In this document: one piece after another, positions 1 to 64,000 of the stretch
Layout of the letters: the number at the start of each line of letters is the position of its first letter
Position numbering within the stretch: the first letter of the stretch is position 1
Assembly: GCF_019029495.1 (NCBI RefSeq)
Contig: NZ_JAERQM010000001.1
Location: 248,001-312,000, forward strand
Length of the DNA stretch: 64,000 bases
From: Falsiroseomonas oleicola
Lineage (GTDB): Bacteria; Pseudomonadota; Alphaproteobacteria; Acetobacterales; Acetobacteraceae
Reading direction: 5' to 3'
Notes under the pieces: model-generated
The model's input: only the letters and a program-made list of their open reading frames with translations
What the model was told of the DNA's origin: nothing
Database searches by the model: none
Position numbers and translations under genes: made by a program

Positions 1-197
1 TCTTTGCCGCGATCCGCGAATTGAATGAGCGGGAGGGGCTGACCGTGCTGCTGGTGGAGCAGAACGCCAACCAGGCGCTGCGCCTGGCCCATCGCGGCTA
101 TGTGCTGGTGACCGGCCGCATCACCATGAGCGGCAGCGGCGCCGAATTGCTGGCGCGCCCCGAAATCCGCGACGCCTATCTGGGCGGTGGGCATTAA
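1..197 (+). CDS. livF: Branched-chain amino acid ABC transporter ATP-binding protein LivF, C-terminal part
   Basis: The first complete codon is at position 3 and the frame runs 64 codons to a TAA. The visible piece is the tail of an ABC ATPase: LTVLLVEQNANQALRLAHRG holds the H-loop-side strand with the VEQN signature typical of LivF rather than LivG. It is followed by GYVLVTGRI and a C-terminal AYLGGGH close to the usual LivF ending (AYLG). LivF is one of two cytoplasmic ATPases that power import of branched-chain amino acids or related amides. Walker A and the signature motif lie upstream of the window. The gene converges on gluQ, and a hairpin-rich repeat fills the gap. Confidence 0.85.
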   Translation, partial: FAAIRELNEREGLTVLLVEQNANQALRLAHRGYVLVTGRITMSGSGAELLARPEIRDAYLGGGH

Positions 198-243
198 TAC
201 CAAATCCCGGCGATCGTAGCCGATCACCGCCTCAATCGCCGGC

Positions 244-323
244 GCCGGCATCCGCCGGCTTGGCTACGCGCCACTTGGCGCGGCGCCCATTTGGGCGCTC
301 GGACCGGTCAAGCGACCGGTCCG
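244..323. repeat. Four-hairpin repeat cassette, copy A
   Basis: Four perfect hairpins stand almost end to end between two convergent genes: 244-259 (stem GCCGGC, loop ATCC), 267-282 (CGCGCC/GGCGCG, loop ACTT), 283-298 (GCGCCC/GGGCGC, loop ATTT) and 300-323 (10-bp stem starting CGGACCGG, loop AAGC). The linker after hairpin 1 is TTGGCTA and one T separates hairpins 3 and 4. The same architecture, with the TTGGCT linker and the single T but different stems, recurs at 54782-54854. It could act as a bidirectional terminator here. The matching layout points to a repeat family (REP/BIME-like) or a structured RNA rather than a chance terminator. There is no T-run. Confidence 0.75.
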
Positions 324-328
324 CTCTT

Positions 329-1186
329 TCAGTCAGGCCACCCCGCCGTGGCCCGCACCTGCGCCGGGCTGGCGCCCTGGCGACGCAGGTCGCGCAGCGT
401 CGGCGCGCCGTCCCGCTTCGCCAGGCGCCGTCCGGAGGCGTCGGTCAGCAGGGCGTGATGGGCATAGGCGGGCGCCGGCCAGCCCATCAGATGCTGCAAC
501 AGCCGGTGCAGGTCGGTGGCCGGCAGCAGGTCCACGCCGCGCGTCACCAGAGTCACGCCATCCCGCGCATCGTCATGGGTGACACAGAGATGGTAGCTGG
601 CCGGCACCTCCTTCCGCGCCAGCACCACATCGCCGAAGCGGGCGGGGTCACAGTGCAGGCGGCCCTGGCCCGCCTCCTCGAAATCCAACGGCCCGGCCAA
701 TCCGGCCAATGCGCGGCCCATATCCAGGCGCAGCGCATGCGGCTCCCCCGCCGCCAGCCGCGCCCGCCGCTTGGCCTCCGTCAGCCGGCGGCAGGTGCCG
801 GGGTAGAGCGGGCCGTCCGGGCCATGCGGCGCCGCCGCGCTGCCCGCGATTTCCCGCGCGATGTCACCGCGACTGCAGAAGCAGGGATAAAGCAGCCCCC
901 GCGCTGCCAAGGCATCCAATGTGATGCGGTAATCCGCCATGTGGCGCGACTGCACCCGCACCGGCCCGTCCCAGTCGAGGCCAAGCCAGGTCAGATCCTC
1001 AAAAATCGCATCGGTGAATTCGGGCCGGCAGCGGGTCGCGTCGATATCCTCGATCCGCAGCAGGAAGCGCCCGCCACCGGTACGGGCCCGGCGCCACCCC
1101 GCCAGGGCGGAATGGGCATGGCCCAGATGCAGGAAACCCGTCGGGCTGGGCGCGAAGCGGGTGACGAGGGGCCGGGGCGCGGTCAT
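329..1186 (-). CDS. gluQ: Glutamyl-Q tRNA(Asp) synthetase
   Basis: A 285-residue paralogue of the glutamyl-tRNA synthetase catalytic domain without an anticodon-binding domain. GluQ-RS enzymes activate glutamate and attach it to the cyclopentenediol of queuosine at position 34 of tRNA-Asp. The N-terminus holds FAPSPTGFLHLGHAHSA with the HIGH-type motif HLGH at residues 20-23. Zinc ligands C102 and C104 (PCFCSRGD) with Y128 and C132 (LYPGTC) are in place. The KMSK-like element is RLAKRD near the C-terminus. Length fits the family (about 280-310). It is monocistronic here, but queuosine genes lie about 24 kb downstream. Confidence 0.93.
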   Translation of the reverse strand: MTAPRPLVTRFAPSPTGFLHLGHAHSALAGWRRARTGGGRFLLRIEDIDATRCRPEFTDAIFEDLTWLGLDWDGPVRVQSRHMADYRITLDALAARGLLYPCFCSRGDIAREIAGSAAAPHGPDGPLYPGTCRRLTEAKRRARLAAGEPHALRLDMGRALAGLAGPLDFEEAGQGRLHCDPARFGDVVLARKEVPASYHLCVTHDDARDGVTLVTRGVDLLPATDLHRLLQHLMGWPAPAYAHHALLTDASGRRLAKRDGAPTLRDLRRQGASPAQVRATAGWPD

Positions 1187-1227
1187 CCTGTCCGGGCGTA
1201 GCGGACGATCGGCAGGGGGAGCAAGCG

Positions 1228-1881
1228 ATGGCGAATGGATGGGATGGGCCGCGCTGGGGCCCCGCCTCGGCTGGGACGCCGCGCAAGCTGGTGGTTCTGC
1301 TGCACGGCGTCGGCGCCGATGGCTTCGACCTGATCGACCTCGCCCCCGGCTGGGGCAAGGCGGTGCCGGAAGCGCTGTTCATCGCTCCGCATGCGCCGGA
1401 GCCCTGCGACATGGCCCCCTATGGTCGGCAGTGGTTCAGCCTTCAGGACCGCTCCCCCGCCATGATGCGCGCGGGGGCGGAAGCCGCCACCGCCTGGCTG
1501 CGCCCGCATGTGGAGGCGGAACTGGCGCGCCTCGGCCTGACCTCCCGCGATCTGGCCCTGGCGGGGTTCAGCCAGGGGGCGATGATGGCCTTGCAGGCCG
1601 GGCTTTCCTGGCCCGGCGGCTGCGCCGCCATCCTGGCCTATGCCGGCGCGCTGCTCGCCCCCGACTCCCTGCCCCCGACGGCCCCACCCATCCTTCTGGT
1701 GCATGGCGAGGCCGATGAGGTGGTGCCCGCCGCCGCCAGCCGCCGGGCGGAACAGGCGCTGCGCGCGGCGGGACTGACGGTGGAGGCTGTGTATCGCCCA
1801 GGGCTCGCGCATGGCATCGACGAGGTCGGCATCAGCCTCGGCGCGCTCGCGCTCCAGCGCGAATTGGCGGGCGGTGCATGA
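1228..1881 (+). CDS. Alpha/beta hydrolase, phospholipase/carboxylesterase family
   Basis: A 217-residue cytoplasmic serine hydrolase of the Abhydrolase_2 type. The oxyanion segment VVLLHGVGADGFDLI follows the N-terminus, the nucleophile elbow is GFSQGAMM with Ser115, and LLVHGEADEVVP gives Asp163 and AGLAHGID-like context gives His195, so the Ser-Asp-His triad is complete. There is no signal peptide. The ATG at 1228 is preceded by a GGGGGA purine stretch. The family hydrolyses short acyl esters or thioesters and the substrate cannot be read from sequence. It diverges from gluQ across about 40 bp, so the two may share a promoter region. Confidence 0.8.
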   Translation: MANGWDGPRWGPASAGTPRKLVVLLHGVGADGFDLIDLAPGWGKAVPEALFIAPHAPEPCDMAPYGRQWFSLQDRSPAMMRAGAEAATAWLRPHVEAELARLGLTSRDLALAGFSQGAMMALQAGLSWPGGCAAILAYAGALLAPDSLPPTAPPILLVHGEADEVVPAAASRRAEQALRAAGLTVEAVYRPGLAHGIDEVGISLGALALQRELAGGA

Positions 1882-2034
1882 CCACCGCGTGAAACCTCGA
1901 AAACCGGCGGTTGCGCCTGCGAAGTGGCCCTGGCATGAAGGTCCGGTCAACGCGGCGCTGCCACAGAATATGGGGCTTTGCTAACAGTTGTGGCCCCAGG
2001 GCTGGGTATGTGTCGCCATTCATAGGAGTGGCGC

Positions 2035-2610
2035 TTGCCTGACGGCGGACACTTCCAGATCGGCCAGTCATTTCCCGCGCTCGTGTTGAACGCGGATTTC
2101 CGGCCCCTGTCGTATTTCCCCCTCTCGGTCTGGGCCTGGCAGGATGCTGTGAAGGCGGTCTTCCTGGATCGCGTCTCGGTGCTGTCGGAATATGAGGCCT
2201 CGGTCCATTCGCCGAGCATGACCATGCGCCTGCCGAGCGTGATCGCGCTGAAGGACTACATCCCGGCGGCCCGCCGCCCGGCCTTCACCCGCTTCAACGT
2301 CTTCCTGCGCGACAGCTTCGAATGCCAGTACTGCGGCGAGGGACGCCCGACGCCGGAACTGACCTTCGACCACGTGATCCCCCGCAGCCGCGGCGGCCGC
2401 ACCACCTGGGAGAACGTCATCACCGCCTGCGGCCCCTGCAACCTGCGCAAGGCCAACAAGCTGCCGCGCGAATGCCGGATGTTCCCCCGGCAGGAGCCGC
2501 GCCAGCCGACCAGTTGGGAATTGCAGGAGAACGGCAGGTCCTTCCCGCCCAACTACCTGCATGAAAGCTGGCGCGACTACCTGTACTGGGACAGCGAGCT
2601 GGAAAGCTGA
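2035..2610 (+). CDS. HNH endonuclease
   Basis: A 191-residue protein with a C-terminal HNH domain. Zinc-knuckle cysteines C97/C100 (CQYC) and C132/C135 (CGPC) surround FDHVIPRSRGG (catalytic Asp112-His113) and Asn127. This is the short housekeeping type found beside coq7 or dsbB genes in many alphaproteobacteria. Its role is unknown and it is not obviously part of a restriction or phage system. The start is TTG at 2035: an AGGAG motif at 2024-2028 sits 6 nt upstream, and the protein then begins MPDGGHFQ. The gene ends 4 bp before the convergent coq7 stop. Confidence 0.85.
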   Translation: MPDGGHFQIGQSFPALVLNADFRPLSYFPLSVWAWQDAVKAVFLDRVSVLSEYEASVHSPSMTMRLPSVIALKDYIPAARRPAFTRFNVFLRDSFECQYCGEGRPTPELTFDHVIPRSRGGRTTWENVITACGPCNLRKANKLPRECRMFPRQEPRQPTSWELQENGRSFPPNYLHESWRDYLYWDSELES

Positions 2611-2614
2611 GCGA

Positions 2615-3172
2615 TCACACCCGCTCGCTGACCTTAATCGCCACCTTGCAGCCCGCCTTGATGGCGGCGCTCAGCAGCTTGTAGGCGGGCGCCAGCTCCG
2701 CCTCGTTCTCCAGGCCGATGTCGCGGTGTTCCAGCTCCTCCTGCCGGAAGCGCTCGATATCGGCGCGCAGCGGGGCCTCATCCTCGCCGAGGGTGTCGAG
2801 CTGGGCGCGGTAATGTTCGTCGATCGCCTCCTCCACCGCCACGGTGCAGGCCATGGCGCCGCGATGGCCCAGCAGGGCGGTGGCCGCGCCCAGCGCGAAG
2901 CCGGCCACGTGCCAGATCGGCAGCAGGGCCGTCGGCCGCACCCGGCGCTGCCCGATCAGCCGGGTGAAGGTGTCGAGATGCACCTGTTCCTGCGCCTTCA
3001 TATGCTCCAGCACCGGCCCGTATTTGGTCCGGCCGAGCACGGCGAGCTGGCCCTCATAGATCCGCTTGGCGCCATATTCGCCGGCATGGTCCACCCGGAT
3101 GGTCCGGGCGACATAGTCGCGCGGGGTCGGGTCGCCCGGCAGGCGTCCCTCGGCGGTCTCGCGATTCGGCAT
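2615..3172 (-). CDS. coq7: 2-polyprenyl-3-methyl-6-methoxy-benzoquinone hydroxylase (demethoxyubiquinone hydroxylase)
   Basis: A di-iron carboxylate protein of 185 residues that carries out a late ring hydroxylation in ubiquinone synthesis at the inner face of the membrane. The ferritin-like four-helix ligands are visible: Glu in RVDHAGEYGA, ExxH in AQEQVHLD, Glu and His in VEEAIDEHY, and ExxH in EELEHRD. The chosen ATG at 3172 lies 5-6 nt after an AGGGAGG motif. A GTG three bases upstream (3175) is an alternative. Start and dsbB stop overlap, so the two genes are co-transcribed and probably translationally coupled. Confidence 0.93.
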   Translation of the reverse strand: MPNRETAEGRLPGDPTPRDYVARTIRVDHAGEYGAKRIYEGQLAVLGRTKYGPVLEHMKAQEQVHLDTFTRLIGQRRVRPTALLPIWHVAGFALGAATALLGHRGAMACTVAVEEAIDEHYRAQLDTLGEDEAPLRADIERFRQEELEHRDIGLENEAELAPAYKLLSAAIKAGCKVAIKVSERV

Positions 3173-3648
3173 CACACCCTCCCTGAACGTCCGGCCTGGC
3201 GCCAGGTCCAGCCGGCCAGCGCCAGGGCATAGATCAGGTTCATCGTCGCGACGGAAAGGGGCAGGCCCGGAAGATAGGCCGGCTCGTCGCAGGGCTTGCT
3301 CGGCAGCGGCGTCAGGCTGGCCAGAAGGTCATCCACGCTGGTTCCGCTGCCGACACTCGGCGCCAGGCAGGACGGCAGGGGCGAGGGCCACCAGCCCTGC
3401 TCCACCCCGACATGCAGGGCGGCGATCGCGCCGGAGACAACCACGGCCAGCGCCGCGGCGCGCAGCAGCCAGGCGCGCCAGGGCACGGGCAGCAGCCCGG
3501 CCAGCACGGCCAGCGCTGCCGCCACCCAATAGGGCCAGCGTTGCCAGAGGCAGAGCGCACAGGGGGCCAGTCCGGGCCAGCGCTCGAAACCCATGGCCAT
3601 CAGGGGGGCCGCGGCGGCCAGGGCCGCGACCAGGAAGGAGGCGTTCAT
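3172..3648 (-). CDS. dsbB: Disulfide bond formation protein B
   Basis: A 158-residue inner-membrane protein with four predicted transmembrane helices. It reoxidises periplasmic DsbA and passes electrons to quinone. The first redox pair is C30/C33 (PCALC after helix 1) and the second is C94 (PSCLAP) and C120 (SKPCDEP), as in DsbB. The gene directly precedes and overlaps coq7; pairing a quinone-reducing enzyme with a quinone-making one is common in alphaproteobacteria. No DsbA gene is in the window. The gst gene is divergent across 95 bp. Confidence 0.9.
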   Translation of the reverse strand: MNASFLVAALAAAAPLMAMGFERWPGLAPCALCLWQRWPYWVAAALAVLAGLLPVPWRAWLLRAAALAVVVSGAIAALHVGVEQGWWPSPLPSCLAPSVGSGTSVDDLLASLTPLPSKPCDEPAYLPGLPLSVATMNLIYALALAGWTWRQAGRSGRV

Positions 3649-3743
3649 CGTGCCGCATTCATCGGCCAGCGCGGGCCGGACGGCAACTGGACCCCCTGCG
3701 CCCCGCGCCTTAACGTGCCACGCAGACCGGAGGGGAAGACAAA

Positions 3744-4370
3744 ATGCTGCGCATCTGGGGCCGCGCCAATTCGTCCAATGTCATGAAGGTGCTCTGGCTG
3801 TGCGAGGAGCTCGGCCTGCCCTTCGAGCGAATCGATGCCGGCGGCGCCTTCGGCCGCACGCGGGAGCCCGACTACCTGGCCAAGAACCCCAATGCGCTGG
3901 TCCCCACCATCGAGGAACCGGATGGCTTCGTGCTGTGGGAGAGCAACGCCATCCTGCGCTACCTGGCGCGCGGCAAGGCGCCGGGAAATCCGATCTACCC
4001 GGCCGACCTGCGGCTGGCCGCCGATTGCAACCGCTGGATGGACTGGCAACTCGGTACGCTGAACCGGCCGATGACGACGGTCTTCTTCACCTATGTCCGC
4101 ATCCCCGAGGCGGACCGGGACTGGCCCGCGACCCACAAGGCGCGCGCCGAGGCCGAACAGCTCTGGGCCATGCTGGACGGGCACCTGGCGGGGCGCGCCT
4201 TCATCACCGGGGAGGACTTCACCCTGGCCGACATCGCGCTGGGCATCTACGCGCATCGCTGGTTCGTCATGCCGATCGAGCGGGCGCCGATGCCGGCGCT
4301 GGAGGCCTGGTACCAGCGGCTTCTCACCCGGCCCGGCTGCGCCAAATACGCCTCCGGACCGCTCAGCTAA
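3744..4370 (+). CDS. Glutathione S-transferase family protein
   Basis: A 208-residue two-domain cytosolic GST. The N-terminal thioredoxin fold (about 1-80) has RANSSNVMKVLW, with Ser likely activating glutathione, the cis-proline loop ALVPTIEEPDG, and the glutathione gamma-Glu site LWESNAILRYLA. The C-terminal helical domain contains the capping motif FTLADIALGI. Related alphaproteobacterial proteins are usually annotated only as GSTs, and the substrate is unknown. ATG 3744 follows a GGAGGGGA ribosome-binding motif. It ends 6 bp from the convergent pduO-type gene. Confidence 0.88.
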   Translation: MLRIWGRANSSNVMKVLWLCEELGLPFERIDAGGAFGRTREPDYLAKNPNALVPTIEEPDGFVLWESNAILRYLARGKAPGNPIYPADLRLAADCNRWMDWQLGTLNRPMTTVFFTYVRIPEADRDWPATHKARAEAEQLWAMLDGHLAGRAFITGEDFTLADIALGIYAHRWFVMPIERAPMPALEAWYQRLLTRPGCAKYASGPLS

Positions 4371-4376
4371 CCTATT

Positions 4377-4937
4377 TCAGCGGCTTGCGCCGGGGGTCCA
4401 GGCAATGTCCCCGGCGCCATTGCCGTTCAGCCGGCGCGACAGCACGAAAAGGTGGTCCGACAGGCGGTTGAGGTAGCGGATCACGGCGGGGTTGACCGCA
4501 TCCTCCGCCGCCAGCGACACCACGTCGCGCTCGGCCCGTCGGGCGATGGTGCGGGCCAGATGGGCATGGGCGGCGCCGGGGCTGCCGCCGGGCAGCACGA
4601 AGCTGCGCAAGGGCGGGATCGGCCGGTTCATCTCGGCCAGCTCCGTTTCCAGCCGCAGGCACTGCATATCGGTCACCCGCAGCCGGTCCTCCCCGGTGCC
4701 GGGCACGCAGAGATCGGCGCCGACATCGAACAGGTCGTTCTGGATACGCGCCATCATCGCATCCGCCGCCGGGTCACCCCCCAGATGCAGGCGCAGCACG
4801 CCGATCACGGCATTCGCCTCATCCACTGTGCCATAGGCCGCCACGCGCAGGGCATCCTTGCGCACCCGCGTGCCATCGCCGAGCGAGGTTTCCCCTGCAT
4901 CGCCGCCACGGGTCATGATCACGTCCAGCCTTACCAT
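4377..4937 (-). CDS. pduO: ATP:cob(I)alamin adenosyltransferase, PduO type
   Basis: A 186-residue member of the trimeric PduO adenosyltransferase family, which transfers the adenosyl group of ATP to cob(I)alamin. The N-terminal ATP-binding segment TRGGDAGETSLGDGTRV and the following Arg/Lys-rich helix with AYGTVDEANA are diagnostic. RYLNRLSDHLFVLSR near the C-terminus holds the conserved Asn, Arg and Asp of the corrin site. The gene overlaps the end of tonB by 7 bp and probably shares its transcript. With metH downstream on the same strand it forms a small cobalamin-use neighbourhood. The symbol names the family; other names are in use. Confidence 0.9.
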   Translation of the reverse strand: MVRLDVIMTRGGDAGETSLGDGTRVRKDALRVAAYGTVDEANAVIGVLRLHLGGDPAADAMMARIQNDLFDVGADLCVPGTGEDRLRVTDMQCLRLETELAEMNRPIPPLRSFVLPGGSPGAAHAHLARTIARRAERDVVSLAAEDAVNPAVIRYLNRLSDHLFVLSRRLNGNGAGDIAWTPGASR

Positions 4938-5719
4938 CTTCGGTCTCCTTCAAGCTGGAAGGTGATGCCGATGGCGGTGGAGGAAAGAACCGGCACGCCA
5001 TCGCGCATCGCCGGCTCGAACCGCCATCGCCGCACCGCCTGCATCGCCGCCTCGTCCAGGGCGGGATAGCCGGCCGAGCGCAACACCCGCACATCGACGA
5101 CCCGGCCGATGGCGTCAATCTCCACCCGCAGCGTGACGCGACCCTGCTCATTCCGGATCCGGCTGGCATGGGGGTATTCGGGAGGTGGATTGGACGCGCC
5201 GGCCGCCTGGCGGGGTGGCACCACGGCGCCAATGGCCTCCCCTGCCCCAGCCGCCATCGGCACCGGCGTGCCGGCCGGCGCCGCCTCAGGTGGGGGCGCC
5301 TCTCGTCGCGCCGGCGCGGCGGCGCGGCTGGGGGGCGGGCGCGGCGCGGGAGGCGGGGGCGGCGGGACGGGTGCCGGCGCCTCGGCCTGCTCCGCTGGGG
5401 CGGCGGGTGCCTCCGTCGGCACGGGCGGCGCCTCGGGCGGGATTTCGGGCGGGGCGGGGGCCGGCTGCGGCGGCGAGGGCTCGGCCGGCGCCGCGGCCTG
5501 CGCCACATCGGCCGCATCGCCCGCGCCGGGCGTTTGGTCCGCCCAGACCAGCGCCACCTGCTGTTCAGGCGGCGCCACCGCCGGCACGTGCTGCACGCCC
5601 AGGAACGCCAGGGCGCCGGCCATGTGCAGCAGCAGGGACAGCAGGAGGCCAAGGCCAACGCCCCGCGCCCGACGCTTCGCCCTCCTGCCGTCGACACGGC
5701 GTCTGCCGCGCCGCGTCAT
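4931..5719 (-). CDS. tonB: TonB energy-transducing protein
   Basis: A 262-residue protein with the three-part TonB layout: a short Arg-rich cytoplasmic tail and one transmembrane helix (about residues 22-42, LGLLLSLLLHMAGALAFLG, with the conserved His), a Pro/Ala-rich periplasmic spacer (about 75-165), and a C-terminal domain with GRVTLRVEIDAIGRV, AMQAVRRWRFEP and ITFQLEG. TonB couples the proton gradient to outer-membrane receptors for iron chelates and cobalamin. No exbB/exbD or receptor is adjacent. The overlap with a cobalamin adenosyltransferase gene fits a role in B12 uptake but does not prove it. Confidence 0.85.
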   Translation of the reverse strand: MTRRGRRRVDGRRAKRRARGVGLGLLLSLLLHMAGALAFLGVQHVPAVAPPEQQVALVWADQTPGAGDAADVAQAAAPAEPSPPQPAPAPPEIPPEAPPVPTEAPAAPAEQAEAPAPVPPPPPPAPRPPPSRAAAPARREAPPPEAAPAGTPVPMAAGAGEAIGAVVPPRQAAGASNPPPEYPHASRIRNEQGRVTLRVEIDAIGRVVDVRVLRSAGYPALDEAAMQAVRRWRFEPAMRDGVPVLSSTAIGITFQLEGDRRW

Positions 5720-5759
5720 CGCCCACCGACCGCGCGATGGACCCCGGTGGCGGCGAGGC

Positions 5760-6254
5760 TCAGCGCCGCAGGCAGAACAGTCCTGCGAGCAGAAACAGGC
5801 CGAAGGTGGCCGTGGCCATCAGGGTTCGAAGGTGATTCCACGCCGACCACGGCCCCGCATAATCGTTCCAGACGGCGCGCGCCGCCGCCAACTCCACCGG
5901 CGCGGCCGCGGCAAGGCCCGCATTCAGCGGCAGGTTGAAGGCGGCCGTGACGCCGATGACGCCAGCGCCATAGACCAACAGCGCCGCCGCCGCGACCGCG
6001 GACATGCGCGCATGGCGCGCCCAGACCGCCGCCGCCGCCAGCAACCCTGCCAGCAACAGGGGGCCGAAGAAGACGAAGCCGAAGGATGGCGTTCGGATCG
6101 CACCGTTCACCGCATTCATCGCGGCGATCGCCACCTCCGGCGGCGCCTCGGCAAGTCCCGGCATGACCGTGAAGGACCAGGTCCAGAAGAAGCCGGAACT
6201 CCAGGCCGAAGCGAGAAGGCCAAGCCCCGCGAGCCCTGACAAGAACCACCCCAT
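5760..6254 (-). CDS. DUF1772 (anthrone-oxygenase-like) membrane protein
   Basis: About 164 residues with four hydrophobic helices: GWFLSGLAGLGLLASAW, FGPLLLAGLLAAAAVW, AVAAAALLVYGAGVIGV and a final TFGLFLLAGLFCL. The conserved Asn/Trp pattern FNLPLN and WNHLRTL is typical of DUF1772. Fungal members are anthrone oxygenases, but bacterial members have no assigned role. ATG 6254 places the start immediately before helix 1. ATG 6284 would add ten Arg/Pro-rich residues. It follows metH on the minus strand after about 90 bp and precedes tonB by 40 bp, so read-through is possible. Confidence 0.7.
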   Translation of the reverse strand: MGWFLSGLAGLGLLASAWSSGFFWTWSFTVMPGLAEAPPEVAIAAMNAVNGAIRTPSFGFVFFGPLLLAGLLAAAAVWARHARMSAVAAAALLVYGAGVIGVTAAFNLPLNAGLAAAAPVELAAARAVWNDYAGPWSAWNHLRTLMATATFGLFLLAGLFCLRR

Positions 6255-6347
6255 CGCCCTGCCCCCATGCCGCGGCGGGCGCAATATCCCGGGCGCGATG
6301 CCTTGGGCAAAGCGACGGGGTGTAACGCCCCCGCGACAACCGTTGCG

Positions 6348-9300
6348 TCAGACCGAGAAGTACTTGGCCCGCGGATGGTGCAGCACGATGGCGCTGGTCG
6401 ATTGCTCCGGATGCAGTTGCCACTCATCGGACAACGACACGCCGATTCGCTCCGCCTGCAACAGGCGTAGCAGGCCTTCCTGATCCTCCAGCCGCGGGCA
6501 GGCCGGGTAGCCGAAGGAATAGCGGCCGCCGCGATAGGATTGCTGCAGCATCTTGTCCATGTCGCGGTCATCCTCCGCCGCGAAGCCGAGCTCGGCGCGG
6601 ATGCGCTTATGGACGTATTCCGCCATCGCCTCCGCCATCTCCACGGACAGGCCGTGCAGATAGAGGTAGTCCTGGTAGCGGTTCTCCTCGAACCATTCCC
6701 GGGCGATGTCGGAAGCCTTCTGGCCCACGGTGACGACCTGAAGGCCGATCACGTCGCGCGCGGCCGGACCCTCCTCGATGTCGCGGACGAAGTCGGCGAT
6801 GCATTCACCGTCCGGCTTCGGCTGGCGCGGCAGGTTGAAGCGGCAGAGCTCCGTCACGCCGTCCTCCGCGAACAGCACCAGGTCGTTGCCCTGGCCGGCG
6901 CATTTCCAATAGCCGTAGATCGCCTGCGGCTTCAGGATCTTCTGCTCCTCCGCCAGCGCCAGCATGCGCTTCAACACCGGGCGCAATTCCTGCTTCGCCC
7001 AGCCGAGGAAATCCTCCAGCGACCGCCCGGCCTTCCGGAAGCCCCATTGGAATTGGTACAGGCTGCGTTCGTTGATGAAGGGGATGATCGCCTTCGGCGG
7101 CGCCTCCACCACCCGCGCGCCCCAGAAGGGCGGCACCGGCACGGCGCTTTCGGCGGCGACGCGGCGGCGGCGTTCCTGCGCATAGCCGAGATCGACCGGC
7201 GCGAAGCCGCGCGGATCGGCCTGGCCCAGGGTGCGCTTCTCGTTCTTCGCCTTGCCCACGCGCTTGGCCTGCAAGGCCTGGAGGTAGTCCTCGAAGCCAT
7301 TGCCCATCACCTTGTCCATCAGGTGCAGGCCATCGAAGGCATCCCGTGCATAGGCCACGCGCCCGCAGGCATAGGCCTTCACGCAATCATCCTCGACATA
7401 GTTGCGGGTCAGCGCGGCGCCGCCGAGCATCACGGGGATGTCGATGCCCTGGCGGCTCATCTCCTCCAGATTCTCGCGCATCACCACGGTGGATTTCACC
7501 AGCAGGCCGGACATGCCGATGGCATTGGCCCGGTGTTCCTTCGCCGCGGCCACGATGTCGATCAGCGGCACCTTGATGCCGAGATTGACGACCTTGTAGC
7601 CGTTGTTGGTCAGGATGATGTCGACCAGGTTCTTGCCGATGTCGTGCACATCGCCCTTCACCGTGCCGAGCACGATGGTGCCCTTCTCCTGCCCCTCGAC
7701 CTTCTCCATGAAGGGTTCGAGATAGGCGACGGCGGCCTTCATCGTCTCGGCGCTTTGCAGCACGAAGGGCAACTGCATCTTGCCGGCGCCGAACAGCTCC
7801 CCCACCACCTTCATGCCGTCCAGCAGCACGTCGTTGATGATGGACAGCGGCGTATTGCCCTGGTCGAGCGCGACCTGAAGCTCCTCGCCCAGCCCCTTGC
7901 GGTCGCCATCGACGATGCGGTCCTTCAGCCGGCCCTCGACGGTCTCGGCACGGACCTTCTTGACGTTGTCCGCCGCCTTCCGGCCGGAGAAGATCTCCAG
8001 CACCTTCTGCAAGGGGTCGTAGCCTTCGCGACGGCGGTCGAAGATCAGATCCTCCACCACCTCCACCTCCTCCGGCGGAATCTGGTGCAGCGGCTTGATC
8101 TTGGAGACGTGGACGATGGCGCCGGTCATCCCGGCCTTCACCGCATGGTCCAGGAACACGCTGTTCAGCACATGCCGCGCGGCGGGGTTCAGGCCGAAGG
8201 AAATATTGGACAGGCCGAGGATGATCTGGATGTCCGGGAATTTCTCCCGGATCATGCGGATGCCATCCAGCGTCCAGAGGCCAAGCTTGCGGTCGTCCTC
8301 ATTGCCCGTGGCGATGGTGAAGGTCAGCGGGTCGATCAGCAGGTCGGATTGGGCCAGGCCGTATTGGTTGCAGGCGAAGTCCACCAGCCGCGTCGCGATG
8401 CGCAGCTTGTCCTCCGCCGTCTTCGCCATGCCGACCTCGTCGATGGTCAAGGCGATGACGGCGGCGCCGAACTTCTTCGCCAGCTTGAGGCGGTCATGCG
8501 CCGCTTCCTCGCCATCCTCGAAGTTGATCGAGTTGATGATGGGCTTGCCGCCATGCAGCTTCAGCGCGGCCTCGATCACCGGCGTCTCGGTGCTGTCGAT
8601 CACCAGCGGCGAATTCACGCTGCTGGTGAAGCGGCGGATGACCTCGTCCATCTCCCGCGTCTCGTTGCGGCCGACAAAAGCGGTGCAGATGTCCAGCGAG
8701 TTGGATCCCTCGGCCACCTGCTCGCGGCCAATCGCAACACAACCATCCCAGTCATGCGCTTCCTGCCGCTGGCGCCACAGCTTGGAGCCATTGGCGTTGC
8801 AGCGCTCGCCGATCGAGAAGTAGCTGTTCTCCTGCCGCAGCGAGGTCGCGCCATAAAGGCTGGCGACGGAGGGCACCCAGACCGGCTTTCTCGGCACCGG
8901 CGCCGGGCGGTGGCGTGCGCCGCCCAGCTTGCGCAGCAGACCGTCCAGCGCCTGGATATGCGGCGTGGAGGTGCCGCAGCAGCCGCCGATCAGGTTCAGC
9001 CCATCCTCCAGCACGAAGCGTTCCATCCAGCTCGCCAGGTCCTGCGGGCTGAGTGGGTAATGGGTCTTGCCGTCCACCAGCTCCGGCAGGCCGGCATTCG
9101 GCTGCACGCTGATGAAGCCGGGCCAGTTCTGCGACAGCCAGCGCACATGCTCCGCCATCTCCTGCGGGCCGGTGGCGCAGTTCAGGCCGATCAGCGGCAC
9201 GTCGAGGGAATGCACCACGGTCGTGGCGGCGGCGATGTCGGGGCCGACCAGCAGCGTGCCGGTGGTCTCCACGGTCACCTGCACGAAGATCGGGATATCC

Positions 9301-9848
9301 GACTTCGCCCGGGCGCGGGCGATCTTGGCGGCGTTGACCGCGGCCTTGATGAACAGCGTGTCCTGATTGGTCTCCGTCAGCAACGCATCGGCTCCGCCGG
9401 CGATCAGCCCCTCGCATTGCAGGACAAGCGCGGCTTCCAGCGCGTCGTAGCCGATATTGCCCAGGCTCGGCAGCTTTGTGCCCGGGCCGATATCGCCGAT
9501 CACCCAGCGGTGGCGGCCATCGGCGAAGCTCTCCGCCGCTTCCCGTGCCAGCTCGACCGAGAGCTTGTTGATCTCGAAGGCCTTGTCCTCCAGCTCGAAC
9601 TCCGCGAGCGTGACAGGCGAGCCACCGAAGCTGTTGGTCAGCACCATGTCGGCGCCGGCCTCGTAATAGCCGCGGTGGATTTCACGGACGAGGTCGGGAC
9701 GCGAGAGGTTCAGGACCTCCGTGCAATTCTCCTTGCCCCAGAAATCGCGGTCGGTGTCGAGCGTCAGCGCCTGGACACGGCTGCCCATGCCGCCATCGCA
9801 GAGCAGCACCTGATCCTTAAGGGCGTCGAGAAGATGCGGGCGGGACAT
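6348..9848 (-). CDS. metH: Cobalamin-dependent methionine synthase
   Basis: A full-length 1166-residue MetH. It transfers the methyl group of 5-methyltetrahydrofolate to homocysteine through methylcobalamin. Domains in order: homocysteine-binding barrel (about 1-310, zinc cysteines including GGCCGTSTPH); folate barrel (about 340-610, FSIGERCNANGS, then INSINFEDGEE); cap and B12 domain (about 630-880, VKGDVHDIGKNLVDII gives the DxHxxG lower-ligand motif); and the C-terminal reactivation domain (about 900-1166, ending PACPRLEDQEGLL) that binds S-adenosylmethionine. ATG 9848 aligns with other MetH starts; an upstream ATG at 9911 would lie inside the sahR-like gene. It follows that regulator by 14 bp as one operon. 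Confidence 0.96.
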   Translation of the reverse strand: MSRPHLLDALKDQVLLCDGGMGSRVQALTLDTDRDFWGKENCTEVLNLSRPDLVREIHRGYYEAGADMVLTNSFGGSPVTLAEFELEDKAFEINKLSVELAREAAESFADGRHRWVIGDIGPGTKLPSLGNIGYDALEAALVLQCEGLIAGGADALLTETNQDTLFIKAAVNAAKIARARAKSDIPIFVQVTVETTGTLLVGPDIAAATTVVHSLDVPLIGLNCATGPQEMAEHVRWLSQNWPGFISVQPNAGLPELVDGKTHYPLSPQDLASWMERFVLEDGLNLIGGCCGTSTPHIQALDGLLRKLGGARHRPAPVPRKPVWVPSVASLYGATSLRQENSYFSIGERCNANGSKLWRQRQEAHDWDGCVAIGREQVAEGSNSLDICTAFVGRNETREMDEVIRRFTSSVNSPLVIDSTETPVIEAALKLHGGKPIINSINFEDGEEAAHDRLKLAKKFGAAVIALTIDEVGMAKTAEDKLRIATRLVDFACNQYGLAQSDLLIDPLTFTIATGNEDDRKLGLWTLDGIRMIREKFPDIQIILGLSNISFGLNPAARHVLNSVFLDHAVKAGMTGAIVHVSKIKPLHQIPPEEVEVVEDLIFDRRREGYDPLQKVLEIFSGRKAADNVKKVRAETVEGRLKDRIVDGDRKGLGEELQVALDQGNTPLSIINDVLLDGMKVVGELFGAGKMQLPFVLQSAETMKAAVAYLEPFMEKVEGQEKGTIVLGTVKGDVHDIGKNLVDIILTNNGYKVVNLGIKVPLIDIVAAAKEHRANAIGMSGLLVKSTVVMRENLEEMSRQGIDIPVMLGGAALTRNYVEDDCVKAYACGRVAYARDAFDGLHLMDKVMGNGFEDYLQALQAKRVGKAKNEKRTLGQADPRGFAPVDLGYAQERRRRVAAESAVPVPPFWGARVVEAPPKAIIPFINERSLYQFQWGFRKAGRSLEDFLGWAKQELRPVLKRMLALAEEQKILKPQAIYGYWKCAGQGNDLVLFAEDGVTELCRFNLPRQPKPDGECIADFVRDIEEGPAARDVIGLQVVTVGQKASDIAREWFEENRYQDYLYLHGLSVEMAEAMAEYVHKRIRAELGFAAEDDRDMDKMLQQSYRGGRYSFGYPACPRLEDQEGLLRLLQAERIGVSLSDEWQLHPEQSTSAIVLHHPRAKYFSV

Positions 9849-9862
9849 AGGGGATGGACCCT

Positions 9863-10801
9863 TCAACGAGACGAAACGGAAACGGGGACAGTCTGGCGCT
9901 GCGCCGGCCATAGCCGCACGGGCAATGCCCCATCGATGCTGTGCGGGTGGCGCAGCGCGCAGCCCGCCGCCCCCAGCCAGCCGGCGAGCTGGGCATCGTC
10001 GAAGCCGGGCCAGCGATGCGCGTGCCGGCCCAACAGATCGGCGCGCGCATGCGGCGCCAGATCAACCACGACAAGAATGCCACCTGGATTCAGCACCCGC
10101 GCCGCCTCGGCCAGGGCGGCGGCGGGGTCCTCGGCGTAGTGCAGCACCATCTGCAAGGTCACCACGTCGAAACCGCCATCGGGCAGCGGCAGGCGGTACA
10201 TGTCGGCCTGGCGCACGGCGCAATGGCTCAACCCGCGTTCGGCCAGCCGGGCTCGGGCCAGGGCCAGCATCTCCCGACTCGCATCCACGCCCAGCGCATG
10301 GGCGCAGCGCGGCGCCAGCACCTCCATCAGCCGCCCCGTGCCGCTGCCGATATCCAGCAGACGCTCGAAGCTGTTGGGCAGAGCCTGAAGCAGCGCCGCC
10401 TCGATCGCGGCCGCCGGAAGCTCCAGCGCCCGCATCTCGTCCCAGTCGGCGCCATGCCGGCGGAAGGCGTCAGAGGCGATGCGCGCGCGTTCCGCCGCCA
10501 GGCGCGCAGCGGCGCGGCGGTCTGCGGCCAGCAGCGGGTCTTCCTCCGGCAGCCGGGCCAGGATCTGGCGGACCAGATCGGCACTGGCCGGAAGCTGGAA
10601 GAAGACATTCGCCCCCTCCGGCATCCGTTCCAGCAGCCCGGCTTCGACCAGCAGCTTGAGGTGCCGCGACAGACGGGGCTGGGACTGGCCCAGAATGCCG
10701 CAGAGATCCGACACGCAGAACGCGCCACGGGCACAGAGCGACAGCAGGCGCAGGCGGGTCGGCTCGGCCGCCGCGCGAAGCTGGGTGAGCAGGTCATCCA
10801 T
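9863..10801 (-). CDS. ArsR-family regulator fused to a class I methyltransferase domain (SahR-like)
   Basis: A 312-residue protein. Residues 1-85 form an ArsR winged helix: EPTRLRLLSL, then the recognition segment GQSQPRLSRHLKLLVEAGLL. There is no metal-site ELCxCxxL motif. Residues about 140-300 form a Rossmann methyltransferase: LLDIGSGTGRLMEVLAP (motif I), GVDASREMLALA, VTLQMVLHYAEDP and VLNPGGILVVVD. ArsR-methyltransferase fusions beside metH or metF match SahR, a repressor that senses S-adenosylhomocysteine and controls the methionine cycle. This identity is inferred from architecture, location and the palindrome just upstream. ATG 10801 is chosen; an upstream extension would run across that palindrome. 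Confidence 0.82.
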   Translation of the reverse strand: MDDLLTQLRAAAEPTRLRLLSLCARGAFCVSDLCGILGQSQPRLSRHLKLLVEAGLLERMPEGANVFFQLPASADLVRQILARLPEEDPLLAADRRAAARLAAERARIASDAFRRHGADWDEMRALELPAAAIEAALLQALPNSFERLLDIGSGTGRLMEVLAPRCAHALGVDASREMLALARARLAERGLSHCAVRQADMYRLPLPDGGFDVVTLQMVLHYAEDPAAALAEAARVLNPGGILVVVDLAPHARADLLGRHAHRWPGFDDAQLAGWLGAAGCALRHPHSIDGALPVRLWPAQRQTVPVSVSSR

Positions 10802-10812
10802 GGCTTGCAAAT

Positions 10813-10834
10813 GACATAAAGATATCCTTATGTC
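10813..10834. promoter_or_regulatory. Candidate SahR-type operator palindrome
   Basis: A 22-bp near-perfect palindrome with half sites GACATAAAGAT and ATCCTTATGTC (10 of 11 positions pair). It lies in the 39-bp gap between the divergent sahR-like gene and the CobW-like gene, about 12 bp before the regulator's start codon. It is strikingly AT-rich for this genome. Its position would let one protein dimer control both the regulator-metH transcript and the divergent gene. The link to the regulator is inferred from placement and symmetry. Confidence 0.75.
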
Positions 10835-10840
10835 TAGGGT

Positions 10841-11209
10841 ATGAGCTGGTCCATGGACGCCCGAATCCCCTTGCGCCTGATCTCCCCCCAGGATCTGTCC
10901 GCCCTGCGGTCGGATCAGGAGGTCGCACTGTTGCTGGAAGCGCCACGCGCCCATCCGGTGCCATCCGGCATGGTCACGCTGGCAGAGTTCATGCCAGCAC
11001 CGACCGGCCATCTGGCGGAATGCGGCTGCTGCAAGGGCCGGGGCGCCGTCTCCGAGGCGCTGGACCATTTGTTCCAGGCCCGGATTCGGGGCCGCAGCCC
11101 CTGGTTCAAGCAGGTGCTGGGCGTGACACATAGCGGCCTGGCGCGGGAGGCCATCACCACCGCTTTGGCGAATGACCCCCTGACCCGTTCACGCTTCCGC
11201 CTGGCCTGA
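10841..11209 (+). CDS. Small CobW-like protein without GTPase domain
   Basis: 122 residues, of unrecognised specific function. Residues about 58-121 resemble the segment of CobW/COG0523 metallochaperones that carries the CxCC metal motif: here ECGCCKGRGAVSEAL, then HLFQARIRGRSPWFKQVLGV and GLAREAITTALANDPLTRSRFRL. In true CobW proteins this segment lies between a Walker A P-loop and the NKxD region. Here there is no GxxxxGK[ST], no NKxD and no C-terminal domain. It is divergent from the SahR-like/metH operon across the operator palindrome. It could be a metal-binding stub kept as a separate protein or a decaying CobW fragment. ATG 10853 is an alternative start. Confidence 0.6.
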   Translation: MSWSMDARIPLRLISPQDLSALRSDQEVALLLEAPRAHPVPSGMVTLAEFMPAPTGHLAECGCCKGRGAVSEALDHLFQARIRGRSPWFKQVLGVTHSGLAREAITTALANDPLTRSRFRLA

Positions 11210-11216
11210 TCCAGGA

Positions 11217-11939
11217 TCAGACAAAGCGCACCATCGCGCGGCCGAGGCCTGAGATTCGCGTCGCCAGCGCGGTGCCAGGCTCCGGCACGACCCCCAGCGT
11301 CAGGCCGGCCACGACCAGCAGCGCGCCGGCCGGCAGCCCGCCCAGCCCCCGCGCCGCGGCGGCCGCCTCCGCGAAACGCGGCGCCAGATCCAGCGCCATG
11401 CCGCGGCGCCGGCTGTCCGGCGCCCCCAGATGGATGGCGACCTCGGCCCCGGAAGGCGGCCGCGCCTTGCCGGTGACCACGTAGCCCAGCCCGCCAAGAT
11501 CAGCCGTCAGCACGGCGGGATCGGAAGGCATGTCGGTGAAGCGCGTCGCCGCGATGTCGATCGCCGGATGCAGCCGCGCCAGCACGGGGGGCGCGTCGGA
11601 GCCCGGCTCCAGCGCCTCGGCCAGCACCCCCACCACGGCACCGGTCGCGCAAGGGTGGCGCAGCCCGGCCAGGGCCACCGTCGCGCCGTCGGCCATCAGC
11701 CGGCCCTCCGGCATAGGCCCCAGGATCGGCGGCGCCATCCCCCGCAGCATCATCCGCAGGCCGCAGGGGGCCTGGCCGGTTTCCTCCAGCACGGCGGCGG
11801 CCATCTCGAAGCCTTCCTCCGCATCGCGGGGCGCCAGGCCCTCTGGCAAGGGTGCCAGAGGATTGCCACTTTCCAGGGCCTCCACCAGCCACTTCGCCGC
11901 CGCCGCGGCGCGGTCCGCCACCTCCCCCATCTGCGTCAT
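11217..11939 (-). CDS. 2-keto-4-pentenoate hydratase-like protein (MhpD/FAH fold)
   Basis: 240 residues, no signal peptide. The order of elements resembles MhpD-type hydratases: an N-terminal helical part (AAAAAKWLVEALESGNPLAPLPEG), a central GRLMADG segment, HPAIDIAATRFTDMPSDP, which in the family lies before a conserved DxxxNxxFV-like region, then GLGYVVTGKA and a C-terminal AGLTLGVVPEPGT. The match is distant and the usual acidic metal ligands are not convincing, so activity is uncertain. It begins 7 bp after the dctM stop on the same strand, so it is the last gene of the TRAP operon and may process the imported acid. Confidence 0.5.
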   Translation of the reverse strand: MTQMGEVADRAAAAAKWLVEALESGNPLAPLPEGLAPRDAEEGFEMAAAVLEETGQAPCGLRMMLRGMAPPILGPMPEGRLMADGATVALAGLRHPCATGAVVGVLAEALEPGSDAPPVLARLHPAIDIAATRFTDMPSDPAVLTADLGGLGYVVTGKARPPSGAEVAIHLGAPDSRRRGMALDLAPRFAEAAAAARGLGGLPAGALLVVAGLTLGVVPEPGTALATRISGLGRAMVRFV

Positions 11940-11946
11940 CCGGTCC

Positions 11947-13359
11947 TCAGTTCAGCGGCGGCAGGTCGGGCAGTTCCGGCACGTCGAAGCCGCCCTCGGG
12001 GATCGACATTAGATCCTGCACCGGCCCGCTCTGCACATGGTCATACAGATAGGAAGGCAGCCAGGTGGCAATGCCGGGGAAGATGTAGAGCATGGCCATG
12101 CCGACGATGACGATGCCGACGAAAGGCAGGCAGCCCGCGAAGATCTGCGTCAGCCGCACTTCCGGCGGTGCCACCCCCTTCAGGTAATAGGCGGCCATTG
12201 CGACGGGCGGCGTCATGAAGGAGGTCTGCAGGTTCAGCGCGACCAGCACGCCAAAGAAGATCGGGTCGACGCCGAAGGTATCCAGCAGGGGCAGGAAGAT
12301 CGGCACGAAGATCAGCACGATCTCCGACCATTCCAGCGGCCAGCCCAGCAGGAAGATGATGAACTGGGTCAGGATCAGGAAGGTGACGGTGTTGAGGCTG
12401 AGCTGCTCGACGAAGATGTTCTCGATCACATGGTGACCGCCGAGATAGCCGAAGACCGAGGTGAAGATATAGGCGCCGACGAACAGCCAGCAGACCATGG
12501 CGGTGGTGCGGGCCGTCAGGAAGACGCTTTCCCTAAGCCGCTGGAAGTTCAGGGCGCGATAGGCCAGCGCTAGCAGGATGGACCCCATCGCCCCCATGGC
12601 CGCCGCTTCCGAGGGCGTCGCCAGGCCGAAAAGGATGGCGCCCAGCACCATGCCGATCAGCAGTGCCAGCGGGAAGAAGGACGTCACCAGCGCCAGGAGG
12701 ATCGTGCCCACCGGCACATTGCGCTCCTCGGGCGGCAGGCGCGGCGCGGCGCCGGGTCGCACGGAGGCGACGATCACGACATACAGCATGTACAGCAGCG
12801 CCAAGCCGAGCCCCGGAAAGAAGGCGGCCGCGTAAAGCCGGGCGACCGAGGTGCCGGAGGTGGCGCCGTAGAGGATCAGCATGATCGAGGGCGGGATCAG
12901 GATGCCCAGGCAACCGCCGGCGCAGGTGACACCCGCGGCCAGTCGCGCATCATAGCCGGCGCGCAGCATGGCCGGAAACGCCAGCAGCCCCATCAGGGTG
13001 ACAACCGCGCCAACGATACCCGTGGCCGTGGCGAACAGCGCGCAGGTGGCCAGCGTCGCCAGCGCCAGCGCGCCGGGCAGGCCGCCGGAGGCCATCTGCA
13101 GGGAGCGGAACAGGCGGTCCAGGATATTCGCCCGCTCGATCACATAGCCCATGAAGATGAACAGGGGCACGGAGATCAGGACGTCATTCGCCATCACCGC
13201 ATAGGTGCGCTGCACCAGCAGGTCGAAGACGCGCATTTCCATGGCGAGGTAGCCGAAGCCAATGCCCATCGCCATCAGCGTGAAGGCCACCGGGAAGCCC
13301 AGCAGGATGACGAAGATGAAGCTCCCCAGCATCACCATGCCGATGACTGGATCGCTCAT
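11947..13359 (-). CDS. dctM: TRAP transporter large permease (DctM family)
   Basis: 470 residues, about 12 transmembrane helices, typical of DctM. FILVLGFPVAFTLMAMGIGFG-like helix 1-2, PLFIFMGYVIERANI, the conserved AGGCLGILIPPSIMLILYG (the GxxxPPS motif of the family) and ATPSEAAAMGAMGSILLAL are present. The C-terminal ALNLQTSFMTPPVAMAAYYL carries the second PP motif. It forms the ion-coupled channel for an organic acid with DctQ and the periplasmic DctP. Its ATG overlaps the dctQ stop in an ATGA, indicating coupling. Confidence 0.93.
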   Translation of the reverse strand: MSDPVIGMVMLGSFIFVILLGFPVAFTLMAMGIGFGYLAMEMRVFDLLVQRTYAVMANDVLISVPLFIFMGYVIERANILDRLFRSLQMASGGLPGALALATLATCALFATATGIVGAVVTLMGLLAFPAMLRAGYDARLAAGVTCAGGCLGILIPPSIMLILYGATSGTSVARLYAAAFFPGLGLALLYMLYVVIVASVRPGAAPRLPPEERNVPVGTILLALVTSFFPLALLIGMVLGAILFGLATPSEAAAMGAMGSILLALAYRALNFQRLRESVFLTARTTAMVCWLFVGAYIFTSVFGYLGGHHVIENIFVEQLSLNTVTFLILTQFIIFLLGWPLEWSEIVLIFVPIFLPLLDTFGVDPIFFGVLVALNLQTSFMTPPVAMAAYYLKGVAPPEVRLTQIFAGCLPFVGIVIVGMAMLYIFPGIATWLPSYLYDHVQSGPVQDLMSIPEGGFDVPELPDLPPLN

Positions 13360-13952
13360 GCCGACTTCTCCGCCTGCTCGGCCTCGTAGAGTCGCCGCGC
13401 CGCCTCCAGCGCCAGCACTTCCATTTCCTCCACATCGTTCAGCTTCTGAGGCCAGGCGCCTTCACGCAGACAGATCACGCAGCGCGCAATCTCGGCGAAG
13501 CCCTGGAGCAGAACGGTGGCGGCGGCGAGGGGGATGATGAACTTGAAGGGCCAGATCAGCGGGCCATCCGGACTGACCGAGGACTGCTCATTCTGCGCCA
13601 GGGACAGCAGGAAGAAATCCCAGCCATAGATCATCATGCCGATCATCGCCGGCAGGAAGAACAGCAGATAGAGGCTGAGGTCGATCAGGGCCTGACGTCG
13701 CTGGGATGCCAGCCGATAGGCGAAGTCCGCCCGCACATGACCGCCGCGCGACAGCGTATAGGCGCCGGCCATCATGAACAGCGTGCCATATAGGATATAG
13801 GACATGTCGAAGGCCCAGCTCGTCGGGGCCCGGAACAGATAGCGCGCGAAGACCTCGTAACAGATGGCCAGCGTCAGCGCGAGGATCAGCCAGGCAAAGA
13901 GCTTCCCCACGAAGGCGCTGAACCGGTCGATCGCCAGCAGGACAGGCTGCAC
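13356..13952 (-). CDS. dctQ: TRAP transporter small permease (DctQ family)
   Basis: 198 residues with four membrane helices, in order LFAWLILALTLAICYEVFA, ILYGTLFMMAGAYTLSRGG (followed by the signature HVRADF), LSLYLLFFLPAMIGMMIYG and FKFIIPLAAATVLLQGFAEI. The TSWAFDMSYILYG segment is characteristic of DctQ. The C-terminal 45 residues form a charged cytoplasmic tail. It lies between dctP and dctM, overlapping dctM by 4 bp. A strong hairpin separates it from dctP. Confidence 0.9.
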   Translation of the reverse strand: MQPVLLAIDRFSAFVGKLFAWLILALTLAICYEVFARYLFRAPTSWAFDMSYILYGTLFMMAGAYTLSRGGHVRADFAYRLASQRRQALIDLSLYLLFFLPAMIGMMIYGWDFFLLSLAQNEQSSVSPDGPLIWPFKFIIPLAAATVLLQGFAEIARCVICLREGAWPQKLNDVEEMEVLALEAARRLYEAEQAEKSA

Positions 13953-13992
13953 CTTGCTTCTCCCCTCTCAACCTCTACGGCTGACGCGCAAA

Positions 13993-14019
13993 GACCCGCC
14001 CGGTGGTGCCGGACGGGTC
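13993..14019 (-). terminator. Hairpin between dctP and dctQ (partial terminator or mRNA stabiliser)
   Basis: An 11-bp inverted repeat with one G-U pair (arms GACCCGTCCGG and CCGGGCGGGTC on the minus strand, 5-nt loop) begins 24 bp after the dctP stop and is followed by TTTG. The U-run is short, so it probably terminates only part of the transcripts or protects the dctP end. This would raise binding protein above permease, as is usual in SBP-first operons. Confidence 0.6.
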
Positions 14020-14042
14020 CCATCGCAGGTGACCTGGGCGCG

Positions 14043-15167
14043 TCAGTTCTGGCGCGCGAAGAAATGGGTGTAGGAGATGGCCGCCGGCGCCTGGTAGCGC
14101 AGGTAGAAATTGCCGACACGACGGCACCAGGTCCTTTGGCTGTCCGTCACCTTCTTGAAGAACGGGTCGCTTTCCAGGTTCGTCACCACCTGGTCCCAGG
14201 CCCGCAACTGCGCATCCAGGATCGCGCGGGGGGTCGGGCGCACCTGGACGCCCTGGGTCTGGGTCATTTCGATCAGGTCGCGAGAATAGCGGTCCTGCTG
14301 CTTCCACGACATGTCGGATGATGCTGCTTCCGAGGCATGGCGGATGATGGCCTTCAGATCGTCCGGCAGCGCATCGTAGCGCGGCCGGTTGAACAGGATC
14401 TCAAAGGTCTCCGTGTTCTGATGGAAGCTCTGGATCATGTAGTTCTTGGCCACGTCCGGAAAGCCAAGGACGCGGTCGGAGGAGGGGTTGTTGAACTCGG
14501 CGCCGTCGATCACGCCACGCTCCAGCGCCGGCACGATCTCCCCGCCTGGCAGCGCCGTCACGGCGGCGCCCATCGCGTTGAACAGGTCGGTCGCCAGGCC
14601 CACGGTGCGATAGCGCAGGCCGCGCAACTGGTCGACGCTGGTGATGGGGTTCTTGAACCAGCCGAGCGGCTGGGTCGGCATCGGCCCAGTCTGGAAGCCC
14701 ACGACATTCACCCGCAGGATGTCGCGGATCAACTCGTTGTACAGGGCCTCGCCGCCGCCATAGTAGAACCAGCCCAGATATTCATGGGCATTGCCGAACC
14801 AGGCCGGCGGCGTGCCGAACAGGCTGAAGGCCTTGTTCTTGCCGAACCAATAGGCAGAGACGCCATGCCCACCATCCAGCGTGCCGGCGGAGACCGCATC
14901 CAACAACTGGAAGGCGCCCACGACAGCGCCGGCCGGCAGCAGTTCCAGCCGCAGCCGGCCGCCCGCCATCGCATTGACACGGGTGACGAAATCATTCGCG
15001 AATTCATGGAAGATGTCGCGCTGCGGCCAGGTCGACTGGAAGCGCATGGTCACGGTCTGAGCCCGGCTGACACTCGGGGTGGCCAGGATGGCGGTTCCGG
15101 CGGTGCCTACGGCTGCCGCCTTGAGCAGGCCACGGCGGCCGGCTGCACGCGTGTTCGTCTCGCTCAT
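14043..15167 (-). CDS. dctP: TRAP transporter substrate-binding protein (DctP family)
   Basis: 374 residues. The N-terminus has a Tat-type signal, AAGRRGLLKAAAVG, followed by a hydrophobic run and SRAQ cleavage site. The mature part follows DctP: VTMRFQSTWPQRDIFHEFA, AGGRLRLELLPAGAVVGAFQLLDAV, SAYWFGKNKAFSLFG and the helix that holds the substrate-binding Arg in RGLRYRTVGLA. The subgroup with FGTPPAWFGNAHEYLGW usually binds alpha-keto or aromatic acids; the ligand is not determined here. ATG 15167 lies 6 nt after AGAGGGC. ATG 15251 would put 28 odd residues before the signal peptide. Confidence 0.92.
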   Translation of the reverse strand: MSETNTRAAGRRGLLKAAAVGTAGTAILATPSVSRAQTVTMRFQSTWPQRDIFHEFANDFVTRVNAMAGGRLRLELLPAGAVVGAFQLLDAVSAGTLDGGHGVSAYWFGKNKAFSLFGTPPAWFGNAHEYLGWFYYGGGEALYNELIRDILRVNVVGFQTGPMPTQPLGWFKNPITSVDQLRGLRYRTVGLATDLFNAMGAAVTALPGGEIVPALERGVIDGAEFNNPSSDRVLGFPDVAKNYMIQSFHQNTETFEILFNRPRYDALPDDLKAIIRHASEAASSDMSWKQQDRYSRDLIEMTQTQGVQVRPTPRAILDAQLRAWDQVVTNLESDPFFKKVTDSQRTWCRRVGNFYLRYQAPAAISYTHFFARQN

Positions 15168-15262
15168 TTTTTTGCCCTCTGGACGTGCCCCTGCCCGCTT
15201 CAGCGGGTCAATCGGCGCATTGCTCCCCTTCTTCATTAGGCATCGCAGCAATGATACGCAAT

Positions 15263-15276
15263 GCCCCTTTTGGGGC
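15263..15276 (-). terminator. Candidate terminator hairpin after fpr
   Basis: A perfect GCCCC-AAAA-GGGGC hairpin on the minus strand lies 14 bp after the stop codon of the ferredoxin reductase gene, followed by ATTGC. It has no clear U-run. Just downstream on the same strand, TTGCGT, a 17-bp spacer and TAATGA form a possible promoter for dctP, and CCCGCTTCAGCGGG adds a hairpin to its leader. Confidence 0.4.
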
Positions 15277-15290
15277 GGGGCCGGAGGTCG

Positions 15291-16121
15291 TTACTTCGTG
15301 ACGAAGGCCTTCTCGACCACGAAGGTCGCGGGCCGGTTGTTCGCCCCCTCCGTGAAGCCGCGATGCTCCAGCAGCACCCGCATATCGGCGTTCATTGCTT
15401 CGCTGCCGCAGAGCATGGCGCGGTCCCGCTCCGGCGAGATGGGCGGCAGGCCTAGGTCGGCGCAGAGCCGGCCACTTTCGACCAGCGTCGTCACCCGCCC
15501 CTGGTTCGGGAAGGATTCGCGCGTGACGCTGGGGTAGTAGACAAGCTTGTCCCGCGCCAGTTCGCCCAGCAATTCATGCTGCGGCAAATCGGTGGAGATC
15601 AACTCCCGGTAGGCCAGTTCCGCCACCTGCCGCACGGTATGCACCACGACGACCCGGTCGAAACGATCATAGGTCTCCGGGTCGCGGATCAGGCTGAGGA
15701 AGGGCGCCAGCCCCGTGCCGGTGGCGAAAAGCCACAGCGTGCCGCCTGGCAGCAGGTTCTCGATCAGCAGCGTGCCGGTCGCCTTGCGGCCAATGAGCAC
15801 ACCGTCGCCCGGCGTGATGTGCTGGAGGCGCGATGTCAGGGGACCGTCCTGCACCTTGATGGAGAGGAACTCCAAGGTTTCCTCCCAGGGCGGGCTGACC
15901 AGGGAATAGGCCCGCACCAGCGGCTTGCCCTCCACCATCAGGCCGATCATCGCGAACTGCCCCGCCACGAAGCGGAAGCGCGGATCGCGCGTACAGGTGA
16001 AGGAGAACAGCCGATCGGTCCAGTGATGGACGGTGAGGACCCGCTCCAGGTAAAATCCGGGCGGGGCGGTCTCAAGCGGGGCGGGTGCGCTGGGGGAGGA
16101 CATGCCGCCGATATGCGACAT
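15291..16121 (-). CDS. fpr: Ferredoxin--NADP reductase
   Basis: A 276-residue bacterial-type FAD enzyme that moves electrons between NADPH and ferredoxin or flavodoxin. The FAD domain (about 15-115) shows RAYSLVSPPWEE (RxYS motif) and GPLTSRLQHITPGD. The NADP domain shows FATGTGLAPFLSLIRDPETY, VHTVRQVAELAYRE and the C-terminal MLCGSEAMNADM, and ends VVEKAFVTK, as in alphaproteobacterial Fpr. ATG 16121 is preceded by CAGGG; ATG 16103 six codons later is possible. Open frame continues far upstream, but that is antisense to the amidase. Confidence 0.92.
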   Translation of the reverse strand: MSHIGGMSSPSAPAPLETAPPGFYLERVLTVHHWTDRLFSFTCTRDPRFRFVAGQFAMIGLMVEGKPLVRAYSLVSPPWEETLEFLSIKVQDGPLTSRLQHITPGDGVLIGRKATGTLLIENLLPGGTLWLFATGTGLAPFLSLIRDPETYDRFDRVVVVHTVRQVAELAYRELISTDLPQHELLGELARDKLVYYPSVTRESFPNQGRVTTLVESGRLCADLGLPPISPERDRAMLCGSEAMNADMRVLLEHRGFTEGANNRPATFVVEKAFVTK

Positions 16122-16223
16122 AGCCGGCCCTGCTGCAATGCGATTGAAGGTGCTCCGCTGGCTCGCCGTGGCGCCGGTGCTGCGGCATGGTGACAGCGAC
16201 ACGAAAGGACTGGCCCCAACGCG

Positions 16224-16922
16224 ATGACCGAACTGCCCCCCGTCGGCGAGATCGTCGATGCCACGCCCCGCCCCCTGCCCGCCCGCATCCCCCACCGCGG
16301 CCAGTCCGTGACGCTGGAGCCGCTGGCCATTCGCCATGCCGCCGAGCTCTGGGACGCCGCCCAGGGCGACCCGCGTGGCGACGGCTGGGCCTATATGGGC
16401 TACGGCCCCTTCGCGGATGCGGATGCGATGCGCCGGCATGTGGCCAGCTTCGCAGCCCAGCACGACCCCATGGCTTGGGCGATCCGCCCGCATGCCAGCG
16501 GCGCCGTCTCCGGCTGGCTGACCCTGATGGAAATCCAGCCGGCCAATGCCGCGATCGAGATCGGCCATATCTGGTTCGCCCCACGCCTGCAGCGCACGCG
16601 CGCGGCGACGGAGGCGATGTTCCTGCTGATGCGGCATGCGATGGATGACCTTGGCTACCGCCGGCTGGTCTGGAAGTGCAATGCGCTCAACGCCCCCTCC
16701 CGCCGCGCCGCCGCGCGACTGGGCTTCGTGTATGAGGGTGAACTGCGGGCGCATCTGGTGGTGAAGGGGCGGCGGCGCGACACCGCCTTCTTCTCCATCC
16801 TGGCGGATGAATGGCCGGCCCGGCGCGACCGGATTGCCGCCTGGCTGGAGGATGCCAATTGGGACCATCAGAACCGTCCCCGGCAATCCCTCAGCCAAGC
16901 GCATCCGCCATCCGCATCCTGA
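16224..16922 (+). CDS. GNAT acetyltransferase, RimJ/RimL type
   Basis: 232 residues with one GNAT domain (about 30-200). TLEPLAIRHAAELWDA begins the fold, IEIGHIWFAPRLQRTRAATEA carries the acetyl-CoA pyrophosphate loop in the degenerate RimJ-like form, and LVWKCNALNAPSRRAAARLGFVYEG completes it. The subgroup resembles those modifying protein N-termini or small amines; the substrate is unknown. About 30 residues at the C-terminus are outside the domain. It is divergent from fpr across 100 bp. Confidence 0.8.
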   Translation: MTELPPVGEIVDATPRPLPARIPHRGQSVTLEPLAIRHAAELWDAAQGDPRGDGWAYMGYGPFADADAMRRHVASFAAQHDPMAWAIRPHASGAVSGWLTLMEIQPANAAIEIGHIWFAPRLQRTRAATEAMFLLMRHAMDDLGYRRLVWKCNALNAPSRRAAARLGFVYEGELRAHLVVKGRRRDTAFFSILADEWPARRDRIAAWLEDANWDHQNRPRQSLSQAHPPSAS

Positions 16923-17036
16923 CCGCAATTCGGGGTTGGGCGATACAGTGGAACGACAACCGGCCCTGATGTAATGCGATAGCGCACCCGGCCGCCCGCG
17001 AGCGAATCCGGCCGGGGATGATGACGGAGGCCAGCC

Positions 17037-18233
17037 ATGCCGCGTGCCATTGACGATCAGGTGGGCGCCTTCGTCCCCGGCCCGAGGATCGAACTGGCCG
17101 GCGCAGCGGAGGGTCCGCTCTCGGGGCTCGATTTCGCGGTCAAGGACCTGTTCGACGTGGCCGGCGTGACAACCGGCTATGGCAACCCGGATTGGGCTCG
17201 CACCCATGCGCCCGCCGCCGCCACGGCCCCCGTGATCCTGGCCCTGCTCCAGGCCGGCGCGAACCTTCGCGGCAAGACAAAGACGGTGGAACTCGCCTAT
17301 GGCCTGACCGGCGAGAACGTCTGGTATGGAACACCGATCAACCCCGCGGCACCGGATCGCTTTCCGGGCGGTTCCTCCTGTGGCTCCGCCGCGGCCGTGG
17401 CGGCTGGGCTGGTCGATTTCGCGCTGGGCAGCGACACTGGCGGTTCGGTGCGTATCCCGGCCAGCTATTGCGGCCTGTTCGGCATCCGCCCGTCCTGGGG
17501 GGCGGTCAACCTGACGGGGGCCTGCCCGCTCGGCCCCAGCTTCGACACGGCAGGCTGGTTCGCCGCCAAGGCCAGCGTGCTGCGCCGGGTCGGCGAGGTG
17601 CTTCTCCCGCATAGCGGGGAATCCGGCCTCGGCCCGCTCATCAAGGTGCAGGAAGCCTGGGTGAATGCAGTGCCGCAGACCGCCACCGCCCTGGTCGGCG
17701 CCCTGGCGATGGTGGAACGCGTGCTCGGTCCCAGCCTGTCCATCCACCTGGCGCCGGAAGGGCTGGCGCAAGTCTTCGAACATTTCCGGGCGGCGCAGGC
17801 GGAGGAAGCATGGGCCAGTCTCGGCACCTGGGTCGAGGCCACGAAGCCCGCCTTCGGTCCTGGCGTGGGCGAGCGCTTCGCTGCCGCGAAGGCCACTGAT
17901 CCGCATATCGCCGCCAGCGCCCGGCAGTTTCGCCGGGGGTTCAGCCAGCGCCTGCGCGCTTTGCTGGCCGGCGGCGCGGTGCTGATCTACCCGACCTCCC
18001 CGGTCCCGGCGCCCAGGCTGGACGCGGATGGAGAGGCGCAGCAGGCGGTGCGGGAGCGCACGATGGGCGTCACGGCCATCGCCGGCCTCGCCGGGCTTTG
18101 CGAGGTCACTCTGCCGGCCGCGCGGGTCGAAGGCGCGCCGGTAGGCCTCTCGCTGGCCGCGGCACCGGGGCGCGACCGCGCCTTGCTGGCGGTGGCGGAG
18201 CGAGTGGCGGCGGAGTTGCGCCTGCCGGTCTGA
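17037..18233 (+). CDS. Amidase signature family protein
   Basis: 398 residues, cytoplasmic. The Ser-cisSer-Lys triad is visible: Lys in LDFAVKDLFDVAG, cis-Ser in FPGGSSCGSAAAVAAG and the nucleophilic Ser in GSDTGGSVRIPASYCGLFG. The last quarter has ALLAGGAVLIYPTSPVPAPRLD and the compact ending of the AMI1-like subgroup (about 390-430 residues) that cleaves simple aryl or alkyl amides. A GGAGG motif sits 6 nt before ATG 17037. There is no operon partner; the flanking acetyltransferases are separated by over 100 bp. Confidence 0.88.
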   Translation: MPRAIDDQVGAFVPGPRIELAGAAEGPLSGLDFAVKDLFDVAGVTTGYGNPDWARTHAPAAATAPVILALLQAGANLRGKTKTVELAYGLTGENVWYGTPINPAAPDRFPGGSSCGSAAAVAAGLVDFALGSDTGGSVRIPASYCGLFGIRPSWGAVNLTGACPLGPSFDTAGWFAAKASVLRRVGEVLLPHSGESGLGPLIKVQEAWVNAVPQTATALVGALAMVERVLGPSLSIHLAPEGLAQVFEHFRAAQAEEAWASLGTWVEATKPAFGPGVGERFAAAKATDPHIAASARQFRRGFSQRLRALLAGGAVLIYPTSPVPAPRLDADGEAQQAVRERTMGVTAIAGLAGLCEVTLPAARVEGAPVGLSLAAAPGRDRALLAVAERVAAELRLPV

Positions 18234-18347
18234 TATCTGGCGGCGCGACTGGCCGCCGCTGGCGGATTTGCAACCGGCCAAGCGATACCGCCTTCGGCGA
18301 TATTGCTGTAATCCTTGACCCACCGCTGATCCTGGGACACGCGCAAC

Positions 18348-18875
18348 ATGCTGATCCGCGACGCCACCGCGGCCGACCTGCCCGCCATCACGGCCATCTA
18401 CGCCCATCACGTGCTGGTCGGCACAGGCACCTTCGAAGAGGATCCACCCTCCGAGGCCGAAATGGCGACCCGCGTCGCCAAGGTGCAGAATGCGGGCTGG
18501 GCCTGGCTCGTGGCGGAACTGGACGGCGTTGTCATCGGCTACGCCTATTTCAACCAGTTCCGGGAAAGGTCAGCCTACCGCTTCGCCGCCGAGAATTCGA
18601 TCTACGTCCGGGACGATGTGCGTGGCCAGGGCGTCGGCAAGGCACTGGTCGAGGTCCTGCTGGATCGCGCCACGGCCTGCGGATTCCGCCAGATGCTGGC
18701 GGTGATCGGGGATTCGGAGAATGTCGGCTCCATTGGCCTGCATATCTCGCTGGGTTTCCGGCAGGCCGGGGTGCTGAAGGCCGCGGGGCTGAAATTCGGC
18801 CGCTGGGTGGACGTCGTCTTCATGCAGCGCGCCCTCGGCCTGGGCGATCGCGCCCTGCCCGAGACCCCCGCCTGA
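18348..18875 (+). CDS. GNAT acetyltransferase, phosphinothricin-acetyltransferase-like
   Basis: 175 residues. The Pat/Bar-like layout is clear: IRDATAADLPAITAIYAHHV at the start, then GTFEEDPPS, GYAYFNQFRERSAYRFAAEN, and the acetyl-CoA site VRDDVRGQGVGKALVEVLL (RGxGxG/A). The C-terminal SLGFRQAGVLKAAGLKFGRW is typical of the group. Such enzymes acetylate phosphinothricin, methionine sulfoximine or related amino acids; chromosomal copies are usually tolerance or detoxification functions with unknown native substrates. Confidence 0.85.
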   Translation: MLIRDATAADLPAITAIYAHHVLVGTGTFEEDPPSEAEMATRVAKVQNAGWAWLVAELDGVVIGYAYFNQFRERSAYRFAAENSIYVRDDVRGQGVGKALVEVLLDRATACGFRQMLAVIGDSENVGSIGLHISLGFRQAGVLKAAGLKFGRWVDVVFMQRALGLGDRALPETPA

Positions 18876-18888
18876 TCCTCCGCCCCTG

Positions 18889-19272
18889 CTATCCCGCCAG
18901 GAAACCCAGGAGAAGCGCCACCACCCAAAGCACCAGCGCCGCGGCGCCGACCTGTTCGGCATGCCACAGCAGACGCTGGCGCAGTGTTGCCGCCATAAGG
19001 CGCTGCGCCTCGGCGGGCGGCAGGCTGCGCGCCAGGATGGCGGCGTGTTCGGTCAACAGTGACCACAATTCGCTGCGCCGCATGTTGCGATGCGGCGTGC
19101 GCCAGGCGGTCCAGATCAGCCCGAGGCACAGCATGGCCAGCAGATTGCCGCCCGTGCGCAGCGCAAGCACGATGTCGAAGGACAGCGCCAGCATCAGGGT
19201 CACCACCGCCAACCCCGCGAAGCTGAGGGCCCGGCGGATGCTGTGATCCGCCAATGTACGCATCATCTCCAT
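18889..19272 (-). CDS. Small integral membrane protein, unknown
   Basis: 127 residues with three hydrophobic segments: FAGLAVVTLMLALSFDIVLAL, LLAMLCLGLIWTAWR and the C-terminal LVLWVVALLLGFLAG. A central amphipathic region (about 65-105, HRNMRRSELWSLLTEHAAIL) is cytoplasmic by charge. I do not recognise the family. ATG 19272 is chosen because GAGGAG lies 6 nt upstream; ATG 19293 lies before that motif. It follows the LuxO-like gene on the same strand by about 150 bp and faces the acetyltransferase gene end to end. Confidence 0.6.
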   Translation of the reverse strand: MEMMRTLADHSIRRALSFAGLAVVTLMLALSFDIVLALRTGGNLLAMLCLGLIWTAWRTPHRNMRRSELWSLLTEHAAILARSLPPAEAQRLMAATLRQRLLWHAEQVGAAALVLWVVALLLGFLAG

Positions 19273-19420
19273 CCAGCTCTCCTCGCGCTGCATGCCGCAG
19301 CGCCCCTACAGAACGGGCTCCATCATCATGCGGGGCGACGCATCGCCTGTCTGGTCAAGCGATGATAATCCGCCCCGGTTCCCACCGTTGACCGGTCACG
19401 CCCTTATTCCCGCAAGATCG

Positions 19421-20911
19421 TCATTCTCGCCAGGATTGTAGCTTGCGATAGATGGTCGAAGGGTTGACGCCCAGCATCGCGGCTGCGCGAGGCACGTCCT
19501 GGCCGGTTGCATCCAGCGCGGCGAGGATGTGGCGTTTCTCAACCTCGGCCAGCGACAGGAACGCCTCCGGCGCGCGCGGCGGATCCTCAGGCGGCGCTTC
19601 TGGGGACGGAGCGGCCTGCGGCGCCGCGCTGTCCAGGACCGCCGGGGCCAGCCCGGGTTCAGGCATGACGGGCGGGGCATCGGCCGCGATTGGGTCCGGA
19701 GAGGCTGACAGCGCCGGCGTCGGCACTCGCGAAGAACGCAACAGCATGGGCGGCAGCATGGCACGCTCCACGCGTTCCCCATCATGGAGAACCGCGATGT
19801 TGCGGATCGCATTCTGCAATTGCCGCACATTGCCTGGCCAGGAATAGCCGGCCAGCGCCTGCTCCGCCTCCCGCGTGAAGCCGCGGAAGCGCTTGCCCTC
19901 CTCCCGCGCGAAGGTGCCCAGGAACTGCCGCGCGATCAGCAGCACATCGTCACCCCGATCGCGCAGCGGCGGCAGTTCCAGCGGCACGACGTAAAGGCGG
20001 TAATACAGATCCTCTCGGAAGCGCCCGGCCTCCACCTCCGCCCAAGGGTCGCGGTTGGTGGCTGAGACGATGCGGACATCCACCTTCTCCGCCTTCGAGG
20101 CGCCAACCGGCTGGAAGGTGCCGGTTTGCACGAAGCGCAGGAGCTTGACCTGCATATCGATGGGCATGTCGCCGATCTCATCCAGGAAAAGGGTACCGCC
20201 ATCGGCGAGGCGGGCGGCGCCCGGGCGAGTCTCGGTGGCGCCAGTGAAGGCGCCCTTCACATGGCCGAAGATCTCCGATTCCAGCAGGTCGCGCGGAATG
20301 GCGCCGCAATTCAGGGCGATGAACGGCTTGGCACGTCGCGGGCTGGCGCGGTGCACCGCATCGGCCGCCAGCTCCTTGCCGGAGCCGCTCTCCCCCGTGA
20401 TGAAGACATTGGCCTTGCTGGCGGCGACGCTTTCGATGGTGCGGTAGACCGCCTGCATGGTCGGGGAGGCCCCGATGAAACCGAAAAAGCGGTCGCGGTT
20501 GAGCTGCGCCTTCACCGCGCGCAGTTCCGAGGCCAAGGCGCGCTTTTCCAGCGCATTCTGAAGGGTCACGGTCAGCCGCGTCTTGGCGAAGGGCTTGACG
20601 ATGAAGTCCACCGCGCCCTCGCGCATCGCCTCCACCGCATGGTTCACGCTGCCATGCGCGGTCACAACGATGATCGCGGCCTCCACACCCGCCGCGCGCA
20701 GCCGCCGCATCGCCTCGAAGCCGGAAAAATCGGGCAGTTCCAGGTCCATCAGGATGGCGTCGGGCTGCCAGCCCAATCCCTGCTCCAGCGCATCCGCGCC
20801 GGTCTCGGCAAGACGAATCTCGTGCCCCAGATCGCGCAACAGCGCCCGGGCGACCTCCGCCTGGGTCGGCGTGTCCTCGACGATCAGGACCCGCGCTGCG
20901 GCCTGGGCCAT
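19421..20911 (-). CDS. Sigma54-dependent response regulator (LuxO/NtrC type)
   Basis: 496 residues in three domains. Receiver (1-120): VLIVEDTP, phospho-acceptor Asp56 in ILMDLELPDFSG, and Lys106 in VKPF. AAA+ domain (about 145-380): Walker A GESGSGKE at 173-180, an intact sigma54-contact GAFTGA at 220-225, Walker B LFLDEIGDM and SWPGNVRQLQN. A Pro/Ala-rich linker (about 400-455) leads to a Fis-type helix-turn-helix ending EKRHILAALDATGQD, AAAMLGVNPSTIYRKL. It should activate sigma54 promoters when phosphorylated. The Hpt gene starts its operon 6 bp upstream, as with LuxU-LuxO. No kinase is adjacent. Confidence 0.92.
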   Translation of the reverse strand: MAQAAARVLIVEDTPTQAEVARALLRDLGHEIRLAETGADALEQGLGWQPDAILMDLELPDFSGFEAMRRLRAAGVEAAIIVVTAHGSVNHAVEAMREGAVDFIVKPFAKTRLTVTLQNALEKRALASELRAVKAQLNRDRFFGFIGASPTMQAVYRTIESVAASKANVFITGESGSGKELAADAVHRASPRRAKPFIALNCGAIPRDLLESEIFGHVKGAFTGATETRPGAARLADGGTLFLDEIGDMPIDMQVKLLRFVQTGTFQPVGASKAEKVDVRIVSATNRDPWAEVEAGRFREDLYYRLYVVPLELPPLRDRGDDVLLIARQFLGTFAREEGKRFRGFTREAEQALAGYSWPGNVRQLQNAIRNIAVLHDGERVERAMLPPMLLRSSRVPTPALSASPDPIAADAPPVMPEPGLAPAVLDSAAPQAAPSPEAPPEDPPRAPEAFLSLAEVEKRHILAALDATGQDVPRAAAMLGVNPSTIYRKLQSWRE

Positions 20912-20917
20912 CGGGCC

Positions 20918-21292
20918 CTAGGCACTTCCCGGCGGATTGTCCGCCAGGGCTGCGAGTTCCGCCAGCGCCGCGGCAGCCTCCTGCCGCACCTGGACCGCAA
21001 GCGCCCGCGGATCGGCAGGGTTGCGCGGATCCATGGCGATCCGGGCCACATGCTCCAGCCGCAAGGCGCCGACAGCCGCCGCAGCACCGGCCAGGCTATG
21101 CGCCGCACGGCGATAGCCATCCTCGTCACCGGTGGCGACAGCGGCTTCGAGAAGCCGGGCCAGCCGTCCCAGATCATCCTCGAAGGTGCGGAGGATCCGC
21201 ACGAAATCGTCGCGAGGCAGTTCTGAGGCGAGTTGACCAGCGATGTCCGGGTCTATGGCGTTCACGAATGATCTCTCGCACTCTGCGGCCAT
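20918..21292 (-). CDS. Histidine phosphotransfer (Hpt) domain protein
   Basis: 124 residues, a stand-alone phosphotransfer protein. The motif AAHSLAGAAAAVGA gives the phosphorylatable His65 followed by the small-residue patch of Hpt four-helix bundles. Flanking helices (FVRILRTFEDDLGRLARLLEAA and EHVARIAM) fit. It lies 6 bp upstream of the sigma54 response regulator and probably feeds it phosphate from a hybrid kinase elsewhere. ATG 21292 has no good ribosome-binding site; a GTG 10 codons later (FVNAIDPD) preceded by GAGAG is a credible alternative. Confidence 0.82.
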   Translation of the reverse strand: MAAECERSFVNAIDPDIAGQLASELPRDDFVRILRTFEDDLGRLARLLEAAVATGDEDGYRRAAHSLAGAAAAVGALRLEHVARIAMDPRNPADPRALAVQVRQEAAAALAELAALADNPPGSA

Positions 21293-21412
21293 GGGGTCAA
21301 CGCATCCGCGATGGCGGGAGGATGCCCTGGGGGATGATGCGGGACTCCGAGTCACCCTATGTCACGAAGCCGCGTTGGGGCGGCTGGCGCCGCCGATGCT
21401 AGGCTGCCGCCC

Positions 21413-22726
21413 ATGAGCATCATGGGCCATATCGCCGCCATTCGTTTCGGCCTCGGCCTCCGGCACGGGGACGCGCCACCCGCCGACCCGCTGGCCTGGC
21501 TGCGGGCGCAGATCGACCATCCGGGCGCCCCGCCGGAAGGTCCATCGCTGGCCGAGGCCCTGGCCTTGCGCGGCGACGACTTTGCAGCCCGGCGCCCCCG
21601 CGACCCGGTCGGCGACCCGCAGCAGACGCGACGCGCCCTGGCACAACTGATCCGCGCCGAGACTCTGGGCCATGTGCGGCGCCGGCTGACCGGGGAGCAG
21701 CCGTTCCGGGAACGGCTGGTCGATTTCTGGATGAACCATTTCACCGTCAGTCGCCGCTCCGGCAGCCTGACGCCGCTGATCGGCAGCTATGAGCGGGGGG
21801 CGATTCGTCCTCATGTCACCGGCCGCTTCGCCGACATGGCCGTTGCGGTGGCGCGGCATCCAGCCATGCTGATCTATCTGGACAATGCGGGATCCATCGG
21901 CCCGAGCAGCGCCAATGGCCGTCGCTCCCGGCGCGGCCTGAACGAAAACCTGGCGCGGGAGATGCTGGAACTGCACACCATGTCCCCGGCGGGAGGCTAC
22001 ACCCAGGGCGATGTGCAGGAGTTGGCGAAGATCCTGACGGGCTGGTCCTTCGCCAGCGGCGGCGAACCTTATGACTTTCAGTTCCGCGCCGCCTCGCATG
22101 AACCCGGCGACAAGCACCTGCTCGGCCGCCGCTTCGGCCCCGGGGAGGCGGAGGGCGAGAAGGCGATCCGCTTCCTGGCCGAGCATCCGGCCACTTGGCG
22201 GCATCTGGCGGTGAAGCTGGCCCGACATTTCGTGGCCGATAGCCCGCCGCCCGAGGCCGTGCGGGCGCTGGAGACGGTGCTGCGGGACAGCAAGGGCGAC
22301 CTGGCGGCGACCAGCCACGCGCTGATCGCCCTGCCCCAGGCCTGGGATCCGCCCCTGTCGAAATTCCGCCCACCGATCGACTACGTCATCGCCGCCGGCC
22401 GCGCCCTGGGCGTGCCGGACGCCCAGGCCAGCCAGCTGATCAATGGCTTCAACACCCTGTCGCAGCCGCTGTGGCGGCCGGAGCAGCCGATCGGCTGGCC
22501 CGACATCGCCGCGGACTGGGCGGCGCCGGAGGCGCTGATGCGCCGCGTGGACTGGGCCTACACCTTCGCCGGACGCGCGGGGCGCGGGGTGGATGCGGCG
22601 GAGGCAGTGGAGACCGCCCTCGGCCCGCTGGCCCGGGCGGAGACGGTGACAGAAATGCGCCGCGCCGGATCGATGCGCGACGCGCTGACCCTGCTGCTCG
22701 GCAGCCCGGAGTTCATGCACCGATGA
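21413..22726 (+). CDS. DUF1800 family protein
   Basis: 437 residues. DUF1800 hallmarks are present: RETLGHVRRRL-like N-terminal helices, LVDFWMNHFTVSRRSG, HPAMLIYLDNAGSIGP, and GLNENLAREMLELHTMSP followed by GGYTQGDVQELAKILTGWSFA. The C-terminal part has LLGSPEFMHR, the usual ending. The family is exported or membrane-associated in many bacteria and almost always precedes a DUF1501 gene, as here (ATGA overlap). Function is unknown. ATG 21413 follows AGG; an upstream ATG at 21359 would add 18 residues without a signal. Confidence 0.88.
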   Translation: MSIMGHIAAIRFGLGLRHGDAPPADPLAWLRAQIDHPGAPPEGPSLAEALALRGDDFAARRPRDPVGDPQQTRRALAQLIRAETLGHVRRRLTGEQPFRERLVDFWMNHFTVSRRSGSLTPLIGSYERGAIRPHVTGRFADMAVAVARHPAMLIYLDNAGSIGPSSANGRRSRRGLNENLAREMLELHTMSPAGGYTQGDVQELAKILTGWSFASGGEPYDFQFRAASHEPGDKHLLGRRFGPGEAEGEKAIRFLAEHPATWRHLAVKLARHFVADSPPPEAVRALETVLRDSKGDLAATSHALIALPQAWDPPLSKFRPPIDYVIAAGRALGVPDAQASQLINGFNTLSQPLWRPEQPIGWPDIAADWAAPEALMRRVDWAYTFAGRAGRGVDAAEAVETALGPLARAETVTEMRRAGSMRDALTLLLGSPEFMHR

Positions 22727-23934
22727 CCGATGCACCCCATGCCCATTTCCGCACCACCCGTCGCGGCCTGCTGCTCGGCCTCGGCGCCAGCTTTGCCGTC
22801 GGCCCCGCCCGCCTTGCCTTCGGCGAGGCCCCGGGCGACCGGCGGCTGGTCGTCATCCTGCTGCGCGGCGCGCTGGACGGGCTGTATGTCGTGCAGCCCT
22901 ATGGCGATCCGGCGCTGGAAGGTCTGCGCGGCCGGCTGAAGCTGCCCGAACCTGGGCAGGAGGACGGGCTGCTCGACCTCGGCGGCAAGTTCGGCCTGCA
23001 TCCGGGCCTCGGCCGGCTGCATGGGATGTTCGCGGCGAATGAGGCGGCAGTGCTGCATGCGGTGGCCGGCCCCTATCGCAGCCGCAGCCATTTCGAGGCC
23101 CAGGACATGCTGGAAAGCGGCGGCGAGCAGCGGCTGGCCAGCGGCTGGCTGAACCGCGCGCTGGAGGCGCTGCCGCGCGGCGGCCAGGGCCCCGACCAGG
23201 CCCGGGCCGGGCTGGCGGTCGGCACCTCCGTGCCGCTGCTGATGCGCGGGCCCGTCCCGGTCGGTGCCTATTCCCCGCCGGGCCTGGAACGCCCGGCCCC
23301 GGAGCTGATGTACCGGCTGGCGGCCTTGCAGGATTCGGACAGCACGCTCGGCCGCGCCTTCGCGGAGGGCATGCGCAGCCGGGGCTTTGCCAGCCAGACG
23401 CTTGGCATGGTGGAGAATGATCGCGAACGCTCCGCCTTTGCCAACCTCGCCGGCGCCGCCGGCCGGCTGATGGCGGAGCCCGGCGGCCCGCGCGTCGCGG
23501 CGATGGAGCTGGGCGGCTGGGACACCCATGTGCAGCAGATGAACCGCATCATGGGACCGCTGCGGGCGCTGGATGACGGGCTGGGCGCCCTGAAGGAGGG
23601 ACTCGGCGCGGAATGGGCGCGGACGGCCGTGCTGGTGGTGACCGAATTCGGCCGCACCGCGCGGGTGAACGGCAATATGGGCACGGATCACGGCACCGGC
23701 GGCGTCGCCTTCCTGGTCGGCGGCGCCGTGGCGGGTGGCCGCGTCATCGCTGACTGGCCTGGCCTCGGCGAGGACAAGCTGTTCGAGAATCGCGACCTGC
23801 AGCCGACGCAGGATCTCCGCGCCATCGCCAAGGGCCTGCTGCGCGATCACTTGCGCCTGCCGGAAGCCGCCGTCGGCGCCGCCTTCCCAGGCAGCAACGC
23901 GGTCACCGTCCTACGCGGCCTGATCCGCGCCTGA
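22723..23934 (+). CDS. DUF1501 family protein with Tat signal
   Basis: 403 residues. TTRRGLLLGLGASFAVG is a twin-arginine signal, so the protein is exported folded. The DUF1501 (sulfatase-like) core includes VVILLRGALDGLYVVQPYGD, HAVAGPYRSRSHFEAQDMLE, ELGGWDTHVQQMN and VVTEFGRTARVNGNMGTDHG, which carry the metal-type His/Asp residues of the alkaline-phosphatase superfamily. It overlaps the DUF1800 stop by 4 bp and the pair is likely one functional unit. Substrate unknown. Confidence 0.9.
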   Translation: MTDAPHAHFRTTRRGLLLGLGASFAVGPARLAFGEAPGDRRLVVILLRGALDGLYVVQPYGDPALEGLRGRLKLPEPGQEDGLLDLGGKFGLHPGLGRLHGMFAANEAAVLHAVAGPYRSRSHFEAQDMLESGGEQRLASGWLNRALEALPRGGQGPDQARAGLAVGTSVPLLMRGPVPVGAYSPPGLERPAPELMYRLAALQDSDSTLGRAFAEGMRSRGFASQTLGMVENDRERSAFANLAGAAGRLMAEPGGPRVAAMELGGWDTHVQQMNRIMGPLRALDDGLGALKEGLGAEWARTAVLVVTEFGRTARVNGNMGTDHGTGGVAFLVGGAVAGGRVIADWPGLGEDKLFENRDLQPTQDLRAIAKGLLRDHLRLPEAAVGAAFPGSNAVTVLRGLIRA

Positions 23935-23998
23935 ACAAAAAGCAACCTGTGGCCATGGCGTCGCGTTGCCGTTCCGAACAGGAACAGGATCCTCCGCC

Positions 23999-24322
23999 AT
24001 GGCCGAACGCTTTCCCATCTATCGCTACGAGACCCAGCCGGAGGGCGAGGCGGCCGAGACGCGCTATTCCTTCGCGCCGATGGAGGGCGTCGGCTATGCC
24101 GGCCGGGGCAGCGCCACCAGCGCCGGGGATGCCGACACTCCCTCTACCGAGGCACGTCCCGCCGGCCATCTGGAGGCGCCGGCCGGAACGCGGATCGTCA
24201 GCGTCGAGCCGCCCACCCTCGAAGTGCCGGGCCAGGGCCAGGTCGACGTCTCCGCCATCATCGGGGTGACGGAGGGTGAGGTGTCGGCGGCGGGACGGCT
24301 GGTGCGCTGGCATCCGGGCTGA
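23999..24322 (+). CDS. Hypothetical protein, 107 residues
   Basis: I do not recognise it. The chain begins MAERFPIYRYETQPEGEAAE and has no signal peptide or membrane helix. It is Gly/Ala/Glu-rich in the middle and ends in a beta-rich part (GTRIVSVEPPTLEVPGQGQV, then TEGEVSAAGRLVRWHPG). ATG 23999 is preceded by an AGGAT motif at a good distance; an ATG 11 codons earlier (23966) lacks one. It lies 64 bp after the DUF1501 gene and 39 bp before queA. Confidence 0.55.
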   Translation: MAERFPIYRYETQPEGEAAETRYSFAPMEGVGYAGRGSATSAGDADTPSTEARPAGHLEAPAGTRIVSVEPPTLEVPGQGQVDVSAIIGVTEGEVSAAGRLVRWHPG

Positions 24323-24361
24323 ACTGGACAAGCCGGAGCGGGCGGGCCACATGCGCCCGCC

Positions 24362-25423
24362 ATGCTTCCCTTGCGGACCGATGATTTCGACTATGCGCTG
24401 CCGGAGGCCCTGATCGCCCAGGCCCCGGCCCGTCCGCGCGACTCCGCCCGGCTGCTCGTGGTGCGACCGGATGGGCTGGATGACCGGGGCGTGCGCGACC
24501 TGCCCGCGCTGCTGGCCCCGGGCGACCTACTGGTGGTGAACGACACGCGGGTGATCCCGGCCAGACTGCACGGACTGCGCGGCGCGGCGCGGGTGGAGAT
24601 CATGCTGAACCGGGCGGAGGGCGGCGGGCTGTGGCACGCGCTGATCCGCAACGCCCGCCGGCTGCGCCCGGGCGACGAGGTGCGGATCGAGGGCGCGGAG
24701 GAGTGCACCGCGCGCGTCGTCTCCCGCGACGGCGGCAGCGCCATGCTGGATTTCGGCCCCGACCAGGCGGCGCTGGCCACCGCGCTGGAACGCGCCGGGG
24801 AAGTGCCCCTGCCGCCCTATATCCAGCGCGAGGGTGCGCCCGGACCGCAGGATGCGGCAGACTACCAGACCATCTTCTCCCGCCACCCCGGCGCGGTGGC
24901 CGCGCCGACGGCCAGCCTGCATTTCACCGACGATCTGCTGGCAGCCCTCGATGCGCGCGGCGTCCGGCGCGCCACGGTGACGCTGCATGTCGGCGCCGGC
25001 ACCTTCCTGCCGGTGCGGGAGGATGATCCCCGCGCCCATCACATCCACCAGGAATGGTGCGAGGTGCCGGAGGCCACAGCCGCCGCCATCAACGCCGCCC
25101 GGGCGGAGGGCCGCCGCGTGGTCGCCATCGGCACCACGGCGCTGCGAACCCTGGAAAGCGCGGCGGCGGTAGATGGCACGGTGGCGCCCTTCCGGGGCCT
25201 CACCGGCATCTACATCCTGCCCGGCCACCGCTTCCGCGCCGTGGATGCGCTGCTGACCAACTTTCATTTACCGAAATCGACGCTGCTGATGCTGGTTTCC
25301 GCCTTCGCTGGCACGCGCCGGATGCGCGCGGCCTATGCGCATGCGATCCGCGAAGAGTATCGCTTCTTCTCCTATGGCGACGGCAGCCTGCTGTTCCGCT
25401 GCGACCAGGATTCTTGCGAGTGA
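24362..25423 (+). CDS. queA: S-adenosylmethionine:tRNA ribosyltransferase-isomerase
   Basis: 353 residues, family length. QueA moves the ribosyl part of S-adenosylmethionine onto preQ1 in tRNA to make epoxyqueuosine. Recognisable blocks: [80 protein letters not shown] and [20 protein letters not shown], ending [10 protein letters not shown]. It is the first gene of a queuosine block and overlaps tgt by 4 bp (GTGA). Confidence 0.96.
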
Positions 25424-26538
25424 CCCTGCATTGGAAGATGGCCGCCCGCGACGGCGCGGCGCGGGCCGGCGTGCTGCACACGGCGCATGGCGAGGTGCCA
25501 ACGCCGGTCTTCATGCCGGTCGGCACCGCCGGCACGGTGAAGGCGATGACGGCGGATGCGGTGCGTTCCACCGGCGCGCGGATGGTTCTGGGCAATACCT
25601 ATCACCTGATGCTGCGGCCGGGGGCGGAGCGGGTGGCGCGACTCGGCAGGCTGCATCGGATGATGGACTGGCACGGGCCGATCCTGACGGATTCCGGCGG
25701 CTTCCAGGTGATGTCGCTCTCCGGCCTCCGGAAGCTGGACGCAGATGGTGTCACCTTCCAGAGCCATATCGACGGCTCGAAGCACCGCATCACCCCTGAA
25801 CGCAGCGTCGAGATCCAGCACTTGCTGGGCGCCGACGTGACCATGTGCTTCGACGAATGCACCCCCTTCCCCGCCACCCATGACCAGGCCGCCGAGAGCA
25901 TGCGCCTGTCCATGCGCTGGGCCGCGCGCTCGCGGCAGGCTTTTGTCGCGCGCGAGGGTTACGGGTTGTTCGGCATCGTCCAGGGCAGTGTCTTCGAGGA
26001 TCTGCGCCGCGAAAGCGTGGAAGCGCTGACCGCCATCGGCTTCGAGGGCTATGCCATCGGCGGCCTCGCCGTGGGCGAGGGCCAGGCGGAAATGCTGCGC
26101 GTGCTGGACTTCACCGCGCCGCTGCTGCCGCAGGACGCCCCGCGCTACCTGATGGGCGTCGGCACGCCGTCCGACCTGATCTGCTCCGTCCGCCGCGGCG
26201 TCGACATGTTCGACTGCGTCATCCCCACCCGCTCCGGCCGCACCGGCCGCGCCTATACCAGCCGGGGCGTGCTGAACATGCGGAACGCGAAGCATGCGGA
26301 GGACACAAGGCCGCTGGACCCGGATTGCGACTGCCCCGCCTGCCGCAACCATTCCCGCGCCTATCTCCACCACCTGATCAAGGCGGAGGAGATGCTCGGC
26401 CCGATGCTGCTGACCTGGCACAATATCCGCTACTACCAGACCCTGATGACCCGGCTGCGAGGCGCCATCCTGGAGGGTCGCTTCGACGCGGAGGCGGCGG
26501 CGATAGAGGCCGGCTGGACGGCCGGCGACGGCGGCTAG
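25420..26538 (+). CDS. tgt: tRNA-guanine transglycosylase
   Basis: 372 residues. It exchanges guanine 34 for preQ1 in GU(N) anticodon tRNAs. The (beta/alpha)8 barrel shows [31 protein letters not shown], the catalytic segment [13 protein letters not shown], the second Asp region [13 protein letters not shown], and zinc ligands in [18 protein letters not shown] (CxCxxCxnH). The start is GTG 25420, overlapping the queA stop, with CAGGA 9 nt upstream. ATG 25438 would remove the conserved [15 protein letters not shown] beginning. Confidence 0.95.
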
Positions 26539-26937
26539 CTAATCCGGCTTCCACCCCGACAGCTCCCGGTACACCTGCGCCACTGCCGGTGGCAGCGAGG
26601 CTGGGATGCCGGGACTGGCCCAGATGACCTGGCGCCCGCCCCGGCTCAGGCCGCAGGTGATATTGCCGGGATTGCCGCGCGGCATCCGGTCGAATCCGGC
26701 GGCGTCCAGCAGCCCGGACCAGCGGCGATAGGCCGCCGGATCGGCACCCCTTGGCGTTTCCTGATCCGGTGCGCCGGCCCTGGGCCGCCGCAGGTTGGTC
26801 ACGCTACCTTCCGCGTCGATCCGCGTCCCGCCACCACCACCCGTGGCGCCGCCAAAACACCAGGCGGTGATCGGTGGCTCCCCCGCCCCGCCGAGCAGCA
26901 GGGCCGCCAGCGCCACCATTGCCGTCCGCACCGCCAT
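26539..26937 (-). CDS. Hypothetical secreted protein
   Basis: 132 residues, no known family. A Sec-type signal is likely (MAVRTAMVALAALLLGGAG). The mature part has two cysteines (AWCFGG and NITCGLSR) that could pair, and a Gly-rich stretch GGATGGGGG. It ends exactly where tgt ends, stop to stop, on the opposite strand. The 71-bp gap upstream is shared with divergent queF. Function unknown. Confidence 0.6.
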   Translation of the reverse strand: MAVRTAMVALAALLLGGAGEPPITAWCFGGATGGGGGTRIDAEGSVTNLRRPRAGAPDQETPRGADPAAYRRWSGLLDAAGFDRMPRGNPGNITCGLSRGGRQVIWASPGIPASLPPAVAQVYRELSGWKPD

Positions 26938-27008
26938 TCTCGCCCCCGCCCCCTGTCGCTGCTATAGCCCTGGCCCGAACCCCACACCCGATCCGAGGCT
27001 AGAGGATT

Positions 27009-27501
27009 TTGGCGGCGACAGGCGCTCACGGTTCCGCGGCGGCGGCACCTTCCATCTCCACCGATACCAGCGGGCTGACCCTGCTCGGCCGCCCGGCCGG
27101 GGCGCCCGACCATCCGGACGCGGCGGTGCTGGAGCGGGTGCCGAACCCGCATCCCGGCACCCGCTACTGCGTGCGCTTCACCGCGCCGGAATTCACCTCG
27201 CTGTGTCCCATGACCGGCCAGCCGGACTTCGCGCATCTGGTGATCGACTACATCCCCGGCGACTGGCTGGTGGAGAGCAAGTCGCTGAAGCTGTACCTGA
27301 CCGCCTTCCGCAACCACGGCGCCTTTCATGAGGCCTGCACCGTGGGCATTGCCAAGCGGCTGATCGCGGAGCTGGCGCCGGAATGGCTGCGGATCGGCGG
27401 CTACTGGTACCCGCGCGGCGGCATTCCGATCGACGTCTTCTTCCAATCCGGCGAGGCCCCATCCGGAGTCTGGATTCCGGCGCAGGACGTGCCCGGGTAT
27501 C

Positions 27502-27515
<14 letters not shown>
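27009..27515 (+). CDS. queF: NADPH-dependent 7-cyano-7-deazaguanine reductase, unimodular type
   Basis: 168 residues, the short QueF form that assembles from one domain per chain. It reduces preQ0 to preQ1. Nucleophile Cys66 is in [12 protein letters not shown] with general acid Asp73, and the family signature ESKSLKLYL is at 89-97, followed by [12 protein letters not shown]. An in-frame stop lies three codons upstream, so TTG 27009 is the first usual start codon; the ribosome-binding motif AGAGGA is unusually close. It overlaps queG by 14 bp. Confidence 0.93.
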
Positions 27516-28529
<1,014 letters not shown>

Positions 28530-28533
<4 letters not shown>

Positions 28534-29222
28534 GGGAAGATGCCGCGCTGGTGCTGTTCAGCGGCGGGCAGGACAGCGCCACCTGCCTCGCCTGGGCGCT
28601 GGACCGCTTCGGCCATGTGGAAACGCTGGGCTTCGACTACGGCCAGCGCCACGTCATCGAATTGCAGGTGCGCGAGGCCGTGCGCGGCGCCATGACGGCG
28701 CAGACCGAATGGGCGCCGAAACTCGGCGAGGACCATGTGCTGGACCTGCGCGCGCTGGGCGGCATCAGCGACACCTCCCTGACGCGGGAGGTGGCGATCG
28801 AGATGGAAACGGGCGGCCTGCCCAATACCTTCGTCCCCGGCCGCAACCTGATTTTTCTCACATTTGCCGCCGCCTTGGCCTATCGGCGCGGCATCAAGAA
28901 CATCGTCACCGGCGTCTGCGAGACGGATTATTCCGGCTATCCCGATTGCCGCGACGACACCATCAAGGCGCTGCAGGTGGCCATCAACCTCGGCATGGAA
29001 CGCCGCTTCGTGCTGCACACGCCGCTGATGTGGCGCGACAAGGCGGCGACCTGGCAATTGGCGGAGGCGCTCGGCGGTGCCGCGCTGGTGGAGGCGATCC
29101 GCGAATTGACCCATTCCTGCTACCTCGGCGACCGCACGCCGCATGACTGGGGCGCCGGCTGCGGCACCTGCCCCGCCTGCGAGCTGCGCGAAGCCGGCTG
29201 GAGAAAGTTTCGATGCAACTGA
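28530..29222 (+). CDS. queC: 7-cyano-7-deazaguanine synthase
   Basis: 230 residues, an ATP-dependent enzyme that turns 7-carboxy-7-deazaguanine into preQ0. The PP-loop is [43 protein letters not shown] and [18 protein letters not shown] follow as in other QueC proteins. The C-terminal zinc site is built from CYLGD and [14 protein letters not shown] 28530 overlaps the queG stop. queD and queE, which act before this step, are not in the window. Confidence 0.95.
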
Positions 29223-29764
29223 CCCTTCGCCAGCAAGGCTTCGCCTTCCTCGCCAGCTTCGCGCTGTGCATCCCGGCGGCGAACTGGCTGATCGGCAATG
29301 TCGGCACTTTCTGCGTGCCGAACGGCCCCTGCCTGATCCCCGTGGCGCCGGGCATCATGGCGCCCTCCGGCGTGCTGATGATCGGCCTCGCCTTGGTGCT
29401 GCGGGATATGGTGCAGCGGCGGCTCGGCGTGGGCTGGGCCTTTGGGGCGATCCTGGCCGGCACGGCGCTGTCGGCGCTGCTGGCGCCGCCTTCGCTGGTG
29501 CTGGCCTCCGCGGTGGCCTTCCTGATCTCGGAGATGGCGGACCTGGCCGTCTATACGCCCTTGCAGAAGCGCGGGCTGGTGCGGGCGGTGCTGGCCAGCA
29601 GCCTGGTGGGGCTGGTGATCGACAGCGCCTTCTTCCTCTGGCTCGCCTTCGGCAATCTGGACCTGCTGCCGGGCCAGGTCCTGGGCAAGTTGTGGATGGT
29701 GCTGGCGGCCTTGCCGCTGGTGCATTGGCTGCGGCGGCGCGACACCGCCCAGGGGCTCGCCTGA
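29213..29764 (+). CDS. VUT-family membrane transporter, probable queuosine precursor transporter
   Basis: 183 residues with about six helices ([106 protein letters not shown]). LRDMVQRR and the E/D pair in [15 protein letters not shown] mark the VUT/YhhQ family, members of which import preQ0, preQ1 or queuine. It overlaps the queC end by 10 bp, so placement supports a queuosine role. That would make uptake an addition to de novo synthesis. Confidence 0.8.
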
Positions 29765-30417
29765 TGAAGATCCTGATCGTCCGCAACAGCGAGACCGCGC
29801 CGGAAGGCGCCTTCGGCGACTGGCTGCGCCAGCAGGGCCATGTGCTGGAGGTGGTGCGCGGCGAGGATGTGACGGAGGCCCAGATGCGCGATGCCGAGCT
29901 GGTCGTGCTGCTGGGCTCCCCCCGCGCCGTCTACCAGACCGACATCCCCTGGATCGCCGGCCAGCGCCCGATGGTCGCCGCGCGGCTGGCGGCCCAAAGC
30001 CCCACCATCGGCATCTGCTTCGGCGCCCAGATGATGGCCGCCGCCGCAGGTGGCGAGGTCACCCGCAATCCGGAGGGCGTGTTCTTCCGCGGCTGGCGCG
30101 GCATCGACGACACGGCCGAGCCGGCGCTGGAAGGCCCCTGGCCGCGCTGGCATGGCGACGTCATCACCCCGCCGCCGGGCGCCGAGGTGATCGCCCGCGA
30201 TGCCGGCACCGTGCAGGCCTTCCGGCTGCCGAAGGCCATCGCCGTGCAATTCCACCCGGAGGCGACGCCGGAGCTGTTGCAGGACTGGGCGCGCCTGTCG
30301 CCCCCCGGCGCCGCCGACCCGGCCGCCCTGGCCGAGGACAGCGACCGCCTCTTCCCGGCCCGGACCGAAGCTCGGGAAAAGCTGTTCGCGATGCTGCTGC
30401 GGGACGCCGGCGTGTGA
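29764..30417 (+). CDS. Class I glutamine amidotransferase-like protein
   Basis: 217 residues. A GATase1 domain with the nucleophile elbow GICFGAQMMAAAAGG and the His-Glu pair in VQFHPEATPELL, so the Cys-His-Glu triad is complete. No synthetase partner domain is attached. Similar stand-alone proteins act on small gamma-glutamyl compounds or remain unassigned. Start and previous stop share an A (TGATG), so it is translated with the queuosine block, though the function may differ. About 35 C-terminal residues form an Ala/Arg-rich tail. Confidence 0.8.
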   Translation: MKILIVRNSETAPEGAFGDWLRQQGHVLEVVRGEDVTEAQMRDAELVVLLGSPRAVYQTDIPWIAGQRPMVAARLAAQSPTIGICFGAQMMAAAAGGEVTRNPEGVFFRGWRGIDDTAEPALEGPWPRWHGDVITPPPGAEVIARDAGTVQAFRLPKAIAVQFHPEATPELLQDWARLSPPGAADPAALAEDSDRLFPARTEAREKLFAMLLRDAGV

Positions 30418-30917
30418 TCCCGGTGCTGGAGACGGCGCGGCTTCGGCTGCGGCCGCACAGCGTCGAGGATTTCGAAGCGCTGGCCACGATCTGGGCCGAT
30501 CCGGAGGTCACCCGCCATATCGGCGGGCGTCCCTTTACGCGGGAGGAAAGCTGGGCTCGGATGCTCCGCTATGCCGGGCTGTGGCGGCTGCTCGGCTTTG
30601 GCTACTGGGCGGTGGAGGACCGTGCCACGGGGCGCTTCCTCGGCGATGTCGGCTTCGCCGATTTCCAGCGCGCCATGGACCCGCCAGCGCCCCACCTGCC
30701 CGAGATCGGCTGGGTACTGGCGCCGGAGGCCCATGGCCGTGGCCTGGCGACGGAGGCCGCGGCCGCCGCGCTGGAATGGCTGGGCCGCGACTGCTTCTGC
30801 ATCATCGCGCCGGAGCATGCCGCTTCGCTCCGCGTCGCGGCGAAGCTGGGTTTTGGCGAGACCGGGCTGGCGGATTATCGAGACAGCCAGGTGAAGGTGT
30901 TAGTGCGAGCGGCATAA
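30414..30917 (+). CDS. GNAT acetyltransferase
   Basis: 167 residues, RimJ/RimL-like. LETARLRLRPHSVEDFEALA starts the domain, GFGYWAVEDRATGRFLGDVGF is the central sheet, and IGWVLAPEAHGRGLATEAAAAAL holds the acetyl-CoA loop (AHGRGLA). The ending SLRVAAKLGFGETG is usual. The start is GTG 30414, overlapping the previous stop by 4 bp. Acceptor substrate unknown. It ends 16 bp from the convergent Bug gene. Confidence 0.85.
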   Translation: MIPVLETARLRLRPHSVEDFEALATIWADPEVTRHIGGRPFTREESWARMLRYAGLWRLLGFGYWAVEDRATGRFLGDVGFADFQRAMDPPAPHLPEIGWVLAPEAHGRGLATEAAAAALEWLGRDCFCIIAPEHAASLRVAAKLGFGETGLADYRDSQVKVLVRAA

Positions 30918-30933
30918 GCGGAGATGGCTCTGC

Positions 30934-31902
30934 TCAGTCCGGCTGAATATTCGCCGCGCGCACCAGCCCGCCCCAGGTCTCGACCTGCCCCTTGAAGAAG
31001 GTGCCGAGTTCCGCCGGCGTGGACAGAACCAGCCGCGCCTGCTGGGTCTCCGTCATCACGGTCCGCGCCCGTTCCTCCGACAGCGCCTCACGCAGTGCCG
31101 CATTCATGCGGTTCACCTGGTCCGCCGGCGTGCCCTTCGGCGCGAAGACGGCCCACCAGGCCTCCGCCTCCATATTCGGGAAGCCGGCCTCGGCGGCGGT
31201 CTGGGTGTCCGCCAGACGGGTCAGGCGCTGCGGGCCGAATTGCAGCAGCGGGCGCAGCGAGCCGCCGGTGATATGGGGCAGCAGCAGGGCGGCGCTGCCG
31301 ATCATCATCTCCACATGGCCCGCGACAGCGTCGTTCACGGCCAGACCGCCGCTGCGATAGGGCACATGGGTCATGCGCGCGCCAGCGGCCTCCGACACCC
31401 GGATCATCGACAGATGGCCGAGCGTGCCATTGCCGGTGGAGCCGTAGGAGACCCCATCCGGTCGCGCGCGCGCCGCGGCAACCACATCGGCGAAGTTGCG
31501 GTAGGGCTTGTCCGGCCGCGTCGCGACCGCATAGGGCGAGCCGCCGATCAGCATAACCGGGTCGAGATCGGTCAGCACGTTGAAGGGCGGGTTACGCAGC
31601 AAAGCCGGGATGGTGGCATGGCTGTCGAAGGTAAGCAGCCAGGTCTGGCCATCCGGCCGTGCCTTGGCGACGATATCGGCGCCGATGGACCCGGCGGCGC
31701 CGGAGCGGTTCTCCACCACCACGGTGGCACCAAGCCGCTGCTGGAGCCCGGCGGAGGCCAGCCGCGCCACCGCATCGGTGGAGCCGCCCGGGCCGAAGGG
31801 CACGACGATGCGAATGGTGCTGGTCTGGGCGCGAAGCAGGCCGGGCGCGGCGAGCAGGCCAGCCATGGCCCCGAGCCCCGCGCGGCGGGTGATCTGGTTC
31901 AT
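30934..31902 (-). CDS. Bug-family (TctC) tripartite tricarboxylate-type binding protein
   Basis: 322 residues. A signal peptide (RRAGLGAMAGLLAAPGLLRAQ) precedes the Bug fold: IRIVVPFGPGGSTDAVARL, VVVENRSGAAGSIGADIVAKA, a pattern that grips a carboxylate, then DGVSYGSTGNGTLGHLSMI and HVPYRSGGLAVNDAVAGHVEMM. The protein captures an organic acid in the periplasm. No tctA/tctB is adjacent. It follows the decarboxylase-like gene by 65 bp on the same strand and likely belongs to the molybdenum hydroxylase operon. A GGGGAGGAA motif precedes ATG 31902. Confidence 0.93.
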   Translation of the reverse strand: MNQITRRAGLGAMAGLLAAPGLLRAQTSTIRIVVPFGPGGSTDAVARLASAGLQQRLGATVVVENRSGAAGSIGADIVAKARPDGQTWLLTFDSHATIPALLRNPPFNVLTDLDPVMLIGGSPYAVATRPDKPYRNFADVVAAARARPDGVSYGSTGNGTLGHLSMIRVSEAAGARMTHVPYRSGGLAVNDAVAGHVEMMIGSAALLLPHITGGSLRPLLQFGPQRLTRLADTQTAAEAGFPNMEAEAWWAVFAPKGTPADQVNRMNAALREALSEERARTVMTETQQARLVLSTPAELGTFFKGQVETWGGLVRAANIQPD

Positions 31903-31967
31903 TATCGGTTCCTCCCCACGGCGGCCTGCATTGGGCCGCCGTCATCCAAAAAAGCCCGCCGGCACCG

Positions 31968-32924
31968 TCAGGTGCCGTGCGTGCTGGTCTCGAACAATTC
32001 CTCCACCCGAACCGCCTCGGCGGTCAAGCCATCGGCCTTGGCATAGCGGCACATGGCCTCGATCTCCGGCCGGTTGCGGCCGAAGCCATAGGGCCAGGGA
32101 TCGCCGCCCATCATATCGATCTGGGCGGTCGCCGCCGCCGCGATCCAGGGCAGCGAGACACGCAGCACATTGACCAGTGACAGGTCCGCCACGGCATGCG
32201 CCTTGGCCGCGGCGAAGGCCTCGAACAGCGCCAGCGGCAGGTTCGGGCGGGCTTCCACCAGGTCGCGGCGGATCGCCATGCAATGCATGATCGGGAAGAA
32301 ACCGCTGGCGCGCCAATAGGCCTCCTCCTCCGTCCGGCTGTCCGGGAACAGCCGCGCCACGGGCGCGCTGCCATCCAGGAAGCAGGCGGGCGGTCGGGGG
32401 CCGATGAAGGCATCGATCCGGCCATCGGCCAGCATCGCCTCCAGCGTCTCGCCTTCCGGGATCACCTCCATGTCGATCTCGGGCGGCAGCGACAGCGGCG
32501 TGCGCTCGCCGGCCGAGCGCCAGGACATGGAGGTGACCGGCACGCCATAGTAGGTCCGCAGCATGCCGCGCACCCACATCGCCGCGGTCTGCTGATACTC
32601 CGGCACGCCGACCACACGCCCCGCAAGATCCTTCGGCCCTGCAATGCCGCGATCGGTGCGGATATAGATGGCCGAGTGGCGGAAGGCGCGGGAGGGGAAG
32701 ACCGGCACGCCGATATAGCGGCTGTCGCCTCGCGCGACGGACAGGATATGGCTGGCCATCGACAATTCGGTGATGTCGTAGCGGGCTTCCCGCATGGCGA
32801 TGCGGAACAGCTCCTCCGGCTCCCCGGCCGTGGTGGAGACCTCGAAGCCGTCGATCTTGATGCGGCCATCCAGGATCGGCTGGGTGCGGTCGCTGCGGGT
32901 GCAGGCCAGGGTCAGGATGGGCAT
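31968..32924 (-). CDS. 4,5-dihydroxyphthalate decarboxylase-like / NMT1-like protein
   Basis: 318 residues with no signal peptide, which argues against a periplasmic binding protein. The chain begins LTLACTRSDRTQPILDGRI and has YDITELSMASHILSVARGD, VFPSRAFRHSAIYIRTDRGI and GRVVGVPEYQQTAAMWVRGM, all typical of the Pht5 (4,5-dihydroxyphthalate decarboxylase) group, built on a periplasmic-binding-protein fold. Enzyme activity is shown for few members, so decarboxylation of an aromatic acid is a guess. Its start overlaps the hydroxylase stop by one base. Confidence 0.78.
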   Translation of the reverse strand: MPILTLACTRSDRTQPILDGRIKIDGFEVSTTAGEPEELFRIAMREARYDITELSMASHILSVARGDSRYIGVPVFPSRAFRHSAIYIRTDRGIAGPKDLAGRVVGVPEYQQTAAMWVRGMLRTYYGVPVTSMSWRSAGERTPLSLPPEIDMEVIPEGETLEAMLADGRIDAFIGPRPPACFLDGSAPVARLFPDSRTEEEAYWRASGFFPIMHCMAIRRDLVEARPNLPLALFEAFAAAKAHAVADLSLVNVLRVSLPWIAAAATAQIDMMGGDPWPYGFGRNRPEIEAMCRYAKADGLTAEAVRVEELFETSTHGT

Positions 32925-35062
32925 CAGTTCTCCAGGGATTTCGAAAGATTCTCCGGCGTGAACGGCCAGTGGCGGACCCGCACGGACAGGGCATCGGCGA
33001 TGGCATTGGCGATGGCGCCGATTACCGGCCCCATGCTGCATTCGCCCGCGCCAAGCGGCGGCGCCTCCGGCCGCGGGATGATCGCCGCCTGGATGCGCGG
33101 GACCTCCGAAAAGCGCAACACCGGATAGGCCTCCCAACTGTCGGAAGTGATCGTGCGGGCGTCGTGGCGCACCGCTTCCATCAGGCACATCGAGGTCGCC
33201 TGGATGGCGCCGCCCTCGATCTGGTTCAGCGTACCATCGGGGTTGATGACCTCCCCCACATCGCTGGCGAGCCACAGCCGGCGGCAGAAGACCCGCTCGG
33301 CCGCCTCGATCTCCGCAACCGCCGCGCACCAGGCGCCGCTGCCCTTGTAGCGGGCGACGGCGAGGCCGTAGCCGAACCCCTCCCGCTTCGCGCGGCCTTC
33401 CCAGCCGGCCATCTCGGCCGCGCGGGTCAGCACGTCCCGCGCCCGGGCGTCGTCCAGGTGGCGCAGGCGGTAGGCCAGCGGGTCGGCGCCCGCCGCCTCG
33501 GCCAGTTCGTCCATCACCGATTCGATGGCCCAGACATTCGCCAACGCGCCCAGCCCGCGCAGGGCGCTGCTGCGGATCGGCATGTCGGACAGATGCGTCA
33601 TGCCGATGTTCATTGCCGGAACGCGGTAGCCCGGAATGGCATTGCGCTGCGCCCCACCACCGCCGGCCAAGGGCGGGTTGATGGCATTGGGCACGGCGAA
33701 GGGCTCGGCGAGCATGGAGGCGGCGAGCAGCGTCGGCAGCTTGCCGCGCCCGGGCCGGCCGGAATGGCCGTTGGAGGTGACCTGCTGCGACCAGCGCAGC
33801 AGGCCGCCCTCGGCATCGGCCTCCGCCTCCACCCGCACCAGCATGGCCGGGGAGGCCGGCCCCCAGCCCAGCTCCTCCGCCCGCGTCCACAGCACGCGCA
33901 CGGGGCGGCCGGGATGGGCGCGGGCCAGCAGCGCGGCTTCCAGCGCCACGTCGTCGGCGCCGTTATGGCCGTAGCATCCGGCGCCCTCGACATGCTGGAT
34001 GTGGAAGACCTCGGCCGGCAGGCCCATGGCCTTCACGAGGTCGGCGCAGAGATTGGTGATGCCCTGGCTGTGGGTCCAGATCCGCATCATGCCGGCATCC
34101 CATTGCGCCAGGGCGCAGCAGGTTCCGATGGACCCATGGGTGATGAAGGGTCGGAACAAGCGCGCCGCAACGCGATGGGTCGCGGGCGGCGTTTCCGCGG
34201 CGCGGTCCAGCACGACGCTGTGCTCGCCGGGCGCCTGTTCCAGCCAGGCCTCCACCGCTGCATCCTCCGGCAGCGTATCCGTGGCGTGCCATTCGGCGCG
34301 GCTGGCGACGCGCAGCGCCGCGGCTTCCGCATGGTGTTCCTGCGGCGCCAGCACGGCGAGGAAGCTGCCGTCGCGATGCAGCGTGGCGCCGCCGGGCAGC
34401 GGGCCGTCGCGCAGCGCCGCCAGCCTCGCGCCGCGCGCCACCGGCCGCACCACCCGCGCATGCCACATCCCCGGCAGCCGCAGGTCCTGGATGAAGCGCG
34501 GCGCGCCAAAGACCTTTTCGGGCAGGTCGAGACGGGGCGCGGAGGTTCCAGCGATGCGGCGCTCGGCGGCAGGCTTGGGCGTGACGCCCGGCGTCGCCTC
34601 CACCGCCAGCAGATCGGCGCCGGCGAGCGACCAGTAGCTGCCCAGAACCCGGCCATCGGGGGCGAGGAATTCGCCATCCCGCACCACGATATCGTCCCGC
34701 GACACGCCGCTGCGCTGGGCGATGACACCAACAAAAATGCCGCGCGCCTCGGCGCAGGCATGGCGGATGGCCATGCCGGATTCCTGCACCGACAGGCTGC
34801 CGCTGGTCACCGCCTCATCCGGGCTGCCGGGGGTGGAGGCCGCCTGCATACGGATGCGCGGCAGCGCCACGTCCAGCTCCTCCGCCGCGATCTGGGCCAG
34901 CGCCGTCAGGATACCCTGCCCGAGCTCCACCTTGCCCGGCGTGACCACCACCTGGCCCCCCGGCAGCAGCAGCAGCCATTGGTCGAGGCGGCGGTTCACA
35001 TGCAGGCTGCCGGGCAGTTTCGGTCGCCCATCTGCCATGGGACCATGGAAGGCGAGATTCAT
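32924..35062 (-). CDS. Molybdenum hydroxylase large subunit (isoquinoline 1-oxidoreductase beta-like)
   Basis: 712 residues of the xanthine oxidase/aldehyde oxidoreductase superfamily, carrying the molybdopterin cytosine dinucleotide cofactor. GKVELGQGILTALAQIAAEEL is the first cofactor loop, PRFIQDLRLPGMWHARVVRP the conserved core, GCYGHNGADDVALEAALLAR and PIRSSALRGLGALANVWAIE the second cofactor region, and GAGECSMGPVIGAIANAIADA the C-terminal glutamate site (GAGE) that attacks the substrate. Such enzymes hydroxylate N-heterocycles or oxidise aldehydes. No FAD subunit is present, as in the IorAB type. ATG 35062 overlaps the small-subunit stop. Confidence 0.9.
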   Translation of the reverse strand: MNLAFHGPMADGRPKLPGSLHVNRRLDQWLLLLPGGQVVVTPGKVELGQGILTALAQIAAEELDVALPRIRMQAASTPGSPDEAVTSGSLSVQESGMAIRHACAEARGIFVGVIAQRSGVSRDDIVVRDGEFLAPDGRVLGSYWSLAGADLLAVEATPGVTPKPAAERRIAGTSAPRLDLPEKVFGAPRFIQDLRLPGMWHARVVRPVARGARLAALRDGPLPGGATLHRDGSFLAVLAPQEHHAEAAALRVASRAEWHATDTLPEDAAVEAWLEQAPGEHSVVLDRAAETPPATHRVAARLFRPFITHGSIGTCCALAQWDAGMMRIWTHSQGITNLCADLVKAMGLPAEVFHIQHVEGAGCYGHNGADDVALEAALLARAHPGRPVRVLWTRAEELGWGPASPAMLVRVEAEADAEGGLLRWSQQVTSNGHSGRPGRGKLPTLLAASMLAEPFAVPNAINPPLAGGGGAQRNAIPGYRVPAMNIGMTHLSDMPIRSSALRGLGALANVWAIESVMDELAEAAGADPLAYRLRHLDDARARDVLTRAAEMAGWEGRAKREGFGYGLAVARYKGSGAWCAAVAEIEAAERVFCRRLWLASDVGEVINPDGTLNQIEGGAIQATSMCLMEAVRHDARTITSDSWEAYPVLRFSEVPRIQAAIIPRPEAPPLGAGECSMGPVIGAIANAIADALSVRVRHWPFTPENLSKSLEN

Positions 35063-35559
35063 GGCGCCATCTCCGCCGCCGCCTGAAGGATCGCGGCGAC
35101 GATGCGGTTGTGGCTGCCGCAGCGGCACAGATGCGGGTCCAGCGCCGCGCGCACCGCCGCCTCATCCGGCCGCGGCGTCTCCCGCAGCAATGCCACCGCG
35201 CGGATCTGGATGCCGGACAGGCAATAGCCGCATTGTCCCGCCTGCATGTCCAGCAACGCGCGCTGCACCGGATGTGGCGCCGCCGCCGAGCCAAGCCCTT
35301 CTACCGTGGTCACGCGCCGCCCGGCGACGCTGCCCACCGGCAGGGTGCAGGCATAGCTCGGCTGGTCATCGACCAGCACAAGGCAGGCGCCGCATTGTTC
35401 CGCACCGCAGCCGAAGCGCGTGCCGGACAGGCCAAGAGGCCCGCGCAGCGCGGCGAGCAGCGGGGCCTCGCCCTCGATCGGCGCGGCCACCGCGACGCCA
35501 TTCAGGTTGAAGGCGATGCTGCCCGGCGGGGCCTCTGCCACACGGCGCGTGCTGGCCAT
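35059..35559 (-). CDS. Molybdenum hydroxylase [2Fe-2S] subunit (isoquinoline 1-oxidoreductase alpha-like)
   Basis: 166 residues. The N-terminal plant-type ferredoxin domain holds the first cluster (FGCGAEQCGACLVLVDDQ plus Cys in YACTLP). The C-terminal helical domain holds the second (GQCGYCLSGIQI and HLCRCGSHNRI). It passes electrons from the molybdenum site, probably to a membrane c-type acceptor, since no FAD subunit is encoded. The start overlaps the stop of the upstream Bug gene and the stop overlaps the large-subunit start. Confidence 0.93.
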   Translation of the reverse strand: MASTRRVAEAPPGSIAFNLNGVAVAAPIEGEAPLLAALRGPLGLSGTRFGCGAEQCGACLVLVDDQPSYACTLPVGSVAGRRVTTVEGLGSAAAPHPVQRALLDMQAGQCGYCLSGIQIRAVALLRETPRPDEAAVRAALDPHLCRCGSHNRIVAAILQAAAEMAP

Positions 35560-36527
35560 CAGGTGGGCGTCATCTTCGCCATGCGGATGAATTCCGCCTG
35601 CCGCGTGATGTCAGCCCGCAGATAACGGTCGAAGGCCTCGATGCTCATCGCCATCGGCTGCGCGCCGAGCCGCGCCTGCGCCGCCGCCGTCTCCGGCAAA
35701 GCGAGGATGCGACCGACCTCCGTATTGATGCGCTGACGCAGTTCCAGCGGCGTCGCCGCCGGCGCCATGAAGCCGAGCCAGATGGAGGCCTCATAGCCGG
35801 GCAGCGCCTCCGCCACCGCGGGCAGTTCCGGCATCAGCGGGCTGCGCTGCGGGCCGGTGGTGGCGAAGCCGCGCACGCGGCCGCCCTCGATCTGCGGGCG
35901 CATCGTGGGGATGGCGTCGAACATGATCGGCACGGTGCCGGAAATCACCGCCGTGCGCGCCTCATTCGATCCGCGGAAGGGCACATGCGTCGCCGTCGCG
36001 CCCGCCATGGCCAGGAAGACCTCGCCGGCCACGTGATAGGGCGTGCCGGGGCCGGAGGAGGCGTAGTCGTACTTCCCCGGATTGGCCCGCAGCAGCGCGA
36101 TCAGTTCCTGGAGATTGGTCGCCGGGACGGAGGGATGCACCGCGAGCACGTGATGGGCGATGTTGATCGCGGCCACCGGCGCCAGGTCGCGCATCAGCAC
36201 ATAGGGGCGGTTCGGCAGCAGCGTCTCGTTCGCCGTATGGGTGTTCGACATCAGCAGCAGCGTGTGACCGTCCGGCGCGGACTTGGCGACATTGTCGGTG
36301 CCGATGGTCGCACCGGCGCCCGGGCGGTTCTCCACCACGAAGGGCTGGCCGAAGGCCTGCGACAGCGGCTCCGCCAGGAAGCGCGCCGCGACATCGGCCG
36401 ACCCCCCCAGGCCGAAGGGCACCACGATGCGCACCGGCCGCGAGGGCCAGGTCGCCTGCGCGCGCAATACGCCCGGCGCCGCCAGGGCGCCGATGGCCCC
36501 GCCCAGAATCAGCCTGCGTCCGACCAT
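35559..36527 (-). CDS. Bug-family (TctC) binding protein
   Basis: 322 residues. Signal peptide VGRRLILGGAIGALAAPGVLRAQ, then RPVRIVVPFGLGGSADVAARF, FVVENRPGAGATIGTDNVAKS and KYDYASSGPGTPYHVAGEVF. This is the first gene of the molybdenum hydroxylase operon, with an immediate overlap to the [2Fe-2S] subunit gene, so its ligand is probably the hydroxylase substrate or a relative. ATG 36527 follows GAGGAA; a start at 36662 would extend it over the next gene. Confidence 0.92.
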   Translation of the reverse strand: MVGRRLILGGAIGALAAPGVLRAQATWPSRPVRIVVPFGLGGSADVAARFLAEPLSQAFGQPFVVENRPGAGATIGTDNVAKSAPDGHTLLLMSNTHTANETLLPNRPYVLMRDLAPVAAINIAHHVLAVHPSVPATNLQELIALLRANPGKYDYASSGPGTPYHVAGEVFLAMAGATATHVPFRGSNEARTAVISGTVPIMFDAIPTMRPQIEGGRVRGFATTGPQRSPLMPELPAVAEALPGYEASIWLGFMAPAATPLELRQRINTEVGRILALPETAAAQARLGAQPMAMSIEAFDRYLRADITRQAEFIRMAKMTPT

Positions 36528-36597
36528 GTGCTTGTTCCTCCCATGCAATCGATTGAGCGAAAGATCGCCCCGGATCACCGGAAGGGCAAGGGGCCAT

Positions 36598-37179
36598 TCA
36601 GAAGCGCGCCATCTGCCCCTGTACCCGCGCCAGGAAGGCCGCGCGCCGCTGGTCGCTCGCACGGTTCATGTCATACAGCGCGTGGTAGTCGATGCGCGCA
36701 CGCCCGGCGGTGATGATGCGCAGATAGCGCGTGACCGCCTTGCGCGGCGGATCGCCCGCCAACACCGCCGTCCAGCGCGGCCGGCCATAGGTGCTGATCC
36801 CGGCGATCTTGCGGATGTGGAGCAGATTCGGCTTCGCCACCCCCGCCTCCAGCCGGAAGGACACGCCGGGCAGCAGCACGCGATCCATCCAGCCCTTCAG
36901 GATCGCCGGCAGGCCGAAGCACCAGGTGGGGAAGGACAGGACCAGCGCCTCCGCCTGCTCCAGCCGTCGCACGTAATCCTCCACCGGCGCACGGTTGGCC
37001 GGCACCTCGTGATAGCCGCGCCGTTCGGCCGCGCTGAGCACCGGATCGAACCCTTCTGCATACAGGTCACACAGATCGACACTGTGCCCGGCCTGTCGCA
37101 GCCCCTCCCGCGCCGCATCGCGGATCGCGGCGTGAAAACTCTCCTCCAACGGATGCGCATAGAGATACAGCACGCGCAT
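36598..37179 (-). CDS. NAD(P)H dehydrogenase (quinone)-family flavoprotein
   Basis: 193 residues of the flavodoxin-like fold (MdaB/KefF/NQO1 group). VLYLYAHPLEESFHAAIRDA is the phosphate-binding region, LVLSFPTWCFGLPAILKGWMD the flavin contact loop, and GISTYGRPRW the second flavin loop. It likely reduces quinones or nitro compounds with NAD(P)H in the cytoplasm. It ends 70 bp before the hydroxylase operon and shares one base with the cupin gene upstream. A paralogue of identical length lies at 37685-38266 on the other strand. Confidence 0.85.
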   Translation of the reverse strand: MRVLYLYAHPLEESFHAAIRDAAREGLRQAGHSVDLCDLYAEGFDPVLSAAERRGYHEVPANRAPVEDYVRRLEQAEALVLSFPTWCFGLPAILKGWMDRVLLPGVSFRLEAGVAKPNLLHIRKIAGISTYGRPRWTAVLAGDPPRKAVTRYLRIITAGRARIDYHALYDMNRASDQRRAAFLARVQGQMARF

Positions 37180-37610
37180 CAGCCGGCACCCGCGATGACG
37201 GCGATATCCTCCGCCGCCAGTTCCACCGGCGTGCCGTTGCGGATCAACTCGGCAAAACCCTCATTCGGCGTCATGAAGGTCAGGCAGTACAGCTTCTCCG
37301 TCGTGTCGTTCACCACGACATGCTCGACGCCCGGTCGCAGCACGAAGGCATCGCCCGGCCCCACCGGCATCTCCACCCCATCCGCATAGGCCTTGCCCGA
37401 GCCCTTCAGGACGAAGAAGCATTCCTCCGCCACGCTGTGCGTGTTCGGCGGCGTGCGCCCGCCTGGCTCAAAGACCTCCACCACCAGGGTGAAGGTCACG
37501 CCATCCGCCAGCGGGTCGAACAGGCAGGCGAAATAATTGCTGTCACCCGGCGCGATGCGAAAACCACGCAGAGCGGCGGCACGCCGGGCGAGGACGGGGA
37601 CAGACATCAT
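37179..37610 (-). CDS. Cupin domain protein
   Basis: 143 residues, one small beta-barrel. Metal motif 1 is in RTPPNTHSVAEECFFVLKGSGKAY (H, E, E pattern) and motif 2 in PGDAFVLRPGVEHVVVND. The N-terminal RGFRIAPGDSNYFACLFDP suggests an acid- or sugar-sensing role, but neither activity nor ligand is known. It is flanked by two paralogous flavoprotein genes and is translationally coupled to one of them. Confidence 0.8.
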   Translation of the reverse strand: MMSVPVLARRAAALRGFRIAPGDSNYFACLFDPLADGVTFTLVVEVFEPGGRTPPNTHSVAEECFFVLKGSGKAYADGVEMPVGPGDAFVLRPGVEHVVVNDTTEKLYCLTFMTPNEGFAELIRNGTPVELAAEDIAVIAGAG

Positions 37611-37684
37611 CGGAACAGAACTCCATTGCGGGTACAGGCGCGATCATTGCATGACCCATGCCAGGACCACACAGGCCAGCCCCG

Positions 37685-38266
37685 ATGCGCGTTCTGATGA
37701 TCTACTGCCACCCCCGCCCCGACAGTTTCGCCGCAGCCCTGCGCGACGCCGCCCGCACGTCGCTGGAAGCCGCCGGCCATGAGGTGGAACTGCGCGACCT
37801 CTACGCCGAGGGCTTCAACCCGGCGCTGTCCGCCGAGGAACGCGGCCGCTACCACAGCGTCACCGACAACCTCGCCGGCGTCGAAACCCACGTGCACAGC
37901 CTGCAACAGGCCGACGCCCTGCTGCTGGTCCACCCGACCTGGTGGTATGGCATGCCCGCCATGCTCAAAGGCTGGTTCGACCGGGTCTGGGCGCCCGGCG
38001 TCGCCTTCAAACTGGGCGACGGCGCCATCACCCCGCTGCTGACCAACATCCGCCGCATCGGCGTCATCACCACCTACGGCTCACCCAACTGGCTGCTCTG
38101 GTACATCGGCCACCCCGATCGCAAACTGGTCAACCGCGGCATCCGCCGCCTCTGCGCCCGCGACTGCCGCACCGACTGGTACACCCTGACCCGCATGGAC
38201 CACCGCACGCAGGCCGAATGCACGCGCTTCCTCACCCACGTCGAGCAGGCATTGGCACGCTGGTAG
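37685..38266 (+). CDS. NAD(P)H dehydrogenase (quinone)-family flavoprotein, second copy
   Basis: 193 residues, same length and fold as the protein at 36598-37179: RVLMIYCHPRPDSFAAALRD, LLLVHPTWWYGMPAMLKGWF and GVITTYGSPNW. HPTWWYG is nearer the classic MdaB flavin loop than the FPTWCFG of its paralogue. Codons are markedly C-ending even for this genome. ATG 37685 aligns with the paralogue start; ATG 37658 would add nine residues. Downstream lies the hairpin repeat region. Confidence 0.85.
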   Translation: MRVLMIYCHPRPDSFAAALRDAARTSLEAAGHEVELRDLYAEGFNPALSAEERGRYHSVTDNLAGVETHVHSLQQADALLLVHPTWWYGMPAMLKGWFDRVWAPGVAFKLGDGAITPLLTNIRRIGVITTYGSPNWLLWYIGHPDRKLVNRGIRRLCARDCRTDWYTLTRMDHRTQAECTRFLTHVEQALARW

Positions 38267-38335
38267 GCGAGTGGACGGGGTCTGGCAGGGGAAGGTCGCG
38301 CTGGTTGTTTGCAAGGAGGGCTCCGCCCTCCCTCC

Positions 38336-38529
38336 GTCGCGGCAGTGCCGCGACCCCAGCGAAGGGGCAGTGGCCCCTTCGAACCCAGGGATGAGGGGCA
38401 GGATGGAGGAGGGGCATGGCGGACGCGTCGGGCCAGGCGGTCGCGCCTTGCCCCTCCTCCATCCTGCCCCTTAACGGGATCCCAAAGGGACCACTGTCCC
38501 TTTGGCGGGGGTGCAGGGGGCAGCGCCCC
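38336..38529. repeat. Inverted pair of hairpin repeat units
   Basis: Between convergent genes. A 23-bp perfect inverted repeat (38394-38416 and 38449-38471, containing GGCAGGATGGAGGAGGGG) encloses a 32-nt loop. Outside each arm sits a matching hairpin: 38360-38381 (CGAAGGGGC, loop AGTG) on the left and 38482-38505 (CCAAAGGGAC, loop CACT) on the right, then a further hairpin each, 38336-38354 (GTCGCGGC, loop AGT) and 38517-38529 (GGGGC, loop AGC). Read on opposite strands the two halves align as one repeat unit of about 70 bp, and paired bases in the hairpin stems differ together. Likely a repeat family that can also terminate both transcripts. Confidence 0.75.
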
Positions 38530-38558
38530 ATGCAATCACCAGTGCGACCTCCCCCCAC

Positions 38559-39890
38559 CTACCCTTCCACACCCACCAGCCTGTCCAGTTCCCGCCAGTC
38601 GGGTGCGGTGGCGTCGAGCACCTGGCCGGCGCGGAGGATGATGCGGTTGGATTGGGGGCGGGAGAGGAGTTCGGTCATGAGGCGGGCGCTGTAGAGGACC
38701 AGGTCCGCGCTGGCGCCTGCGCGGATCGTGCCGTGCTCCTGGGCAAGGCCCATGGCCTCGGCGGGACGGGCCGTGGCCGCTGCGGGCCAGGTGGCGAAGG
38801 GGTGGTCGAGGTGGAGGATGCGGGCGGATTCGCGGAAGACTTCCGTCATGTCGAGGTCGCCATAGGCGTAGAAGGGGTCGCGGGTGTTGTCGGAGGCGAC
38901 GGAGACGCGGATGCCGGCGGCCTGCATTTCGTGGACCAGGGTCACGCCGCGCCAGCGGGGGGTGCGGTTCGCGACGCGGTCCTGAAGGTACATGTTGCAC
39001 ATCGGCAGCACGACGATGTCGATGCCGGCCTCCGCCACGCGGGCGATGGTTTCGCGGGCAAAATCCTCGGGCTGGATCGAGAGGGAGCAGCAGTGGCCGC
39101 ATTGGATCTTGCCGCGGAAGCCGCGCTTCAGCGCGGTGAGGGCGATTTCGCGCAGCGCGCGGGCGCCGGATTCGCCGGATTCATCGACATGCAGGTCGAG
39201 GTCGAGGCCGCGCGCTTCGGCAAGTGAGAAGAAATGGTCCAGCTCGGCCTGGAAGTTTGGGGGCAGCGCGTCGTGGATGCCGCCGGTGTGGCGGGTGACC
39301 ATGCCCAGCACGCCGCCGGCTTCCGCAACGGTATTGGCCAGCGTTTCGCCATCCGGCCCCGCGAAACGGTCGAGTGGGCAGATGGAGGACATCTGCAGGG
39401 TGATGCGCCCCGCCCAGGCGTCCCGCAGTTTCCGGAAGACGCGCCAGGTGGTCAGGCCGTGCGGCAGGTAGGTGTCGAGATGGGTGCGGATGGCGACGGT
39501 GCCGTGGGCATGGGCGCAGCGCAGCGCGAAGTCGGCGCGGGCCTCGATATCCGCCTCGGACCAGGCGGCGCCGCGGTCGCCCATAACAGCCTGGATGGCG
39601 CCGGCGAAGTCGCCGGTCGGGTTGCGGGTGCGCGGCCAGATATGGCCCTTGTCGAGATGGGTATGGGCATCGAGGAAGCCGGGCCAGACCTGGCCGCCGC
39701 GCAGGTCGATGCCGGCTTGTGCCGTGCCCAGCGGCGCGAGCGCCGCGATGCGGCCGTGCTCGATGTGGATATCCAGGCGGATCAGCCCGTCCACATCCGG
39801 CGGCGTATCCAGGCCTTGTGTGAAGGCGGCATGGGCGCGCGCGTTCCGCAGCCAGTAGCTGGGACCGACAGACGAAATTTCGGCCCTCAT
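38559..39890 (-). CDS. codA: Cytosine deaminase-like amidohydrolase
   Basis: 443 residues. Metal and catalytic motifs follow CodA: LDAHTHLDKGHIWP, LDLHVDESGESGA, the zinc His in GKIQCGHCCSLSI, and VASDNTRDPFYAYGDLDM with the catalytic Asp. Substrates in the family are cytosine, isoguanine and other aminopyrimidines or triazines. Gene context, overlapping an NMT1/THI5-type ABC importer by 4 bp, suggests deamination of an imported pyrimidine, possibly a thiamine-derived one. The symbol reflects family, not shown activity. The repeat element lies just downstream. Confidence 0.8.
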   Translation of the reverse strand: MRAEISSVGPSYWLRNARAHAAFTQGLDTPPDVDGLIRLDIHIEHGRIAALAPLGTAQAGIDLRGGQVWPGFLDAHTHLDKGHIWPRTRNPTGDFAGAIQAVMGDRGAAWSEADIEARADFALRCAHAHGTVAIRTHLDTYLPHGLTTWRVFRKLRDAWAGRITLQMSSICPLDRFAGPDGETLANTVAEAGGVLGMVTRHTGGIHDALPPNFQAELDHFFSLAEARGLDLDLHVDESGESGARALREIALTALKRGFRGKIQCGHCCSLSIQPEDFARETIARVAEAGIDIVVLPMCNMYLQDRVANRTPRWRGVTLVHEMQAAGIRVSVASDNTRDPFYAYGDLDMTEVFRESARILHLDHPFATWPAAATARPAEAMGLAQEHGTIRAGASADLVLYSARLMTELLSRPQSNRIILRAGQVLDATAPDWRELDRLVGVEG

Positions 39891-40747
39891 CGACGTTCCT
39901 TCATGGCGCTTTCATGCCAGTGGCGCAGGCAGAGATGGGAGATCAGGCTCATGGCGAGAAAAATCGCGATGCCGGTCAGCGAGATCAGCACCAGCGCTGC
40001 GAACATCTTGGGGATCTGCAACTGGTAGCCGGCTTCCAGGATGCGATAGGCGAGGCCGGAGGCGCGGCCGCCCGTGCCGGCGACGAATTCCGCGACGATG
40101 GCGCCGATCAGCGCAAGGCCGCCGGAGATGCGCAGGCCTGCCAGGAAGTAGGGCATGGCGGTCGGCAGGCGCAGGTAGCGCAGCACCTGCCAGCGGCTGG
40201 CTCGGTACAGGCGGAACAGGTCCACCAGATTGTGGTCGGCGCTGTTCAGGCCGAGCGTCGTGTTCGACAGGATCGGGAAGAAGGCGACGATCCAGGCGCA
40301 GATCAGCAGCGCGATGCGGATGTCGTCCACCCAGATGATGATGAGTGGCGCGATGGCCACCACCGGCGTGACCTGAAGGATCACCGCATAGGGAAACAGC
40401 GACAATTCGATGATCCGCGACTGCGCGAACAGCACGGACAGCAGCAGCCCCAGCGCCGCGGCGACGAACAGCGCGGCGAAGGTGATCTGAAGCGTGATGA
40501 ACAGAGAGACCGACAGCGAGGGCCATTCGCGGATCAGCGTTTCGAACACCGCGAGCGGCCCGGGCAGCAGATAGGGCGGGATCTCGTTGATGCGGACCAC
40601 CGCCTCCCAGCCGATCAGCGCCAGCACCCCGATCAGCGTCGGCGCGAGGATGCGCAGCCAGGCCTCGGCCGTCAGTCCGAAATGCCGCGCCGCGCGGTCC
40701 TGCGCGGGTGCGTCCGCGGTCTCGCTGGAGGACAGGACAACCGTCAT
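39887..40747 (-). CDS. ABC transporter permease (SsuC/ThiX type)
   Basis: 286 residues, about six helices (LRILAPTLIGVLALIGWEAVV, ITLQITFAALFVAAALGLLL, PYAVILQVTPVVAIAPLIII and others). The EAA-like cytoplasmic loop is LFRLYRASRWQVLRYLRLPTAMPYFLAGLR. It forms the channel of a pyrimidine/taurine-type importer with the overlapping ATPase gene. ATG 40747 overlaps the ATPase stop; the long open frame upstream is a shadow of that gene. Confidence 0.9.
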   Translation of the reverse strand: MTVVLSSSETADAPAQDRAARHFGLTAEAWLRILAPTLIGVLALIGWEAVVRINEIPPYLLPGPLAVFETLIREWPSLSVSLFITLQITFAALFVAAALGLLLSVLFAQSRIIELSLFPYAVILQVTPVVAIAPLIIIWVDDIRIALLICAWIVAFFPILSNTTLGLNSADHNLVDLFRLYRASRWQVLRYLRLPTAMPYFLAGLRISGGLALIGAIVAEFVAGTGGRASGLAYRILEAGYQLQIPKMFAALVLISLTGIAIFLAMSLISHLCLRHWHESAMKERR

Positions 40748-41517
40748 TCTTCCATCGCCCGATGCAATGCGGCTGAGATGTCGCGGCAATGCGCGGCATA
40801 GTCGGCGGATGTGCGAAATGCCTCGCCGCGCGGATGCGGCGCATCGACGCAGAGATCCTCCACCACCCGCCCTGGCCGCGCCGCCATGACGACGACGCGG
40901 CGGGAGAGGTAGACGCTTTCGAACACCGAATGGGTGACGAAGACGGCGGTGAATCGCTCCGCCTGCCACAGCGTCAGAAGGTCGTTGTTCAGCTTGTGAC
41001 GGGTGATTTCATCGAGTGCCGCGAAGGGCTCGTCCATCAGCAGCAGCCGCGGCTTCGTCACCAGCGCGCGGGCAATGGAGACGCGCATCTTCATGCCGCC
41101 GGAAAGGGCACGCGGATAGCTGTCCTCGAAGCCCGCCAGCCCGACGGAGGCCAGCGCATCCCGCGCCCGACGCTCCGCCATGTAGCGCGCCATGCCGGTC
41201 AGGCGCAGCGGCATCATCACGTTCTTCAGGGCCGTGGACCAGGGCATCAGGGTCGGCTCCTGGAAGACGAAGCCGATATCCCCGGTCTCCCCACCACCGG
41301 CCATCTCGACGCGGCCGGAGGAAGGCGGAATCAGCCCCGCCATCATCCGCAGCACGGTGGATTTGCCGCAGCCCGAGGGGCCGAGCAGCGAGACGAAATC
41401 CCCCCGCGTCACCGACAGATCCACGCCCCTGACGGCCAGCGTCCCATTGGCGTAGCGCTTGGTCACACCCTCCAGCGTGATGACGGAGGCGGGTCCCTTC
41501 GGCTCCGCCTCAGGCAA
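40744..41517 (-). CDS. ABC transporter ATP-binding protein (SsuB/ThiZ type)
   Basis: 257 residues. Walker A LLGPSGCGKSTVLRMMAG, Q-loop GFVFQEPTLMPW, signature LSGGMKMRVSIARAL, Walker B LLLMDEPFAALDE and H-loop VFVTHSVFESVYL are all present. The start is TTG 41517, 8 bp inside the end of the binding-protein gene; no better start is seen before the conserved VITLEGVTKRY. It energises the importer encoded on either side. Confidence 0.92.
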   Translation of the reverse strand: MPEAEPKGPASVITLEGVTKRYANGTLAVRGVDLSVTRGDFVSLLGPSGCGKSTVLRMMAGLIPPSSGRVEMAGGGETGDIGFVFQEPTLMPWSTALKNVMMPLRLTGMARYMAERRARDALASVGLAGFEDSYPRALSGGMKMRVSIARALVTKPRLLLMDEPFAALDEITRHKLNNDLLTLWQAERFTAVFVTHSVFESVYLSRRVVVMAARPGRVVEDLCVDAPHPRGEAFRTSADYAAHCRDISAALHRAMEE

Positions 41518-42529
41518 GACCGACCCGCTTGTTCACGAAGTCCAGGCTGAAGGCCTTGGTGTAGTCCATGCCTTCGGGATAGCGGCCGACGTCGCGCATA
41601 CCCTCATAGAAGGACTTCCAGCGCGCCTCCGTCATGGCACCGATGCCGAGTTGCAGCGAATCGCCGGAATGCACGATGCCGGCCTCGTTCATCACACGGA
41701 CCGCATAGGCGATCTTGGCGTCGTCCATTTCCGGATTGTCGCGCTTGATGGCGGTGTTGGCGGCGGCGACATCCTGGCCGGCCATGTAGCTGGCCCAGCC
41801 CTCGATCGTCGCATTGACGAAGCGCTGCACCAGATCCTTCTTCTCCGCCACCATGCGGCGGGAGACGTCGATGGTGGTCTGGTAGTTCTGGTAGCCGGCA
41901 TCCGCGATCAGGAACACCTTCGGCCGCGCGCCCGCCTGCAGGGCGGCGAAGGGCTCGGAGCTGATGAAGCCCTGCTGGATCGCCATGCGATCCGCCATGA
42001 AGGGGCCGACATTGAAGGTGTAGGGCCGGATCTGCTCATCGGTGAAGCCGAAGCGGGCCTTCAGGAAGGGCCAGTAGGTGACGCGGCCGGAGGCGCCGAT
42101 CAGCACCGGGCGGCCCTTCATGTCCTCGAAGGAATTGATGCCATTGCCCTCATGCGTCATCAGGATCTGCGGATCCTTCTGCATGATGGCGCCGATGGTC
42201 AGGAAGGGCAGGTTCTCCCGCACATAGTTCAGCGCCTGGAAGCCGTTGGACATGATGAAGTCCACCCGGCCGGCCAGCAGCAGCTGCGCAGGGTTCTGCT
42301 GCGGCCCGCCCATGCGGATTTCGCAGTCGATCCCGTGCCGGCGATAGATGCCGGCGGCGACCGCCTGGTAGTAGCCGCCATGTTCCGCCTGGGCGCGCCA
42401 ATTGGTCTGGAAGGACACCTTGTCCAGCGTCTGCGCCAGGGGGATGCGGGCGCCCGCCACGGCGGTCAGGGCCAGGGCGCCTCCCCCTGTCAGCAAGGCG
42501 CGACGCTCGAAGCGATAACGTGTCCGCAT
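41510..42529 (-). CDS. ABC transporter substrate-binding protein, NMT1/THI5-like
   Basis: 339 residues. An Arg-rich start (MRTRYRFERRALLTGGGALALTA) and ARIPLAQ form an export signal. The NMT1/THI5 fold shows VSFQTNWRAQAEHGGYYQAV (the family's typical N-terminal strand), GIYRRHGIDCEIRMGGPQQNP and LLLAGRVDFIMSNGFQAL. These proteins bind pyrimidines such as hydroxymethylpyrimidine or formylaminopyrimidine, or nitrogen heterocycles. First gene of the codA operon. ATG 42529 places the signal correctly; ATG 42556 and 42574 are alternatives. No TPP riboswitch was seen upstream. Confidence 0.88.
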   Translation of the reverse strand: MRTRYRFERRALLTGGGALALTAVAGARIPLAQTLDKVSFQTNWRAQAEHGGYYQAVAAGIYRRHGIDCEIRMGGPQQNPAQLLLAGRVDFIMSNGFQALNYVRENLPFLTIGAIMQKDPQILMTHEGNGINSFEDMKGRPVLIGASGRVTYWPFLKARFGFTDEQIRPYTFNVGPFMADRMAIQQGFISSEPFAALQAGARPKVFLIADAGYQNYQTTIDVSRRMVAEKKDLVQRFVNATIEGWASYMAGQDVAAANTAIKRDNPEMDDAKIAYAVRVMNEAGIVHSGDSLQLGIGAMTEARWKSFYEGMRDVGRYPEGMDYTKAFSLDFVNKRVGLA

Positions 42530-42789
42530 TCGCAGAACCCTCCATCCCAGCGGCATTGCGACGTAACCAGCCATGTATCAAGGCAGGCTTCGCGCGGCGG
42601 CAAGGGTCAGCAAGGGTCATGCCAGCCCGAATGGTGCGCCGGCCTCGCCACCCCACGTGCCGTCGCGCCTATATGGATGGCATTCGCTAATTTTTTGGGC
42701 ATATGAGACGCCCCTCATTGCGCTGGCAGCCGCAATCACCGCCCCCGCCCGCCCTGGCGCCGTGGCATCCGGTTTGCCAGACTGTTCGG

Positions 42790-43860
42790 GTGACCGACCC
42801 CCATCCCCATCTGGTCCTCGACCGGTTGACCAAGCGCTACGGCAGCCATGCGGCTGTCGATGGCGTGTCCCTGGCCGTCGCGCGCGGCGAATGCATTGCC
42901 CTTCTAGGCCCCTCCGGCTGCGGCAAGACCACCACGCTGCGGCTGGTGGCGGGCTTCATCCTGCCGGATGAGGGCCATATCCTGCTGAACGGCACAGCGA
43001 TCGAGCGCGCGCCGCCGCATCGCCGCCAGATCGGCATGGTTTTCCAGAACTACGCGCTGTTTCCGCATCTGACCGCCGCCGGCAATGTCGCCTTCGGCCT
43101 GGAGATGCGCGACGTGAACCGCGCCGAGCGCGACAAGCGGGTGATGGAGGCGCTGGCCATGGTGGGCCTCGCGCATCTGGCGGACCGCTATCCAGCGCGC
43201 ATGTCCGGCGGCCAGCAGCAGCGCATTGCCCTGGCAAGGGCCTTGGTGATCCGCCCCGATCTGCTGCTGCTGGATGAGCCGCTGTCCAACCTCGATGCAG
43301 GGCTGCGCGTGGAGATGCGGGAGGAGATCGCCCGGCTGCGCGACGCCGCCGGCATCACCACCCTTTTCGTGACCCATGACCAGGAGGAAGCGCTGGCCCT
43401 GGCCGACCGCGTCGCCGTGATGGATCGCGGCCGCATCGTCGAATGCAGCGCGCCGGCGGAGCTGACGGAACGCCCGCGGCACCTGTTCACCGCCGGCTTC
43501 CTGGGCGCCCGCAGCGTGCTGCCCGGCCGGGTGGAGAATGGCATCTTCGATGCCGGCGGCGGCCTGGTGCTGGCACTGCCGCCAGAGGCCCCTGCCCGTG
43601 CGACCCACCTGGTGCTGCGCGCCGCCCGCATGGCCCTGCTGCCGCCCGGCGCCACGCCCGCCAGCGTGACCGTCGCCGCCACCACGCGGCTGGATGACAG
43701 CACCCATTACGAGGTGATGCTGGGCGACCGCACCATCCGCGTCCATCGCCCGAGCGCGGAGCCGGTCTTCGCCCCCGGCACGGTCCTGTCCCTTGCAGCG
43801 CCCAATGACTCGATCGCCTGGATCGAGGATTTTTCCGACGTCACCGGAGCCATGCCATGA
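42790..43860 (+). CDS. ABC transporter ATP-binding protein (PotA/FbpC type)
   Basis: About 356 residues. Walker A LLGPSGCGKTTTLRLVAGF, Q-loop GMVFQNYALFPHLT, signature MSGGQQQRIALARAL, Walker B LLLLDEPLSNLDA and H-loop LFVTHDQEEALALADR. A C-terminal TOBE regulatory domain (about 290-355) follows. This CUT/PotA subgroup serves polyamines, opines or iron(III). The chosen GTG 42790 starts VTDPHPHLVLDRLTKRYG; ATG 42703 would add 29 Pro-rich residues. First gene of a three-gene importer operon. Confidence 0.93.
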   Translation: MTDPHPHLVLDRLTKRYGSHAAVDGVSLAVARGECIALLGPSGCGKTTTLRLVAGFILPDEGHILLNGTAIERAPPHRRQIGMVFQNYALFPHLTAAGNVAFGLEMRDVNRAERDKRVMEALAMVGLAHLADRYPARMSGGQQQRIALARALVIRPDLLLLDEPLSNLDAGLRVEMREEIARLRDAAGITTLFVTHDQEEALALADRVAVMDRGRIVECSAPAELTERPRHLFTAGFLGARSVLPGRVENGIFDAGGGLVLALPPEAPARATHLVLRAARMALLPPGATPASVTVAATTRLDDSTHYEVMLGDRTIRVHRPSAEPVFAPGTVLSLAAPNDSIAWIEDFSDVTGAMP

Positions 43861-44900
43861 CCTTCGCCCCCACCCGCCGCGGCCTTCTGGCCGCCACCGC
43901 CCTGGCCGCCCCCGCCATCTGGGGCCGCGACGCCGTCGCCCAGATCCGCCGCGGCGATGAGCTGACCGTCGGCATCTGGGGCGGGGCGCAGGAGCGCATC
44001 ACCCGGCAATACTGCGTCGAGCCGCTGGAGCGGCAGCACGGGGTGAAGATCAACTACGTGCTGGGCGGCACCACGGAACGCCGGGCGCGCGCCTATGCCG
44101 AGCGCGGCCGCCCCTCCTTCGACCTGCTCTACCTGAACATCTTCGAAAGCCGGCAGGCGGTGCGCGACGGCGTGACCCTGGCGCCCAGCGCCAATGTGCC
44201 GAATTTCGAGAACCTCTATCCGCTGGCCCGCATCGGCGGCTATGGCGTGGCCTTCAACCCGGTGACCATCGTCTATGACCGCCGGGCCGTGGCGGCGCCG
44301 ATGACCTCCTGGAAGGATTTCTGGCGCGACGACCTGAAGGGCAAGGTGATCTGGCCGACCTATCCGGGCGCCCAGGGTACGGCCGGGCTGCTGATGGCCG
44401 CCAAGGTCTGGGGCGGGTCGGAGACCAATATCGACCCCGCCTTCCGCAAGATCGCCGAGCTGAAGCCCTTCGCCGCCATCCAGGGCAGCCAGGACCAGCT
44501 CTATGGCATGTTCGACCAGCGGGTCGGCGCGGCCTCGGTGGAATTCGGCAGCTTCACCCGCACCTATGCCGAGACCCGCAACCCGAACATCGTGATCGCG
44601 GAGCCGGAGGAAGGCCAGGCGGTCGCCGCCAATTACGCCTGCATCACCACCGGCACCCGCAACCAGGCACTGGCCGAGGCCTTCGTGAACCTGCACCTCA
44701 GCCCGGAATGCCAGAAGGCCTATGCCGAGCAGACCTATTACAGCCCGACCATCAAGAACATCACCCTGCCGCCGGACCTCGCCGCGAAGCTCATCATGGG
44801 CGAGGACGCCGTGGCCAAGCTGATCGACTTCGACTGGGACCTGGTGATCCGCAACCAGGGCCGCTGGTCCAGCCGCTTCACCCGCGAAATCGCGGGCTGA
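43857..44900 (+). CDS. ABC transporter substrate-binding protein (PotD/spermidine-putrescine type)
   Basis: 347 residues. A Tat-like signal TRRGLLAATALAAPAIWGRDAVA precedes DELTVGIWGGAQERITRQYC, and the chain goes on with a two-lobe family 1 fold (YVLGGTTERRARAYAERGRP, GYGVAFNPVTIVYDRR). It captures the imported solute in the periplasm; ligand uncertain. A perfect CCCGCG-AAAT-CGCGGG hairpin covers the last codons (44881-44896) and may protect or attenuate the message before the permease gene. ATG overlaps the ATPase stop (ATGA). Confidence 0.9.
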   Translation: MTFAPTRRGLLAATALAAPAIWGRDAVAQIRRGDELTVGIWGGAQERITRQYCVEPLERQHGVKINYVLGGTTERRARAYAERGRPSFDLLYLNIFESRQAVRDGVTLAPSANVPNFENLYPLARIGGYGVAFNPVTIVYDRRAVAAPMTSWKDFWRDDLKGKVIWPTYPGAQGTAGLLMAAKVWGGSETNIDPAFRKIAELKPFAAIQGSQDQLYGMFDQRVGAASVEFGSFTRTYAETRNPNIVIAEPEEGQAVAANYACITTGTRNQALAEAFVNLHLSPECQKAYAEQTYYSPTIKNITLPPDLAAKLIMGEDAVAKLIDFDWDLVIRNQGRWSSRFTREIAG

Positions 44901-44919
44901 ACCCACAGGGCTGACGGGA

Positions 44920-46623
44920 ATGCAGGATTCCAGGCGGGCGGGGCTTCTGGCCCTGCCCTATCTGCTGTGGCTGCTCGCCGCCTTCGCCGCACCGCTGGGC
45001 GCCGTCGCGCTGCTCTCCGTGCAGGAGAGCAGCGAGATGTTCGCGCCGCTGTCGCTGTGGCCCTCCGCCGCGCAGTATGAGGAGATCCTGCTCGACGCCT
45101 TCTTTCAGCGCCTGCTACTGAACACCATGCTGCTGGGGCTGGCGGTGGCCGGCGTTTCCGCCCTGCTGGCCTATCCGCTGGCGCTGTGGCTGACGCGGCT
45201 GTCGCCCCGCGGAAAACCCTTCGGCTTCGCCATCATCCTGGTGCCGCTGCTGACCAATGTGGTGGTGCGCTCGCTTGGCATCATCCTGCTGCTGGCGCCG
45301 CAGGGCGTGGTTTCCAACATCGCCCAGGCGCTGGGCTTCCCACCGGTGAACCTGTTGTTCGGCTGGTTCGCCGTCGGCGTCTCCCTGGTGCAGGTCTTCC
45401 TGCCCTTCATGGTTCTGGCGCTCTACGACGTGCTGGAGGCGCAGGAGCGACGGCTGGAGGAAGCGGCGGCGGGACTCGGCGCCGGCCCGGCGATGCGTTT
45501 CTGGCGCGTCACCTTCCCGCTGTCCCTGCCCGGGCTGCGCGGCGGGCTGACGCTGGTCTTCCTGATGGCCTCGACCGCCTATGTCTCCGCCACGCTGGTC
45601 GGCGGGCGCAAGGTGCAGGTCACCGGCATGGTCGTGCTGCGGGAGGGGATGGAAATCCTGAACTACCCGCTGGCCTCGGCGCTGGCGATGCTGATGCTGG
45701 CAAGCTCCGTCCTCGTCACCCTGGTCATCGCCCGGCTGATCGGCTTGGCCACGCCCTGGCTGGCCGCTCGCGCGCCCCGGCGCTGGCCTGAGTTGCCGCC
45801 CGCCGCCCGCCGTGCGCTGGTGAAGGTTTCAGAGGGCCTGGCGCCCATCCTGTATCCGGTGCTGCTGGTCGCTGGCATCGGCATCCTGATGTTCCCGCTG
45901 CTGCTGGTGGCCGTCGCCTCGGTGAATGACAGCCCGCAGGCCACCGTCGCGCAATTCGTCGGCTTCACCTGGAAATGGTACGGGATGGTGCTGGAGAATG
46001 AGCGCTACCTGTCGGACGCCTGGACCAGCCTGCAACTGGCGCTCGCCTGCGTCGCCATCTCCCTCGCTCTGGCCCTGCCCGCCGCCTTCGCTTTGGTGCG
46101 CGGCGGCTTCGCGGGGAAGGAGGCGCTGGGCGCCTTCCTGATGCTGCCGCTGGCCCTGCCCGGCATCGCCATCGGCCTGGGCATGCTGCGGCTGCTGCAA
46201 TGGTTCAACCAGGTGCCGCCCTTCCTCGGCGTGCTGGCGGTGCATGTGGTGCTGGTCACGCCCTTCATGCTGGCCCTGCTGCGCGCTTCGGTGGCCCAGC
46301 TCGACCGGGGGCTGGAGGAAGCGGCGGGCGGGCTGGGGGCGACGCCCGCCCGCGTGTTCCGCCGCGTCATCCTGCCGCAGCTCGCCCCCGGCATAGCGGT
46401 GGCCTGCGTCATCGGCTTCCTGATGTCCTTCGGCGAGGTCACCGTCACCGCCTTCCTGACCACCGCGCGGCTGCAGACCCTGCCGGTGCGGATCTATGCG
46501 GAGGCGACCTTCAGCCTGGAGAACACGGTGAACGCCATCTCCACCATCTTCATCCTGGTGACGGTAGCGCTGCTGGTGCTGGTGAATCGGCTGATGCCGC
46601 TGGACCGGGTCTGGAAGCGGTAG
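44920..46623 (+). CDS. Fused double-domain ABC permease (PotB-PotC type)
   Basis: 567 residues, about twelve helices. Two complete permease halves are joined in one chain. Each has its own EAA loop: EEAAAGLGAGPAMRFWRVTF near residue 185 and EEAAGGLGATPARVFRRVIL near 470. A linker around 280-300 (RAPRRWPELPPAARRALVKV) separates them. In most polyamine importers PotB and PotC are separate; the fused form resembles iron-type permeases. It closes the operon, 19 bp after the binding-protein gene. Confidence 0.92.
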   Translation: MQDSRRAGLLALPYLLWLLAAFAAPLGAVALLSVQESSEMFAPLSLWPSAAQYEEILLDAFFQRLLLNTMLLGLAVAGVSALLAYPLALWLTRLSPRGKPFGFAIILVPLLTNVVVRSLGIILLLAPQGVVSNIAQALGFPPVNLLFGWFAVGVSLVQVFLPFMVLALYDVLEAQERRLEEAAAGLGAGPAMRFWRVTFPLSLPGLRGGLTLVFLMASTAYVSATLVGGRKVQVTGMVVLREGMEILNYPLASALAMLMLASSVLVTLVIARLIGLATPWLAARAPRRWPELPPAARRALVKVSEGLAPILYPVLLVAGIGILMFPLLLVAVASVNDSPQATVAQFVGFTWKWYGMVLENERYLSDAWTSLQLALACVAISLALALPAAFALVRGGFAGKEALGAFLMLPLALPGIAIGLGMLRLLQWFNQVPPFLGVLAVHVVLVTPFMLALLRASVAQLDRGLEEAAGGLGATPARVFRRVILPQLAPGIAVACVIGFLMSFGEVTVTAFLTTARLQTLPVRIYAEATFSLENTVNAISTIFILVTVALLVLVNRLMPLDRVWKR

Positions 46624-46644
46624 CGGCGAGAAAATAGCGCCGCC

Positions 46645-46671
46645 TGTCGAAATGGCAGCGGCGCGGGTGTC
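46645..46671 (+). promoter_or_regulatory. Candidate ECF42 promoter
   Basis: TGTCGA at 46645-46650, a 17-bp spacer and TGTC at 46668-46671 lie about 70 bp before the DGPF gene. The -35 hexamer is the one I recall for ECF42 sigma factors (TGTCGA with a CG[AT]C -10). The -10 here differs at one position. If right, the sigma factor encoded next activates its own operon. Confidence 0.5.
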
Positions 46672-46739
46672 TTCCTTTCAGCTAGGCAATAGGGGGGTCG
46701 GATTGGCCACCCCCCGCCCGGCGCGAAGGAGAGACCCCG

Positions 46740-47108
46740 ATGCAGTTCATGATGCTGCTGACCGAGACCGCGACCGAATTCGCCCATCGCGACGATCCGG
46801 AAAAGGCCCCGGCCTATTGGGCCGGCTGGACCGCCTTCATCGGCGCCATGGCACAGGCCGGCGTCATTGTTCGTGGCGATGGCCTGCAACCCCCGTATTC
46901 CGCAACCACCCTGCGCATCCGCGACGGCAAGCCGCTCGTGCAGGACGGCCCCTTCGCCGACAGCAAGGAACAGCTCGGCGGCTATTTCATCATCGAGGTG
47001 CCGGACCTCGACACCGCCCTGGCCTGGGCGGCGCGCGCACCCTCGGCCAGCTATGCCGCGGTGGAAATCCGCCCCCTGCTGCCGCCGATGCCCAGCCTCG
47101 GCGGGTGA
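46740..47108 (+). CDS. DGPF-domain (YCII-related) protein
   Basis: 122 residues, ferredoxin-like YCII fold. FMMLLTETATEFAHRDDPEK, the eponymous QDGPFADSKEQLGGYFIIEV and LDTALAWAARAPSASYAAVE are diagnostic. DGPF proteins are almost always encoded with an ECF42 sigma factor, as here, and are often its regulatory targets. Enzyme function unknown. AAGGAGA sits before ATG 46740 and the stop overlaps the sigma gene start. Confidence 0.92.
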   Translation: MQFMMLLTETATEFAHRDDPEKAPAYWAGWTAFIGAMAQAGVIVRGDGLQPPYSATTLRIRDGKPLVQDGPFADSKEQLGGYFIIEVPDLDTALAWAARAPSASYAAVEIRPLLPPMPSLGG

Positions 47109-48316
47109 ACGAGGACGCGGCAAGGTACGCCGCGGAACAGGCGGCGCGCACCGCCCATGGCCGCCTGGTCGCGCGCCTCGCATCCCGGTCCCGCGACATC
47201 GCCGGGGCCGAGGATGCGCTGGCGGAGGCCTTCGCCGCCGCGCTGCGCCACTGGCCATTGCGCGGCGTGCCCGCTTCGCCGGAGGCCTGGTTGCTGACCG
47301 CGGCGCGCAATGCCCAGCGCAATGCAGGCCGTCATCGCCGTGTCCAGAACGCCGCAATCCGCGATCTCGAATTGCGGCAGGCGGAGCTATCCGCGCCAGC
47401 CTCCGACTGGCCGGATGACCGCCTGAAGCTGCTGTTCGTCTGTGCCCATCCGGCCATCGATGCGGCCATCCGCACGCCGCTGATGTTGCAGGTGGTGCTC
47501 GGCCTGGATGCCGCGCGCATCGCCAATGCGCTGCTGCTGGCGCCCGCCGCCATGGGCCAGCGCCTGGTGCGCGCCAAGGCGAAGATCCGCGACGCCGGCC
47601 TGCGCTTCGCCCTGCCTGAGCGGGAGGAGATGCCCGCGCGCCTCGCGGAGGTGTTGGAAGCCATCTACGCCGCCTATGGCACCGGCTGGGACGGCGCCGG
47701 CACCCTCGCGCAACAGCCGGGCGGCCTCGCGGAGGAGGCGATCGCGCTCGGCCGGCTGCTGGTAGCGGAACTGCCGGACCAGCCGGAGGCCAAGGGCCTG
47801 CTCGCCCTGATGCTGCATTGCGAGGCGCGTCGCGGCGCGCGGCGCGATGCGGAGGGGCGCTTCGTGCCGCTGGTCCGGCAGGATACGCGGCTATGGGCGC
47901 GCGCATCGATGGCGGAAGCCGAGCAACTGCTGATGGATGGCGCCCGCGCCGGCCGCTTCGGCCGCTTCCTTTGCGAGGCGGCGATCCAGTCCGTGCACGC
48001 CCAGCGTGCCACCACAGGCCGCACCGACCATGCGGCGCTGCGCCTGCTCTACGACCTTCTGGCCGAGCAGGCGCCCAGCCTGGGCGTGCTGACGGCGCGC
48101 GCCGCAGCCTTGCTGGAAGCGGGCGATCCGAGGGCCGCCGAGGCCGCGCTGGCGGCACTGCCGGCCGCGCGCGTCGTGTCCTACCAGCCCTTCTGGGTCA
48201 CGCGCGCCGCCTTGCTGCGCCACCAGGGAAGGCTGGCGGAGGCCGATGAAGCACGCCGCCGGGCCGTCGGGCTGACCGAGGATCCGGCAATCCGCGACTT
48301 TCTCCAGGAGGATTGA
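47105..48316 (+). CDS. RNA polymerase sigma factor, ECF42 group
   Basis: 403 residues. Sigma-2 region about 10-80 (DIAGAEDALAEAFAAALRHWP and PEAWLLTAARNAQRN), sigma-4 about 110-175 (DDRLKLLFVCAHPAID, ALLLAPAAMGQRLVRAKAKI). A long C-terminal domain (about 180-400) follows, with GLLALMLHCEARRGAR and TPR-like repeats, which defines the ECF42 group. No anti-sigma factor is encoded; regulation is thought to work through the C-terminal extension. The start is GTG 47105, overlapping the DGPF stop. Confidence 0.92.
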   Translation: MNEDAARYAAEQAARTAHGRLVARLASRSRDIAGAEDALAEAFAAALRHWPLRGVPASPEAWLLTAARNAQRNAGRHRRVQNAAIRDLELRQAELSAPASDWPDDRLKLLFVCAHPAIDAAIRTPLMLQVVLGLDAARIANALLLAPAAMGQRLVRAKAKIRDAGLRFALPEREEMPARLAEVLEAIYAAYGTGWDGAGTLAQQPGGLAEEAIALGRLLVAELPDQPEAKGLLALMLHCEARRGARRDAEGRFVPLVRQDTRLWARASMAEAEQLLMDGARAGRFGRFLCEAAIQSVHAQRATTGRTDHAALRLLYDLLAEQAPSLGVLTARAAALLEAGDPRAAEAALAALPAARVVSYQPFWVTRAALLRHQGRLAEADEARRRAVGLTEDPAIRDFLQED

Positions 48317-48352
48317 CGTTCCGGCCCCGGGCGGCGCATGCTTTCGTCAAGA

Positions 48353-48403
48353 AGGACGACGTCCTGTATTGCGAGACGACTATCTCGCAGGACGAGGGAA
48401 GGA
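48353..48403 (+). promoter_or_regulatory. Alternative hairpins before hyuA
   Basis: AGGAC (48353-48357) can pair with GTCCT (48361-48365), or that same GTCCT can pair with a second AGGAC (48389-48393), closing a stem with GCGAGA/TCTCGC (48371-48376 and 48383-48388). The GGAAGGAA ribosome-binding site follows at once. It could be an mRNA switch, or the GCGAGA palindrome could be an operator, for example for the IclR regulator of this island. Confidence 0.4.
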
Positions 48404-48409
48404 AATGCA

Positions 48410-50524
48410 GTGCCGGATGATGTGCGAAGCGCCGTCGCGCGCCCTGTCGCCGTGACCACGGGCTATGCGCTGGCCGTGGATATCGGCGGCACCTTCACCG
48501 ATGTCGTGCTGCGCCACGGCAATGGCCTGGCCGTCACCGACAAGACGCTGACCACCCACCGCAACTTGCTGGAAGGCTTCTTCCGGGCCGTGGATCTGGC
48601 GCTGTCCCGCGCCGGCATCGGCGCGGATGCGGTGACGGAGGTGACGGTGCACGCCACCACCCTGGTCACCAATGCGGTCATCGAACGCCGCGGCCCGCCC
48701 ACGGCCCTGCTGGCCACCAAGGGGTTCCGGGACGTGCTGCGCATCCGCAACGAGCATCGCTACGACATGTTCGACCCACAGATCGAATTCCCCGATCCGC
48801 TGGTGCCGGATGCGCTGGTCTTCACGCTGGACGAGCGCTTGCTGGCCGATGGCAGCGTGGCGAAGCCGGTGGATGCGGCGGAGGCCGCGGCCGTGGCCCG
48901 CGCCATGCAGGCCGCCGGCGTGCAGGCGGTGGGCATCTGCCTGCTGAACGCCTATCGCAATGGCGCGCATGAACGTGCGGCGCGGGATGCCATCCAGGCC
49001 GCGGCGCCGGGCATGGCGGTGACGCTCTCCTCCGAGGTTTCGCCGCAGATCCGCGAATATCCACGCGCTTCCACCACGGTGATGAACGCCTATACCCAGC
49101 CGATCGTGGCGCCCTATCTGGAGGCACTCTCGGCGGAGCTGCGGCGGCGCGGCTTCCCGAACCGGCCGCTCATCATGCTGTCCAATGGCGGCGTGGTCGG
49201 CACCAGCGTGGCGGGTGGCTTTCCGGTACGCATGATCGAGAGTGGCCCGGCGGCCGGCGCTTTGGCCGCGGCCCACTTTGCCGAGGTGATGAACTTCGAA
49301 AAACTGCTGTCCTTCGACATGGGCGGTACCACCGCCAAGGCCTGCCTGATCCTCGACCGCCGCCCGCTGGTGGCCGGGGAATTCGAGGTGGACCGGCGTT
49401 ACCGCTTCAAGCCGGGCAGCGGCTTTCCCATCACCATCCCCGCTGTCGACATGATCGAGATCGGCGCCGGCGGCGGCTCCATCGCGCGCATCGACAATCT
49501 CGGCCTGCTGAAGGTGGGGCCGCGCAGCGCGGGGTCGGAGCCGGGTCCCGTCTGCTACGGCCGCGGCGGCACGCAGCCCACGGTGACGGATGCGGATGTG
49601 GTGCTCGGCCTGCTGGATGCCGAGCGGTTCCTGGGTGGCGACATGAAGCTGGACCGCGCCGGCGCCACCGCCGCGCTGGGGGCGCTGGGCGAAAAGCTCG
49701 GGGTGGATGCGGTGACCGCGGCGCGGGGCGTGTTCGAGGTGGTGTGCGAGCAGATGGCCGGCGCGGCCCGCGCCCATGCCACGGATCGGGGCCTCGATTG
49801 GCGTGGCTTGCCGATGCTGGCCTTCGGCGGCGCAGGGCCGGTGCATGCCTGCCGGGTGGCGGAGCTGCTGGAATGCTCGCAGGTGGTCTTCCCGCCGATG
49901 GCCAGCGTGCTGTCGGCCTTCGGCACGCTGGTCTCGCCGGTGCGGCTGGACCTTGTGCGCTCCGCGCTCTCGCCGCTGCCGACGCTAGATTGGGCGGCGA
50001 CGCGGGCGCTGGTGGATTCCATGGCCAGAGAAGGCCGCGCCGCGCTGGCAGAGGCCGGCGTGAAGCCTTCTGACGCCACGCTGGAGCTCGCCGTCGACTG
50101 TCGCTACCGCGGCCAGCAGAACGAGGTCACAGCGGACCTCCCGCTCGCCGTGCTGGACGCCGGCGACGCGGCAGCGCTGCGCCAGGCTTTCGAGGTCGCC
50201 TACCAGGCCCTCTACGGCATCACATTGCCCGACGTGCCGGTGGAGGTCGTCACCTGGCGCCTCGCCGCGCGCGGGCCGATTCCGCAGGCGAGCCCGCCAC
50301 CCGCCGCCGGCGGCAGCGTCGCAGCCCCGCGCACCCAGCGCGCCGTGGCGGTGGAGCCCGCCGTACCGCAGGTGCCGGTCTACGACCGTGCCTCGCTCGC
50401 CGTCGGCCAGCGCGTCGCCGGGCCGGTCATCATCGAGGAACGGGAAACCACGCTGGTGGTGCTGCGCGGCTGGTCCGCCAGCGTGCACCCCACCGGCGCC
50501 GTGGTGGCGGAGCGCGCGGCATGA
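48410..50524 (+). CDS. hyuA: Hydantoinase/oxoprolinase subunit A
   Basis: 704 residues. ATP-binding fold with YALAVDIGGTFTDVVLRHG, TTLVTNAVIERRG, GFRDVLRIRNEHRYDMFD, a central SFDMGGTTAKACLI and VDMIEIGAGGGSIARID, as in N-methylhydantoinase A and 5-oxoprolinase. With HyuB it hydrolyses cyclic amides at the cost of ATP; substrate open. The start is GTG 48410, 7 nt after GGAAGGAA; ATG 48338 lies before the hairpins. Stop overlaps hyuB (ATGA). Confidence 0.92.
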   Translation: MPDDVRSAVARPVAVTTGYALAVDIGGTFTDVVLRHGNGLAVTDKTLTTHRNLLEGFFRAVDLALSRAGIGADAVTEVTVHATTLVTNAVIERRGPPTALLATKGFRDVLRIRNEHRYDMFDPQIEFPDPLVPDALVFTLDERLLADGSVAKPVDAAEAAAVARAMQAAGVQAVGICLLNAYRNGAHERAARDAIQAAAPGMAVTLSSEVSPQIREYPRASTTVMNAYTQPIVAPYLEALSAELRRRGFPNRPLIMLSNGGVVGTSVAGGFPVRMIESGPAAGALAAAHFAEVMNFEKLLSFDMGGTTAKACLILDRRPLVAGEFEVDRRYRFKPGSGFPITIPAVDMIEIGAGGGSIARIDNLGLLKVGPRSAGSEPGPVCYGRGGTQPTVTDADVVLGLLDAERFLGGDMKLDRAGATAALGALGEKLGVDAVTAARGVFEVVCEQMAGAARAHATDRGLDWRGLPMLAFGGAGPVHACRVAELLECSQVVFPPMASVLSAFGTLVSPVRLDLVRSALSPLPTLDWAATRALVDSMAREGRAALAEAGVKPSDATLELAVDCRYRGQQNEVTADLPLAVLDAGDAAALRQAFEVAYQALYGITLPDVPVEVVTWRLAARGPIPQASPPPAAGGSVAAPRTQRAVAVEPAVPQVPVYDRASLAVGQRVAGPVIIEERETTLVVLRGWSASVHPTGAVVAERAA

Positions 50525-52092
50525 GCAAGCTGGATGGCATCGCCCTGGAAATCCAGTGGTCGAACCTGATCGCCACCGTCACCGAACAGGCACGCGCGCT
50601 GCAGCGCATCGCCTTCAGCCCGATCGTGCGCGAGGCCGGTGACCTCGCCACCGCATTGTTCGATCGGCAGGGTCGCATGGTGGCGCAGGCGGTGACGGGC
50701 ACGCCCGGCCACATCAACAGCCTCGCTGCCGCGGGCCAGCATTTTGTCCGCGAATTCCCGCCCGATACGCTGCATCCGGGCGATGTGCTCATCACCAATG
50801 ATCCCTGGCTGAGCGCGGGGCATTTCTTCGACATCACGGTGATGACGCCGGCGTTTCGGGCCAAAGGGGGAAAAGACTGCTGCATCGGCTTCTTCGGCAG
50901 CACGATCCACCACACCGATATCGGCGGCTATGGGGTCGGCGCCGGCGCCCGCGACGTGCATGAGGAAGGCCTGTGGATTCCACTGGCAAAGCTCTATGAG
51001 AAGGGCGTGCCGAACGCGCTGCTGCACAGCATCATCCGCCGCAATGTGCGCACGCCCGAGCACGTCTCGGGCGATCTCGCCGCGCAGGTCGCCGCGGGGC
51101 GCGTCGGTGCGGCACGGCTGAATGCGCTCTGCGACCGCACGGGCATGGAGGATATCCAGCTTCTCGCCGAAGCCATTCTCGACCGCTCGGAACAGGCGAC
51201 CCGGGACAGCATCCGCAAGCTGAAGCCGGGCACCTATCACGGCGAGAGCATCTTCGACGTGCCGGGCGGCGCCAGGATCACGCTGAAGGCCGCCGTCACC
51301 GTGGATGCGGAAGCCGGCGACCTCATCATCGACTTCACCGGGAGCAGCCCGGAGGCGCCGATCGGCATCAACGTGGTGCTCAACTACACCGCCGCCTATG
51401 CCAACTTCGCCGTGCGTGCCTGCCTCGACCCCGACCTGCCCAACAATTTCGGCAGCCTGCTGCCCGTAAAAGTCGTGGCGCCGGAAGGCTGCATCGTGAA
51501 CTGCCGCTACCCCGCGCCCGTCAATGCGCGGCATGTGGTCGGCATGTATGTGCCGATGCCCGTGCTGAAGGCGCTGCATCAGGTGATGCCGGACCGCGTG
51601 CTGGCGGAAGGCTCCGGCGCCGTCTGGACCATCCAGATCCAGGGCCGCGCGGAGGACGGCACGCCCTTCACCTCCTCCATGTTCAACTACTCCGGCGGCA
51701 TGGGCGCGCGGCAGGACAAGCCGGGGCTGGACGCCACCTGCTACCCGACCGGCGTGGCGGCCGTGCCGGTGGAGGTGCTGGAAGCCGCCATGCCCATCGT
51801 CTTCACGCGCAAGGAGCTACGCCCGGGATCGGGCGGCGCCGGACGGCAGCGCGGTGGCGATGGCCAGTTCATCGGTTTCCGCATGCGCACGAAGGAAGCC
51901 TGGCTTCTGAACGTGGTCGCCAGCCGCACGGAACTCGGGCCGGAAGGCCTGGAAGGTGGCGAGGGCGGGAAGCCGGGACGCTTCCTGGTGAACGGCCAGC
52001 CGGTCAACAAATCGCAGAAGATGGCGATGGCCGCGGATGACGACGTGATGATGGAAACGCCGGGCGGCGGGGGCTACGGTCCCCCCACCTGA
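50521..52092 (+). CDS. hyuB: Hydantoinase/oxoprolinase subunit B
   Basis: 523 residues. LEIQWSNLIATVTEQARALQ at the start, FSPIVREAGDLATALFDRQG, GDVLITNDPWLSAGHFFDIT with metal-type Asp/His, and the C-terminal ELRPGSGGAGRQRGGDGQFI are hallmarks of HyuB. It supplies the hydrolytic part of the ATP-dependent cyclic-amidase complex with HyuA. The last codons end GGGGYGPPT. Same transcript as hyuA. Confidence 0.93.
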   Translation: MSKLDGIALEIQWSNLIATVTEQARALQRIAFSPIVREAGDLATALFDRQGRMVAQAVTGTPGHINSLAAAGQHFVREFPPDTLHPGDVLITNDPWLSAGHFFDITVMTPAFRAKGGKDCCIGFFGSTIHHTDIGGYGVGAGARDVHEEGLWIPLAKLYEKGVPNALLHSIIRRNVRTPEHVSGDLAAQVAAGRVGAARLNALCDRTGMEDIQLLAEAILDRSEQATRDSIRKLKPGTYHGESIFDVPGGARITLKAAVTVDAEAGDLIIDFTGSSPEAPIGINVVLNYTAAYANFAVRACLDPDLPNNFGSLLPVKVVAPEGCIVNCRYPAPVNARHVVGMYVPMPVLKALHQVMPDRVLAEGSGAVWTIQIQGRAEDGTPFTSSMFNYSGGMGARQDKPGLDATCYPTGVAAVPVEVLEAAMPIVFTRKELRPGSGGAGRQRGGDGQFIGFRMRTKEAWLLNVVASRTELGPEGLEGGEGGKPGRFLVNGQPVNKSQKMAMAADDDVMMETPGGGGYGPPT

Positions 52093-52123
52093 ACGACAGA
52101 GTCAGGGGAGGAAACAGCCAAAA

Positions 52124-53089
52124 ATGTTCGGACGACGCGCGCTGCTCGGCGGCGCCTCGGCCTTGGCCATGCCGGCCATCGCCACAGCACAACCGCTGTT
52201 CACGCGGCCGGTGCGCTTCGTGCTCGGCTTCGCCGCGGGCGGGGCCGGGGACATCACCGTGCGGATGCTGACGCCCCATATGCAGGCCGAGATCGGCCAG
52301 CCCATCGTGGTGGACAACCGCCCCGGCGCCGGCGGCCTCATCAGCGGGGAAGCGGTGGCGCGCGCGGCACCCGATGGCCACACCATGTATCTGCTGACCA
52401 CCAGCAACATGGCCGCCCCCGCCTTCTACCGGACCATGCCCTTCGACGTGACGCGGGATTTTGCGCCGGTTGGCCGGATGGTCTGGTACGACCATGTCAT
52501 CGCGGTGAATCCGCGCCTGCCGGTGAACAGCCTGGCGGAGCTCATCGCCTATGCGAAGGCGCGGCCCGGCGCGCTGAACATCGGATCCATCGCCGTCGGC
52601 AATGCGCAGCATCTGGGTGTCGAGCTGTTCCGCGCCATGGCGCAGGCGGAGATGACAACCGTCACCTTCCGCTCCTCGCCGGAGCTGATCCTGTCGCTGA
52701 GCAATGGCGATGTGCAGGTGGCCGGCGAATTGCTGGCGCCATTGCTGCCGCATGTCCGCTCGGGCGCGGTGAAGCTGCTGGCGGTGACGGCGCCGAGCCG
52801 TTTCCCCACCTTGCCGGAGGTGCCGACCAGCGCGGAAAGCGGCCTGCCCGACTACATCGTGCGGTCCTGGAATGCGGTCGTCTTCCCCGCACGGACGCCG
52901 CGACCGCTGGTGGAGGCCATGAACCGTGCCATCCGCCGTGCCCTGGCGGTGCCGGAAATCCGCACGCGGCTGATCGAGCTGGGCGGCCTGCCGGAAGCCA
53001 GCAGCCCGGAGGAACTCGGCGCCATGATCCCCGCCGAGGTCGCGGCCTGGGGCCGCATGGCGCAGCTCGCCGGTGTCGAAAAGCAATGA
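52124..53089 (+). CDS. Bug-family (TctC) binding protein
   Basis: 321 residues. Signal MFGRRALLGGASALAMPAIATAQP, then RPVRFVLGFAAGGAGDITVRML, PIVVDNRPGAGGLISGEAVARA and GALNIGSIAVGNAQHLGVEL. The gene lies 31 bp after hyuB and overlaps the aldolase gene by 4 bp, so the solute it binds should feed this pathway. No TctA/TctB permease is nearby; Bug proteins can work with transporters elsewhere or as sensors. Confidence 0.92.
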   Translation: MFGRRALLGGASALAMPAIATAQPLFTRPVRFVLGFAAGGAGDITVRMLTPHMQAEIGQPIVVDNRPGAGGLISGEAVARAAPDGHTMYLLTTSNMAAPAFYRTMPFDVTRDFAPVGRMVWYDHVIAVNPRLPVNSLAELIAYAKARPGALNIGSIAVGNAQHLGVELFRAMAQAEMTTVTFRSSPELILSLSNGDVQVAGELLAPLLPHVRSGAVKLLAVTAPSRFPTLPEVPTSAESGLPDYIVRSWNAVVFPARTPRPLVEAMNRAIRRALAVPEIRTRLIELGGLPEASSPEELGAMIPAEVAAWGRMAQLAGVEKQ

Positions 53090-53805
53090 GCGGGGCCGAG
53101 CGCGCGCTGAAGGACGACCTTCTGCACGCCTATCACATCCTGGACGCCGACGGTCAGGCCAGCGGCATCGCCGGGCACCTGACGGCGCGGCTGCCAGGTG
53201 CCGACCGCTTCTGGTCGCATCGCTGGGGCATCGGCTTCGACGAGGTGCGCGCGGAGGGGCTGATCGAGGCGGATTTCGACCTGAACACCCTGCGCGGCGA
53301 AGGCCGGGTGAACCCGACGCTGCATATCCACACGCGCATCTACCGCGCGCGGCCGGATGTCGCCTGCATCATCCATACCCACGGCAAGGCCGGCGTGGCG
53401 CTCGGCTGCGCCGGCATGGTGCTGGAGACGATCACCCAGACCGGCGCCATCTTCCATGACGACATCGCGCTGTTCGACGAGTTCCATGGCATCGTGCTCG
53501 ACACGAATGAGGGCGATGCCATCGCCGCTGCACTCGGGCCGAAGCGTGGCCTGCTGCTGAAGAACCACGGCGCGCTGGTGGTCGGCGCCAATGTGGCGGA
53601 GGCCTGCATCGGCATGACGGTGCTGGAATGGGCCGCCGATGTGCAATTGCGCGCCGCCGCGGCGGGGCCGTTGCAGCGCCTCGACCCGGCGGCGGCGACG
53701 CAGTCCAAGGGCTTTCTGCTGGACGCCAAAAATCTCGGCCTTCGCTGGGACTTCCTGAAACGCAAGATCGGCCGCAGCCGACCCTTCCTGGGAGAGACCT
53801 CATGA
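53086..53805 (+). CDS. Class II aldolase/adducin family protein
   Basis: 239 residues. Zinc ligands of class II aldolases are visible: IIHTHGKAGVALG (two His) and the third His in LLLKNHGALVVGA. SGIAGHLTARLPGADRFWSH is the usual N-terminal sheet. Members cleave or decarboxylate phosphorylated or plain hydroxy acids. ATGA overlaps on both sides place it between two Bug genes. Confidence 0.88.
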   Translation: MSGAERALKDDLLHAYHILDADGQASGIAGHLTARLPGADRFWSHRWGIGFDEVRAEGLIEADFDLNTLRGEGRVNPTLHIHTRIYRARPDVACIIHTHGKAGVALGCAGMVLETITQTGAIFHDDIALFDEFHGIVLDTNEGDAIAAALGPKRGLLLKNHGALVVGANVAEACIGMTVLEWAADVQLRAAAAGPLQRLDPAAATQSKGFLLDAKNLGLRWDFLKRKIGRSRPFLGETS

Positions 53806-54761
53806 AACGCCTGTTGCTGGCCACGCTGATGGCCTGCGCTTCCCTGCCTGCCCTGGCGCAGGACAATTTCCCGAACCGCCCGCTGCGCTGGGTGGTCGGC
53901 TTCGGCGCCGGCGGCGTCGGCGACATGACGGCACGGCTCGTCGGCCAGAAGCTGTCGGAGGCGCTGGGCCAGCCGGTGGTGATCGAGAATCGCCCCTCCG
54001 CCGGCGGCATCGTGGCGACGGAAACCGTGGCGCGCGCGGCGCCCGATGGGCACACGCTGCTGCTGGTGACGGCCACCGCCGCGACGGCGCCACATCTGTT
54101 CCGGCAATTGCCCTATCACCCGATCGACGATTTCGAATTCGTCAGCCAGATCGCCTCCTTCCCCCATATCATCGTCACCAGCACCAACTCCCCCTATCGC
54201 AGCCTTCAGGACCTGATGGCGGCGTCGCGCGCCAATCCGGGGCGGATCAATCTTGGCTCGGTCAGCGTCGGCACGGCGCTGCATCTGTCGCTGGCGCTGT
54301 TCCAGTCCATGGGGCAGTTGCCGGCGGAGGTCGTGACCTATCGCACCACCGGCGAATTGCTGAATGCCACGGCCACCGGCGATATCGGCGGCGCGATGGA
54401 GGTGGCGGCGACAACGCTCGGGCAGATTTCCGGCGGGCGGTTGCGACCGCTGGCCGTCACCTCTCCGCGCCGCAGTTCGGTGCTGCCGGATGTGCCGACC
54501 GTCGCCGAAAGCGGGCTGCCGGACTACAATGTGGTCACCTGGAATGCCATGGCGGCGCCGCGCGGCACGCCGCGCCCGGTGATCGACCGGCTGAACGCGG
54601 AAGTGCGCCGCGTGCTGGCGATGCCGGAGGTGCGGGACCGTCTGTTGCCCCTGGCCGTCGAACCTACCCCCACCACGCCGGAGGCCATGCGGCAATTGCT
54701 GGTCGACGAGACCGCACTCTGGGGTCGCGTGATCCGGGCCGCGAATATCGAGAGGCAATAG
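53802..54761 (+). CDS. Bug-family (TctC) binding protein
   Basis: 319 residues. Clear Sec signal MKRLLLATLMACASLPALAQ. Mature part RPLRWVVGFGAGGVGDMTARL, PVVIENRPSAGGIVATETVARA and RINLGSVSVGTALHLSLALF. It closely resembles the Bug protein two genes upstream (52124-53089), so the pair is a probable old duplication flanking the aldolase. ATG 53802 overlaps the aldolase stop. Repeat copy B follows. Confidence 0.92.
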   Translation: MKRLLLATLMACASLPALAQDNFPNRPLRWVVGFGAGGVGDMTARLVGQKLSEALGQPVVIENRPSAGGIVATETVARAAPDGHTLLLVTATAATAPHLFRQLPYHPIDDFEFVSQIASFPHIIVTSTNSPYRSLQDLMAASRANPGRINLGSVSVGTALHLSLALFQSMGQLPAEVVTYRTTGELLNATATGDIGGAMEVAATTLGQISGGRLRPLAVTSPRRSSVLPDVPTVAESGLPDYNVVTWNAMAAPRGTPRPVIDRLNAEVRRVLAMPEVRDRLLPLAVEPTPTTPEAMRQLLVDETALWGRVIRAANIERQ

Positions 54762-54781
54762 TCTTCCCTCAGGCGCCGGGC

Positions 54782-54854
54782 GCGCGCTCTGCGCGCTTGG
54801 CTCGCCGCATGCGCGGCGGCGGCCATTCGGCCGCTCGGCCCAGTTCCTGGGCCG
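54782..54854. repeat. Four-hairpin repeat cassette, copy B
   Basis: Four hairpins in the order and spacing of copy A at 244-323: 54782-54796 (GCGCGC, loop TCT), linker TTGGCT, 54803-54818 (CGCCGC/GCGGCG, loop ATGC), 54819-54834 (GCGGCC/GGCCGC, loop ATTC), a single T, and 54836-54854 (CGGCCCAG/CTGGGCCG, loop TTC). Stem sequences differ from copy A while pairing is complete. It lies between same-strand genes, so here it is not simply a terminator between convergent genes. Confidence 0.75.
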
Positions 54855-54884
54855 CAGGATGCAACACGTGACAAGGCTCGCCCG

Positions 54885-55217
54885 ATGAACATCCCCACCA
54901 TCGACTGGAACGCCATTCCCTGGACGCCCGTGCGCGAAGGCGTCGAGCGCAAGGGCTTCACGGGCGAGGGCGCGACGCTCGCCCTGCACCGGCTGATGCC
55001 GGGGCATGAGCCGAAGCCGCACAGCCATCACTTCGAACAGATCGTCTATATCCTGGCGGGCACCATCGACTTCCATATCGAGGGGGTGGTGCATCGCCTC
55101 TCGGCGGGCGGGCTGCTGGTGGTGCCGCCCAACGCCCTGCATCACGGCGTGGTGGTGGGCGACGAGCCCGTGCTGAACCTCGATGTCTTCACACCCGCGC
55201 GGCCCGAATATGCCTGA
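54885..55217 (+). CDS. Cupin domain protein
   Basis: 110 residues, single barrel. Metal motif PKPHSHHFEQIVYILAGTID and second motif VVPPNALHHGVVVGDEPVL show the His/Glu set of a metal-bound cupin. Role unknown; it overlaps the next dehydrogenase-like gene by 8 bp and belongs to the hydantoin-type island. No signal peptide. Confidence 0.82.
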   Translation: MNIPTIDWNAIPWTPVREGVERKGFTGEGATLALHRLMPGHEPKPHSHHFEQIVYILAGTIDFHIEGVVHRLSAGGLLVVPPNALHHGVVVGDEPVLNLDVFTPARPEYA

Positions 55218-56262
55218 CCTCTCGATACGCATCGGCAGCGTCACGCTGAACAACCCGGTCATCATCGGCTCCGGCGACCATGTGATGACCCCGGGCGGCC
55301 TGGCCGCCGCGCGCGCCACCGGCGCCGGGGCCGTGGTCGCCAAGTCGATCAATGAAAGCGAGGCAGCCAAACGTCAGCTCGATGGCAGCGACCATGTACT
55401 GCTCGACAGCCGCTGGCGGCCTCTGCCCTGGGATTTCGCTCCGCCAGCCGATGCCATGCTCTTCGGCCGCTCCGGCCTGCAGCAGACGGCCAGCGCCGAC
55501 TGGATCGCGGAGGCGGCGGCGCAGGACCGGGAGGCGGCGAAGACCGGGCAATACGTCATCGGCTCCATCATCCTGGCCAATCTCGACGTCGCCTGCGACC
55601 TGGCGCGGCAGTACCAGGCGGCCGGCATCCGCATCCTGGAGCTGAACATCGGCGCGCCGCATGGCGACGAGGCGGTGCCCGGCGCCATCATCCAGGAACG
55701 CGCGGCGGGACGGGTGCGGGAGATCACGGCGCGGCTGCGCGCCGCCATCACCATCCCGCTCTGGATCAAGCTGACCGGGCAGAGCGAGGATGTGGCGGGC
55801 CTCGCGGCGGCCGCGCGGGAGGGTGGCGCGGATGCCGTCATCGTCATGGGCCGCTTCATGGCGCTGGTGCCGGATATCGAAACCCGCGCGCCGATGCTGG
55901 GCACGGCCGGCGCCATCGGCGGGCCCTGGTCGCTCGCGCTGACCTGTCGCTGGCTGGCGCAGGCGCGCAAGAAGCTGGGGCCGGACGTCCCGCTGCTCGG
56001 CACCAATGGCGCGCGCGACGGCCTCGATGTCGTGCGCTTTCTGCTCGCCGGCGCGCGCGCGGTGGAAATGACCAGCGCGGTAATGTCGGGCGGCTTCGCC
56101 GTGGCGCGGAATGCGGTGGCGGAGATCGACGCCTACCTGGCCCGCACCGGTGGCCGCGTGGAGGATCTCATCGGCCTCGCGGCGGACCGGCAGGTCGGCT
56201 ACGGCGTGCAGGCCGACCGGCCGGGTTACTGGCGCGACTTCGTGCCGCCCGAGGCGCGCTGA
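55210..56262 (+). CDS. Dihydroorotate/dihydropyrimidine dehydrogenase-like FMN protein
   Basis: 350 residues, TIM barrel of the DHOD/PreA family: SIRIGSVTLNNPVIIGSGDH, VVAKSINESEA, LELNIGAPHGDEAVPGA and IPLWIKLTGQSEDVAGLAAA (flavin and substrate loop), GTNGARDGLDVVRFLLAGA (FMN phosphate site). No iron-sulfur motifs, so not the full PreA. With hyuAB, a ring-reduction/ring-opening route for a pyrimidine-like substrate is plausible. It starts at ATG 55210 inside the cupin end and its last 37 bp overlap the convergent iclR-type gene. Confidence 0.82.
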   Translation: MPDLSIRIGSVTLNNPVIIGSGDHVMTPGGLAAARATGAGAVVAKSINESEAAKRQLDGSDHVLLDSRWRPLPWDFAPPADAMLFGRSGLQQTASADWIAEAAAQDREAAKTGQYVIGSIILANLDVACDLARQYQAAGIRILELNIGAPHGDEAVPGAIIQERAAGRVREITARLRAAITIPLWIKLTGQSEDVAGLAAAAREGGADAVIVMGRFMALVPDIETRAPMLGTAGAIGGPWSLALTCRWLAQARKKLGPDVPLLGTNGARDGLDVVRFLLAGARAVEMTSAVMSGGFAVARNAVAEIDAYLARTGGRVEDLIGLAADRQVGYGVQADRPGYWRDFVPPEAR

Positions 56263-57068
56263 AAGCGGGTCGCGCCCAGCCGCGTGCTGACTTCGCCCGC
56301 CGCCTCCTGCAAGGCGGCGAGCATTGCACCATCGGGCGGATCCTGCACGAATTGCACGGAGCCGACGAGGCCGAGCGAGCCCACCAGCATCTCCCCGGCC
56401 GCGAAGATCGGCGCGGCCAGCACATTGATGCCGAGCAGCGCCTCCTGCGGCGCCGTCTCCCACAACCGCTCCCGCACCAGCTCCAGCCGTGCGCGCAGGG
56501 CCGCCGGATCGGTCAGGGAATGCGCCGTCAGCGGCTCCAGCGGCCCCGCCAGGGCGCGCGCCAGCGCCTCCGCCGGGCCGAAGGCGAGCATGATGCGGCC
56601 CTGGGCGGAGCAATGCGCCGGCGGGCGATTGCCGGGCTGGACGGAGATCAGCACCTTGTTCGGCGCCTCCAGCGCATGCACCACCAGCGGGTCGCCGCCG
56701 GTCGGCACGGCCAGCAGCACGGATTGCCCCACCGTATCGCGCAGCCGGTGCATGGCCGGTTCCGCCACGCGCTTCAGGTCGAACTGTTCCCCCGCCGCCT
56801 GGCCGATCTGGAACATCCGCCAGGTGAGGTGATAGCGCTCCGTGGTTTCTTCCTGCGCCACCAGGCCGGCGAGCCGCAGCGTCACCAGATGCCGGTGCAC
56901 GCGCCCCTTCGGTTCGGACAGATGGCGGGCGAGGTCGGAGACGCGCAGCGGGCCGCCGGCCAGGGCCATCGCCTCCAGCACCCGTACCGCCATCAATACG
57001 GACCGGACGGCGGCGGTGCCTTCCTCGGTCCCATCCTCCCCGGATGTCGCTTTTCTTTGGCTTGTCAT
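56226..57068 (-). CDS. IclR-family transcriptional regulator
   Basis: 280 residues. N-terminal winged helix: RSVLMAVRVLEAMALAGGPL, DLARHLSEPKGRVHRHLVTL. C-terminal effector domain: DTVGQSVLLAVPTGGDPLVV, PAHCSAQGRIMLAF and LLGINVLAAPIFAAGEMLVGS. Such proteins sense small acids. ATG 57068 is chosen from the domain start; the open frame extends upstream to 57452 only as antisense of speB. It is convergent with the island and divergent from the ureohydrolase (54 bp), so it may control either. Confidence 0.9.
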   Translation of the reverse strand: MTSQRKATSGEDGTEEGTAAVRSVLMAVRVLEAMALAGGPLRVSDLARHLSEPKGRVHRHLVTLRLAGLVAQEETTERYHLTWRMFQIGQAAGEQFDLKRVAEPAMHRLRDTVGQSVLLAVPTGGDPLVVHALEAPNKVLISVQPGNRPPAHCSAQGRIMLAFGPAEALARALAGPLEPLTAHSLTDPAALRARLELVRERLWETAPQEALLGINVLAAPIFAAGEMLVGSLGLVGSVQFVQDPPDGAMLAALQEAAGEVSTRLGATRFQRASGGTKSRQ

Positions 57069-57122
57069 TCCGGCCAGCCTGCGGCCCAAGGGGGCCATTG
57101 TCCATCCTTCCCAGGAGTCGTC

Positions 57123-58007
57123 ATGGCCGGAACGCCCACCTATGCCACCCCGCCCGGCTTCCTGGGCGTCACGCGGCGGGATCCCGCTGGCGGGATCGGC
57201 ATCGCCGGCATCCCGATGGATATCGGCACCACCAACCGCGCCGGCACGCGGGACGGGCCGCGCGCCATCCGCGCGGCCTCCCGCATGCTGGTGGATGGGG
57301 CGCATCCGGGAAGCTGGGTGGACCCGGCGGCGTTGCCTTTGGCGGATCTCGGCGATTTCGAGCTGGCGCTGGGCGATATCCAAGGCAGCCTCGCGCGGAT
57401 CGAACAGCAGGCCGCCGCGATCGACCATCTGGTGGCGCTGGGTGGCGAGCATGGCGTGACGCTGCCGCTACTGCGGGCGCTGCGGAAGAAGCTCGGCGCG
57501 CCGCTCGGCCTGCTGGTGTTTGACGCGCATGTGGACACCTGGGCGGATAATTTCGGCCAGGCCTATGCGCATGGGTCCGTCTTCTATCACGCCATCAAGG
57601 AAGGCTTGGTAGACCCGACGCGGATGATCCAGCTCGGCATCCGGTCCCCCGTGCAGCGGGAGGTCTGGGACTGGACCCTGGCCCAGGGCGTCACCGTGGT
57701 GACCGCGCAGCAATTCCACGAGGTCGGCCCGCAGGCGGTGGCGGCACAGGCGCGGCAGGTGCTGGGCGCCGCCCCCGCCTATCTGTCCTTCGACATCGAT
57801 GCACTGGACCCCGCCTTTGCCCCCGGCACCGGCACGCCGGAGATCGGCGGCCTGGCGAGCTGGCAGGCGCAGGCGGTGCTGCGGCGGCTGGGCGGCCTCG
57901 ATTTCCGCGGCATGGACGTGGTGGAGGTGGCGCCGGCCTATGACCACGGGGAGATCACCGCCCTGGCGGCCGCGAGCGTGGTCTGGGAATATCTCTGCCG
58001 CGGCTGA
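57123..58007 (+). CDS. speB: Agmatinase-like ureohydrolase
   Basis: 294 residues of the arginase/agmatinase family. Mn ligands: His in ALGGEHGVTLP, DAHVDTW, and SFDIDALDPAFAPGTGTPE. GIPMDIGTTNRAGTRDGPRAIR starts the fold as in SpeB. It releases urea from agmatine or a guanidino acid; agmatine would yield putrescine, suiting the decarboxylase/hss genes that follow. ATG 57123 follows AGGAG. The symbol is tentative: guanidinobutyrase and similar enzymes look alike. Confidence 0.83.
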   Translation: MAGTPTYATPPGFLGVTRRDPAGGIGIAGIPMDIGTTNRAGTRDGPRAIRAASRMLVDGAHPGSWVDPAALPLADLGDFELALGDIQGSLARIEQQAAAIDHLVALGGEHGVTLPLLRALRKKLGAPLGLLVFDAHVDTWADNFGQAYAHGSVFYHAIKEGLVDPTRMIQLGIRSPVQREVWDWTLAQGVTVVTAQQFHEVGPQAVAAQARQVLGAAPAYLSFDIDALDPAFAPGTGTPEIGGLASWQAQAVLRRLGGLDFRGMDVVEVAPAYDHGEITALAAASVVWEYLCRG

Positions 58008-58079
58008 AACGCTTCCGGCCATTTATGACAGGCGCCGGCGTTCTCACCGGGACATTTTCAAAATGGCCAGAAAAAACCC

Positions 58080-58108
58080 TTGCATCCCGGCAAGGCCGCC
58101 GCTATTTA
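58080..58108 (+). promoter_or_regulatory. Candidate sigma70 promoter of the decarboxylase-hss operon
   Basis: TTGCAT (58080-58085), a 17-bp spacer and TATTTA (58103-58108) stand out in GC-rich surroundings. An A/T-rich stretch (58051-58079, ending AGAAAAAACCC) precedes it and may be an UP element. Transcription would start near 58115, leaving a leader of about 450 nt before the decarboxylase. Confidence 0.55.
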
Positions 58109-58114
58109 TCCGGC

Positions 58115-58564
58115 CGTGGCGAGGCACTGTTGCCTTGCCGCTCTGCCCTGACGCCATCGCACGTGCCGCGAGCCCCCGCCTTTCCGGGGCACAGCAACGA
58201 CGGGACGCGTCCTTTGTTCAGCCGGCCCGCTTGGGCCGGAAGGTTCGAGGGAACCGCCTGTGTCGCCTGATCGCCGCCGCGCGAAGCCGGGACTCCTCCC
58301 GTACTGACCGCGTGACCGCGCCCGAAGCGCCGCATTCCGCCCGTCCAGGCCCGAGGGTCTGAGGCGCCGGATCGCGACGCTTCCGCCGCCCGCGTCCCGT
58401 TCCCCACCGCAAGGTGGCGGGCGTGCCGTGCGCGGTGAACCAAGGGTGCGCGTCGATCATGCCCGGGTTCCCTCCTTCCCGCCGCCGCGCCCCCGTGAGG
58501 GATGAGCGCGGCGGCGGGCCAAATTGCCCGCGCTGTTGAACCCTCCGGCCTCAGGGAGCCCGCC
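58115..58564 (+). ncRNA. Long structured leader of the ornithine decarboxylase gene, candidate alphaproteobacterial speF-type element
   Basis: No convincing protein fits this 450-nt stretch. Hairpins on the plus strand: 58118-58139 (GGCGAGGCA/TGCCTTGCC), 58221-58238 (CCGGCCC/GGGCCGG), 58241-58254 (GGTTC/GAACC), 58404-58417 (CCACC-GCAA-GGTGG inside a CGCCCGC/GCGGGCG outer stem) and 58478-58518 (a perfect 13-bp stem CCCGCCGCCGCGC). The last ends 47 nt before the start codon. A structured speF leader upstream of ornithine decarboxylase is known from alphaproteobacteria; I cannot align it here, so identity is inferred from position. It may sense a polyamine. Confidence 0.5.
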
Positions 58565-59785
58565 ATGACCGTCCTTCGCTTCCGCGGCGCCACCGCACCG
58601 CTCCGCCGCCCCGCCGCCCCTGCCCTGCCCGCCCATGTGGCTGGCGTGGTCGCGGCGCTGCGGCCGGAAGACCCGCTGCACTGCCTGCGTCCGGCAACCA
58701 TCAGCGCGGCCGGTGCCACCTTCGAGGCGGCCTTCCCGGGCACGACCATGTATGCGGTGAAGTGCAACCCGGACCCGACGGTGCTGCGCGCCCTTTGGGC
58801 CGGTGGCCTGCGCCATTTCGACTGCGCCTCCGCCGGCGAAGTGCGCCTGGTCCGTGGCATGTTCCCTGAGGCGGTGATCCACTTCATGCACCCGGTGAAG
58901 GCCCGCGGCGCGATCCGCGAGGCCTATGCGACCCACGGCGTGCGCGACTTCGTCCTCGACAGCCATGCGGAACTCGCAAAGATTCTGAAGGAGACGGGTG
59001 GCGAGGGCCTGAACCTCATCATCCGCCTCGGCCTGCCGAAGGGCAGCGCGGTCTATGACCTTTCCGGGAAATTCGGCGCGGAGCCGGCGGAAGCGGTGGC
59101 GCTGCTGCGTGCGGCGCGCCCACATGCCGGCAAGCTCGGAGTGTCCTTCCATGTCGGCTCGCAATGCCTGGAGCCCGCCGCCTATGCCCGCGCCATCGCC
59201 CTCGCCGCTTCCGTGATCCGGGAGGCCGGCGTGGCGGTGGAGGTGCTGGATGTTGGCGGCGGCTTCCCCGTCGCCTATCCGGATGTCGTGCCGCCGCCGC
59301 TCTCCGCTTTCATGGACAGCATCGCCACGGCTTTCGCCGAAGCGGCGCTGCCGGGGGTGGAGCTCTGGGCGGAGCCTGGCCGGGCGCTGGTGGCGGGCGG
59401 TGCCTCCATCGTCGTGCAGGTGCAGGCGCGGCGGGACGGCATGCTGTTCATCAATGACGGCGTCTATGGTGCGCTGTCCGATGCCGGCGTGCCTGGTTTC
59501 CGCTTCCCGGCGAAGCTGATCCGCCCCGGTTCCGCCAGCGAGGCGGAGACAGTGCCCTTCAGCTTCTTCGGCCCCACCTGCGACACCGCGGATCGCATGG
59601 AAGGCCCCTTCCTGCTGCCGGCCGATGTGGCAGAAGGCGACTGGATCGAGATCGGCCAGCTCGGGGCCTATGGCGCCTGCCTGCGCACCGGCTTCAACGG
59701 CATGGACCGGGCCGGCGTGGTGGAGGTGGCGGACCTGCCGCTGCTCGAGACGCCGGGCTATGTGCAGGCGGTGCAAGCGGCCTGA
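58565..59785 (+). CDS. Ornithine decarboxylase (alanine-racemase fold, PLP)
   Basis: 406 residues of the fold III decarboxylases (ODC/lysine/arginine type). The PLP lysine is in TMYAVKCNPDP, then FDCASAGEVRLVRGM, the cofactor glycine loop DVGGGFPVAYPD, EPGRALVAGG, and the substrate/dimer Cys-Asp in FFGPTCDTADRME. It would make putrescine from ornithine for the following hss. The next gene and the leader support ODC over lysine decarboxylase. ATG 58565 follows AGGGAG. Confidence 0.9.
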   Translation: MTVLRFRGATAPLRRPAAPALPAHVAGVVAALRPEDPLHCLRPATISAAGATFEAAFPGTTMYAVKCNPDPTVLRALWAGGLRHFDCASAGEVRLVRGMFPEAVIHFMHPVKARGAIREAYATHGVRDFVLDSHAELAKILKETGGEGLNLIIRLGLPKGSAVYDLSGKFGAEPAEAVALLRAARPHAGKLGVSFHVGSQCLEPAAYARAIALAASVIREAGVAVEVLDVGGGFPVAYPDVVPPPLSAFMDSIATAFAEAALPGVELWAEPGRALVAGGASIVVQVQARRDGMLFINDGVYGALSDAGVPGFRFPAKLIRPGSASEAETVPFSFFGPTCDTADRMEGPFLLPADVAEGDWIEIGQLGAYGACLRTGFNGMDRAGVVEVADLPLLETPGYVQAVQAA

Positions 59786-59789
59786 AACA

Positions 59790-59813
59790 GGAAGGCGGTG
59801 CGAACCGCCTTCC
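59790..59813 (+). other. Intergenic hairpin between decarboxylase and hss
   Basis: A perfect 10-bp stem (GGAAGGCGGT and ACCGCCTTCC) closed by a GCGA loop starts 4 bp after the decarboxylase stop. A GNRA-type loop and no U-run suggest mRNA stabilisation or processing between the two cistrons rather than termination. Confidence 0.55.
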
Positions 59814-59844
59814 ACCCACGCAATTTCAACGGAGTGCCTGGACG

Positions 59845-61263
59845 ATGAAGCACGCAGAATTTTCCGGCCGCCTGGTGATGCTGGGCTTCGGCTCCATCGG
59901 CCAGGGTGTCCTGCCGCTGATCCTGCGGCACATCGACATCCCGGCCGAGCGCATCACCATCGTCACCGCGGAAACCCGTGGCGAGGAGGTGGCGGCCGAA
60001 TACGGCATCCGCTTCATCCTGCAGGCCGCCACACGCGAGAATTTTGTCGAGCTGCTCTCGCCGCTGCTGGCGCCGGGCGACTTCCTGCTGAACCTGTCGG
60101 TCGACGTCTCCTCGGTCGAGCTGATGAAGCTGTGCCAGAAGCTGGACGTGCTGTACCTGGACACCGTCGTGGAGCCCTGGGCCGGCGGCTACACGGACAC
60201 CTCGCTGACGCCCTCGCAGCGCTCCAATTATGCGATGCGGGAAGCGGCGATCGCGCTGCGCCCGGATTTCGCGGGCGGCCCCACCAGCATCACGGCGCAT
60301 GGCGCCAACCCGGGCCTGGTCAGCCATTTCGTCAAGCAGGCGCTGCTGAACATTGCCCGGGATACCGGCGCGCCCATCGCCACGCCGCCGGCAGCTTCAG
60401 ACCGCACGGCCTGGGCGAAGATCGCGAGCGATCTCGGCGTGAAGGTCATCCATATCGCGGAGCGTGACACGCAGGTCTCCGACCGCCCGAAGAAGCCGGG
60501 CGAGTTCGTCAACACCTGGTCCGTGGACGGCTTCGTGGGCGAGGGCTGCCAGCCGGCCGAGCTCGGCTGGGGCAGCCATGAGGCTGGTCTGCCGCCGGAC
60601 GGCCATCGCCACGGCTTCGGCTGCGACGCCGCGATCTATCTGATGCGCCCCGGCGCCTCCACCCGCGTGCGAACCTGGACGCCGCTGGAGGGGCCGATGC
60701 ACGGCTTCCTCATCACCCACAACGAAAGCATCTCGATCGCCGACTACTACACGCTGCGTGACGACAAGGGCGCCGTGACCTACCGCCCCACCGCGCATTA
60801 CGCCTACCACCCCTGCGACGATGCGGTGCTGTCCGTGCATGAGCTCGCCGGCAAGAACTGGGAGATGCAGCCGGAGAAGCGGCTGATGACGGATGAGATC
60901 ACGAAGGGCATGGACGAGCTCGGCGTGCTGCTGATGGGCCATGCGAAGGGCGCCTATTGGTTCGGCTCCCGCCTGACCATCGAGGAAGCCCGCCGCGTCG
61001 CCCCGCACAACAACGCCACCTCGCTCCAGGTGACGGCGGCAGTGCTGGCCGGGGTGATCTGGGCCATGGAGAATCCGCGCCAGGGCCTGGTCGAGTCGGA
61101 TGAGATCGACCACGCCCGGGTGCTGGAAATCTGCGCGCCCTATCTCGGCGACGTGGTCGGCGAATATTCCGATTGGACGCCGCTGCAGGACCGCGCCGTG
61201 CTGTTCCCCGAGGATATCGACACCCAGGATCCGTGGCAGTTCCGGAACTTTCGCGTCACCTGA
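59845..61263 (+). CDS. hss: Homospermidine synthase
   Basis: 472 residues, family length. It joins two putrescines (or putrescine and spermidine) to make sym-homospermidine with NAD. The Rossmann motif is VMLGFGSIGQGVLPLIL; then YLDTVVEPWAGGY, TSITAHGANPGLVSHFVKQA and the NAD/substrate region GTVRTW-like RVRTWTPLEGPMHGFLITHN and GYDDAVLS-like YHPCDDAVLSVHELAG. It is typical of alphaproteobacteria that use homospermidine. ATG 59845 follows AACGGAG. Same transcript as the decarboxylase. Confidence 0.95.
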   Translation: MKHAEFSGRLVMLGFGSIGQGVLPLILRHIDIPAERITIVTAETRGEEVAAEYGIRFILQAATRENFVELLSPLLAPGDFLLNLSVDVSSVELMKLCQKLDVLYLDTVVEPWAGGYTDTSLTPSQRSNYAMREAAIALRPDFAGGPTSITAHGANPGLVSHFVKQALLNIARDTGAPIATPPAASDRTAWAKIASDLGVKVIHIAERDTQVSDRPKKPGEFVNTWSVDGFVGEGCQPAELGWGSHEAGLPPDGHRHGFGCDAAIYLMRPGASTRVRTWTPLEGPMHGFLITHNESISIADYYTLRDDKGAVTYRPTAHYAYHPCDDAVLSVHELAGKNWEMQPEKRLMTDEITKGMDELGVLLMGHAKGAYWFGSRLTIEEARRVAPHNNATSLQVTAAVLAGVIWAMENPRQGLVESDEIDHARVLEICAPYLGDVVGEYSDWTPLQDRAVLFPEDIDTQDPWQFRNFRVT

Positions 61264-61275
61264 CTTGGACCACCC

Positions 61276-61309
61276 CCTCCATCGGCCGCATGATGCGCGC
61301 CGATGGAGG
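61276..61309 (+). promoter_or_regulatory. Hairpin that includes the ribosome-binding site of the next gene
   Basis: A perfect 11-bp stem (CCTCCATCGGC at 61276-61286 and GCCGATGGAGG at 61299-61309). The 3' arm contains the GGAGG Shine-Dalgarno motif of the binding protein that starts at 61320. Folding would hide it and lower translation; the loop GC-rich palindrome (GCATGATGC) extends the structure. Effector unknown. Confidence 0.5.
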
Positions 61310-61319
61310 ACCACACGGC

Positions 61320-62921
61320 ATGAAGCGTATTTTGATGGCAGGCACGGCCTGCCTTGCCCTCAGTGGGGCGGCGGAGGCGCAAACGCTGCGCATCGCGATG
61401 GCGGCGGAGCCGACCTCCGCTGATCCGCAGCAGTATTCGGCGGCGCCCAACTCGACGCTGCACAACCACATTTTCGAATCACTGGTGGCGCTGGACGCAC
61501 GGCTGAAGGCCGGCCCCGGCCTCGCCACCGGCTGGTCCCGGCGCGATGACACCACCTGGGTCTTCCAGCTTCGGGAAGGCGTGAAATTCCACAACGGCCA
61601 GGACTTCACCTCGGCCGATGTGGTGTTCTCGATGTGCCGCATCCTGAACAATGAGAGCGAGCTCGCCGTCTCCTACTCCTCCGTCGTCCGCCGCTTCACG
61701 CGGGTGGAGGCGGAGGGGCCGAACACCGTGGTGATCGGCACGCGGGAGCCGGAGCCGCTGCTGCCGGCCGATCTCTCCAGCCTGCGCATCATCCCCGCCA
61801 GCCTGGTGCCCGCGCGGCCCATCGCCTTCAGCGTCGCCGACAACTGCGCCGGCGCGGGGCAGCCCTGGCCGACCCTGGCGCAGTTCAACGACGGCTCCGC
61901 CGCCATCGGCACCGGCCCTTTTCGGCTGCGCAGCTTTGGCCGCAGCGGCGTAACGGAGCTTTCCCGGTTTGACGGCTACTGGGGCAACAAGCCGCATTGG
62001 TCCGAGGTACGGCTGATGCCGGTGACCGCCGCCGGGCCGCGCCTGGCCGGGCTGCTGGCCGGTGACCATGATGTGGTCGAGGCACCCGCCACCGGCGACA
62101 TCCCACGCCTCCGCGCCAACGCCGCCATGCGGCTCGCCATCGCGCCGACCACGCGCTTGATCTTCCTGCAGCTCGACCAGCGCCAGCCCGCGCCCTTCGT
62201 GGCTGGCGGCACGGGGGAAAACCCGCTGCGGGATGCGCGGGTGCGCCAGGCGCTGTCGCTCGCCATCGACCGCAACGCCATCGCCAGCCGGGTGATGGAT
62301 GGGCTCGCCTTGCCCGCCACGCAATTCCTGCCGGAGGGCATGTTCGGCACCCTCCCCGGCCTGCCCGTGCTGCCCTATGACCCGGCCCGCGCCCGCGCAT
62401 TGCTGGCGGAGGCCGGCTACGCGAACGGCTTCGCGCTGACGCTGCACGCCACCAACAACCGCTACGTCAACGACTCCCGGGTCATCCAGGCGATCGGCCA
62501 GTACCTCAACCGCATCGGGGTTCGGGCGGAGGTGGATGCCATGCCGTCGAACGTCTTCTTCGGCCGCCGCGCGCGGCGCGAATTCTCGGTGCCGATGGGC
62601 GGCTGGGCGGCGAGCGCGGAGGAGACGCTGCTGTTCTTCCGCACCTGGATGACCACCACGAACCGGGAGCGCGGCCTCGGCGGCAGCAACTACGGCAACT
62701 GGTCGAACGCGGCCTTCGACGCCGCCGCCGTCACCGCCGTCACCACCATGGACGATGCGGAGCGCGGCCGTCTGCTGCGGGAGGCGTCCCGCATCGCACT
62801 CGAGGAAATGCCGATCCTGCCGATCCACTTCGAAAGCGCCGTCTGGGCCTTTCGCCGCGGCCTGACCTATGCCGGGCGCATGGACCAGCAGACCCTGGCG
62901 CAGGAGGTCCACCCCGAATGA
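61320..62921 (+). CDS. ABC transporter substrate-binding protein, family 5 (peptide/opine type)
   Basis: 533 residues. Sec signal MKRILMAGTACLALSGAAEAQ, then LRIAMAAEPTSADPQQYSAA, LVALDARLKAGPGLATGWS, FQLREGVKFHNGQDFTSADVV (SBP5 signature), LRDARVRQALSLAIDRNAIA and a C-terminal NYGNWSNAAFDAAAVTAV. It binds oligopeptides or related solutes in the periplasm. No permease or ATPase follows in the window. ATG 61320; ribosome-binding site inside a hairpin. Spacing of 56 bp to hss allows co-transcription. Confidence 0.92.
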   Translation: MKRILMAGTACLALSGAAEAQTLRIAMAAEPTSADPQQYSAAPNSTLHNHIFESLVALDARLKAGPGLATGWSRRDDTTWVFQLREGVKFHNGQDFTSADVVFSMCRILNNESELAVSYSSVVRRFTRVEAEGPNTVVIGTREPEPLLPADLSSLRIIPASLVPARPIAFSVADNCAGAGQPWPTLAQFNDGSAAIGTGPFRLRSFGRSGVTELSRFDGYWGNKPHWSEVRLMPVTAAGPRLAGLLAGDHDVVEAPATGDIPRLRANAAMRLAIAPTTRLIFLQLDQRQPAPFVAGGTGENPLRDARVRQALSLAIDRNAIASRVMDGLALPATQFLPEGMFGTLPGLPVLPYDPARARALLAEAGYANGFALTLHATNNRYVNDSRVIQAIGQYLNRIGVRAEVDAMPSNVFFGRRARREFSVPMGGWAASAEETLLFFRTWMTTTNRERGLGGSNYGNWSNAAFDAAAVTAVTTMDDAERGRLLREASRIALEEMPILPIHFESAVWAFRRGLTYAGRMDQQTLAQEVHPE

Positions 62922-63802
62922 CTCTTCTTCCTCTCGCCCAGGCTTTTTCCACCACGGGCCGCAGCGCGATTCCCTGGGCGGACGCCGATTGCGACCTGGC
63001 GCGGCCGCTGACGCTGCACGGCTATCGCCCGGCCAATCACCGCCCGGAGAACCCGGTGGTGATCGTGCAGCACGGCATGCTGCGCAACGGCGACGACTAT
63101 CGCGACTTCTGGATCCCGGCGGCCGACAAGCACGGCCTGCTGATCGTCGCCCCCACCTATGGCAAGAAGGCCTGGCCGGAAGCCGAGCATTACAACAACG
63201 GCCTGGTGCTGGACGATCGCGGCCAGCCGCGGCCGCGCGAGTCCTGGGGCTACGCCATTCCCGGCCGCGTCTTTGCGGCACTGCGCGAGGCCGGCGTCAC
63301 CACCCGGACCCGCGCCCATCTGTTCGGCCATTCCGCCGGCGGCCAGTTCGGCCATCGGCTGATGTCCACCCAACCGCATGACTGGCTGGAGGCCGCGACC
63401 ATCGGCAATCCCGGCTGGTACACCCTGCCGACGCTGGAAAAACCCTTTCCGGAGGGCATGGGCGGCATCGGGCTCGGCGCGGCGGAGGTCGAGGCATTGC
63501 TCGCCTTCCCCATGACGATCCTGGCCGGCGACCAGGATATCGAGACTGACGGCCCCTCCCTGCCCTCGCAGCCCGCGGCGCTGGCCCAGGGGCCGCATCG
63601 CTTCGCCCGCGCCCATAACTACCTGGCCGCCGGCCAGGCGGAAGCCGCGCGGCGCGGTGTGGCCTGCAACTGGAAGCTGGTGCCGGTGGCTGGCGTCGGC
63701 CATGACGGGCGCGCCATGTCGGCCATCTGCGCGGCGCTGTGGTTCGAAGGCCGCCTGATTTCGGCGGCGGAGGCGGGGGTTTCGGCCGAGAAGGTGGCGT
63801 GA
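62918..63802 (+). CDS. Alpha/beta hydrolase, poly(3-hydroxybutyrate) depolymerase/esterase-like
   Basis: 294 residues. NPVVIVQHGMLRNGDDYRDFW gives the oxyanion part, HLFGHSAGGQFGHRLM the nucleophile Ser (GHSAGG), ILAGDQDIETD the Asp and VAGVGHDGRAM the His. Related to secreted depolymerase-like esterases, but no signal peptide is visible. Substrate unknown. It overlaps the binding-protein gene by 4 bp, so it may act on the imported compound. Confidence 0.82.
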   Translation: MTLLPLAQAFSTTGRSAIPWADADCDLARPLTLHGYRPANHRPENPVVIVQHGMLRNGDDYRDFWIPAADKHGLLIVAPTYGKKAWPEAEHYNNGLVLDDRGQPRPRESWGYAIPGRVFAALREAGVTTRTRAHLFGHSAGGQFGHRLMSTQPHDWLEAATIGNPGWYTLPTLEKPFPEGMGGIGLGAAEVEALLAFPMTILAGDQDIETDGPSLPSQPAALAQGPHRFARAHNYLAAGQAEAARRGVACNWKLVPVAGVGHDGRAMSAICAALWFEGRLISAAEAGVSAEKVA

Positions 63803-63836
63803 CCCCGCGTTGACGCCGGGCGGCGCAGCTTGTCAT

Positions 63837-63846
63837 ATCATATGAT
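63837..63846. promoter_or_regulatory. Candidate operator of the GntR gene
   Basis: ATCATATGAT, a perfect 10-bp palindrome inside GTCAT...GATGAC, lies about 37 bp before the regulator's start. AT-rich palindromes of this kind are usual for the FadR/FCD branch of GntR repressors, often their own operators. No other binding site is seen nearby. Confidence 0.5.
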
Positions 63847-63882
63847 GACCTGCGCCGCACTGACGACCCGGAAGCCCAGCCC

Positions 63883-64000
63883 ATGATGCGCCGCGACATC
63901 GGCATGCCGCCGCTGCGCCCCGCCGCCAATCTGACCGGCGCGCTGGTGCACCGCCTGGCCGAGGAAATCCGCTCCGGCCGCCTGTCCCCCGGCGCCCGGC
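63883..64000 (+). CDS. GntR-family regulator, N-terminal part
   Basis: The frame is open to the window edge (39 codons). The visible start reads LTGALVHRLAEEIRSGRLSP followed by GAR, the usual first helix and turn of the GntR DNA-binding domain. The effector domain lies beyond the window, so subgroup is unknown. It is 80 bp downstream of the hydrolase gene, in the same direction, with the palindrome between. ATG 63883; an ATG three bases later is also possible. Confidence 0.8.
   Translation, partial: MMRRDIGMPPLRPAANLTGALVHRLAEEIRSGRLSPGAR

Follow-up and report, generated by a model that had tools for sequence, protein, structure and literature searches.

Integron attC sites are single hairpins that are recognized by shape as a folded single strand and recombined by a site-specific recombinase, with a conserved structure and a variable stem, and the double-hairpin elements of fungal mitochondria are mobile sequences of organelle genomes in which the two stems differ while their pairing is kept. 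Among the repetitive extragenic palindromes (REPs) of bacteria, those of the GTAG class are moved by transposases of the Y1_Tnp family. In a survey of REPs, these are described as single hairpins of 20-40 bp, and a CGTC class is described as mostly alphaproteobacterial, with no dedicated transposase reported and with stems and loops that vary within the family (PMC3733652). According to the same survey, CGTC REPs carry an 8-9 bp stem with A-T in its first two positions, a loop of 4-5 and a tail CCA, occur mostly as head-to-head dimers, and are missing in Acetobacteraceae (PMC3733652). Judging by its named relatives, the genome considered here probably belongs to that family.

The two loci considered here lie in one window (the whole 64-kb stretch of DNA that was analyzed) and belong to a family that works like a REP. 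It consists of dispersed, high-copy palindromes (119 in the genome) in extragenic positions (117 of 119), and fits the broad definition of a REP except in size, its unit being ~90 bp and its long form ~130 bp rather than 20-40 bp (PMC3733652). Like the GTAG REPs and BIMEs that accompany a REP-associated tyrosine transposase (RAYT), the family consists of intergenic palindromes that occur in high copy number, carry an unpaired 5′ tag that is conserved, vary in their stems and prefer gene 3′ ends. Unlike them, however, it has the tag CCCTCA instead of GTAG and strings together four or five hairpins over about 90-130 bp, and Y1_Tnp is missing from all 15 genomes of the genus considered here. The likeness to CGTC REPs extends to alphaproteobacterial spread, the failure to find a dedicated transposase, and stems and loops that differ within the family, whereas a by-eye comparison with that description finds no CGTC tag, A-T-starting stem or CCA tail; a palindrome nested in some copies does have CGTC on its other strand. 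The long forms have outer repeats, as do MITEs with terminal inverted repeats, but most copies are without terminal repeats and a single clean junction shows no obvious target duplication. By analogy, variable stems on a conserved structure may be common to this family and attC, although attC has one hairpin and this family several, and kept pairing with differing stems may be common to it and the double-hairpin elements of fungal mitochondria.

Both window loci are hairpin strings (244-323 and 54780-54854), as a first, sequence-only reading of the window had described, each with four hairpins, a TTGGCT(A) linker and a single T. That reading placed copy 1 correctly and began copy 2 two bases too late (54780, not 54782). 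It recognized the string, but the unit extends further: its start lies 14-15 bases 5′ of hairpin 1, at CCCTCA or, in copy 1, GCCTCA. A part of the conserved linkers, GCC ... GGC, is itself paired in the predicted fold. The features are as follows.

198..228, + strand: left part of the long form of copy 1, with outer repeat TACCAAATCCCGG right after the stop codon TAA (195-197)
within 198..228, + strand: imperfect fifth hairpin of copy 1, GGCGATCG-TAGC-CGATCACC, after the outer repeat, read from the sequence
229..243, + strand: 5′ tag of copy 1, GCCTCAATCGCCGGC (family consensus CCCTCANNCGCCGGGC); covariance model match 229-304
244..259, + strand: hairpin 1 of copy 1, GCCGGC-ATCC-GCCGGC, from the sequence
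260..266, + strand: conserved linker of copy 1, TTGGCTA, whose GGC pairs with an upstream GCC in the predicted fold
267..282, + strand: hairpin 2 of copy 1, CGCGCC-ACTT-GGCGCG, from the sequence and predicted fold
283..298, + strand: hairpin 3 of copy 1, GCGCCC-ATTT-GGGCGC, from the sequence and predicted fold
300..323, + strand: hairpin 4 of copy 1, CGGACCGGTC-AAGC-GACCGGTCCG, preceded by a single T (299), from the sequence and predicted fold
54762..54884, + strand: entire intergenic space holding copy 2, between a receptor-like gene ending at 54761 and a cupin-like gene starting at 54885; missing in 7 of 8 comparable relatives
54766..54779, + strand: 5′ tag of copy 2, CCCTCAGGCGCCGG; covariance model match 54766-54840
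54780..54796, + strand: hairpin 1 of copy 2, GCGCGC-GCTCT-GCGCGC, from the sequence and predicted fold
54797..54802, + strand: conserved linker of copy 2, TTGGCT, from the sequence
54803..54818, + strand: hairpin 2 of copy 2, CGCCGC-ATGC-GCGGCG, from the sequence and predicted fold
54819..54834, + strand: hairpin 3 of copy 2, GCGGCC-ATTC-GGCCGC, from the sequence and predicted fold
54836..54854, + strand: hairpin 4 of copy 2, CGGCCCAG-TTC-CTGGGCCG, preceded by a single T (54835), from the sequence and predicted fold

These two are the only four-hairpin chains in the window when both strands are scanned. The claim that their stem bases differ almost throughout was overstated: 5 of the 18 pairs in hairpins 1-3 differ between the copies, each on both sides, and hairpin 4 differs in length as well. 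The predicted DNA folds of the two copies, on either strand, lie 3.7-5.7 sd below dinucleotide shuffles. A right outer repeat matching the left one of copy 1 was not seen alongside it; a close relative of copy 1 elsewhere in the genome (C29:144954) has the same start and a fully paired fifth hairpin.

Across the family, the ~90-bp unit reads CCCTCANNCGCCGGGCG, hairpin 1, CTTGGCT, hairpin 2, hairpin 3, T and hairpin 4, with 0-2 bases between CTTGGCT and hairpin 2. The loop of hairpin 1 is about TCC and that of hairpin 3 mostly ATTC or GTTC. The conserved 5′ tag is CCCTCA, which was built into two of the search patterns described below (5′ half and named genomes) and was absent from the two-copy pattern and from derivation of the consensus; upstream of it, 70 short-form copies show T-rich bases at -8 to -5 and a G at -1. 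In the predicted DNA fold, the conserved bases flanking hairpin 1 pair with each other, GCC with GGC, enclosing GG opposite TT. In two copies, C1:1211566 and C25:152548, this basal helix shows a matched change, to CGGCGG with TTGCC. The long form of ~130 bp, with a left outer repeat of about TNATACCAACGG and a fifth hairpin, accounts for 24 of the 119 copies; a recognizable right outer repeat accompanies 20 of the 24, these repeats are of about 9 bases or more, and long forms start at a stop codon or close to it. An indication from C23:503449 that long-form flanks are mutual inverted copies was not borne out, the value of 6.05 compared with 5.91 in permuted pairs (sd 0.28) representing no excess.

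A second palindrome, TGCCNNAGGCACGCCNNNGGCGTGACG, matches the genome 27 times when up to 2 mismatches are allowed, and 20 of these matches fall inside a copy or no more than 10 bases from one; it sits at the CG of CGCCGG, and a related one occurs inside hairpin 2 of several copies. This nested palindrome of ~30 bp occupies two fixed spots, at a CG, and its other strand begins with CGTC; it is found in hairpin 2 of L029, L040, L049, L055 and L061, and in the 5′ tag of C1:741803, C25:464699, C30:64395 and others. Other variants were also observed. Some copies (C1:1192947, C12:293702, C1:744722) have, immediately upstream, a separate ATACCAACGGTCGATTTCATCGACCGTTGGTAT-like hairpin with an outer repeat in common with the long form. 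Two copies of this genome (L053, L054) carry an unrelated structured stretch of ~45-50 bases in place of hairpin 2, and replacements of a similar kind occur in Roseomonas and Roseococcus loci. Four loci (L106, L150, L151, L174) have TCCTCGCATAAGCTCGGGCGGCC-like sequence replacing hairpins 2-3 and form their own subfamily; L106, L150 and L151 are Sphingomonadales by title, the titles among the four being Qipengyuania, Croceicoccus and Sphingomonas. Copies also occur in tandem, ~100-135 bp apart (L004, L007 and L024; L165; G283:C5:26468-26772), and L004 includes a truncated copy that ends after hairpin 1.

In DNA this rich in GC, the four-hairpin geometry by itself is no more than modestly unusual. 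When one strand was scanned in 100 sequences of 64 kb simulated with a third-order Markov model (the real + strand has 2 chains), 74 held no chain, 25 held one and one held two, and 12 earlier Markov sequences held 0-2 each. The assertion that two such strings are unlikely by chance is therefore borne out only modestly by geometry alone, which appeared in 26 of the 100 simulated windows, and holds when TTGGCT after the first hairpin is included, a combination seen in none of the 100. In the genome, there are 12 exact matches to a pattern built from the two window copies and 55 to the 5′ half alone, CCCTCANNCGCCGGNCG-hairpin-CTTGGCT, compared with 0 for the reversed pattern in both cases. A covariance model search of the genome and its relatives, which the sequence-only reading had proposed, was carried out with a model built from 37 copies at a cut-off of E 0.01 or better; it finds 119 copies here, both window copies among them (84.7 and 77.7 bits; a third match in the window reaches 18.8 bits, E 0.029), and further copies in relatives. 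These genome-wide counts rule out the interpretation of the strings as chance hairpins of GC-rich DNA, the probability of which we regard as practically nil.

With the same model, each of the 14 other genomes of the genus yields 40-100 matches; the eight genomes examined from other genera of the family yield none, and of 16 from other families, three yield 2, 15 and 22. A pattern scan of named genomes, in which the tag and linkers were fixed (and are hence invariant there by selection) while the stems and hairpins 2 and 3 were left free, matched at least 116 stretches. Among the 80 matches listed, every name more specific than 'Proteobacteria' is alphaproteobacterial, the carriers including Roseomonas, Falsiroseomonas, Neoroseomonas, Roseococcus, Rubritepida, Niveispirillum, Nitrospirillum, Azospirillum, Magnetospirillum, Caenispirillum, Terasakiella, Erythrobacter, Qipengyuania, Croceicoccus and Sphingomonas. 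Of the 124 distinct copies that these loci contain, 67 have hairpins 2 and 3 as complete stems following CTTGGCT, and the remaining copies have mismatched or longer structures at that position. A broader model matched 27 of 289 sampled Alphaproteobacteria genomes (this genome included), representing 21 of 219 genera and 17 families; 4 of the 27 are weak matches (best E 1.6e-5 to 7.8e-5), and the matches counted in this survey were capped at 16 per genome. One copy used as a query matched no phage; among plasmids, two Niveispirillum records match at 6 places. No Rfam family matches within the window at its gathering score; when one copy was scanned permissively, three matches below threshold appeared, the best to Twister-sister at 15.6 compared with 34 bits, which we take as chance. 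A description of the element was not found in the open-access literature searched; subscription papers fall mostly outside that coverage, and a prior description is thus possible. The suggestion of an undescribed repeat family is borne out to this extent, and the repeat is apparently undescribed.

The stems vary among copies while remaining paired. In an alignment of 41 copies, 97.3% of 754 cells are paired, even with five long-type copies (L003, L009, L014, L019, L030) whose misalignment in hairpin 1 reduces the pairing of that hairpin, and versions of the alignment that were slid out of register are 34-54% paired. Changes in this alignment are two-sided in 147 cases and one-sided in none, strongly supporting the earlier statement that the stems change in paired fashion. 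None of 500 shuffles reached the pairing or covariation score and 1 of 500 reached the number of pairs with two-sided changes, and 421 of 500 reached the number of further pair types. When pairing was not required, hairpin 1 of 55 copies from this genome gave 349 Watson-Crick, 0 G-U and 3 mismatched pairs, and that of 122 copies from other genomes gave 732, 8 and 32; G-U thus makes up 8 of the 43 non-Watson-Crick pairs in both sets, about the level expected by chance (2 of 12 types). Hairpins 2 and 3 of 64 copies, with at most one non-pair admitted per stem, gave 775 Watson-Crick, 0 G-U and 15 mismatched pairs. Overall, none of 1,142 stem pairs of hairpins 1, 2 and 3 in this genome is G-U, and 15 tRNA acceptor stems, a small control, have 97 Watson-Crick, 4 G-U and 4 mismatched among 105 pairs. 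Because a G-U pair on one strand corresponds to C-A on the other, this points to both strands keeping their pairing, whether as DNA or in RNA transcribed from either one; the lack of G-U does not alone exclude a bidirectional RNA function. Free shuffling of whole hairpins among copies is only partly supported: in the 64 of 119 copies that could be parsed (55 were dropped, not fitting the parser pattern), the type of hairpin 1 is independent of that of hairpin 3 (p 0.64) and weakly associated with that of hairpin 2 (p 0.012), and 2-3, 1-4 and 3-4 are associated.

Genes were called with a simple codon-score caller rather than taken from annotation, giving 65 genes and 92.6% coding in the window. 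On this basis, with overlap of up to 40 bases allowed, the 117 intergenic copies include 7 that overlap a called gene by 1-40 bases. They lie between converging genes in 48 cases, between same-direction genes in 34 and 31 (the two orientations) and between diverging genes in 4; the 64 intergenic spaces of the window comprise 8 converging, 48 same-direction and 8 diverging. Compared with these spaces, copies are in excess between converging genes (p 3e-20 by count, 4e-32 by length), and between same-direction genes they show no preferred orientation (34 versus 31, p 0.80). When a gene runs towards the 5′ end of a copy, the copy starts 3-14 bases past that gene in 25 of 82 cases. In the (-,-) context, the complement of the tag, TGAGGG, lies 4-10 bases from a called start codon in 12 of 31 copies, where it could serve as a candidate ribosome-binding site.

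The gene pair flanking copy 2 is present in 8 of the 14 other genomes of the genus, and in the 7 that are without the element the stop and start codons overlap by one base (5 genomes) or are one base apart (2). The eighth, G003, carries an element with the same tag, linkers and layout and with different stems in hairpins 1, 2 and 4 and different loop bases. Its copy could reflect either rewriting of stems in place or an independent insertion; G002, which is more similar to this genome, is empty. Six further sites hold eight more copies of this genome, and every relative that aligns there (two or three per site) is without them. A comparison of G012 with G013, which are ~90% identical, covered 200 kb of each and revealed 8 copies, of which 7 of the 7 assessable are in one genome only. 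Altogether, 16 copies were assessed, of which one is shared (copy 2, with G003) and 15 are absent from every aligning relative. This count leaves out C1:467125 and 467226, whose flanks are on different contigs, and G012:C11:289386, where G013 has 1.3 kb of other DNA; relatives were counted only where their flanks align, which excludes G002 at site A and G007 at site B, among others, and the evidence at site C in G003 is a 35-base gap only. Absence at a site could reflect loss and not only lack of gain. G012:C11:253351 provides one clean junction, with no obvious target duplication; the ends of most insertions are blurred, since intergenic DNA diverges fast at 80-91% identity.

A search for the REP-associated tyrosine transposase that the sequence-only reading had thought might accompany the repeat detected Y1_Tnp neither in this genome nor in any of the 15 genomes of the genus, with controls positive in 5 of 14. 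Outside the genus, Y1_Tnp is present in 4 of 20 carriers. One such gene lies 1.1 kb from an element in L306 and was considered as a RAYT beside it, a candidacy that was rejected: the gene is flanked by other repeats. This unit (L306:1330-2180), with AGTAAACTGTCGCCGTAA or similar repeats on both sides, is a separate transposon-like unit. Around the other four Y1_Tnp loci, the ~1.5 kb covered contains no strong element, and inspection by eye of genes between close copies (first 60 residues; 10 of 13 pairs) revealed no evident transposase.

Both sites are probably copies of a high-copy, non-autonomous, REP-like family of mobile palindromic DNA, because the copies are dispersed, almost all intergenic with a preference for gene 3′ ends, and without preferred orientation, have matched stems without G-U, and vary in presence among relatives. 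Copies would be inserted by an enzyme, perhaps one that reads hairpins on single-stranded DNA, and insertions would survive mainly behind stop codons, where they are least harmful; the matching of the stems may persist because both strands need to pair or because one arm serves to repair the other, and new spacers, sometimes with a new ribosome-binding site between genes, may arise as a side effect. Against this interpretation stand the failure to find a mover, the possibility that absences reflect loss, the emptiness of G002 while the less similar G003 is occupied, and the partial association of hairpin types. More tentatively, and with considerably less confidence, we suggest a mobile DNA in which shape is inherited more than sequence: a recombinase other than a RAYT might recognize the folded strand by its CCCTCA tag, GG/TT internal loop and hairpin order, and each cycle could copy one arm onto the other, such that stems drift as matched pairs while tag and linkers remain fixed across Alphaproteobacteria.

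It is unlikely that the copies are instead functional elements of mRNA 3′ ends, whose hairpins end or protect transcripts arriving from either side and are kept for a need of the host rather than by movement. Such a role would account for the excess of copies between converging genes and closely behind stop codons (the 25 of 82 within 3-14 bases), and pairing needed in RNA of both strands would forbid G-U too; yet 15 of the 16 assessed copies are missing in every comparable relative, none of the 8 genomes from other genera of the family carries any, and prediction of T-run terminators gives none at copy 2 and a single weak one at copy 1, on the - strand and upstream of the string. Somewhat less likely still is a MITE of a DDE transposase, in which the long form, TACCAACGG...CCGYTGGTA, would be the mobile entity and the short form its decayed core. 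The left outer repeat in 24 of 119 copies, 20 with a recognizable right one, is what such an element would present, but the left repeat is lacking in the other 95, other genera have the core tag and linkers in common and not the outer repeats, and the one clean junction is without an obvious target duplication. The proposal of a structured RNA, cis-regulatory or small, whose stems changed by compensatory evolution, is not favored and appears very improbable. Although strong covariation, folding better than that of shuffles, and TGAGGG 4-10 bases from the start codon in 12 of 31 copies of one context are consistent with an RNA, same-direction genes carry the copies in both orientations almost equally (34 versus 31, p 0.80), G-U intermediates are lacking among the 1,142 pairs of this genome compared with 4 of 105 in the tRNA acceptor stems, the window has no Rfam match, neighboring genes are varied, and copies turn over among relatives, being missing at orthologous sites.

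The family provides a caution that strong covariation is by itself no proof of a structured RNA. The absence of a RAYT points to a mobilizing enzyme yet to be found. In many Alphaproteobacteria, a repeat present at up to about a hundred copies per genome remodels gene ends, as illustrated by copy 2, where a stop/start pair that overlaps or nearly does so in relatives is here 123 bases apart. If the stems are rewritten arm by arm, the family would constitute a natural record of hairpin-templated mutation.
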